Assembly: GCA_027018875.1 (NCBI GenBank)
Contig: JALUYA010000049.1
Span: 1-36,177 of the forward strand
Length of the DNA: 36,177 bases
Direction: 5' to 3'
Source: Gammaproteobacteria bacterium
Lineage (GTDB): Bacteria > Pseudomonadota > Gammaproteobacteria > JAKDMP01
The notes beneath the pieces are model-generated. The model was not told the DNA's origin, did not search any database, and worked only from the letters and a program-made list of their open reading frames with translations. The position numbers were made by a program, and so were the translations under genes. Positions 1 through 36,177 of the stretch are shown here, in pieces; the stretch's first letter is position 1; each line of letters begins with the position of its first letter.

Positions 1-2
1 AC

Positions 3-212
3 CAGCTACAAAAGGCCCGCCAGACACTCTTCAAAACCATTCATGGACGGACTCTGAAAACCGGCCGACAGACCTACTTCTATTACCCTGCTTCAGACTC
101 ATTTATGGTTTGGAAAATACTGCCCGATTCTGCCCAATCGATTCTGCCCAATATAGAATACGCTCCTGGCAATACTGCGGGCGAGAACCGTCCAAATCGT
201 GGCACAGGGTAA
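3..212 (+). CDS. Possible C-terminal end of an unknown protein (5' end outside window)
   Basis: An open frame enters from the left edge and stops at TAA 210-212, giving about 69 residues. It contains a stretch rich in aromatic residues (TYFYYPASDSFMVWKIL) that looks more protein-like than the Pro/Arg-rich frames typical of noncoding GC-rich DNA. I do not recognise a family. A perfect 14-bp tandem duplication lies inside it; 14 is not a multiple of three, so either the tail was shifted by the duplication or the frame is not coding. No start codon is visible because the frame runs off the window. Weak call. Confidence 0.3.
   Translation, partial: QLQKARQTLFKTIHGRTLKTGRQTYFYYPASDSFMVWKILPDSAQSILPNIEYAPGNTAGENRPNRGTG
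125..152. repeat. 14-bp perfect tandem duplication
   Basis: CGATTCTGCCCAAT occurs at 125-138 and again immediately at 139-152. It looks like a simple slippage duplication. It lies in the possible C-terminal frame at the left edge and is not a multiple of three. Confidence 0.85.
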
Positions 213-726
213 GACCTTGCCTCCCACAGGGGACCCGCATCAAAGTATAAATTTCACGCCATTTTCCCCTTCACGCCGCCGAATATACCCCCGGCCCAAT
301 GGAGTATTCCGTAAATGCTCCGGCGGGGCCGTGTCGGGCTTCACCCGCCGCCGGCGGGCCGCTTTGCGTACAATGTCGGCAAATGGTTTTTGACGTGCGG
401 TTGATGATGGATGAATAGCGCCAAGGAATATCTCAGCACTTCGAAGGGAGCCTTCGCGAACGCTGATCGCATTGCCTTCACCACACTTATTGGCAACCGG
501 TCGTACGGGGCGATACATGCCGACCCCGATCGAAAGACCATCATCCAATGGCGACCGGGGCAAACCGAATTGCCAGGCAAGTCGCTCTGCCGATTCGCCC
601 CCGGCCACCGCATCGTGCGCGATTGCATGAATCTCGGCATGGATCGCGTAATCGATTGCGCCCGGACCCCGGTCAGCCCCTTATCGGCAATTTCCTTCCG
701 CGCACCGGCCTTCCGGCAGGGTTTTC
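213..726. other. 514-bp region without a supportable gene, upstream of rmlB
   Basis: Open frames exist on both strands (for example 411-737 on + and 240-608 on -), but their translations are rich in Arg and Pro, have no recognisable motif and no good ribosome binding site. A compact GC palindrome CCCGCCGCCGGCGGG lies at 344-358 and could form a 5-bp stem, but no T-run follows it, so I do not call a terminator. The region may hold the rmlB promoter; no clear -35/-10 pair stands out. Confidence 0.5.
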
Positions 727-1824
727 ATGGATCCTGAATGCTCTCCCCGCCGCCTGCTCGTTACCGGCGGTGCGGGCTTTATCGGGGCTAATTTTGTTCA
801 CTATTGGCTAGCCCGCTATCCCGCGGATCGAGTGGTAGTAATCGATCTGCTGACCTACGCCGGAAACCGAGCAAGCCTGGCCGCCATCGAAGAGCACCCC
901 GGGTTCCGCTTTGTTCAGGGCGACATCCGGGATCAGGCACTGGTTGAGCGGTTGCTCCGGGAAGAAGCAATCGATATCTTGGTGCATTTCGCCGCCGAAT
1001 CACACGTGGACCGTTCCATTGCCGGTCCCGACGCCTTCATCGACACCAATATTCTCGGTACCCACGCGCTGCTCAAGGCCGCGCGCGCGGTGTGGCTGGC
1101 AGGCGATGCCCCGCTGCCGGGGCACCGTTTTCACCATGTTTCCACCGACGAAGTCTATGGCTCGCTAGGGCAATCGGATCCTGCCTTCAGCGAGACCACG
1201 GCCTACGCGCCCAACTCGCCGTATTCCGCGAGCAAGGCGGCTTCCGATCACCTGGTGCGCGCCTACCATCACACCTACGGCCTGAACACCACAATCAGCA
1301 ACTGTTCCAACAACTATGGACCCTACCAGTTCCCGGAAAAACTCATCCCCCTGTGCATCTTGAACCTGCTCGAAGGCAAGCCGCTACCCCTGTACGGCGA
1401 TGGACGGAATATCCGCGACTGGTTGTATGTCGAAGATCATTGCCACGGGATCGAGCGAATCCTGGAACGCGGGCGGGTGGGCGAGACCTACAATATCGGC
1501 GGAGACAATGAGCGCACCAACCTTCAAGTCGTCGAGACCCTGTGTGGCGTCATGGACACGCTGCGCCCGGAAGACGCACCACATGCCCGCCACATCCGCT
1601 TCGTCAAAGATCGCCCCGGGCACGACCGCCGCTATGCCATCGCCGCCGACAAGCTCGAGTATGAACTAGATTACACGCCCATGCACCGCTTCGAGGAAGC
1701 CCTGGCGACAACCATTCACTGGTATATATCTCATGAGACTTGGTGGCGGCCAATTCTGAACGGGGAGTACCGCGAGTGGGTCGGGAGCCACTATGGCTCC
1801 GGATGCGCGGCATCACCCGGCTGA
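727..1824 (+). CDS. rfbB: dTDP-glucose 4,6-dehydratase RmlB
   Basis: 365 residues, an extended SDR. RmlB converts dTDP-D-glucose to dTDP-4-keto-6-deoxyglucose in the cytoplasm, the second step toward dTDP-L-rhamnose and other deoxysugars of O-antigen or exopolysaccharide. The NAD-binding glycine motif TGGAGFIG is at 13-20, the catalytic Asp-Glu of STDEVYG is D141/E142, and the YxxxK pair is Y166/K170 in YSASK. NCSNNYGPYQ and FVKDRPGHDRRYAI are family signatures. Length matches the family (about 350-360). The ATG at 727 has AGGG a few bases upstream. It stands alone: rmlA, rmlC and rmlD are not in the window, so partner genes may lie to the left or elsewhere. Family assignment is secure. Confidence 0.94.
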   Translation: MDPECSPRRLLVTGGAGFIGANFVHYWLARYPADRVVVIDLLTYAGNRASLAAIEEHPGFRFVQGDIRDQALVERLLREEAIDILVHFAAESHVDRSIAGPDAFIDTNILGTHALLKAARAVWLAGDAPLPGHRFHHVSTDEVYGSLGQSDPAFSETTAYAPNSPYSASKAASDHLVRAYHHTYGLNTTISNCSNNYGPYQFPEKLIPLCILNLLEGKPLPLYGDGRNIRDWLYVEDHCHGIERILERGRVGETYNIGGDNERTNLQVVETLCGVMDTLRPEDAPHARHIRFVKDRPGHDRRYAIAADKLEYELDYTPMHRFEEALATTIHWYISHETWWRPILNGEYREWVGSHYGSGCAASPG

Positions 1825-1945
1825 AATAGCAGAGGATAAACAGAGCGCGATAATTGATAAAGCGCCGCTACCCCTCAAGCCTGGTAAAACCCAAAAAGAT
1901 ATTTTTCTATAGCACGCCACCCCTTCGAAATTAACGGGCCCGACC

Positions 1946-2719
1946 ATGAACCGAACCAGAAAAGGAATCCGCCTCATTCCACTCTATAGTCGAAACATCG
2001 AGCCAACTGATTTGTGCGCCAACACCGGGCAGCAGTACCTGCGCCGATTGACGCACACGTTGATCCACCTGGGAGAACGCTGCCTGGCCTGCGGCACCCG
2101 GTCCGCGTCCGGGCTGTGCCGGGACTGTTTCCGCGATCTTCCCTGGAACGATCATCCCTGCCGCTGCTGCGCCATCCCCCTGGAAACCCCCGGAGATCTG
2201 TGCGGGCATTGCGCCCTGCATCCGCCCGGATACGACCGGGCCTATGCCGCGTTTGAATACGCCTGGCCGATCGCACCGATGCTCCAGGCCTTTAAATTCC
2301 ATGGACACCTGGCCGTTGGGCGGACCTTGGCCCTGGCGTTCAGCGAATACCTGGTTATGCGTGCCGCCCGCCGCCCCGATATTCTGGTTCCGGTCCCGCT
2401 GCATCCGCGCCGATTATCCGAGCGTGGTTTCAACCAGGCCATCGAGATCGCGCGCCCCCTCGCCCGGTCGCTGGGCATTACGATCCGGTACCACTCGCTG
2501 ATACGCCGCCGCCACACCCCGGCCCAAAGCGGCCTCGGCGCTGCGGCGCGGCGCCGGAACCTCTCCGGGGCCTTTGCTTGCAAGTGCCGTTTCAACGGCT
2601 TGCACGTGGCGCTTGTCGATGATGTCATCACCACCGGCAGCACCGCCGAGGCCCTGGCAGCGACGCTGAAACAGGCTGGCGCCAGGCACGTCAGCGTATA
2701 TGCGCTGGCCCGGGCCTGA
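1946..2719 (+). CDS. comF: ComF-family phosphoribosyltransferase-like protein
   Basis: 257 residues. The N-terminal half carries zinc-ribbon cysteines C46-x2-C49, C58-x2-C61, C72/C74/C75 and C86-x2-C89, the ComF double zinc finger. The C-terminal half ends with the PRPP-binding loop VALVDDVITTGSTAE (D225/D226, T229-T233) of type I phosphoribosyltransferases. ComF proteins (GntX in E. coli) act in the cytoplasm and are linked to uptake and use of transformed DNA; the exact reaction is not established. The approximately 40 residues before the first CxxC are longer than I expect, so a start further in is possible, but I see no better Met. It is separated by about 120 bp from rmlB and is probably its own unit. 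Confidence 0.87.
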   Translation: MNRTRKGIRLIPLYSRNIEPTDLCANTGQQYLRRLTHTLIHLGERCLACGTRSASGLCRDCFRDLPWNDHPCRCCAIPLETPGDLCGHCALHPPGYDRAYAAFEYAWPIAPMLQAFKFHGHLAVGRTLALAFSEYLVMRAARRPDILVPVPLHPRRLSERGFNQAIEIARPLARSLGITIRYHSLIRRRHTPAQSGLGAAARRRNLSGAFACKCRFNGLHVALVDDVITTGSTAEALAATLKQAGARHVSVYALARA

Positions 2720-2827
2720 ACCCGGGTTCATCTCCGACACATCTCCAGACGGGAAAGTACCAATAATATGATGCAGCACAAGCCCTCAATCTTTCACCCT
2801 ATCGAATCACCATCTGACGGAGAAACC

Positions 2828-3361
2828 ATGACCGTTCTTAAGCCGTTCACCCGAGGCACGCGCCTGCACGATGTATTCGCCCAATTGCCGCAACAATACA
2901 ACCCGTTAATCGACTATCACGAGGCGTTACTTCGCGGTGACTCTCCACTCACGGTTGCCGAACGTGAACTGATTGCCGCCTTTGTTTCCGGGCTCAATGC
3001 CTGCGCTTATTGCCATGGCGTCCACTCTCGCACCGCCGAGGCCTTCGGCCTGTCCGCAAACCTACTGGCCGCGCTGAGTAAGAATATCGACGCCGCCCCG
3101 GTGGATCCCCGGCTCAAACCGATACTGCACTACGTGGCCAAGCTCACCCGCACTCCCTCACGTATGACTTCGGCCGATGCTGAAACGGTCTTCGCGGCTG
3201 GCTGGAATGATCGCGCCCTACATGATGCGATCGCCGTTTGTGCCCTGTTCAACCTGATGAATCGTCTGGTCGAGGGACTGGGCATCGAAGGCGATGAACA
3301 CTACGCCCGAAGTGCGGGCCAACGCCTTAAGCGCGAAGGCTACCTCGGGCTCAAGACATGA
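2828..3361 (+). CDS. Carboxymuconolactone decarboxylase/AhpD-like peroxidase-related protein
   Basis: 177 residues from ATG 2828, chosen over an in-frame ATG at 2768 because GGAG lies 6-7 bases before it and the shorter protein starts at the usual family position. The AhpD-type redox motif is C59-AY-C62-HGV-H66, with acidic residues E45/E47 upstream, as in the CMD fold. Proteins of this kind reduce peroxides or recycle a thiol partner using the CxxC pair; the substrate of this one is unknown. An all-helical fold is expected and there is no signal peptide, so it should be cytoplasmic. The 3' end overlaps the convergent murU by 11 bp. Confidence 0.86.
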   Translation: MTVLKPFTRGTRLHDVFAQLPQQYNPLIDYHEALLRGDSPLTVAERELIAAFVSGLNACAYCHGVHSRTAEAFGLSANLLAALSKNIDAAPVDPRLKPILHYVAKLTRTPSRMTSADAETVFAAGWNDRALHDAIAVCALFNLMNRLVEGLGIEGDEHYARSAGQRLKREGYLGLKT

Positions 3362-4043
3362 GGGGACCGTGAGCCGGACCGGTGCCGCCCGCGGCTTTGC
3401 GGGCGGCGGCCAGCCGCGCCGCAATCCCCACATCCAACCACAATCCCCGATACCGTTCCGCGCCGACACGACCTGCACGCGCTGCCCGGCGCAGCAACGG
3501 CACGTAGGAAAAGCGTTTCCTGGGACACCCGGCGAATAGATCCGGATGCAACAGGCCCACGCCGGCATAGGTCAGTCGCTCCCCACGTCCCGGCGCGATC
3601 CGCCCGGCCTCGAAGTCGAAATCCCCGCCGGGATGGTGCACCGGATTATCCACCAACAATAGATGCGCCAAGTCCCCCGGAGCAAGCGCCCGCACCGGGA
3701 AGGCATAGTCGCACAGCAGGTCGGCACTGAGCACCCAGAAAGGCGCCGGTCCCAGCAGCGGCAAGGCCTTGACGATCCCGCCGCCGGTCTCCAAGGTATC
3801 CTCGCCTTCCTCGGAGTAGGCGATTTCGACACCCCAGGATCGACCGGTGCCGAGCCGATCCCTGATCTGTTCCCCCAGCCAGCCGAGATTGATCACTAAC
3901 TCGGTAATTCCCGCCGCCCGCAAGCGCTCGATCGCACGAACGACCAGGGGGGTACCTCCCACTTCCACCAGCGGCTTGGGCACCCGATCGGTGAGCGGGC
4001 GCAGGCGCTCGCCACGCCCAGCGGCCAGAATCATGGCCCGCAC
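3351..4043 (-). CDS. murU: N-acetylmuramate alpha-1-phosphate uridylyltransferase
   Basis: 230 residues, nucleotidyltransferase fold. MurU turns MurNAc-1-phosphate plus UTP into UDP-MurNAc, closing the cytoplasmic peptidoglycan-recycling shortcut that bypasses MurA/MurB. The N-terminal motif LAAGRGERLRPLT is followed by the PKPL lysine K23, and ETGGGI is at 85-90. Two places differ from the MurU sequences I remember: the metal-binding NGD segment reads SAD (D108 kept) and the C-terminal DVGTxERL reads DVGIAARL (D204 kept). The gene starts inside the end of amgK (13-bp overlap), and the amgK-murU pairing next to lptD is known from pseudomonads, which strongly supports the role over a generic sugar nucleotidyltransferase. 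Confidence 0.83.
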   Translation of the reverse strand: MRAMILAAGRGERLRPLTDRVPKPLVEVGGTPLVVRAIERLRAAGITELVINLGWLGEQIRDRLGTGRSWGVEIAYSEEGEDTLETGGGIVKALPLLGPAPFWVLSADLLCDYAFPVRALAPGDLAHLLLVDNPVHHPGGDFDFEAGRIAPGRGERLTYAGVGLLHPDLFAGCPRKRFSYVPLLRRAARAGRVGAERYRGLWLDVGIAARLAAARKAAGGTGPAHGPLMS

Positions 4044-5050
4044 GGGGATTCTCCGGCGCCCAGGCTATCCAGGATTTCCACTAGCCCGGCGGTTTCCGGG
4101 TATCGCGGTGCGACGGCGTGAAGATAACCGAGAAACCGGGGAATTTCCAGCAAGTATCTCGGCTTGGCGTCGCGGTGGGCCAGGCGGGCGAAAATACCGA
4201 TCACTTTGAGATGGCGCTGTACCCCGATCAGATCGACCCAGCGCCGCAGGGTCGGCGGCGACGCCGGAACCGCCAGACCCGCCCGTCGCGCCCACGCCGC
4301 ATAAGATGCCAGCCAGCGATCGATACGCTCCGGCGGCCAGGAAACGAAGGCATCACGGGTCAGGCTCAGGAAGTCGTAGGCGATCGGCCCCAGAACCGCA
4401 TCCTGAAAATCGATGACCCCGGGACAAGGCGACGAGACCACCAGGTTACGCACGGTATAATCACGATGCACAAAGACCTGGGGCTGTTCCCCGGCGGCGG
4501 CGACCAGGGCCTGGCGCAGAGCAGACCAGAGTTCACCCGGACGCCCGCGCAGCGCTCGCGCCAGATGCCGGCCGGCATACCAATCGGCGAATAAATCCAG
4601 CTCGGCACCGAGCAAGGCAGGCGTGTAGTCCGGCAGTTTCCCCGGCTCGCTCGCCTGTTGCCAACGTAGCAGGCTATCGAGTGCGGGCTCGATGAACTCA
4701 TCGGCATTATCGACGGTAATAACATCGAGGTAGGTGCGAGTACCCAGGTCGGAGAGCAGGGCAAACCCGCGGCAGATATCCGCCGCGTAGACCTCGGGCA
4801 CATGCACCCCGGCCGCGCGCATCAGTGCCGCAACCCGGAGAAAGCGCGGCAGATCTTCGTGCTCCGGCGGGGCATCCATGGCGATCACCATCCGCCCGTC
4901 CACGAGTCTGGCACGAAAATAACGCCGAAAGCTCGCATCCCCCGGCACCGGCACCCAGGTCATGAAATGCCCGAACACCTCCCGCGCATAGCCGGTCAGC
5001 GCCTGGAGACGCTCGCTTGTTCCGTCCGCACTTGCCGCCCGAGTACTCAT
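4031..5050 (-). CDS. amgK: N-acetylmuramate/N-acetylglucosamine kinase, aminoglycoside phosphotransferase family
   Basis: 339 residues with the APH fold. AmgK phosphorylates MurNAc (and GlcNAc) at the anomeric position with ATP, feeding MurU. The catalytic loop HRDYTVRNL holds D197 and N202, and the metal site is D224 in GVIDFQDAVLGP; both are typical of this APH branch. Length agrees with known AmgK (about 340). The ATG at 5050 faces lptD, whose start at 5090 leaves only 39 bp between the divergent genes, so their promoters must be short or lie inside the genes. It overlaps murU by 13 bp, indicating translational coupling. Assignment rests on family motifs plus the conserved amgK-murU/lptD neighbourhood. 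Confidence 0.87.
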   Translation of the reverse strand: MSTRAASADGTSERLQALTGYAREVFGHFMTWVPVPGDASFRRYFRARLVDGRMVIAMDAPPEHEDLPRFLRVAALMRAAGVHVPEVYAADICRGFALLSDLGTRTYLDVITVDNADEFIEPALDSLLRWQQASEPGKLPDYTPALLGAELDLFADWYAGRHLARALRGRPGELWSALRQALVAAAGEQPQVFVHRDYTVRNLVVSSPCPGVIDFQDAVLGPIAYDFLSLTRDAFVSWPPERIDRWLASYAAWARRAGLAVPASPPTLRRWVDLIGVQRHLKVIGIFARLAHRDAKPRYLLEIPRFLGYLHAVAPRYPETAGLVEILDSLGAGESPCGP

Positions 5051-5089
5051 TGTGCGATCTTACCTCGTCTTGTTTGCTTCGGAATCATT

Positions 5090-7300
5090 GTGCCGCCAGG
5101 CCGTCACTCCCTGTTATTATTTTGCCTGCTGCTCAGCGCCGCCGCCGCGGCGCGGCCCCCCTCGATCCATCCGGACCAGTTTGCGCTCTGCCCGATCAAT
5201 CCTCTGCTGGCGCCTACGCCCGCGACCACAACGACGAACGCCCGCGCACCATTGATCATCCAGGCCGACCGGTCTATCCTCCACCGCCGCGGAACCTCTC
5301 TATTCCGCGGCAATGTCGTCGCCACCCGGGGCAACGAGCGCCTGTGGGCCGATCTTCTGCGCTACGACCAGGCCAACCACATTGCCAGCGGGCGCGGACA
5401 CATCCGCTACGCCGAACCCTTTCTGCAATTGGCAGCCACCCACGGAAACTATGATTTTGCCACCGATCAGGGTAATTTTTTCAACAATCAATATCAGATT
5501 CCTTCCCGGCACGGCCGCGGTACCGCTATCCGGATCAAGACCTATCAATCGAAACGAAGCCGCCTGTTCCGGCTCACTTACACCACCTGCCCACTACACA
5601 GGGTCGCCTGGCGCCTGCATGCCGGGCAGGTACTTCTCGACAACACCACCGAAGTAGGCTTCGCCCACAACGTCTGGGTAAGCTTCAAGGGCGTGCCCAT
5701 CTTGTGGACACCTTACCTGTCATTTCCGCTTACCAACCGGCGCAAATCCGGCTTTCTCTTCCCCAGCCTGTCGCAAAACTCGACCAACGGCCTGGATATT
5801 GAAATTCCATACTACTGGAACATCGCCGCCAACATGGATATGACCTTGACTCCGCGGATCATCACTCATCGCGGGATCATGCTCATGGACACCTATCGCT
5901 ACCTGTTCCCCGGCACCCGCGGCCAACTCCACTTCACCTATCTGCCCCATGACCGCGCCAGCGAACGCAGCCGCGGACTCGCCCAGCTTGCCGAAACCAC
6001 CCGGCTCGGCTCCCATTGGCAGGTCAATACTTCGCTGGAGTATGTCTCCGATCCCTACTACTTGGAAGATTTCGGCACCAGCCTGCGCCAGGTCTCGCAG
6101 ACCTATCAGCGCCGCCTGGTCAGCGCGACCTATCGGGTTCCCGCCGGCTCGGCCTTCATCACCCTGGAAGATCTTGCCCCTCTCGACCCCACACTACCGG
6201 CAAGCGCCCGTCCCTATCGCAAGCTACCGGAAGTCGGCTTCAATTTCGCCTGGCCCGATTACCGCACCGGCCTCACGGTAGGCCTCGGTAATGATTTCAC
6301 CCGGTTCCAGGCCCCGGCACGCCCGGGCGCCTTGCGCGATATCCTCACCCCCAGCATCTCGCAGCACTTCGGCGGCGCAAGCTGGTACCTGACGCCCCGG
6401 CTCGCCTACCAGGAGGCCCATTACAATCTCGATGCCTCCGGCAGCCAGGCCGGCGTAACGCTAAACCGGTCGGCCCCCATTTTCTCGATCGCTTCCGGCC
6501 TGGATTTCGAGCGCAACCTAGGCACGCAAGGCTGGCTCACCCAGACACTCGAACCCGAGGCATTCTATCTCTATATTCCTTATAGAAACCAAACCACTAT
6601 CCCCATCTTCGATACCTACCGGCCGCCGCTCGACTTCCAGCAACTGTTCGCCGCCAACCGTTTTGTGGGCCCCGATCGCCTCGGTGACGCCAACCAGCTC
6701 ACCCTCGCGCTGCACTCGCGATTCATCAATTCGGAGACCGGCAACGAGATGTTATCGCTGGGACTCGGCCAGATTCTGTATTTTCGCAACCGCGAAGTCA
6801 CGCTCCCCGGCCGTGCGCCCGCCACCACGGCGCGTTCCGATTACGTGGGCGAAATCACCGCAAACCTGGGCAACCATCTGTTCGCCCGCGGGGTAGCGGA
6901 TTACAATCCCTACAACCACCGCTTTGATCAGGGCTACGTAAGTCTTCAGTACCGCCCCAACGCCTATCGGGTACTCAACCTCGGCTACCTGTACCGCAGT
7001 GGAGAACTCGACCAGACCGATATTTCTTTCGCCTGGCCGCTCGGCACCCACTGGAGCCTGTTCGGCCGCTGGAACTATTCTCTGCGTGACCATCAAACCA
7101 TAGAAACCCTGGGCGGCTTACAATACGATACCTGTTGTTGGCGCCTGCGGATTGCCCAACGACGTTTTGTGACTTTCAGCGGCGGCGGCAGCAGCGCAAT
7201 CTTTTTCGAGCTTCAACTCAAGGGGCTTGGCAGCCTCGGCAATCGGTTGAGCGGCCTGCTTCGTGATGACATCTATGGCTATGGGAATACAAATGACTGA
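5090..7300 (+). CDS. lptD: LPS-assembly outer membrane protein LptD
   Basis: 736 residues from GTG 5090, chosen because GGA lies 6 bases upstream and translation then begins with a signal peptide (core LLLFCLLLSAAAAA, cleavage near residue 21). LptD with LptE inserts lipopolysaccharide into the outer leaflet. After the signal comes the LptA-like jellyroll (about 45-160), then the beta-barrel, with family signatures GVPILWTPYLSFPL, RKSGFL and PYYWN. All four disulfide cysteines of the family are present: C34, C167 and the CC pair C682/C683 (E. coli C31, C173, C724, C725), so DsbA-dependent C34-C682 and C167-C683 type linkages are expected. The stop overlaps the surA start by 8 bp. An open frame continues upstream of 5090 but only antisense to amgK. 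Confidence 0.95.
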   Translation: MPPGRHSLLLFCLLLSAAAAARPPSIHPDQFALCPINPLLAPTPATTTTNARAPLIIQADRSILHRRGTSLFRGNVVATRGNERLWADLLRYDQANHIASGRGHIRYAEPFLQLAATHGNYDFATDQGNFFNNQYQIPSRHGRGTAIRIKTYQSKRSRLFRLTYTTCPLHRVAWRLHAGQVLLDNTTEVGFAHNVWVSFKGVPILWTPYLSFPLTNRRKSGFLFPSLSQNSTNGLDIEIPYYWNIAANMDMTLTPRIITHRGIMLMDTYRYLFPGTRGQLHFTYLPHDRASERSRGLAQLAETTRLGSHWQVNTSLEYVSDPYYLEDFGTSLRQVSQTYQRRLVSATYRVPAGSAFITLEDLAPLDPTLPASARPYRKLPEVGFNFAWPDYRTGLTVGLGNDFTRFQAPARPGALRDILTPSISQHFGGASWYLTPRLAYQEAHYNLDASGSQAGVTLNRSAPIFSIASGLDFERNLGTQGWLTQTLEPEAFYLYIPYRNQTTIPIFDTYRPPLDFQQLFAANRFVGPDRLGDANQLTLALHSRFINSETGNEMLSLGLGQILYFRNREVTLPGRAPATTARSDYVGEITANLGNHLFARGVADYNPYNHRFDQGYVSLQYRPNAYRVLNLGYLYRSGELDQTDISFAWPLGTHWSLFGRWNYSLRDHQTIETLGGLQYDTCCWRLRIAQRRFVTFSGGGSSAIFFELQLKGLGSLGNRLSGLLRDDIYGYGNTND

Positions 7301-8774
7301 CGCACAGGGTACCCGAAACCCAATCCGGGAGGGGGAAACGCCTCTGGCAGGCTCAAACCTTCTTGGCAACGACTTCCGCCCGGAGGGGCGCCGCGCCGCG
7401 GGACGGTGGATCACCGCCTTTGGCGTGGGACTGCTGCTGCTTTCCGGCACGGCACTGGCCGCCGCTACACCCACCCCCCCGGAAACGAGCACCCAGGCCG
7501 CTCCACCCGGTAAACTGCTGGATCAAGTGATCGCGGTCATCAACGATCAACCCATTCTCGCAAGCACCCTGAATCGGGAATCACGGCAGATCAGTACGGT
7601 ACTCCAGGCCCAGGGAACCCCAATTCCACCGGCTAACGTATTACGTCATCAGGTACTAAACCGGTTAATAACCAAGACCTTGGAACTGCAAATGGCCAGA
7701 CGGCTGGAAATTACCGTGAATGACGATCAGCTCAATCGCGTTCTGGCCGAAATCGCACAGCGCAACCACCTGACGCTGGCCCAGTTGCCACAAGCCTTGA
7801 AGACCCAAGGTCAAAGCTATACAAACTTTCGTAACACGATTCGTAATCAACTCATCATCCGCCAGCTCGAGCAACAGGAGGTTGCCGCCAATATCGTGGT
7901 TACCCCCGCGGAAATACGCCAGTACATCCAGCGGGAAAACCGTGCGAAAACGGGAGATATGGAGTATAAACTGGCGCAGATTCTCCTTGCTTTTCCCGCT
8001 AACGCCGGGCCTGGAGCTATTACCGCAACTCTGAAACAGGCCCAAAAACTCGAATCCAAACTCCAATCCGGGGGAAATTTTTCTTCCCTGGCAGTGGCCA
8101 AATCCGCTGGCCCCAATGCCCTCAAGGGTGGTACCATCGGTTGGCGCAAGGGGGCGGATCTGCCCACCATCTTCGCCGCGGTGGTCCCCCGGCTCAAGCC
8201 CGGTGAAATCTCGGCTCCGATCGAGGGCCCCAGCGGATATCACATCATCAAGCTGCTGGCGGTGCGCAAACCCAGGAGCCGCCTGATCGGGATCCAATAC
8301 CATGTCAAACGCATTCTGATTCGGCCAAATCCCATCCGGACTCTCAAGCAATCCTTTCGGTTGGCCGTAAAACTCCGCGATACCATCAAGGCTGGGAAAA
8401 CCCGCTTTGCCGCCGCTGCCAGAGAATATTCCGACGATCCGAATTCCGCCGGTAATGGAGGCGACCTCGGCTGGATCTCCCCGGGCAACCTGGCCCCCCC
8501 CGTAGCCAAAGCCGTCACCGCTCTCGCCCCGGGACAAATCAGCCGGCCCATCAAAACCCTACAAGGCTGGGAACTGGTTGAGCTAATCGCCAAGCGCAAG
8601 CATAATATGGGAGAAGACGCCCGGCGCAATGCCGCCTACCAGGCAATATTCCAGCGCAAGCTGCGCGAGCAGTTAGCGCAATTCAAGCGCACCCTGCGCG
8701 ATCAAGCCTACATACACATCCTCGATCCCTCCCTGGCGAACCCGGTCACGGGCCAAGGGAAAAACCAAGGCTGA
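7293..8774 (+). CDS. surA: Periplasmic chaperone and peptidyl-prolyl isomerase SurA
   Basis: 493 residues from ATG 7293, which has GGGA about 8 bases upstream and overlaps the lptD stop (ATGACTGA). SurA escorts unfolded barrel proteins, LptD among them, across the periplasm to BAM. A hydrophobic signal core (ITAFGVGLLLLSGTALA) sits near 40-57, so about 38 mostly polar residues precede it, an unusually long N-terminal region; ATG 7263 would make it longer and no start just before RRAAGRW is apparent. The chaperone domain (LLDQVIAVINDQPI) runs about 75-215, then two parvulin domains at about 221-325 and 333-434, and a C-terminal helix. Two parvulin repeats and position after lptD make the call secure. 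Confidence 0.94.
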   Translation: MTDAQGTRNPIREGETPLAGSNLLGNDFRPEGRRAAGRWITAFGVGLLLLSGTALAAATPTPPETSTQAAPPGKLLDQVIAVINDQPILASTLNRESRQISTVLQAQGTPIPPANVLRHQVLNRLITKTLELQMARRLEITVNDDQLNRVLAEIAQRNHLTLAQLPQALKTQGQSYTNFRNTIRNQLIIRQLEQQEVAANIVVTPAEIRQYIQRENRAKTGDMEYKLAQILLAFPANAGPGAITATLKQAQKLESKLQSGGNFSSLAVAKSAGPNALKGGTIGWRKGADLPTIFAAVVPRLKPGEISAPIEGPSGYHIIKLLAVRKPRSRLIGIQYHVKRILIRPNPIRTLKQSFRLAVKLRDTIKAGKTRFAAAAREYSDDPNSAGNGGDLGWISPGNLAPPVAKAVTALAPGQISRPIKTLQGWELVELIAKRKHNMGEDARRNAAYQAIFQRKLREQLAQFKRTLRDQAYIHILDPSLANPVTGQGKNQG

Positions 8775-8782
8775 GCGCCACC

Positions 8783-9769
8783 GTGGCGGTGCGTATCGCG
8801 CTCTCCGTGGGCGAGCCCGCCGGAATCGGCCCGGACCTGGCGGTCATCGCAGCTCAGCGCAAGCGCGGCTATGAACTGCTGGCTTACGCCGACCCGGCCC
8901 TGCTGCATGACCGGGCCCGATTACTGAATTTACCCCTGTCACTGGTGGAACGCGATTCCACGCAAGCGCCGATCTCCACCCCGGCAGGCGTTCTGTCCGT
9001 GTACCCGGTTCCATTAACCGCACCGGCACATCCCGGGCGACTCGATCCGGCCAATGTCCCCGCCGTACTGGCCGCACTGGATGCCGCCTGGCGGGACTGT
9101 CGCGCCGAGCAGGCGGCGGCTCTGGTCACCGCCCCCCTGCACAAGGGAATCATCAACCGGGCAGGCAGGCCCTTTAGCGGGCACACCGAATACCTGGCCC
9201 GGCTTGCCGGTGGTGTTCAGCCGGTGATGCTGTTGCTCTCGGGTAGCCTTCGGGTGGCACTGGCGACCACCCATCTACCACTTTCCAAGGTGCCCCACGC
9301 TATTACCCGTGAGCATCTCGGCCGCGTAATCGAAATTTTACACACTGCCCTGATGCGGGATTTCGGACTGGCTGAACCCCGCATCCAGGTTCTCGGCCTC
9401 AACCCTCATGCCGGGGAAGACGGCTACCTCGGCAACGAGGAACGGCACATCATTACCCCGGTTCTGGAGTGCCTGCGGGATCGAGGGCTGGCCCTCGAGG
9501 GGCCACTGCCTGCCGATACGGCCTTCCTCCCTTCGCGGCTGGCCACGGTGGATGCCGTGCTGGCGATGTACCACGACCAGGGGCTCCCGGTACTCAAGTA
9601 TGCCGGCTTCGGGCAGGCGGTCAATGTTACCCTCGGGCTACCCGCCGTACGCACTTCGGTGGACCACGGCACGGCCCTGGATCGTGCCGGCACCGGGCGG
9701 GTTGATCCGGGCAGCATCGAGGCCGCACTGGCGCTGGCCGCCAAACTGGCCGCCCGCCGCCGTGGCTGA
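8783..9769 (+). CDS. pdxA: 4-hydroxythreonine-4-phosphate dehydrogenase
   Basis: 328 residues from GTG 8783, 8 bp after surA. PdxA oxidises 4-phosphohydroxy-L-threonine with NAD(P)+ in the cytoplasm; the unstable product then joins with deoxyxylulose phosphate via PdxJ to give pyridoxine 5'-phosphate. The N-terminal signature reads GEPAGIGPD (10-18), slightly different from the common GDPAGIGPE. Metal-binding histidines are H134 (HTEYLARL), H209 (NPHAGED) and H264 (MYHDQG). Length equals the family norm. The ribosome site is weak (AAGG about 12 bases away), suggesting coupling to surA translation. The PLP made here could serve GcvP in the same window, though that is only a metabolic remark. 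Confidence 0.94.
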   Translation: MAVRIALSVGEPAGIGPDLAVIAAQRKRGYELLAYADPALLHDRARLLNLPLSLVERDSTQAPISTPAGVLSVYPVPLTAPAHPGRLDPANVPAVLAALDAAWRDCRAEQAAALVTAPLHKGIINRAGRPFSGHTEYLARLAGGVQPVMLLLSGSLRVALATTHLPLSKVPHAITREHLGRVIEILHTALMRDFGLAEPRIQVLGLNPHAGEDGYLGNEERHIITPVLECLRDRGLALEGPLPADTAFLPSRLATVDAVLAMYHDQGLPVLKYAGFGQAVNVTLGLPAVRTSVDHGTALDRAGTGRVDPGSIEAALALAAKLAARRRG

Positions 9770-10553
9770 ATCCGCAAAAAAACACCTCGGACAGCATTTT
9801 TTGCATGATCCAGTTATCATCGCCCGGATTATTGCCGCCATCAATCCACAACCGGATGAGCATCTGGTCGAAATCGGGCCCGGCCGCGGCGCCCTGACCC
9901 GCTCCCTCGCCGCAAGCGGCGCCCGCCTGACCCTGATCGAACTGGACCGAACCCTGGCGGCACGCCTCGGCAGGGAGCCCGACCTAGAAAGGGCCAAGAT
10001 TCTCTCCGCCGATGCTCTCGCTATCGACTATGCGGAACTGGCGCAGGCGCAGCCGATACGCATCGTCGGCAACCTACCCTACAACATATCCACCCCGCTC
10101 CTGTTCCGTTTCCTGCAAGCCTCGGCCAGGCTGGTGGACCTACACCTAATGCTTCAGCGCGAAGTGGTCGAGCGCATGGCGGCCTCCCCTGGAACCCGCA
10201 GCTACGGACGTCTCACCATCATGCTCGCCGCACGCTGCCAAACCAGCAAATTGTTCACCATCGGCCCGGGCGCCTTCCAGCCACCGCCAAAAGTGGATTC
10301 CTCGGTCGTGCGCCTGGTACCTCATCCAACCCCCCCCTTCGACCCGGGTGACTGGGGGCTGTTCGATCAATTGGTCCGCCGTGGATTTTCCGCCCGGCGC
10401 AAAATGCTTCGCAGTGCCTTCCGTGGTTTGCTGGACCCCAGCCTCATCAAATCCGCCGGGCTCGACCCGCGCGCCCGCCCGGACACCCTTGAGCCGGCCG
10501 ACTATGCCACACTGGCCCGAATACTCAACGTAGCCCGCTCCGCCACCGGCTGA
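9762..10553 (+). CDS. rsmA: 16S rRNA dimethyladenosine transferase RsmA (KsgA)
   Basis: 263 residues from GTG 9762, which sits inside the pdxA stop (GTGGCTGA, 8-bp overlap); no Shine-Dalgarno is visible, so translation probably relies on coupling. RsmA adds four methyl groups to the two adjacent adenosines of the 16S helix 45 loop during late 30S maturation. The N-terminus KKHLGQHFLHD is diagnostic, the SAM motif VEIGPGRGALT is at 36-46, and the catalytic NLPYNIS starts at N104. The C-terminal helical domain contains FSARRKMLR. The order surA-pdxA-rsmA is conserved in many gammaproteobacteria, but apaG, which usually follows, is not here. Confidence 0.95.
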   Translation: MAESAKKHLGQHFLHDPVIIARIIAAINPQPDEHLVEIGPGRGALTRSLAASGARLTLIELDRTLAARLGREPDLERAKILSADALAIDYAELAQAQPIRIVGNLPYNISTPLLFRFLQASARLVDLHLMLQREVVERMAASPGTRSYGRLTIMLAARCQTSKLFTIGPGAFQPPPKVDSSVVRLVPHPTPPFDPGDWGLFDQLVRRGFSARRKMLRSAFRGLLDPSLIKSAGLDPRARPDTLEPADYATLARILNVARSATG

Positions 10554-10629
10554 TCCGGAATCGGCGGCGGATTGACAACCACCCCCGTAAAACGCAGGAT
10601 AAGGGCAACTTAGACCCCAACTTTCCATT

Positions 10630-11085
10630 ATGAAGACCTATCGACACCTGTTGGTTGCACTGGACCTTGAGACCGACTCCTTGCGGCTGATTACGCATGC
10701 CAACGCCCTAGCCCAGTGTTTCGGTGCCTCTCTCGCCCTGGCCCATATAGTCGAGTACCTGCCCACCGAGCCCGCCGGGGAAGCGCTAGTCGCCCCCCCC
10801 ATCAGCCTCGGATCGGAACTCTTGGTGGGAGCCCGCAAACGTCTGGCCGATATCGCCAGGCAGGCCGGCCTGGATCGGGCAAAACAATATGTCAGCCTCG
10901 GTCAGATCGCCACCGAGCTGGCCCAACTGGTCGAAGTCACAGGCGCAAATCTGCTAATTGCCGGTGCCCATGAACGCCATGGGCTGCCCTTTTTCACCAG
11001 CCACACCGAGCGCTCGCTGTTGCGTCATGTGCCCTGCGATCTGCTGGTCGTACGCTTACCCCGGCAAGACGACACCCGGGGCTGA
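10630..11085 (+). CDS. Universal stress protein, UspA-like
   Basis: 151 residues, a single Usp domain. It starts with the typical beta strand HLLVALDLETDS and ends with CDLLVVRLP. The segment after GAHE (about 111-140) resembles E. coli UspA and lacks the G-2x-G-9x-G(S/T) loop of ATP-binding Usp proteins, so a non-nucleotide-binding, dimeric cytoplasmic protein is likely. It occupies the place between rsmA and apaH where apaG is found in enterobacteria and many relatives. A 76-bp gap from rsmA and no clear Shine-Dalgarno leave open whether it has its own promoter. The cellular role of such proteins is broad (stress survival) and cannot be narrowed from sequence. Confidence 0.88.
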   Translation: MKTYRHLLVALDLETDSLRLITHANALAQCFGASLALAHIVEYLPTEPAGEALVAPPISLGSELLVGARKRLADIARQAGLDRAKQYVSLGQIATELAQLVEVTGANLLIAGAHERHGLPFFTSHTERSLLRHVPCDLLVVRLPRQDDTRG

Positions 11086-11245
11086 TAAAATTACAACTAT
11101 TATTTCGAGTGTACCTACCATTATCCTCCATCCGGTCGACATCGAAGCAAGCCTACGTCCGCCGCCCAGTCGCTCATTACCGAAGCAGCCCTGGGTTGTC
11201 CCTGGCGATTGCAACGCCCTAGTCCATGCCAAGCGGCTATCCGCA

Positions 11246-11279
11246 GCGGGAGAATGGCTCCATTGCATTTTTCTCCCGC
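11246..11279. repeat. 9-bp perfect inverted repeat in the usp-apaH gap
   Basis: GCGGGAGAA at 11246-11254 and its exact complement TTCTCCCGC at 11271-11279 enclose a 16-nt loop. It could form an RNA hairpin between usp and apaH. No T-run follows on either strand as expected for an intrinsic terminator (a TTTTT on + lies partly in the loop), so it may be a leader structure, an RNA-processing site or an operator-like element. Confidence 0.55.
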
Positions 11280-11313
11280 CCGTTCCCAGCTGCCACACCA
11301 GGGTTCCGGACGT

Positions 11314-11355
11314 ATGAACCGCGGCCCATCACATAGAAAAACAGGGACTGATTGA
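11314..11355 (+). CDS. Possible 13-codon leader ORF coupled to apaH
   Basis: ATG 11314 opens a 13-codon frame (MNRGPSHRKTGTD) whose TGA shares one base with the apaH ATG in the arrangement TGATG. Such stop/start junctions are common for translational coupling. AGGG lies about 10 bases upstream. The peptide has no recognised function and no run of a single amino acid that would suggest attenuation. It could be a chance frame, because the AGGGA motif that serves apaH lies inside it. Confidence 0.22.
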   Translation: MNRGPSHRKTGTD

Positions 11356-12182
11356 TGGCGGTTTTTGCGATTGGCGATGTCCAGGGCTGCATGCAGGCAC
11401 TCCAGAGATTGCTCGAGCGAATCCGCTTCGATCCGACCGAGGATCTCCTCTGGTTCGCAGGCGACTTGATCAACCGCGGACCCCACTCGCTCGAGGTTCT
11501 TCGTTTCGTGCGTGGACTGGGAGATCATGCGGTAGCGGTACTGGGCAACCATGACCTGCACCTGATCGCCATGGCCGCGGGCATCCGCGCTCCCTCCCAC
11601 TCTCTGGCAACCATTCTCAAGGCCGAGGACGGCCCCGAACTCATCGCCTGGCTACGCCACCGCCCATTGCTGTGGCATGACACCGATCTCGGTTACGTCA
11701 TGGTTCATGCCGGTCTCGCACCAGCCTGGGATCTGGATCAGGCCTCCCGGCTGGCCCACGAGGCGGAAACCGCGCTCGGCGCCGAAGATAGTCACTCGCT
11801 CCTGGAAGGAATGTATGGCGACCGACCCGAGCGCTGGTCCGACGACCTTCGGGGCATGGAACGGCTTCGGGCGATCATCAATATATTCACCCGCCTGCGC
11901 TACGTCACCCGGGACGGGGCACTGGACTTCAAGCATTCGGGAACTCCCGGGACCCAGCCGCCGCATCTCATACCCTGGTTTCTGGCTCCGGGGCGGCGCA
12001 ACGCGGATGCCCACATCGTATTCGGGCATTGGGCCACGCTGGGGCCGATCAAGGTACCGAACCTCTACCCCCTGGATACCGGCTGTGTCTGGGGAGGGAA
12101 TCTGAGTGCCTTGCGCCTGGACGGCGAACAGGCGTGGTTCTCCGTACCCTGCGAGCAGGGAGACAAGCCCTGGCGCGGTTGA
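11355..12182 (+). CDS. apaH: Symmetrical bis(5'-nucleosyl)-tetraphosphatase ApaH
   Basis: 275 residues from ATG 11355, with AGGGA 7 bases upstream. ApaH cleaves Ap4A symmetrically to two ADP and also decaps Np4-capped RNAs in the cytoplasm. The metallophosphatase motifs are GDVQGC (7-12), GDLINRGPHS (36-45, the ApaH form of GDxxDRG) and GNHDLHL (64-70), and the family-specific FGHWATLG and LDTGCVWGG close the C-terminal half. Length is that of E. coli ApaH (about 280). The expected partner apaG is absent upstream, and folA lies downstream but on the opposite strand. A 9-bp inverted repeat and a short leader frame precede it. Confidence 0.94.
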   Translation: MAVFAIGDVQGCMQALQRLLERIRFDPTEDLLWFAGDLINRGPHSLEVLRFVRGLGDHAVAVLGNHDLHLIAMAAGIRAPSHSLATILKAEDGPELIAWLRHRPLLWHDTDLGYVMVHAGLAPAWDLDQASRLAHEAETALGAEDSHSLLEGMYGDRPERWSDDLRGMERLRAIINIFTRLRYVTRDGALDFKHSGTPGTQPPHLIPWFLAPGRRNADAHIVFGHWATLGPIKVPNLYPLDTGCVWGGNLSALRLDGEQAWFSVPCEQGDKPWRG

Positions 12183-12303
12183 GGCCGATCGAGCCTGGTC
12201 CGGTAGAAAACCGAAATTCATCGGAGATCCGGCCACAAACCTCCGGGATAGCTGCGCCGGGCTACAATCCGCTTATTGCAGTCCACCTGCCACGGAGGTC
12301 AAC

Positions 12304-13083
12304 ATGAAGGAATTACTGAGCGGCTACCATGCGTTGGTGTGCGGGGCAAGCCGGGGTATCGGCCGGGCCACTGCCCACGCACTGGCCACACAGGGCGCCA
12401 GCGTCACCTTGCTCGCGCGCGATGCCGAGAAACTGGCACGGCTCGAGTGCGAATTGCCCCGGCTCGGGAGCGCGCAACACCACAGCCTCACCGCCGACCT
12501 CGATCGCACCGATACCCTGCCCGCGCAACTCGATGCCTTGCGCCACCCCGTGCATATCCTGGTGAATAATTCCGGTGGACCACCCGGCGGGCCCCTGCTC
12601 GAAGCCACGCCGGAGCAGTTCCGCCGGGCCTTCGAGCGGCTGCTGATCGCGGCGCATTTGCTCACCCAGGCCGTAGTTCCAGACATGCGTGCCGCGGGTT
12701 ACGGGCGCATCATTAATGTCATCTCCACCTCGGTTCGCGAACCAATCCCCGGGTTGGGGGTATCCAACACCATCCGTGCCGCCTGTGCCGGCTGGGCAAA
12801 AACCCTCGCCCGCGAGCTGGCCCCCCACGGAGTCACCATTAACAACATCTTGCCCGGCTTTACCGCAACCGCACGGCTGGCCTCCCTGTTCAGCGCCCGC
12901 GCCGCGGATTCCGGGCAACCCGCCGCCGAGGTCGAAACCGTAGCCCGCGCCGGTGTACCCGCGGGACGCTTTGCCCAAGCGGAGGAGATTGCCGCGGCCA
13001 TCGCCTTTCTGGCCGCACCCACGGCGGCCTATATCACGGGCGTCTCCCTGCCCGTGGATGGCGGACGCCTGCACGGCATCTGA
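12304..13083 (+). CDS. SDR-family oxidoreductase with altered catalytic residues
   Basis: 259 residues from ATG 12304, which has a strong GGAGGT 6-7 bases upstream. The Rossmann motif GASRGIG is at 14-20 and the NNAG motif reads NNSGG. The usual catalytic YxxxK is replaced: aligning the following RAA/KAA helix and LARELAPHG puts S154 at the Tyr and R158 at the Lys. The C-terminal ITGVSLPVDGG is typical of FabG-like SDRs. I recall that a CDD subgroup of FabG-like proteins (BKR_like_SDR_like) also lacks the tetrad, so this is probably a family trait, not decay. The reaction is unknown; it may bind NAD(P) without classical dehydrogenase activity. It follows apaH by 121 bp and probably has its own start signal. 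Confidence 0.85.
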   Translation: MKELLSGYHALVCGASRGIGRATAHALATQGASVTLLARDAEKLARLECELPRLGSAQHHSLTADLDRTDTLPAQLDALRHPVHILVNNSGGPPGGPLLEATPEQFRRAFERLLIAAHLLTQAVVPDMRAAGYGRIINVISTSVREPIPGLGVSNTIRAACAGWAKTLARELAPHGVTINNILPGFTATARLASLFSARAADSGQPAAEVETVARAGVPAGRFAQAEEIAAAIAFLAAPTAAYITGVSLPVDGGRLHGI

Positions 13084-13213
13084 TGCCGCCGGGCATTTCT
13101 CCTCCACCCCGGCGCCACCGAACATCCAGGGACGTTTAAACGAGCCCCCCGCTGCCGCGGCATTCGTCTATCCCGGCTGCAGCCCGGCGCGGAATCCGTC
13201 GCGGCAATCCCCA

Positions 13214-15157
13214 TTAGTCTTCCCGGGGCGCAAACAGCGAGGTTGGCCCTTGCCGCTCCCACCGCTCGAGGAAATCGAGAATCGCATCACCCGGCATTGG
13301 CCGCGCCAGCAGAAATCCTTGAACCTGGTCGCAACGCATCCGCCGCAGCCAATCGAGTTGAGCCCCGGTTTCCACTCCCTTGGCAACCAGTTGTACGCCA
13401 AAATCCCGGGCAATGGAGATGATGCCCCGCACAATCGAGGCATCGTTCGGATCGTCACTGACATCGCGCACGAAGGACTGATCGATTTTGACCACACCGA
13501 CACCGAAGCGTTTTAGATTACCCAAATTCGAGTAGCCGATTCCGAAATTATCGAAGGCCAGCATCACCGCGCCCGCCCGCAGGTCGGTCAGGGTCCGCTC
13601 CAGTTCGGCGTTGGCCACGAGCAACATGCTTTCAGTCAATTCAAGCTCCAGCATCTCGCCGGGCACATGGGCCATGGACAGGACCCGGCGTACCTTTTCT
13701 CCGAAGTCGGGTTCACGCAGTTGCCGGGCCGAGACATTAACGCCGATGCGAGGCACCGCCTCCAACCGCTCGGACCAGCGTTTCCACTGCATCAACGCCT
13801 CCGCAAGCATCCATCGCCCCAGCGGAACGATCGATCCCGTGCGTTCGGCTACCGGAATGAATTCCATCGGCGTAATCGAGCCCCAGTGCGGCCGACTCCA
13901 GCGCAACAACGTCTCCACCGCCATAATGCGGCCATACTTAAGCGATATCCGGGGCTGAAATACCAGGCGAAATTCATCCTCTTCGACGGCCTGGTGCAAC
14001 GCCTGCTTCAAATCTCTGTGTCGTCGCACACATTCGCCGACCTGTTCGGTGTAGAAGGCGTAACCCGCACCTCCACCATGCTTGACCTGGTGCATCGCAG
14101 CATCGGCATGCCTGTACGATACCCCGAGATCCGCTCCATCGGGCGGACAGAAAGCCACCCCCACCGAAGGGCTGATATGGAGTTCCAGCTTACCGACTCG
14201 ATAAAGTTCGCTGAGTCGGTCGACGATCATCCGCACCACGCGGAGAACATCGGACTCGTCCTCGATATGCGCCAGCAGCAGCCCAAATTCATCACCACCG
14301 AACCGGGTCAGACCATCCTCGTTGCGGACGCATGCCCCCAGCCTTCGCGCTACTTCAACCAACACCCGATCACCCACTTCATGCCCCTGCGAAGCATTGA
14401 TCTCCTTGAAGTGATCCAGATCCAGAAAAAGCAGTGCCAACTGGTATCCACCCCGTCTTGCCCCCGCCACGGCCCGGCGAAAACGCTCATCGAACAAAGT
14501 TCGATTCGGCAACCCGGTAAGTGAATCGTAATGGGCAAGAAAATACGCCCTGCGCTCGGCTTCCCTGCAGCGGGTAATATCACGGATCAGGCCGTCGTAG
14601 TACAGCACCTTCCCGTCCGAGGCCCGCCTCAACCGCCCGGAACTCAGGCCCACGAAGCGACTTCCATCGCCACGGTGGTACTCGACCTCCTCATCCTCGT
14701 AACGGCCCTCGGCCAGCAGCCTGGCCCGCAATTGCTCGTAACGGCTGGGATCACCATAATGTTCCGCCATGGGTTGGGCGGAAAAAGCCGCCAGATCCTT
14801 ATAGCCAAACATCCGCAGTAGCCCACGATTGACATAGGTCAGCCCCTTGTCCGGGGTGCCACAATAGATTGCCTCCCGCAAATCATTATGAATTGCGGCA
14901 AGCAGATCTCTATTCTCGCGAACCGTTCCCCCCAGGCCTGCTGCAGAATTCAGGGCCCGAAAATGAGTTCTCACCAAGAGCCATAGCAACAGGCCAAGCA
15001 GGATGACAACCGCAGCGCCAAACCCCGCAAGCACCGCAAGGCCCACGCTCCGTCGGCCCCCAACCCGTAACACCTCCAAGGCAAGGCCGGAGAACAACGC
15101 CACGCCGAGCACAACAACCGCCGTGATTCCCGCATAATAAAATTTAAGGCTGTGCAT
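13214..15157 (-). CDS. Membrane PAS-GGDEF-EAL cyclic-di-GMP signalling protein
   Basis: 647 residues. Two hydrophobic segments (about 6-30 and 38-62) anchor it in the inner membrane; a PAS domain spans about 85-195; GGDEF follows at about 205-365 and EAL at about 380-630. The GGDEF domain looks active: G287-G288-D289-E290-F291, with an inhibitory-site RNED (R278-D281) five residues before it. The EAL domain is damaged: E415 (in ETL), N474, E506, D536 and K557 are kept, but the second Asp of DDFGTG is N537 and the first Glu of AEGVE is K593, both metal/catalytic positions in characterised EAL enzymes. I infer a diguanylate cyclase with an EAL acting as c-di-GMP or partner sensor. The start overlaps folA by 14 bp. 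Confidence 0.92.
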   Translation of the reverse strand: MHSLKFYYAGITAVVVLGVALFSGLALEVLRVGGRRSVGLAVLAGFGAAVVILLGLLLWLLVRTHFRALNSAAGLGGTVRENRDLLAAIHNDLREAIYCGTPDKGLTYVNRGLLRMFGYKDLAAFSAQPMAEHYGDPSRYEQLRARLLAEGRYEDEEVEYHRGDGSRFVGLSSGRLRRASDGKVLYYDGLIRDITRCREAERRAYFLAHYDSLTGLPNRTLFDERFRRAVAGARRGGYQLALLFLDLDHFKEINASQGHEVGDRVLVEVARRLGACVRNEDGLTRFGGDEFGLLLAHIEDESDVLRVVRMIVDRLSELYRVGKLELHISPSVGVAFCPPDGADLGVSYRHADAAMHQVKHGGGAGYAFYTEQVGECVRRHRDLKQALHQAVEEDEFRLVFQPRISLKYGRIMAVETLLRWSRPHWGSITPMEFIPVAERTGSIVPLGRWMLAEALMQWKRWSERLEAVPRIGVNVSARQLREPDFGEKVRRVLSMAHVPGEMLELELTESMLLVANAELERTLTDLRAGAVMLAFDNFGIGYSNLGNLKRFGVGVVKIDQSFVRDVSDDPNDASIVRGIISIARDFGVQLVAKGVETGAQLDWLRRMRCDQVQGFLLARPMPGDAILDFLERWERQGPTSLFAPRED

Positions 15158-15641
15158 CCCGCCCGAGTATCACAAAGTCCATAGCATAAGGGTTGTCCTT
15201 ATCCGCCGGACGGTGGCTGCACTCCAGTTCACGCCATTGCCCGGGCCACAAATCGGGAAACCTGACCTCCCCCTGCGGCCGCGCATGCACCCGGGTAAGA
15301 TAAATGCGCTCCGCGCGGGGCAGGAAGGCCCGGTAGATCTCGCCGCCGCCGATAACCATCACCTCGGCCTCAGCGGCACAGGCGGCGAGCGCCGCCTCGA
15401 TGCCCCCCACCTGGGTAACCCCTTTGCGGAACCAGCCGGAATTCCGGGTTACCACGATATTTCGGCGTCCCGGTAAGGGACGCCCAATCGCCTCGTAAGT
15501 GCGCCGACCCATAACTATGGGCTTGCCCAGGGTGACCCGCCGAAAACGGGCCAAATCGGCCGGGAGATGCCAGGGCATGATACCGGCGCGGCCGATCACC
15601 CCGTTCTCGGCTACCGCCGCCACCAGGCTGACCCGGGTCAT
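15144..15641 (-). CDS. folA: Dihydrofolate reductase
   Basis: 165 residues. Reduces dihydrofolate to tetrahydrofolate with NADPH, regenerating the folate oxidised by ThyA encoded 6 bp upstream. Key features are AENGVIGRAGIMPWHLPADL with the catalytic acid D29 (D27 in E. coli), the NADPH-binding GRRTYEAIGRPLPGR and MVIGGGEIY. Length is typical for chromosomal type I DHFR (about 160). The lgt-thyA-folA run is close-packed (4-bp overlap, then a 6-bp gap), and its stop overlaps the start of the GGDEF/EAL gene by 14 bp, so all four may be one transcript. Confidence 0.95.
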   Translation of the reverse strand: MTRVSLVAAVAENGVIGRAGIMPWHLPADLARFRRVTLGKPIVMGRRTYEAIGRPLPGRRNIVVTRNSGWFRKGVTQVGGIEAALAACAAEAEVMVIGGGEIYRAFLPRAERIYLTRVHARPQGEVRFPDLWPGQWRELECSHRPADKDNPYAMDFVILGRDAQP

Positions 15642-15647
15642 ACCCGC

Positions 15648-16442
15648 TCAGACCGCGACGGGAGCGGAGATATGCGGGTGCGCCTGATAACCCAGCAGTG
15701 CGATATCCTCATATTCATAGTCGAACAGGCTTTCCGGCCGCCGCTGTAGCACGAGGCGCGGCGCCGGACAAGGCGTACGCTCAAGCTGCATTCGGGCCTG
15801 CTCCAAATGGTTCCGATACAGATGACAATCTCCCCCGGTCCAGATGAACTCCCCCGGTTCCAGCCCGGTCTGGGCCGCCACCAGGTGCGTAAGCAGCGCA
15901 TAGGAGGCGATATTGAACGGTAACCCGAGAAACACATCGGCACTTCGCTGGTATAACTGGCAGGATAGACGGTTGCCGACCACATGGAACTGGAACAGCA
16001 CATGGCAAGGGGCCAACGCCATCTTGCCGAGATCGGATACATTCCAGGCACTCACCAGGTGCCGTCGGGAATAAGGATCGCGCCGGATCGCATCCACCAC
16101 CTGCCGCAATTGGTCGATATACCCACCCGAACCATCCGGCCAGGAACGCCATTGATACCCATAAATCGGTCCCAGGTCGCCGCGCTCATCGGCCCATTCA
16201 TCCCAGATTGTCACCCCATTCGCATTGAGCCACCCGATATTGGTTTCCCCGCGCAAAAACCACAGCAACTCGTAAACGATCGATTTGACGTGGACCCGCT
16301 TGGTCGTGACCAGCGGGAAACCCCGAGCGAGATCAAACCGCATTTGATAGCCGAAAATCGCCCGGGTACCGGTACCGGTACGATCCGGTTTCTCCACGCC
16401 CTCATAGAGAACCCGGTGCAGGAGATCCAGGTAGGGTCTCAT
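15648..16442 (-). CDS. thyA: Thymidylate synthase
   Basis: 264 residues, the same length as E. coli ThyA. It methylates dUMP to dTMP using methylenetetrahydrofolate and releases dihydrofolate for FolA. The catalytic cysteine is C146 in [37 protein letters not shown] and the dUMP-binding [12 protein letters not shown] are all present. The ATG overlaps the lgt stop by 4 bp (ATGA), so translation should be coupled to lgt. Glycine cleavage from the gcv operon in this window would supply the methylenetetrahydrofolate it consumes. Confidence 0.96.
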
Positions 16443-17314
16443 ACCGTCTGCTGCGGCCGATAGGCCAGGTAGAGAAGGGCCAGCCCCGTCAGGATCAACG
16501 GCAGCGAAAGAATCTGTCCCATGGTGAGCCAGCCGAAGGCCAGGTAACCGAGCTGGGGATCGGGTAGGCGCACAAACTCTACGGCGAAACGAAATACCCC
16601 ATAGCCAAGCGAAAACACTCCGGCCACCGCCATGCGTGGACGCGGTTTAGCCGAAAACCACCACAGGATCACAAACAACACCAGCCCTTCCAGAAGGGCC
16701 TCGTAGAGCTGCGAGGGTTGATGCGGCGGCGACAGGCCGTGAACCCCGGGAGGACAATAAAAACGATCCGCACCGAACCTCGGCTCCCAACATTGCAATC
16801 GCATCGACCAGGGCAGATAAGCCACCTTGCCCCACAACTCCCCGTTGATGAAGTTACCGATGCGGCCCGCGAATAACCCGATCGGAACCACCGGCGCGAT
16901 AAAGTCCATAATATCGAAAAAGTGTTTTTGATGCCGCCAGGCATAAACCCCGCCGGCGATCAGCACCCCGACCAACCCCCCATGAAAGGACATACCCCCG
17001 TCCCAGACCGCTAGGATACGCAATGGCTGAGCCAGGTAATAGGATAGGTTGTAGAACAATACATAGCCGATTCGCCCGCCGAGCACGACCCCCAGCGCGG
17101 CGTAAAAGACCAAGTCGCCCACCTCCTGGGCCTGGAAAGGCAAATCCTTGCGCCGGGTCCGGCGCACCAGCAGAAACCATCCGCCGAGGAGCCCTATCAG
17201 GTACATCAGTCCATACCAGTGCACCGCCAGCGGGCCAATTTGGATCGCAATTGGATCGATATTGGGATAAACGAGCATCAGTCCGGCCGTTGAAAATGCC
17301 ACCGAGTTTACCAT
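16439..17314 (-). CDS. lgt: Prolipoprotein diacylglyceryl transferase
   Basis: 291 residues, polytopic inner-membrane protein. Lgt transfers diacylglycerol from phosphatidylglycerol to the lipobox cysteine of prolipoproteins. Signatures are WYGLMYLIG (34-42), DGGMSFHGG with H111, and the Lgt signature [13 protein letters not shown] with R151 and N154; SQLYE is also conserved. About seven hydrophobic helices can be traced. Start ATG 17314 is the longest; M13 (17278) begins at the position usual for the family (just before YPNIDP), and neither has a convincing Shine-Dalgarno, so the start is uncertain by 12 residues. It leads the lgt-thyA-folA group. Confidence 0.95.
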
Positions 17315-17827
17315 TTCCGCCCGGTTTTAACCCGGCAGGCAAGTGCGTATTAACCAATTTTAAGATAAGCCATTCCAAACAGGCCCAAGCGATTCCCGGC
17401 GCCACGGGGGTAACGCCCGCCTTACGGGAAGAGCGGCAATCCAACGACCCGACAAACCCGGAATTCCTAGGAAATTTTCCCCGGCCTCAAAATGAAGACC
17501 AGCGCATTTTCCCATAGGCTGCACGGTGCACCATCGGCCCCCAGGGTGGTGCCGCCGGTGAATTCTTCAGCCCCCCGTCCTCGCCCGATTATCCACCGCA
17601 GCTTTCGCCGGCCCTAAGCCCGATCGCAAGAGAGCCCCTGATCTCAACCGGACAGCCCGGACTGCCCACTAAGCGGATTCCGCTATTCCCGCCGCCGGGA
17701 GACCATCGCTTCCGCCTGACCGGAACGCCAACGAGCCGCTCCCGGGCGGAATCACCCCGCCTTCCATCCACCCGCCATACGCGCTAACTTGTATGCTATT
17801 CCTTTCGTACCTGCAGGGACTCCGGGA
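17315..17827. other. 513-bp divergent gap between lgt and the K+ channel gene
   Basis: No reading frame here has a recognisable motif or start signal. The region should hold promoters for lgt (leftward) and the channel gene (rightward). An AT-richer patch near 17785-17800 (AACTTGTATGCTATTCC) is a possible -10 area for the channel, with no clear -35. The central part is GC-rich and shows no long inverted or direct repeats by eye. Confidence 0.45.
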
Positions 17828-18667
17828 ATGGCCCGTGGCGAAATCAATCAGATTCGCGAACGCGACACCTCCTGGCGGCAAGGCGCCTCGCGCATAGTTT
17901 TCGGCTACGCAACATCCGCCGGCCGCGCCTTCGATATCGCGGTGATTGCCTTAATCGTTCTGAGTGTCACGGCGGTAATGCTTAACAGCGTCCCCTCAAT
18001 CCATGCCCGGGCACGCACCGTACTCGAAGCCTCGGAATGGGCCTTCACCATCCTGTTTTCGATCGAATACCTGCTGCGGCTCGTGGTATCCGCCCGTCCG
18101 CTTGTCTATGCCCGCAGCTTCTACGGGCTAATAGACCTGGTCGGCGTGCTCCCGACCTATATCGCACTTGCCGTACCCGCCGGACATTATTTGGCATTGA
18201 TCCGGCTGCTTCGGGTGCTGCGCATCTTCCGGATTCTTCGTCTCACCCGCTACGTCGGCGAAGCTACCGCATTGCGCCGCGCCCTTCTCGCCAGCCGCCG
18301 CAAGATTCTCGTATTCTCGTTTACCCTGGTCACCTTGGTCATCCTGTTCGGAGCCCTGATGTATCTGATCGAGGGGGGAAGGGATGGCTTTGACAGCATC
18401 CCGCGCGGCGTGTACTGGGCAATCGTTACGCTATCCACCGTCGGCTATGGCGATATTACGCCTCATACCGCGGCCGGACAGACGCTTGCCGCCCTGGTCA
18501 TGCTGCTCGGCTATTCGATAATCGCCGTACCCGCCGGTATCGTGGGCGTGGAAATTATGCGCGCCTCCCATACCCCCAGCAATCTGTCCTGTCCCGGTTG
18601 CGGCGCCGATCAGCATGAATCCGACGCCCATTTCTGCCGCCTCTGTGGCACCGAACTGACCCGTTAA
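17828..18667 (+). CDS. Voltage-gated potassium channel with C-terminal zinc ribbon
   Basis: 279 residues from ATG 17828 (AGGGA 8 bases upstream). Six-helix Kv layout: S1 near 34-53, S4 with six arginines every third residue (R126, R129, R132, R135, R138, R141), a pore loop with the K+ selectivity filter T204-V-G-Y-G-D209, and S6 (LGYSIIAVPAGIVGVEI). The short cytoplasmic tail carries C255-x2-C258 and C270-x2-C273, a zinc-ribbon-like end that I recall in other proteobacterial ion transporters of this type. Function: voltage-dependent K+ passage through the inner membrane. The gene is flanked by opposite-strand genes on both sides and must be its own unit. Confidence 0.93.
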   Translation: MARGEINQIRERDTSWRQGASRIVFGYATSAGRAFDIAVIALIVLSVTAVMLNSVPSIHARARTVLEASEWAFTILFSIEYLLRLVVSARPLVYARSFYGLIDLVGVLPTYIALAVPAGHYLALIRLLRVLRIFRILRLTRYVGEATALRRALLASRRKILVFSFTLVTLVILFGALMYLIEGGRDGFDSIPRGVYWAIVTLSTVGYGDITPHTAAGQTLAALVMLLGYSIIAVPAGIVGVEIMRASHTPSNLSCPGCGADQHESDAHFCRLCGTELTR

Positions 18668-18880
18668 CACCGGCCTCACGTGGCGAAATTCGACGCGGAG
18701 TGCCCCTCTCGTCCCAGGTCCCGAGTCCCGATCGTCGTCCCCGTCGGCCGGGCGGCTGCTCCATTTGCTCGGGCCACAAATAAAAACGCATGGATGCCCG
18801 CCTCCGCCTCTCCCCGCGACTCGATCGGATACTGCCCGATAGCGGCTCAAGCCCGCCAGTCTCCCGCGGCTGTTTTTACC

Positions 18881-19816
18881 TTAGACAGGGCTGTAACCGA
18901 AGGCGCTACGAAAATATTCAATAAATTCTTCTGGCCCGAACCGATGGTTCTGGGTACCCCGGCTCGCAACCTTGATCGAGCCGGCCAGGGATGCAATCCG
19001 CCCGGTGGTTTCCCAATCGCAGCCATGCAACAGGCCGTACAGAAGTCCCGCCCGATAGGCGTCACCACAACCGGTAGGGTCGATAACCGCACCGGGTTTA
19101 ACGACGGGAATCTCGTGGCGCTTGCCCGCGGCGTAAATCACCGAACCTTTGCCGCCAAAAGTCACGATCATAGCCTCGACCCGTGCGGCGATAGCCTCAA
19201 GTTTCAACCCGGTTTTTTGCTGAAACAGGCCGGCCTCGTAGTCATTCAATGCCAGCCATCGCGCCTGTTCGAGAAACCCCAACAACGCCGGGCCATCGAA
19301 CATCGGCAGCCCCTGCCCGGGATCGAACAGGAACGGAATCCCGGCGGCCTGAAATTCCGCGGCGTGCTGCCGCATCGACTCCCGCCCATCGGGAGCGACA
19401 ATGCCAACCCGGGCATTGGTTCCTACCGGCAGGGGTTGTTCGTGGGCACGCCCCATGGCGCCCGGATAAAACGCGGTGATCTGGTTGTCATCGTCATCGG
19501 TATTGATATAGGCTTGAGCGGTAAACACATCATCGAGTACCCGCACATACTTACGGCTGATACCGTTGGTATCCATCCACTCGGCATAAGCACCGAAATC
19601 ATGCCCCGCGGCCGCGACCGGTAGTGCCGTTTCCCCCATCAACGTCAGGGTATAAGCAATATTACCGGCACACCCTCCGAATTCGCGCCGTAGATCCTCG
19701 ACCATGAACGCAACCGAGAGCTGGTGGATCCGTTCCGGCAAAATATGATCGGCGAAGTGGCCCGGAAACCGCATGATGACGTCATAGGCCAGGGACCCTG
19801 AGATCAGCGCACTCAT
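18881..19816 (-). CDS. PfkB-family carbohydrate/nucleoside kinase
   Basis: 311 residues, ribokinase fold. The N-terminal GGCAGNIA (47-54) and the C-terminal PfkB signature [12 protein letters not shown] (246-257), with catalytic base D252, are clear. The protein resembles adenosine-kinase-like and ribokinase-like members in which the substrate cannot be told from motifs; adenosine or another ribosyl compound is a guess. The start overlaps the gcvPB stop by 4 bp (ATGA), so it is the last gene of the glycine-cleavage operon and translationally coupled to it. A salvage or one-carbon link is possible but not shown. Confidence 0.9.
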
Positions 19817-21273
19817 GCCTCGCTACCCGGTGGCTTCCAGGCCAGGTCCGGCTTGCGGGCGGCACGAACCTCATCCAGGCGACTCACCGGGGTGGTATAG
19901 GGCGCACCCTTGAGCTTCTGCGGATCCTGTTCCGCCTCGGCGAGAATGGCGGCCATCGCCTCTACAAAGGCGTCCAGCGTTTCCTTGGCTTCGGTTTCGG
20001 TCGGCTCGATGAGCAGACACTCGGGCACCAGCGCCGGAAAGTAGGTGGTCGGGGCGTGGAAGCCGTAATCCAGCAGGCGCTTGGCGACATCCATGGCGCT
20101 TACCCCCCTTTCCTTGGCGAGACGGCGCAGGGTCACGATGAACTCGTGACTGGCGCGGCGCCGCGGGAAGGCCAGCTCGAAGCCTACGGCGGCAAGACGC
20201 TTGGCGAGATAGGCGGCATTGAGCGTCGCATAGTCCGCCACCCGGTTCATCCCTTCACCGCCAAGCAACCGAATATAGACATAGGCCCGGAGCAGAACCC
20301 CGAGATTGCCGTTGAAAGCCGAAAGTCGTCCGATGGACCGAGGCCGTTCCCGCTCGCCCTGGAGATGAAACCCGCTCTCGTCCCGAACCACCAACGGCAG
20401 CGGCAAAAAGGGTTCCAGCCGAGGCCCCGCGCCGATCGCACCCGCGCCGGGGCCACCCCCCCCGTGGGGAGTAGAGAAGGTCTTATGCAAATTAAAATGC
20501 ATGACGTCGAACCCCATGGCGCCGGGGCGAACCTTGCCGAGAATGGCGTTCATGTTGGCCCCATCGTAGTAGAGCAGTCCACCTACAGCGTGGACAATTT
20601 CGGCAATCTGTGCAATGTGGCGCTCGAAAATACCCAGGGTAGAGGGATTAGTAAGCATGATGCCGGCGGTTTGCGGCCCCACCGCTTGTTTCAGCGCTTC
20701 AATGTCCACGTCGCCATCGGCATCGGTACGGATCTCACGCACCCGGTAGCCGCACATTGCCGCGGTTGCGGGATTGGTGCCGTGGGCGGCATCGGGAACA
20801 ATAATTTCGCTGCGCCCGAAATCGCCTCGAGCCAGGTGGTAGGCCCGAATCATGGCAACCCCGCTGAATTCACCCTGGGCGCCCGCCATCGGCGCCAGCG
20901 AAACCGCCTGCATGCCCGAAACGGACTGGAGAATTCCCTGCAATTCATATAAACAGGAGAGCATCCCTTGGCCGGTCGCATCCGGCGCCAACGGATGGCG
21001 AGCGAGAAAGCCCGGCAGCATGGCCAGCGTATTCGCCCCGCGCGGGTTATATTTCATGGTACAGGAACCGAGCGGATAAAAATGCGTATCGATGGAAAAA
21101 TTCTGCTGGGAAAGCCGGGTGTAGTGACGCACCACATCGAGTTCGGATACCTCGGGCAGGGCCGGCGGATCCCCGCGCAAGAGCACCGCAGGCAAGTCAT
21201 CTACGGGGAAGTCGCCCGCCGGTACCTGTGCCCAAGCCAACCGTCCGGGCCGTGAATGAGCGTAGATCAGCAC
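19813..21273 (-). CDS. gcvPB: Glycine dehydrogenase (decarboxylating) subunit 2
   Basis: 486 residues from GTG 21273. It is the C-terminal half of the P-protein, carrying the PLP lysine K264 in [18 protein letters not shown] and the conserved [11 protein letters not shown] (67-77). With GcvPA it decarboxylates glycine and passes the aminomethyl group to the lipoyl arm of GcvH. Length is as expected for the two-subunit form, in contrast to the roughly 950-residue single chain of E. coli. The start lies inside the tpx stop region (7-bp overlap), so tpx is translated in the same message between gcvPA and gcvPB. Confidence 0.96.
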
Positions 21274-21770
21274 CCTTCCAGCGCCTTGATCGCTTCGCGG
21301 TAGTCGGGCTCCTCACCGATCTCCGGCACCAACTGGGTATAGCGGACGATGCCCCCGGCGTCGATGACAACCACCGCCCGGGCCGTGACCCCGGCAAGCG
21401 GACCATCGCTGATTCTCACCCCGTAATCCTCGGGAAAGCGGCTACGAAAAGTCGATAGCGTCACCACATTTTCAAGTCCCTCGTTGCCGCAGAAACGCAC
21501 CTGGGCGAAGGGCAGATCCGCTGAAACCACGGCAACGACATCACCCGAATGCCGCCGCGCATGCTCATTGAATTTCCGAGTCGAGATGCCGCACACCGGG
21601 GTATCCAGGCTCGGTACGATATTGAGCAATACCCGCCGCCCGGCATAATCGCCGAGTTCGATATCCTGCAAATCACCACCGGTCAGGGTAAAGGGCGGTG
21701 CCTTGGCGCCGAGTCGGGGCAAGTTGCCCGAAGTATGAATGGGATCTCCCTTCAAGGTAATCGTTGCCAT
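21267..21770 (-). CDS. tpx: Thiol peroxidase (atypical 2-Cys peroxiredoxin)
   Basis: 167 residues. Tpx reduces H2O2 and alkyl hydroperoxides using thioredoxin. The peroxidatic cysteine is C60 in [17 protein letters not shown] and the resolving cysteine C94 in [11 protein letters not shown], matching E. coli C61/C95. A strong AAGGAG lies 11 bases before the ATG. It lies between gcvPA (27-bp gap) and gcvPB (7-bp overlap), an unusual position: the overlap with gcvPB means tpx is built into the glycine-cleavage operon. E. coli Tpx is described as periplasmic, but no signal peptide is visible here, so a cytoplasmic location is more likely. Confidence 0.95.
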
Positions 21771-21797
21771 GATGCTTATATCTCCTTATATTCGCTT

Positions 21798-23165
21798 TCA
21801 GGCCGTGACGGCCCGTGCGTTCAGCCGCGGCGCAAGCGCCTCGGCATATTGATCCAGATCGTCCTCGGTCTTGGTCTCGGTGGCGCACACCAGGAGCGAA
21901 TCGGCCAACTCGGGCCAATCCCGACCGAGCGGATAGCCGCCGAGAATCCCTTCCGTCGCGAGAGATGCCAGCACCGCCTCGGCATCTTGCCCGAGATCGA
22001 TCGCAACCTCGTGGAAATAGGCCGTATCGAATCGCGGCTTCAATCCCCGGACCATGCATCGCTCCAGCAACTGACGGGTGCGTACATGGCTCGCCGCGGC
22101 CACCCGGCGCAGGCCCTCGGGGCCAAGCAAGGCCAGATAAATGGTCGCCGCGGTCACGGCCAGCCCCTGGTTGGTACAGATATTCGAAGTCGCCTTGGAA
22201 CGGCGAATATGTTGCTCGCGGGCCTGCAATGTAAGCACGAACCCTTCTCGTCCCCGGGCATCGAGCGTACGTCCGACGAGGCGCCCGGGTAATTGCCGTA
22301 CATGCGCCTTGCGGCAGGTCATGAAGCCGAAATAGGGCCCCCCGGAAGACAACGGCGAGCCCAGCGGCTGGCCCTCGCCACAGGCGAGGTCGGCACCCTT
22401 TTCCCCCCAGGAACCGGGCGGCTTGAACAGCGCGAGACCGGTCGGATTCACGCTCGCAATGAGGAACAAACCCCGCTCGCGAGCATAGTGTTCGAGCCGG
22501 TCCACCTCCTCGATCCCTCCAAAAAAATTGGGCTGGGCGACGACCAAAGCCGCCGCCTCCGGCGCTTGAGCCAACGCGGCCTCGGCTATTCGCCCGCTCG
22601 TCCGGTCGAAGGCCAATTCATGGAATTCGACTTCCTGCGCCGAACAAATGGTCCGCAGTACCGCCCGATAGCGCGGATTCAGTGACTCCGGAACCAGGAT
22701 ACGTCGGGTGCGATCCTTGCGCCGAATCCGAAGTGCCATCAGGCAGGCTTCGGCCAGCGCCGAGGCCCCGTCATAGAGCGAGGCATTGGAGACATCGAGT
22801 CCGGTGAGCGCGCTCATCATCGACTGGTACTCATAGATCAGTTGCAGCGTCCCCTGGCTGGCCTCGGCCTGATAAGGGGTATAGGCGGTGTAATACTCCC
22901 CCCGCAGGGCGAGTTCCCACACCGCGGCGGGAATATGGTGTTCGTAGGCTCCGGCGCCGAGAAAAGAGAGCCGGATCCGATCCCGATCGGCCCGCTTGTG
23001 CATCAATCGCGCAATATCCTGCTCATTCAGCCCGTCCGGCACCCCCACCAGGCGTTCAATACGTAACCCGGGGGGGATCTCATCGAACAAGGCCTCGATG
23101 CTCGGCGCGCCGATGGCCCCGAGCATCTCGCGGACATCCTCGGCGGTATGGGGAATGAACGGCAT
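21798..23165 (-). CDS. gcvPA: Glycine dehydrogenase (decarboxylating) subunit 1
   Basis: 455 residues. N-terminal half of the two-subunit P-protein, with the family motifs [42 protein letters not shown] and [10 protein letters not shown]. It lacks the PLP lysine, which GcvPB supplies. The start follows the gcvH stop by 3 bp. The gene pair is separated by tpx, where other genomes with split gcvP usually have gcvPA and gcvPB adjacent. Confidence 0.96.
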
Positions 23166-23168
23166 GGA

Positions 23169-23561
23169 TCAGCCTGCCGATTCTATGTGGTTGGCATACT
23201 GGCCGGCATCGAGCAACCCGTCGAATGATCCGGTTGTAGCGGGGCGGATACGCACCAACCAACCCGCGCCATAGGGATCCTGGTTAACCAGTTCGGGGCT
23301 GTCATTCAAAGCCTCGTTGACAGCCTCGACTACCCCGTTAACCGGACTATAGACATCCGAGGCCGCCTTGGTGGACTCCACTACCGCACAGGCCTCGCCC
23401 CCACTCAATTCGCTCTCGGGCTCGGGCAATTCGACGTAAACAAGATCACCGAGTAACTCGACGGCATGGGCCGTCACCCCCAAAAGCAGCGAGCCGTCAT
23501 CCTCCTCGCGCAGCCACTCGTGGGTTTCGGTGTAATGCAAATCAGTGGGAATATCACTCAT
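23169..23561 (-). CDS. gcvH: Glycine cleavage system H protein
   Basis: 130 residues, typical length. It carries the lipoyl group that shuttles the aminomethyl intermediate between the P, T and L proteins. The lipoyl-attachment lysine is K65 in VVESTKAASDVYSP, with the expected THEWLR near the N-terminus and GWLVRIRP toward the end. It lies 17 bp after gcvT and 3 bp before gcvPA. The L-protein (lpd) is not in the window and is usually shared with other dehydrogenase complexes. Confidence 0.96.
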   Translation of the reverse strand: MSDIPTDLHYTETHEWLREEDDGSLLLGVTAHAVELLGDLVYVELPEPESELSGGEACAVVESTKAASDVYSPVNGVVEAVNEALNDSPELVNQDPYGAGWLVRIRPATTGSFDGLLDAGQYANHIESAG

Positions 23562-23578
23562 GATCCATACTCCAGTTG

Positions 23579-24676
23579 TTACGTTTGATTATCCAGGGTC
23601 ACCAGCAGTTTACCGCGACGTACAAACGGGGGCTTGACGATAGCGGCGGCAACCGCACGACCCCGAATCTCAACCGTGGCCTCGCACGCCTCACCCGCCG
23701 GGATGCGCGCAAGCGCAATCGAACGCTCCAGGCTCGGGCTGAAACCCCCACTGGTCACCACGCCTGAGCCATCGGCCGTGCGCACCACCTGACCATGGCG
23801 AATCACCCCCCGGGTTCTGAGAACCAACCCGACGAGGCGGCGACGCGGCCCTTCGGATTTGATCCGCTCGAGCGCGTCGCGGCCGATAAACTCCCGGTCC
23901 CGCGGCTCGAGCGCCACGGTCCACCCAAGGTTCGACTCATAAGGATGGGTGGCCTCGTCCATATCCTGGCCATACAGGTTCAGACCGGCCTCAAGACGCA
24001 GCGAATCGCGTGCGGCCAGTCCGCAAGGCCGGATCCCCATGGACACCAAGCCCCGCCAAAGGCTCGGAGCACGGTCGGCCGGAAGCATGACCTCCCAACC
24101 GTCCTCGCCCGTATAGCCGGTACGGGCAACCATCCAATCGCCCCTTTCGGCGGCGGTAAACGGCTTCAGGTCCAGTACCCCCCCCTTGATCGCCTCCGGA
24201 AACTCCACCACGGATCGTTCGCGGGCACGTGGCCCCTGCACGGCAATCAACGCCAAATCTTCCCGTTCCACGATTCGAACTGCAGCGCTGCCGCGGCGGC
24301 GCATCCAATTCAGATCCGCCTCCCGCCGCGCGGCATTGATCACCACCCGATAGCGCCCGGGGGCCAAGTAATAAACAATGAGATCATCCAGAATTCCGCC
24401 CTCGGCATTGAGCATGACCCCATACTGGGCCTGCCCCGGTACGGTGAGCCGGGCGACATCATTCGCCAGGAGGCGGCGCAGAAAATTTCCTGCTCCCTCT
24501 CCTTCGATATCGGCAATCCCCATGTGCGAGACGTCGAACAGCCCGGCATCCTCACGCACGGCCCGGTGTTCTGCCAGTTCCGACCCGTAGGACAATGGCA
24601 TCAACCAACCCGCGAAGGGCACTATTCTGGCTCCTGCGGCCACGTGTTCGGCATAAAGTGCGGTTTTACGTTCCAT
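23579..24676 (-). CDS. gcvT: Aminomethyltransferase, glycine cleavage T protein
   Basis: 365 residues from ATG 24676, picked over an upstream in-frame Met at 24721 because GAGGAG lies just before it and the length then equals E. coli GcvT (364). It moves the aminomethyl carbon from GcvH to tetrahydrofolate, releasing ammonia and giving methylenetetrahydrofolate. Motifs: MPLSYGSELAEHRAVR, FDVSHMG, ARTGYTGEDGWEV and the folate-site GLAARDSLRLEAGLNLYG. First gene of the operon gcvT-gcvH-gcvPA-tpx-gcvPB-pfkB. The leader before it (24677-24805) is too short and lacks the paired domains expected of a tandem glycine riboswitch. Confidence 0.96.
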   Translation of the reverse strand: MERKTALYAEHVAAGARIVPFAGWLMPLSYGSELAEHRAVREDAGLFDVSHMGIADIEGEGAGNFLRRLLANDVARLTVPGQAQYGVMLNAEGGILDDLIVYYLAPGRYRVVINAARREADLNWMRRRGSAAVRIVEREDLALIAVQGPRARERSVVEFPEAIKGGVLDLKPFTAAERGDWMVARTGYTGEDGWEVMLPADRAPSLWRGLVSMGIRPCGLAARDSLRLEAGLNLYGQDMDEATHPYESNLGWTVALEPRDREFIGRDALERIKSEGPRRRLVGLVLRTRGVIRHGQVVRTADGSGVVTSGGFSPSLERSIALARIPAGEACEATVEIRGRAVAAAIVKPPFVRRGKLLVTLDNQT

Positions 24677-24731
24677 CGACTCCTCATCCCGGATAAAATG
24701 TACGGGTGCCACATTGAACATGGCAAATTCT

Positions 24732-24754
24732 CTCGGGCCGCATCCCCGCCCGAG
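24732..24754 (-). other. 7-bp hairpin in the gcvT leader
   Basis: CTCGGGC (24732-24738) and GCCCGAG (24748-24754) form a perfect stem with a 9-nt loop, in the region transcribed ahead of gcvT if the promoter at 24771-24776 is real. No T-run follows. It could affect leader folding; there is no specific regulator to propose. Confidence 0.4.
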
Positions 24755-24770
24755 CCGACACTCGGATAAT

Positions 24771-24776
24771 ATTATA
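24771..24776 (-). promoter_or_regulatory. Candidate -10 box for the gcv operon in an AT palindrome
   Basis: Read leftward, 24776-24771 is TATAAT, a perfect sigma70 -10, about 95 bp ahead of the gcvT ATG. The matching -35 (17 bp further) is poor. It belongs to the AT-rich palindrome ATAATATTAT (24766-24775) in an otherwise GC-rich 129-bp divergent gap to ispG, so the same core might also serve the rightward ispG promoter. Confidence 0.45.
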
Positions 24777-24805
24777 GGGTTGTTTGGATCGAGTTACCGG
24801 TACCT

Positions 24806-26044
24806 ATGCAAAATATCCCCGCCCTCAAGCCCCGCCGCCGCTCCATCGCCATTCGGGTCGGAGCGATCACCATCGGTGGTGATGCCCCGGTGGCGATCCA
24901 GTCCATGACCAATACCGACACCGCCGACATAGAGGCCACCACCCGCCAGGTCGCCGCGCTCGCCGCCGCCGGCTCGGAGTTGGTGCGGATGACGGTCAAC
25001 ACCGAAAAAGCCGCTGCCGCGGTACCCCGCATCCGTGACCGCCTGGCCCGACAAGGCGTTACGGTACCGCTGATTGGGGACTTTCATTTCAATGGCCACC
25101 GCCTGCTCGATGCCCACCCCGAATGCGGTGAAGCACTCGACAAGTTGCGTGTCAATCCCGGCAACGTCGGCCGAGGTTCCCGCCGCGACCCGCAATTCAC
25201 CACCGTAATCGAAGCCGCTTGCCGCTTCGAAAAACCGGTGCGGATCGGCGTCAACTGGGGCAGCCTCGACCAGGATCTGCTGACCGGGCTGATGAATGAA
25301 AACGCCCGATCCGCCACCCCCCGAGAGGCCCGTGACATCATGTTTGACGCCATGGTCGAGTCGGCGCTTCGCAGCGCGGCACGCGCGGAACAGATCGGCC
25401 TCGGCCACGATCAAATCATCCTCTCGTGCAAAATGAGCCGGGTACAAGACCTGATCCGCGTTTACCGCACCCTGGCTTCACGCTGCGAGTATCCGCTACA
25501 CCTTGGGCTCACCGAGGCCGGCATGGGCACCAAAGGCATCGTCGCCTCGACGGCGGGCCTCGCGGTACTGCTGGCCGAGGGTATCGGCGACACCATCCGG
25601 GTCTCGCTGACCCCCGAGCCCGGGGCCAGCCGCACCAAAGAAGTATTGGTGGCACAGGAAATTCTCCAGACGATGGGCCTGCGCGCCTTCATGCCGGTGG
25701 TCACCGCCTGTCCCGGCTGCGGACGCACTACCTCCACCGTGTTTCAGGAACTGGCGCAAGAGATCCAGAGTTATATCCGCATCCGGATGCCCACGTGGAA
25801 ACACAAGTACCCCGGGGTGGAGGAGATGCGGGTTGCGGTCATGGGCTGCGTGGTCAACGGCCCCGGCGAAAGCAAGCATGCCAACATCGGCATCAGCCTG
25901 CCCGGATCCGGAGAACGGCCGGTCGCCCCGGTATTCGAGAACGGGCGCAAAACCGTAACCCTGAAGGGCGATACCATTGCCGCCGAGTTCCAGCAACTCG
26001 TCGAGGCGTATGTTAAACGCACCTATTCGTCCTCCGCCACCTGA
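24806..26044 (+). CDS. ispG: 4-hydroxy-3-methylbut-2-en-1-yl diphosphate synthase IspG (GcpE)
   Basis: 412 residues. IspG converts methylerythritol cyclodiphosphate to HMBPP using a [4Fe-4S] cluster in the MEP isoprenoid pathway. Cluster cysteines are C302 and C305 (CPGCGRTT) and C348 in [11 protein letters not shown], where the Glu also binds iron. The N-terminal TIM-barrel motif reads [17 protein letters not shown]. The C302-C348 spacing is about 11 residues longer than in E. coli (insert with [11 protein letters not shown]), a form I know from other proteobacteria. It is divergent from the gcv operon. The ATG at 24806 has no obvious Shine-Dalgarno, so the start is the least certain part. 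Confidence 0.96.
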
Positions 26045-26415
26045 ACCAATCGCCGGGGTAGGCCCTCGCCGATTTCAGGAACCGATATCCCCCCGATCCA
26101 TCCCCTTTCCCTTCCTCGGCCAGCAAGCTGTGCGTTTTTCAGGATCGCTCAACCAATAGTGACGGCCCCGGATTATTGAGCCCGATTTTTAACCTTGCGG
26201 CAAGAGATGTCTATCGCCCCTTCGAGGCGGCCCTGTGATCCCAATTCGCTCCCAGCGCAGGGTAGGGAAAATAGTCGCTCTGCCTAACACAGAAAACCGG
26301 GGAAACAGGCCGATTCCCGACCCTGGAACAAATTCACCTAAACCCGCCATGCTCCATAAAGCGTCTGGTTATGGCAAAATACGGCTATTCATCCCTGGAG
26401 TTTGGAGAATAAGCC
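26045..26415. other. 371-bp gap between ispG and fdxA
   Basis: No credible gene: the open frames have no motif or ribosome site. No strong hairpin with a T-run for ispG termination is visible. The AT-rich segment just before fdxA (about 26369-26392, GGTTATGGCAAAATACGGC) may carry its promoter. Confidence 0.45.
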
Positions 26416-26739
26416 ATGGCATTTGTCGTGACAGAAAACTGCATCAAGTGCAAGTACACCGACTGCGTCGAGGTCTGCCCCGTGGACTGTTTCCATGAGG
26501 GGCCGAATATGCTTGTCATCGACCCGGACGAATGTATTGACTGTACTTTGTGCGAAACAGAATGTCCGGTCAATGCCATTTATGCCGAGGATGACGTCCC
26601 GGAAAACCAGATCGAATTCATCCAGATCAACGCCGAATTGGCCGGTAAATGGCCGGTACTCAGTGAAAAAAAGCCTGCCCCGGAAGATGCCGATGAGTGG
26701 AAGGACCAACCGGGCAAGCGTCAACTTCTGGAGCGTTGA
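26416..26739 (+). CDS. fdxA: FdxA-type 7Fe ferredoxin
   Basis: 107 residues, a small cytoplasmic electron carrier with one [3Fe-4S] and one [4Fe-4S] cluster. Cysteines C9, C12, C17, C21, C25, C40, C43, C46 and C50 fit the Azotobacter FdI-type pattern, with the two CP motifs C21-P and C50-P. The C-terminal extension (about 51-107) is typical of FdxA and distinguishes it from short 2[4Fe-4S] ferredoxins. GGAG lies 8 bases before the ATG. It stands alone, convergent with xerD. It might supply electrons to iron-sulfur enzymes such as IspG nearby, but that is only suggested by location. Confidence 0.95.
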
Positions 26740-26816
26740 ACGTCTTCACGATAACCTTAATCACGCTTCTTGAACCGGCCGCAACGCGAAGACAAAAGGC
26801 GGATTGCACCTCGCCA

Positions 26817-27758
26817 TCAACCTCGGGGATGATGGCTCTCGTGTAACCGCTTTAGCCTGGCCCGCGCCACATGGATATAAATTTGGGTGGTGGTCACATC
26901 ACGATGGCCCAAAAGCATTTGTACTGCCCTGAGGTCGGCTCCATGTTCCAGAAGATGCGTTGCAAACGCATGTCGCAACTGGTGTGGTGAAATTTTATCG
27001 GATAAGCCACTCTGGGCGGCATAACGTTTAATCAGGCTCCAGAATGCCTGCCGAGTAAGCGGACACCCCGGGTTTCTACCCGGAAACAACAACCTCTCCC
27101 CCTTACTCCGATCCGGGTCACAATGGATCCCACGCAAATATCGGTTCAGCCAGTAACGTGCCTCGTCTCCAATCGGCACAATCCGTTCCCGTCCTCCCTT
27201 GCCCACCAAACGCACCGCTCCCAGCCGCAAATTCAAAGCGGAGTACTCCAGGTTGACTAATTCACTCACTCGCAGTCCCGTTGCATATAACAATTCCAGC
27301 ATGGCCCGATCACGCAGACCTCGTGGCGTCGCAACATCAGGCGCCTGCAGCAACGCCTCTACCTCTTTCTCGCTGAGGCTGTGCGGTAAGGGCCGTGGCA
27401 ATCCGGGGGTATCCAAGCCTTCAGTCGGGTCATCATTTCGCAACCCTTTTTGCAACAGATACCGGTAGAAAGCCCGCATGGAAGCCAGGCGACGAGCCGT
27501 GGTACGGGGACTGAGTCGGGCGCCTGCCCCGGAACCAATAAACCGGGCGAGATCAGAAGCACTGGCCCCACAAAGCGCCGTCTCGCGTAGGTCTAAAAAC
27601 CGTGCCAGTTGTTTAAGGTCCCCGGCATAGGCCTCACGTGTCAGGCCCGCCAATCCCGATTCCAACCACAAGGCCGCTAAAAATTGATCAAGAACCTCGC
27701 AGTCGGCAAACCCGCTACTGATAAGCTTGCCCGGTTTTGTGGTTGAGCGCAAACGCAC
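26817..27758 (-). CDS. xerD: Site-specific tyrosine recombinase XerD
   Basis: 313 residues. With XerC it resolves chromosome dimers at dif under FtsK control. The catalytic set is complete: R163 (ATGLRVSELV), K187 (GKGGRERIVPI), H259-x2-R262 (SPHQLRHAFATHLLEHGAD), H285 (LLGHRD) and nucleophile Y294 (TTQIYIHV). The C-terminal RLHESHHPRG is XerD-like, distinguishing it from XerC and phage integrases. Start GTG 27758 lacks a good ribosome site and adds about 17 residues before the usual beginning; GTG/TTG codons at 27758 and 27752 are the only options I see. The start is 7 bp after the TPR gene, so it is probably co-transcribed with the TonB operon. No dif site is visible next to it. Confidence 0.92.
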   Translation of the reverse strand: MRLRSTTKPGKLISSGFADCEVLDQFLAALWLESGLAGLTREAYAGDLKQLARFLDLRETALCGASASDLARFIGSGAGARLSPRTTARRLASMRAFYRYLLQKGLRNDDPTEGLDTPGLPRPLPHSLSEKEVEALLQAPDVATPRGLRDRAMLELLYATGLRVSELVNLEYSALNLRLGAVRLVGKGGRERIVPIGDEARYWLNRYLRGIHCDPDRSKGERLLFPGRNPGCPLTRQAFWSLIKRYAAQSGLSDKISPHQLRHAFATHLLEHGADLRAVQMLLGHRDVTTTQIYIHVARARLKRLHESHHPRG

Positions 27759-27765
27759 CAGAAGC

Positions 27766-29046
27766 TTATTGCCCCCCGCGGGAACTCCTTACATACTGGA
27801 TCCAGCTCAATGCATCTTTATGCAAGGCTTTACTCCGGGCCGCGGTTTTGAATGCCTTGAGAGCCAAATTCCAGTTTTTTTGTTCGAATGCCGCCTCCCC
27901 CAGAACCAACCAGGCGCGGCCCGGCTGCTTGAGCCCCCCTTTTTGGAGTGCATTGCGTGCCGCGACTACTGCCTGGGGATAATCTCTCTGATTCAGGTAG
28001 ATCGAGGCCATTCGCAGATAGGTTTTACCCGAATTGGACAATTCCGCCTCGCGCCCCAGGGCTTGAAGTGCCCGGTTCCATGCGCGCGCTGCAATCCATG
28101 CCTCCGCAAGGGTTTCGTAGTTAGCCGGCTCCTTCGGAATAATGCCCTTCTTCAAACCGGATGCCACAACTTTCGCCGCCTTGTAAGGCGCCTTGAATTC
28201 CAGGTACAGGCTCGCCAGCTGCATGTAGTCATCCTTGCTTTTCAACATGCCTTGCTTATACATCAGCCCATATACGGACGTCGCGCGATCATCCCTATTA
28301 AGGAGCAGGTAGGTATTGGCAAAGTAGCCCCAGAAATTTCGATCCTTGGGCCAATGAGAGACTAGCTTCTTGGCAACCAGGTTAGCTTTCTTGAAATTCT
28401 TCAGCTTGTAAACAACCACGAACCAGTTTTGGTACCAACTCTTGTGCGGCGACTTTGCTTCCCGGATCGCCCGGGAGATATACCTGTCGGCATTGGGATA
28501 GTCACGCTTAAACGAATAGGCCAAACCCATGCGGTACCAAAGATCGGGCTTGATTGGTTGCTTACTCTTTTTCCTTCGCGCAATCACCTGTCGATACAAG
28601 TGAATGGCATCATCGTAGCGACTCTTGCTTAAGTAAAGAGTCGCCAACTGGGAAATCACCGATTCCTGGCTTTGCGGCTGCAGGGAATTCAGCTTGACGA
28701 CCTTGGCCAAGTAGGGAATGGCCGCACCATAGCGCTTCTCCAACAGGTAATTCTGCGCGATCAACTGGAGGACCAGCGCATGGGCGAACTTACTTTCCCG
28801 TCTCGCCCGTGGCAAAATTTCCTCCAATATCGTGATCGCCTTTTTATACTGGCTGTTTTTCCCCATCATCAACTTCTGCGCCCGCTCGATCTGCGTATAG
28901 GTCGGCTTGCTGAGCGTATAGGAGTTAACTTTCCCGCCGCCACCTGAGCCCTGGGCATAGGCAATCCCGGGCAGGCCGAAACTCACCGCCAACCCGAACC
29001 CCAGAATCGCGGCCAACAGCCCCCGGCGCATCGAGCGAAGATTCAT
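27766..29046 (-). CDS. TPR-repeat lipoprotein-free periplasmic protein of the TonB operon
   Basis: 426 residues from ATG 29046 (GGAG 8 bases upstream; a GTG at 29079 overlapping the tonB stop is the alternative). A signal peptide (RRGLLAAILGFGLAVSFG, ending at AYAQ) is followed by helical TPR-like repeats over almost the whole length, such as YDDAIHLYRQVI, DYPQAVVAARNALQ and NWNLALKAFKTAA. No lipobox is evident. It follows tonB by 25 bp. In Vibrio TonB2-type loci a TPR protein sits in the same place, so a helper role in TonB-dependent uptake, as scaffold or partner of TonB/TtpC, is likely, but the molecular function is not established. Confidence 0.85.
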   Translation of the reverse strand: MNLRSMRRGLLAAILGFGLAVSFGLPGIAYAQGSGGGGKVNSYTLSKPTYTQIERAQKLMMGKNSQYKKAITILEEILPRARRESKFAHALVLQLIAQNYLLEKRYGAAIPYLAKVVKLNSLQPQSQESVISQLATLYLSKSRYDDAIHLYRQVIARRKKSKQPIKPDLWYRMGLAYSFKRDYPNADRYISRAIREAKSPHKSWYQNWFVVVYKLKNFKKANLVAKKLVSHWPKDRNFWGYFANTYLLLNRDDRATSVYGLMYKQGMLKSKDDYMQLASLYLEFKAPYKAAKVVASGLKKGIIPKEPANYETLAEAWIAARAWNRALQALGREAELSNSGKTYLRMASIYLNQRDYPQAVVAARNALQKGGLKQPGRAWLVLGEAAFEQKNWNLALKAFKTAARSKALHKDALSWIQYVRSSRGGQ

Positions 29047-29071
29047 GACTCTTTCTCCAAGTGATCCAGAT

Positions 29072-29755
29072 TCAGCCACCCTGTGATGCCTCCCCCCGTG
29101 GAATCCTGAATTGAATGGGTTGACAGACCGGCCGGGTCGCTACGGGCTTGCCATTGACTTTTCTCGGGAAAAATTTCCACTGTAAAATATTCTTGAGTGC
29201 CGCCTGTCCGAGCATCCGCCGCACCTGGGGCGTGCTGGCACGCTTCACATAGGGGCTGGAAACCGACCCGTCGGGCTCTACGGTAAAGCACACATACACG
29301 CTTCCCTGAACCCCCTGGTACGCCGCTTGCGGGGGATACAGCGGAGCAATCCGCACCATTGGGGTCAAGGGGGCATATCCCGAGGTATTTGTCGGCGGCG
29401 CGTAGTTTCCCACCACCACCCCGGTACCGCCAAAGGAAACCCCGCTTAATTTCACATTAAGGCTGCGGCTACGGTTTTGTACCGCATTCGCAGCCGTGGT
29501 CTGTATCTGCGTCTTTGGTGGCGGATTCTTCGGCTTTGGTGGGGGCTTGGGCAAATTATAATTCTTGGTCCGTACCTTCGACTCGCGCTGCACCTGGACG
29601 AAGTTCACCAAGTTCACGGTCGTCGCACTGACCTTGACCTGCCGGTTAGTCGAAATGAACTGGTGCATAAGCAGAAACAGACCCACCGCGATGACGCCTC
29701 CGCCGATCACGGCAACAACAAAACGGATATCACCAATCAGTCTGCGCATGGTCAT
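29072..29755 (-). CDS. tonB: TonB-family energy transducer
   Basis: 227 residues. An N-terminal membrane anchor (about 11-33), a proline/lysine-rich periplasmic span (LPKPPPKPKNPPPK, about 68-81) and a C-terminal TonB domain (about 135-222; PLYPPQAAYQGVQGSVYVCF and LQWKFFP). It carries proton-motive energy from ExbB/ExbD to TonB-dependent receptors in the outer membrane, such as siderophore or B12 transporters. ATG 29755 overlaps the exbD2 stop (ATGA), and GGAGG lies in front of it. The short proline region and the TtpC/DUF3450 context put it in the TonB2-like group. The receptor it serves is not in the window. Confidence 0.92.
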   Translation of the reverse strand: MTMRRLIGDIRFVVAVIGGGVIAVGLFLLMHQFISTNRQVKVSATTVNLVNFVQVQRESKVRTKNYNLPKPPPKPKNPPPKTQIQTTAANAVQNRSRSLNVKLSGVSFGGTGVVVGNYAPPTNTSGYAPLTPMVRIAPLYPPQAAYQGVQGSVYVCFTVEPDGSVSSPYVKRASTPQVRRMLGQAALKNILQWKFFPRKVNGKPVATRPVCQPIQFRIPRGEASQGG

Positions 29756-30165
29756 GAACCTCCGACCGACTTGATCTTGGCCGCCAGAGATACCTGTGTC
29801 GCTCCCCCGAGTTTGGCCTCGCCCATCACCTTAACCACCAGGCCGGTGCTGGCACGGCGATCCGCAACGATGACCACGTTACCTTTCGGCGCCTGCGCAC
29901 GGGCCGCTTCGACCAACCCGGGAATCTGGTTCAGCTTGATCTGTTCCTTGTTCATCCATACCTGCCCGCTCGAGGTAACGGCAATCAGAATGCTGGAACG
30001 CAATACATGCGCCGTCACCGCCTTTGGCTGTTCAACCACAGCTCCGGGCGGGCGAACGAAGGAAGTAGTCACAATAAAGAAGATAAGCAGAATGAAAATC
30101 ATATCCAACATCGAGGTGATGTCGAGTTCCGCCTCCCCCTCCTGTGTTGCGTGACGTCGTGCCAT
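29752..30165 (-). CDS. exbD: ExbD-family biopolymer transport protein (second copy)
   Basis: 137 residues from ATG 30165 (AGGA 6 bases upstream). A single inner-membrane helix with the proton-path aspartate D21 in SMLDMIFILLIFFIV, then a periplasmic domain. Its N-terminus is nearly the same as that of the upstream exbD (ARR...GEAELDITSMLDMIFILLIFFIV), but the periplasmic parts differ (PPGAVVEQPKAV against VSGLNVSRPQAS). So the operon carries two ExbD paralogues that may form a mixed dimer. Gap to the first exbD is 16 bp. Confidence 0.92.
   Translation of the reverse strand: MARRHATQEGEAELDITSMLDMIFILLIFFIVTTSFVRPPGAVVEQPKAVTAHVLRSSILIAVTSSGQVWMNKEQIKLNQIPGLVEAARAQAPKGNVVIVADRRASTGLVVKVMGEAKLGGATQVSLAAKIKSVGGS
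30098..30126. repeat. 29-bp direct repeat, copy in exbD2
   Basis: Identical to 30520-30548 in exbD1. It codes for the start of the transmembrane segment and the preceding DITSM. Flanking bases on both sides are similar but not identical. Confidence 0.85.
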
Positions 30166-30181
30166 GGAATTCCTCTTGAGG

Positions 30182-30589
30182 TCAGGACTCAGTAGTTGCG
30201 ATCGAGACTTTCTTGGCCCCGGCCTGGCGCGCTTGGTCAATCACCTGCACCAAGGTTCCCGCCCGCGATACCGGGCTCGCCGCCACCACCACCTGGGCAT
30301 CAGGTTTACCGGCGAGGTTCTTTTCCACCTCCGCGCGCACCGCCACCAGGCCGACCTTGCGTCCGTTGATGACGATCACCCCCCCCGGTTGAATCTCGAT
30401 CAGTACGATCTTGCTTTCCTTGACCACCTTCTGGGAAGAGGCCTGCGGGCGGCTGACATTCAGACCCGACACATGGATAAAAGATGTACTCACAATGAAA
30501 AAAATCAGCAGAATAAAGATCATATCCAACATCGAGGTGATGTCGAGCTCCGCCTCCCCACCTGGCTTTTCGAAACGTCTGCGTGCCAT
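30182..30589 (-). CDS. exbD: ExbD-family biopolymer transport protein (first copy)
   Basis: 135 residues from ATG 30589, with GAGGAG 6 bases upstream and 10 bp after exbB. One transmembrane helix with the conserved aspartate D22 (MLDMIFILLIFFIV), then a periplasmic domain ending SIATTES. It works with ExbB and TonB as the proton-driven motor of the outer-membrane uptake system. The protein is paralogous to the next gene, with a shared 29-bp identical stretch. Confidence 0.93.
   Translation of the reverse strand: MARRRFEKPGGEAELDITSMLDMIFILLIFFIVSTSFIHVSGLNVSRPQASSQKVVKESKIVLIEIQPGGVIVINGRKVGLVAVRAEVEKNLAGKPDAQVVVAASPVSRAGTLVQVIDQARQAGAKKVSIATTES
30520..30548. repeat. 29-bp direct repeat, copy in exbD1
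   Basis: Partner of 30098-30126; the two copies are exactly the same over 29 bp and are 422 bp apart. Confidence 0.85.
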
Positions 30590-30599
30590 CGGTTACTCC

Positions 30600-31121
30600 T
30601 CAGAAATACCGCAGGCTGTCTTCGAGATCTTCTGCTGCGGAACGGGCCCGCTTGTCCACCGCATAGGTGAAATAAAGCGTGAAGACGGCCACTGTCAGCG
30701 CCGACATGGTCGGGATAGTGGCGGCCGAAACCCCGTGCGCCATTGCCCGAGCGTTACTCGTACCCATGGAGGCCACCACCTCGAAAACCTGCATCATGCC
30801 GGTGACCGTCCCGAGCAAGCCCAAAAGCGGGATAATGGCAACCAGGGTCTTGATAAAAAAGATCCCGCTGTGAATCTCCTGCGACGCTTCGGAAAGCATC
30901 TTCTCCCGCACCCGCCGGGCATACCAGGAGGTGGTGTCCGTCCGATTTTCCCATACTTCAATGACTTCGCGGCGGCGTTTCGGGAACACCAGAACCAGAT
31001 ACCAGTAGCGCTCGATGATCATCGCCCAAAGCCAAATCGTAGTTGCCAAAATGGGCCACAGGACAATGCCTCCGGCTTCGAAGTAGTTCCTGAGATCAAC
31101 AAATAACTGCTGAAAGATCAT
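30600..31121 (-). CDS. exbB: ExbB/TolQ-family proton channel subunit
   Basis: 173 residues from ATG 31121, overlapping the ttpC stop by 4 bp (ATGA), with AAGG just upstream. Three transmembrane helices are expected: about 18-38, 88-112 (LLGLLGTVTGMMQVF, the conserved TolQ/ExbB segment) and 135-155. It forms the channel around ExbD. It is shorter than E. coli ExbB (about 244), as usual in TonB2-type systems. It belongs with the upstream larger ExbB-like TtpC, so the complex may combine both. Confidence 0.93.
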   Translation of the reverse strand: MIFQQLFVDLRNYFEAGGIVLWPILATTIWLWAMIIERYWYLVLVFPKRRREVIEVWENRTDTTSWYARRVREKMLSEASQEIHSGIFFIKTLVAIIPLLGLLGTVTGMMQVFEVVASMGTSNARAMAHGVSAATIPTMSALTVAVFTLYFTYAVDKRARSAAEDLEDSLRYF

Positions 31122-32512
31122 CGGTTCGCCTTCTCCGCCTGCGCGGCAATAATCCCAGCGCTTTGCTCCTCTAGGATTTGCACCTGCTTGCGACTCATAC
31201 TCTGGATCCAACTGTGCAGGGCGACAAGGGGTATTGCCGTTACCAAGCCTTCCACCGTGGTCACGAGGGCATAGGAGATACCCTGCGCCATGTAAGCCGG
31301 ATTGCCGGTACCGAACAACGTGATCGAGGTAAAGGTCTGAATCATTCCGATAACGGTTCCCAACAGACCGAGCAGCGGTCCGATTGCGGCGATGAGCTTG
31401 ATAAAGTTCTGCCACGACTCGATGGCCGGAACCTCCTTCATGATCGCCTCGTCGAGCTTCAGGGTCAGCGTCTCGACATCGTCCTTGCGATTCTGGTCAT
31501 AGACCGCGAGCACACGCCCCAAGGCATTGTCCATGTTCGGAGTTCCCGATTTCAACTGGCGCTTGATCTTGATGCTAGACAGCCCGAGTGCAATCACCCG
31601 CTCTAGAACGGCCAGGAGCGCCAGCGCAAACAGCACCAGGATCGAATATCCCACCGTGCCGCCTTCCCGTACCCGTCCCAAAAAGGTCGGCACCTGGATC
31701 AACAGGGTGAGCAACTGCCCACGCAGCGGATCGATACCGAAGCCGACCAGTCCATTGCTTGCATTGTTCAGCTTGGCCGCGCTGGAAGTGAACCGTCCGG
31801 CCGGCTGTCGGGCAATAACCACCAACGCGTTGGAGGAAGGCTCATACTGAAGATACTTCCCGCCCATAACGACATTGAAGGTGCCTACCCGAACGACATC
31901 CCGCTTCACCTTGGTGCCATTGACCAAGGTGACCGTGGCGGGAAACTTGACTACTTTCCCCTGCGCCACCATCTCCCGCAGTATCCCGTACCACAGTTCT
32001 TTCAGCTTTTGAATCGAAGGTAATGCCTTGCTGGCCGCGAGTTTCACCGCAAACAGGTTGCGGTTCGGATATTGCGCGGAAATAATGGAATTTCTGAGAG
32101 ATCCCACGAACTGCCCTGAAACCTGGCGTACGGTACCGAACACCTCACCCAAATTCCCCTCTCGAGCATGCAGGGTTGTCGTCAGGTTTTCCAGGGTTTT
32201 TTCATTGCTATTGAAAATTTTCTGCATCTGTTTGGTACGGGCGGTTTCCGCCGCAAGTTCGCTCTCGGCCCGATCCAAGAGTGCCTTTTGCTGATCCCGG
32301 CTTACCAGAAATTTACGTACTCTCGCCTTGTCAGCAGCGGTCTGTCGATTAAGATCAGCCTTGACCTCGCGCAACAACTGGGACAACGTCGCGGGGGCGG
32401 AGGAGACGGCGTTGGCCGGGCTCGCTGGAGCCGCCGATGCACTTCCCATCGGTAAGGCGGCAAGCCCGAGGAATAAAGGAATCCACTGTATGTATTTCTG
32501 CATATATTTCAT
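31118..32512 (-). CDS. TtpC-like protein: signal peptide, coiled coil and MotA/TolQ/ExbB domain
   Basis: 464 residues from ATG 32512 (AGGAG about 9 bases upstream); a GTG at 32533 overlapping the previous stop is the alternative and would add 7 residues. An N-terminal signal sequence (WIPLFLGLAALPMGSASA) leads to a coiled-coil periplasmic region (about 43-115) and a folded domain to about 245; the C-terminal part (about 290-455) holds the ExbB/TolQ membrane helices, including GPLLGLLGTVIGMIQTF. This is the architecture of TtpC, described in Vibrio as an extra component needed by the TonB2 system. It follows DUF3450 by 17 bp and precedes exbB with a 4-bp overlap. Confidence 0.88.
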   Translation of the reverse strand: MKYMQKYIQWIPLFLGLAALPMGSASAAPASPANAVSSAPATLSQLLREVKADLNRQTAADKARVRKFLVSRDQQKALLDRAESELAAETARTKQMQKIFNSNEKTLENLTTTLHAREGNLGEVFGTVRQVSGQFVGSLRNSIISAQYPNRNLFAVKLAASKALPSIQKLKELWYGILREMVAQGKVVKFPATVTLVNGTKVKRDVVRVGTFNVVMGGKYLQYEPSSNALVVIARQPAGRFTSSAAKLNNASNGLVGFGIDPLRGQLLTLLIQVPTFLGRVREGGTVGYSILVLFALALLAVLERVIALGLSSIKIKRQLKSGTPNMDNALGRVLAVYDQNRKDDVETLTLKLDEAIMKEVPAIESWQNFIKLIAAIGPLLGLLGTVIGMIQTFTSITLFGTGNPAYMAQGISYALVTTVEGLVTAIPLVALHSWIQSMSRKQVQILEEQSAGIIAAQAEKANR

Positions 32513-32529
32513 TTTCGCCTGCTCCTGCT

Positions 32530-33330
32530 TCACTGCGCGGACTGACCGGCCTGCGCCTGCTGTGGCGCCGACACGGGCAGAATCAACATCTTGGGCGAGG
32601 TTTGTTTACGAGCCACTTGCAGTCCCTGCACCACCGCGGCGCGGAATCCATTCTCGACGACCCAGCGCCGCGTCCGCTGATCCCAGCAGCCGGTCTGCGA
32701 TTGATCCAGAGTCTGGTAGCAAAGCACTACTCGCCCAATGCGCAAGAAATCAACGGTCTGGGTTTTCCCATTGACCTCCAGCGAACCTCGATAGGCCGCT
32801 ATCGTCCGCCCTGCCTGAAGCTCTCTCTGGTAGGCGCTGGTAATCAGGCGGTATTTCTCCGCAACCGAGACATCGGAATTACCCATCTCATCTTCCAGCT
32901 TCTGTGCCTCCCGTTCGCGCTGTTTTAACCGATAGGGCACATCGAGCTTGATGAAATTCTTCAACCCGGCAATCATCTGTTCCATTAAGGGGACGATGCC
33001 GTGTTCAACGTCGCTGATATGGCCCATCTGCTCATTAAGCGATTTGATGCGACTCTGCTGATTGGTGATCAACTGTTGCAGGTTGGCATTGTATTTCTTT
33101 AACTGCCTCAACTGCTGTTCAACCATTAAATACCGGTTCAACAGCCGCTGGGTTTGGCTCGACAGTTTGTTGATGGTTTGCTGTGCCGCGGCCGCATTGG
33201 TCACGATCATGCGCTGAGTTTTGACGGACTGATCCAACTGCTGCTGTTGCGCCGACGCAGCAGGAGCGACCGCTACCAGCACCAAGCCGGTAAACAGCAC
33301 CCCAAGTCCCCTGAAAGCCGATCTTGGCAT
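32530..33330 (-). CDS. DUF3450 family periplasmic coiled-coil protein
   Basis: 266 residues from ATG 33330 (AGGT 6-7 bases upstream); translation upstream of this Met in the same frame is not protein-like. It starts with a signal peptide (GVLFTGLVLVAVAPAASAQ), followed by a long helical, Gln-rich coiled coil (about 30-140), the conserved YRLKQRER region and a beta-rich end (VNGKTQTVDFLRIGR). DUF3450 proteins are found at the head of TtpC-ExbB-ExbD-TonB operons; their task is not known but the location suggests a periplasmic part of the energising complex. First gene of the operon here. Confidence 0.87.
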   Translation of the reverse strand: MPRSAFRGLGVLFTGLVLVAVAPAASAQQQQLDQSVKTQRMIVTNAAAAQQTINKLSSQTQRLLNRYLMVEQQLRQLKKYNANLQQLITNQQSRIKSLNEQMGHISDVEHGIVPLMEQMIAGLKNFIKLDVPYRLKQREREAQKLEDEMGNSDVSVAEKYRLITSAYQRELQAGRTIAAYRGSLEVNGKTQTVDFLRIGRVVLCYQTLDQSQTGCWDQRTRRWVVENGFRAAVVQGLQVARKQTSPKMLILPVSAPQQAQAGQSAQ

Positions 33331-33409
33331 ATCTGCACCTATGTTAAGTAAAACCAAAAAACCCGCCCCCGACGAGTTCAGCTTGAAAACAATATCAGGA
33401 ATCGCATCC

Positions 33410-33433
33410 AAAAAAAAGGCTCCCCCCGCCAGC
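33410..33433 (-). terminator. Weak candidate intrinsic terminator after icmF
   Basis: Read leftward, a GC-rich stretch (GCTGGCGGGGGGAGCC) is followed by eight T, between the icmF stop and the DUF3450 start. The possible stem is only 3 bp (GGC/GCC), so the T-run is convincing but the hairpin is not. Confidence 0.33.
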
Positions 33434-33440
33434 GGTATTT

Positions 33441-36177
33441 TTACATATTGCGCCGATACCGCCCACCAACGCCATACAGGGCATGGGTAATTTGGCCCAG
33501 GGAACAGCATTTAACCGCTTCCATCAATGCGGCAAACAGATTGTTCCCTGCAGCCGCGGCTTGTTGCAGCCGTTCCAATGCAGCACCCGATTCGGCCCGA
33601 TGGCGCGCATGAAAAAACTGCAATTCCTCTATTTGCCCCTGTTTTTCAGCCTCCGTAGAACGAATCAGCGGCACTGCGCCGCCACTTTCTTTCTGATCCT
33701 TGCGGGGCAAAAAAGTATTGACTCCCACGATCGGCAGATCGCCGGAATGCTTGCGTCGTTCGTACTCCAGACTTTCTTCCTGGATCTTGCCACGTTGATA
33801 CATGGTTTCCATCGCCCCCAGTACTCCACCGCGATCGGAAAGCCGGTCGAACTCCGCGTATACCGCCTCCTCGACCATATCAGTCAAACGTTCGATTATG
33901 AACGCACCCTGCAAGGGATTTTCATTCTTGTTCAGCCCCAACTCCTGGTTGATGATCAACTGGATCGCCACGGCCCGACGCACACTCTCCTCGGTAGGCG
34001 TGGTAACGGCTTCATCGTAGGCGTTGGTATGCAATGAGTTACAGTTATCGTAAAGTGCGTAGAGCGCCTGCAGAGTCGTGCGGATATCGTTGAACTGGAT
34101 CTCCTGGGCATGCAGACTACGGCCCGATGTCTGAATGTGGTACTTAAGCATTTGGCTACGCGGCGAGGCTCCGTAGCGATCGCGCAATGCCCGGGCCCAG
34201 ATACGCCGGGCCACCCGCCCGATAACGGCATACTCGGGATCCATCCCGTTGGAGAAAAAGAAGGAAAGATTGGGGGCGAAATCATCAATCGACATGCCCC
34301 GCGCCAGGTAATACTCAATGATCGTAAAGCCATTGGCAAGCGTAAAAGCCAATTGGGTCACCGGGTTCGCACCGGCCTCGGCGATGTGGTAACCGGACAC
34401 CGATACGCTGTAGAAATTGCGAATCCGATGTTCAATGAAATATTGCTGTACATCGCCCATCATTCGCAGTGCAAACCCGGTCGAAAAAATACAGGTATTC
34501 TGTGCCTGGTCCTCCTTGAGAATATCCGCCTGCACGGTCCCCCGGACCGCCGCCAGGGATTCCGCGCGCAACCGAGCATACGTGGTCTCATCCACCACCT
34601 GATCTCCGGAAACTCCCAACAATCCCAAGCCGGTACCATTGTGCCCGGCGGGAAGTTCACGCCGATACCGCGGCGGATTATCCCCCAGCAACCGGTGGAT
34701 CTTTGCCTCGGCTTGGCTCCAGCGCCCCGTCTCCTTCAGGTACCGTTCAACCCGCTGATCGATGGCGGCATTCATGAACATGGCCAAGATCAGGGGAGCG
34801 GGCCCATTGATCGTCATCGACACGGAGGTCGTTGGCGCATTCAGGTCAAACCCGGAATACAACTTCTTCATGTCATCAACGGTCGCGACCGATACGCCGG
34901 AGTTACCGATACGGCCATAAATATCCGGGCGCCGATCCGGATCTTCCCCATACAGGGTGGCCGAATCGAACGCGGTTGAAAGCCGCGTCGCCGGCTGTCC
35001 CTGGGACAGATAATGAAACCGCCGATTAGTCCGTTCCGGATCCCCTTCGCCGGCGAACATCCGAGTGGGATCCTCGGTAGTGCGCCGATAGGGATAGACC
35101 CCCCCCGTATAGGGATAACCGCCCGGCAAATTTTCCTTGAACAGATACCGCAGCAAATCCCCCCAGTCCCGGTACTGCGGCAGCGCCAACTTGGGGATTT
35201 TCAGGTGCGACGGTGACTCGATGTAATTTTTCCCGGTGATCGTTTGCCCGCGAACCTGATAACCATAGGTCGCGCCCGTGGCATGCTCAATCCGATCGGG
35301 CCATTTTCTAAGCAAATCAAGCCCCTCCGCACCGATTGCCTCGATCGCAGCATTGTAACGTCGGCACAGCAATACCCGGTCACCGGTCGCGGTAACCTTT
35401 ACGTCGGGAAGGGTATAAGGCTCTAGCGGAGGCGGCAACGCAGGATCCTCCAGCACCGCCAGTGCCTCGTAGAAGCTCTGTGCCGCCGACGCGGCCTCCG
35501 CACACCGCTCGATCTCCCGGCGCACCTCCCGCCCGTTGGCAGCAATCTCGGACAAATAGCGCTCGCGGGCCGGGGGGATAACTGCCGCAGCATCGCCCGA
35601 TGCCTCGGCCTCGAGCGGCGAATCCGCCCAGCGCTCGGCATCGAGCTGCAGTTTCTCGCGCAACCCCGTCACCAAGGCCGCAAACAAGGCGTTGACGCCG
35701 GGATCATTGAACCGGCTTGCCGTCGCCGGATAAACCGGTGCCATATCGGCGCCCGAGTTAAAATCCAAGTGATTGCGGCGCCATTGTCTTTTCACATCGC
35801 GCAGGGCGTCTTCTCCACCGCGTTTTTCAAATTTATTGATTACCACCAGATCGGCCGCATCGAGCATGCCGATCTTCTCGAGCTGGATCGGGCCGCCATA
35901 GTCGGCGGTCATAACATAAAGTGAAAAATCCACCAGGTCTGCAACCTCGGTATCACTCTGGCCAATACCCGCGGTTTCCAGCAGAATCAAGTCAAAGCCG
36001 CACCACTTGAGCGCCGCAAGGCTTTCCGCAATCACCGCGCTGGTTGCGGCGTGGCGGCGGCGGGTGGCAAAAGAGCGCATGTAAATACCACCCCCGGATA
36101 ATACATTCATGCGGATGCGATCCCCGAGTAATGCCCCACCGGTGCGCCAGCGCGTCGGATCTACCGCCACCACGGCT
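33441..36177 (-). CDS. icmF: Fused acyl-CoA mutase/G-protein chaperone IcmF (5' end outside window)
   Basis: About 911 C-terminal residues are visible; the frame runs off the right edge, so the B12-binding domain and the P-loop are missing. IcmF is an adenosylcobalamin enzyme that interconverts isobutyryl-CoA and butyryl-CoA, with a built-in G-protein that loads and protects the cofactor. Visible parts: VAVDPTRWRTGGALLGDRIR and LLETAGIGQSDTEVADLVD of the G domain, NKFE at the base-specificity loop, then the mutase barrel (YPYTGGVYPYRR, RPDIYGRIGNSGVSVATVDD) and the IcmF-type end ALYGVGGRYRRNM. The G-domain/mutase fusion separates it from methylmalonyl-CoA mutase. Related fusions act on isovaleryl- or pivalyl-CoA, so the substrate is not certain. 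Confidence 0.93.
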   Translation of the reverse strand, partial: AVVAVDPTRWRTGGALLGDRIRMNVLSGGGIYMRSFATRRRHAATSAVIAESLAALKWCGFDLILLETAGIGQSDTEVADLVDFSLYVMTADYGGPIQLEKIGMLDAADLVVINKFEKRGGEDALRDVKRQWRRNHLDFNSGADMAPVYPATASRFNDPGVNALFAALVTGLREKLQLDAERWADSPLEAEASGDAAAVIPPARERYLSEIAANGREVRREIERCAEAASAAQSFYEALAVLEDPALPPPLEPYTLPDVKVTATGDRVLLCRRYNAAIEAIGAEGLDLLRKWPDRIEHATGATYGYQVRGQTITGKNYIESPSHLKIPKLALPQYRDWGDLLRYLFKENLPGGYPYTGGVYPYRRTTEDPTRMFAGEGDPERTNRRFHYLSQGQPATRLSTAFDSATLYGEDPDRRPDIYGRIGNSGVSVATVDDMKKLYSGFDLNAPTTSVSMTINGPAPLILAMFMNAAIDQRVERYLKETGRWSQAEAKIHRLLGDNPPRYRRELPAGHNGTGLGLLGVSGDQVVDETTYARLRAESLAAVRGTVQADILKEDQAQNTCIFSTGFALRMMGDVQQYFIEHRIRNFYSVSVSGYHIAEAGANPVTQLAFTLANGFTIIEYYLARGMSIDDFAPNLSFFFSNGMDPEYAVIGRVARRIWARALRDRYGASPRSQMLKYHIQTSGRSLHAQEIQFNDIRTTLQALYALYDNCNSLHTNAYDEAVTTPTEESVRRAVAIQLIINQELGLNKNENPLQGAFIIERLTDMVEEAVYAEFDRLSDRGGVLGAMETMYQRGKIQEESLEYERRKHSGDLPIVGVNTFLPRKDQKESGGAVPLIRSTEAEKQGQIEELQFFHARHRAESGAALERLQQAAAAGNNLFAALMEAVKCCSLGQITHALYGVGGRYRRNM

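Follow-up and report, generated by a model that had tools for sequence, protein, structure and literature searches.

The window, a 36,177-nucleotide stretch of gammaproteobacterial DNA analysed here as a whole, carries on its minus strand a TonB2-type operon coding for two adjacent ExbD proteins, ExbDa and ExbDb, that share an almost identical membrane helix and are strongly diverged outside it. A single ExbD is the usual form of this operon, though no published definition requires one. Judged from its periplasmic domain the second ExbD copy is old, and the combination of a near-identical helix with divergence elsewhere hints that the two proteins may act as a mixed pair. Taken as a whole, an explanation in which a TonB2-type energiser has an old second ExbD, matched transmembrane segments, a mixed pair within one ring and an asymmetric dock seems to us plausible, although we hold it with a little less than even confidence. 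Motors of this type usually contain two identical ExbD chains, and there is continuing debate over how these use the flow of protons to pull TonB in one direction. If the ExbDs are distinguishable within one motor, each chain could be mutated alone, and what each Asp and each periplasmic face contributes could be studied separately.

Organization of the operon

Seven genes, all matching Pfam models above the curated cut-offs in a profile search, are arranged on the minus strand in the order ttpB, ttpC, exbB, exbDa, exbDb, tonB and ttpD, and span coordinates 33330–27766. The first, ttpB (32530–33330), has an ATG at 33330 and codes for a 266-residue DUF3450 protein (PF11932, 248 bits). It is followed by ttpC (31118–32533; 471 aa), whose product contains a MotA_ExbB domain (PF01618, 96 bits), and then by a separate, small form of exbB (30600–31121; 173 aa) with the same domain (74 bits). 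The extra ExbD gene, exbDa (30182–30589; 135 aa), and exbDb (29752–30165; 137 aa) match the ExbD model PF02472 with 95 and 87 bits, and tonB (29072–29755; 227 aa) matches TonB_C (PF03544, 60 bits). The last gene, ttpD (27766–29046), matches several TPR models, for example PF00515 (62 bits, 2.3e-17); its reading frame is open from a GTG at 29079, with a likely start at an ATG at about 29046. The intergenic distances from TtpB through TtpC, ExbB, ExbDa and ExbDb to TonB are −4, −4, 10, 16 and −4 nt, and these short gaps (−4 to 16 nt), together with the Pfam matches, indicate a tight operon rather than chance open reading frames. A methylmalonyl-CoA-mutase-type gene adjoins the operon.

The seven Pfam assignments and the tight packing bear out the sequence-only reading of this region as a TonB2-like operon with TtpC, a small ExbB and two ExbDs. 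The range given there, 29752–33330, holds for TtpB to ExbDb and leaves both TonB and the TPR protein outside. The same reading had assigned no role to the DUF3450 and TPR proteins, and this has to be revised: by their place in the Vibrio vulnificus gene order they correspond to TtpB and TtpD, and TtpB2 and TtpD2 are reported to be essential for TonB2-dependent siderophore uptake in that species (PMC6957404). The predicted TtpC comprises a signal or transmembrane helix, a periplasmic coiled coil with a beta domain, and an ExbB/TolQ-like membrane domain; its AlphaFold2 model (mean pLDDT 81.8) matched ExbB and TolQ chains in Foldseek (best E 7.2e-7), and for TtpB Foldseek gave no match at E ≤ 0.001.

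From homology to the Vibrio system we infer that the operon is a TonB2-type energiser of outer-membrane uptake. Only two Plug-domain receptors were found in the 95%-complete assembly, both on other contigs, in agreement with the earlier statement that no substrate receptor is encoded nearby. One of them is BtuB-like and has a cobalamin riboswitch, and the substrates are presumably those of these two detected receptors, cobalamin among them. No Fur box with three or fewer mismatches was found in the window using the 19-bp Escherichia coli consensus, a search that diverged boxes would escape.

Distribution of ExbD pairs

We compared 178 distinct loci, of which 140 have one ExbD, 20 (the window included) have an adjacent pair, and 18 are without a settled count. 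The exact six-gene order with a single ExbD occurs at 117 distinct loci, and the operons with a pair include those of Rhodothalassium salexigens, Oceanicaulis sp. and Glycocaulis albus.

Comparison of ExbDa and ExbDb

ExbDa and ExbDb are 82% identical in the N-terminus and transmembrane segment (28 of 34 aligned residues) and only 31% identical (29 of 94) in the periplasmic part. In the transmembrane block 23 of 24 residues are alike and DNA identity is 84.7%; the matched N-terminus and transmembrane segments form a direct repeat on the minus strand, with the exbDa copy (30480–30579) 81% identical over 100 nt to the reference copy in exbDb (30059–30158). The transmembrane Asp is present in all 40 paired ExbDs of the 20 loci, including both from the window, and in all 149 single rows, among which are two further ExbDs of the window's genome (L075 and L076). 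It had been noted earlier that both ExbDs keep this residue and differ in the periplasmic part, and these figures confirm it.

Two alignment columns distinguish the paired proteins (L125 left out). An aspartate at column 124 is found in 19 of 19 ExbDb and 146 of 149 single ExbDs, compared with 5 of 19 ExbDa, and a tryptophan at column 84 in 16 of 19, 120 of 149 and 5 of 19, respectively; the window's own ExbDb resembles the single ExbDs at both. By these residues ExbDb is the form closest to the ExbDs of ordinary one-ExbD operons, and ExbDa is a paralogue with a diverged periplasmic domain, further from the single ExbDs than ExbDb.

Age of the second copy

For the periplasmic domain, the AU test rejects trees that join the window's own two ExbDs as sisters (p 0.019 with 26 rows, 0.012 with 40 rows), and by this measure the extra copy is old. 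For the pair at locus L163 the values are 0.051 and 0.036; the p values for pairs are optimistic, because the tests were run after the tree had been seen. A recent duplication in the window's genome was considered and rejected on account of the same non-sister placement.

The ExbDa proteins of eight loci from several families, the window's included and all in first position, group together on their periplasmic domains. The 26-row set was chosen after an 85-row tree had been seen, and omitted L236_A, L149_S and L070_S, all of which lie inside the ExbDa group in that tree. In the 40-row tree, with these and other rows restored, the eight ExbDa are no longer a clade by themselves, being joined by the single ExbDs of L149 and L070 (long branch) with support of 97/97 for the ten; the AU test does not reject a separate clade of those eight (p 0.232, 40 rows). 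Built on few columns and poorly supported, the 85-row tree does not fix how often the pair arose independently.

Matching of the transmembrane segments

Transmembrane amino-acid identity is 71% when an ExbDa is compared with the ExbDb of another locus and 89% within pairs, a level that none of 2000 partner shuffles reached. The periplasmic parts are likewise more alike within pairs (36% versus 29% between loci; 0 of 2000 shuffles), so plain relatedness makes up part of the effect. The same codon is used at 248 of 395 shared transmembrane residues, against 187 expected from codon use; in the periplasmic part the figures are 291 of 683 and 282, and the within-pair level was reached in 29 of 2000 shuffles. 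For the window alone 11 of 21 transmembrane codons agree, against 8.6 expected, which is not decisive. Its transmembrane DNA identity (0.847) exceeds the cross-locus maximum of 0.792 among all 390 comparisons with no GC3 filter; an identity above every cross-locus comparison is found in only four of the 20 loci (L095, L057, L175 and the window), and there is little or no DNA signal in L206, L125, L096, L161, L219 and L220.

As a control we used tandem ExbD pairs outside TtpC operons, which a narrow DNA pattern located in three of 369 genomes, all from one family. The transmembrane segments of neighbouring ExbDs are nearly identical in these genomes also, and at the DNA level the orthologue is closer than the neighbour in six of six comparisons. 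Constraint alone can thus produce matched segments, and this control, small as it is, argues against a general signal of gene conversion.

How the two ExbDs may work

The old periplasmic split and the matching of transmembrane segments within operons lend indirect support to the idea that the motor contains two different ExbD chains, and the matching suggests that both enter the same kind of ExbB-type pore. ExbDa and ExbDb would each insert the same kind of proton-path helix, and the most likely working state would be a mixed pair within one ring, presenting an asymmetric periplasmic docking site to TonB and perhaps to TtpB or TtpC too. The shared ring, the heterodimer and the asymmetry of the dock are what we infer from these patterns, and an ExbDa-ExbDb heterodimer would be the simplest reading. 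A mixed pair would break the symmetry of the E. coli ExbD periplasmic dimer, which is symmetric and has the TonB D-box bound in either direction (PMC12215075). A stricter form, in which the heterodimer is obligate, the helix has been kept matched by repeated gene conversion, and long-separate periplasmic domains form an asymmetric dock for TonB that the symmetric motors of the E. coli type lack, can be offered only tentatively.

It is also possible, if doubtful, that the two proteins form alternative homodimers in the same ring, serving different receptors or conditions as may be the case for exbD1 and exbD2 of Xanthomonas. There iron uptake requires exbD1 and not exbD2, and pectate lyase activity requires exbD2, although the authors leave a strict sharing of tasks open; exbD2 of Flavobacterium psychrophilum is likewise reported as dispensable for iron uptake (PMC3551730). 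That the second tandem exbD of Xanthomonas is unneeded for iron uptake also weakens the heterodimer reading, a shared pore explains the matched segments equally well, and ExbDb resembles a complete ordinary ExbD. Two considerations, neither of them strong, count against alternative homodimers: with only two Plug receptors detected there is little to specialise for, and with exbDa and exbDb 16 nt apart in a packed operon their separate expression is unlikely.

Because TtpC has a complete ExbB/TolQ-like fold, the operon encodes two pore-type proteins as well as two ExbDs, and each ExbD could have a ring of its own, with ExbDa in that of TtpC and ExbDb in that of ExbB, or vice versa. We regard this as improbable, since TtpC and ExbB coexist with a single ExbD at the 117 loci noted above, and since separate rings would predict diverging helices, whereas the helices are matched within each operon. 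Least credible is a redundant ExbDa in the course of being lost, for although ExbDa departs more from the single ExbDs and pairs are a minority, the Asp is retained without exception in the paired proteins and the grouping of first-position ExbDs from several families indicates that the copy has lasted.

Comparison with known systems

We found no description of a two-ExbD heterodimer in the open-licence literature, as far as the accessible texts go, and one may have been published earlier. The mixed pair that we favour has a parallel in the Myxococcus AglRQS motor, in which one MotA/TolQ/ExbB-type protein is combined, as in the window, with two different ExbD/TolR-type proteins, and in which AglQ and AglS have been suggested to be two coupled subunits of one motor; unlike the window operon it powers gliding, and its cluster is given as aglR, aglQ and aglS, with no tonB or Ttp genes (PMC3169522, PMC9120999).

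Tandem exbD genes after one exbB, as in the window, are described in Xanthomonas (tonB-exbB-exbD1-exbD2; PMC3551730) and Stenotrophomonas (tonB1-exbB1-exbD1a-exbD1b; PMC11002078), but there tonB comes first and ttpB, ttpC and ttpD are not named in these clusters; the window operon does not have this Xanthomonas-type order lacking Ttp genes. The tonB1-exbB1-exbD1-exbD2 operon of Sphingobium SYK-6 also has a tandem pair, both members with the essential Asp, and disruption failed for exbD1 and for exbD2; it differs from the window in the leading tonB and in that no Ttp genes are named in it (PMC8599685). Closest in layout is the Vibrio TonB2 operon, ttpB2-ttpC2-exbB2-exbD2-tonB2-ttpD2, which has the same six kinds of genes in the same order as the window, but with one exbD where the window has two (PMC6957404); the methylmalonyl-CoA-mutase-type neighbour of the window operon is another point of difference.

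Organization of the TonB2-type operon

The sequence-only reading placed an operon with TtpC, ExbB and two ExbDs at 29752-33330, and this operon is real: seven minus-strand genes score above curated Pfam cut-offs, namely ttpB (DUF3450; 33330-32530), ttpC (32533-31118), exbB (31121-30600), exbDa (30589-30182), exbDb (30165-29752), tonB (29755-29072) and ttpD (TPR; about 29046-27766), with tight gaps from ttpB through tonB of -4, -4, 10, 16 and -4 nt. The range first proposed covers ttpB to exbDb, but leaves tonB and ttpD outside.

Judging from profiles and structural models, TtpB looks like a free copy of the TtpC periplasmic module (window 31118-33330). Over 189 columns the TtpB profile can be aligned to the TtpC periplasmic region (hhalign probability 94%, E 1e-7), and the two models follow a common order of a helix of ~100-120 residues, 2-3 short helices, five strands and one helix. 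Because coiled coils can align by chance, it is chiefly the beta part that supports the homology. MotA-type subunits carrying an added DUF3450 domain are on record (PMC12505986).

Frequency of adjacent ExbD pairs

Scanning 369 genomes from the class for DUF3450 gave 103 places in 85 genomes, which together with one from a scan of relatives yielded 101 fetched loci besides the window; a TtpC-alignment scan of named genome contigs supplied its best 80 loci, a similarity-ranked sample rather than a census. Among the 178 distinct loci in the pooled set of 182 (window included), 140 have one ExbD ahead of TonB or TtpD (117 of them in the exact six-gene order), 20, including the window, carry an adjacent ExbD pair, and 18 are truncated or unresolved. 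Four more loci with two ExbDs over 4 kb apart were left out of the pair count. Pair-bearing records include Hydrocarboniphaga, Rhodothalassium, Oceanicaulis, Glycocaulis and Henriciella; one pair (L125) is atypical, with no separate ExbB detected and wider gene spacing. The window operon belongs to a known type, and its second ExbD is a variation that recurs but has been little studied.

Some loci vary in other ways. L127 has a TtpB-TtpC-ExbB-TonB-TtpD operon with no ExbD detected, a second ttpC-like gene follows ttpD in a same-family genome (L059:201-1769) and in L116, and TtpC relatives occur on two contigs (L170 and L181) of one Myxococcota-labelled MAG.

Divergence of the two ExbDs

Eight first-position ExbDs (the window's, that of L059, its only same-family relative, and six others) form one clade (support 96/96) in a periplasmic-domain tree of 26 ExbDs, a set chosen after an 85-row tree had been inspected. 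Forcing each pair together was rejected by AU tests for the window (p 0.019), L095 (0.0002) and L057 (0.039), with p 0.051 for L163. When the omitted rows were restored (40 rows), the group grows to ten rows by taking in two divergent single ExbDs (97/97), and a clade of the eight by themselves is not rejected (p 0.232); the pair tests give p 0.012 (window), 0.003 (L095), 0.046 (L057) and 0.036 (L163). Because sister placement of the window's ExbDs is rejected, we infer that their split is older than the window's genome, whether it goes back to one origin or several. In the poorly supported 85-row tree, first, second and single labels require 10 changes, where shuffled labels average 34.7; separate duplications may underlie the Alphaproteobacterial and the Woeseiaceae-type pairs.

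At two residues ExbDb is the copy resembling single ExbDs. Excluding L125, Asp at column 124 is found in 19/19 ExbDb, 146/149 single rows and 5/19 ExbDa, and Trp at column 84 in 16/19, 120/149 and 5/19, respectively; the single rows include L075 and L076, the other ExbDs of the window's genome. Both paired ExbDs keep the proton-path Asp in the transmembrane (TM) segment, as had been noticed from the sequence; it is present in 40/40 paired ExbDs and 149/149 single rows.

Matching of the motor helices

The new element is that this old periplasmic split is set against matched motor helices. The 24-residue TM blocks of ExbDa and ExbDb are 89% identical within operons and 71% between them, a match reached by 0/2000 partner shuffles. 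The periplasmic parts (36% within versus 29% between) likewise score above every shuffle, so plain relatedness accounts for some of the effect. Shared TM residues use the same codon in 248/395 cases (187 expected from codon use), and shared periplasmic residues in 291/683 (282 expected). The TM same-codon share is 63% inside pairs versus 53% across operons (55% when GC3-matched) and is reached by 0/2000 shuffles, the periplasmic value by 29/2000. TM DNA identity in the window pair is 84.7%, with a maximum of 79.2% in 390 other-locus comparisons; it exceeds every cross-locus comparison at 4/20 loci, including the window, and shows little or no excess at six (L206, L125, L096, L161, L219 and L220).

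Repeated, episodic gene conversion confined to the motor segment offers the simplest account of these patterns. The alternative, selection by a shared pore, is probably also acting. In a control, a tandem pair outside TtpC operons in three genomes of one family, 24/26 TM residues are identical between copies and the other-genome orthologue is closer in DNA than the neighbour copy in 6/6 comparisons.

Arrangement of the ExbDs in the motor

In E. coli the ExbB pentamer encloses two ExbD chains whose periplasmic domains pair symmetrically, and the TonB D-box binds this dimer in either direction (PMC12215075). ExbDa and ExbDb, with the same helix and Asp and different periplasmic domains, would instead provide a one-sided TonB dock. 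A mixed ExbDa-ExbDb pair is tentatively our leading reading. Ranked next, and possible if rather doubtful, are two alternative homodimers, ExbDa-ExbDa and ExbDb-ExbDb; in Xanthomonas, iron uptake does not require exbD2 (PMC3551730), which cautions against assuming an obligate pair. TtpC has a complete ExbB/TolQ-like fold in its predicted structure, so either TtpC or ExbB could form the ring, but a split of one ExbD per ring is unlikely, since the helices would then face different rings and would not be expected to remain matched as they are within operons.

Candidate substrate

Four ExbDs were detected in the window's genome (2.2 Mb, 95% complete); of the two besides the pair, one adjoins msbA-/lpxK-type genes and the other tolA-/tolB-type genes. 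Its two detected Plug receptors both lie on other contigs, in agreement with the earlier remark that the substrate receptor is not encoded nearby. One, on contig 5 (L074:6594-8762), matches a BtuB model best (286 bits, below the model cut-off of 600). A cobalamin riboswitch (102 bits) sits at its 5' end and a gene for a periplasmic binding protein lies close by; this receptor is a likely client of the window's motor. Directly upstream of ttpB (33441-36173) is a gene of the methylmalonyl-CoA-mutase type that includes a MeaB-like GTPase portion. Among 184 loci searched, many with little sequence 5' of ttpB, L095 alone showed a relative of it, also upstream; methylmalonyl-CoA mutases are a B12-dependent class. 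The receptor, riboswitch, binding protein gene and adjoining mutase-type gene make cobalamin uptake a reasonable guess for one job of the motor, and no more than that because the genome encodes four other TonB_C proteins. Two ORFs elsewhere in this genome (L077:6680-7624, 315 aa; L081:3999-5315, 439 aa) have two TonB_C domains each, and ExbB was not found on their contigs.

Relationship to known systems

Myxococcus AglRQS, with one channel protein and two different ExbD-like partners, is a precedent for such an arrangement, and two coupled subunits within one motor have been suggested there (PMC3169522, PMC9120999). Apart from its second exbD, the operon here is arranged like that of Vibrio TonB2. 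The DUF3450 and TPR proteins had been taken to have no assigned role, which is wrong: in V. vulnificus TtpB2 (DUF3450, first gene) and TtpD2 (TPR, last gene) have proved essential for siderophore uptake, as are TonB2, ExbB2, ExbD2 and TtpC2 (PMC6957404). The Teredinibacter TonB2 and TonB3 clusters, as described, contain the same six kinds of genes (PMC10734418).
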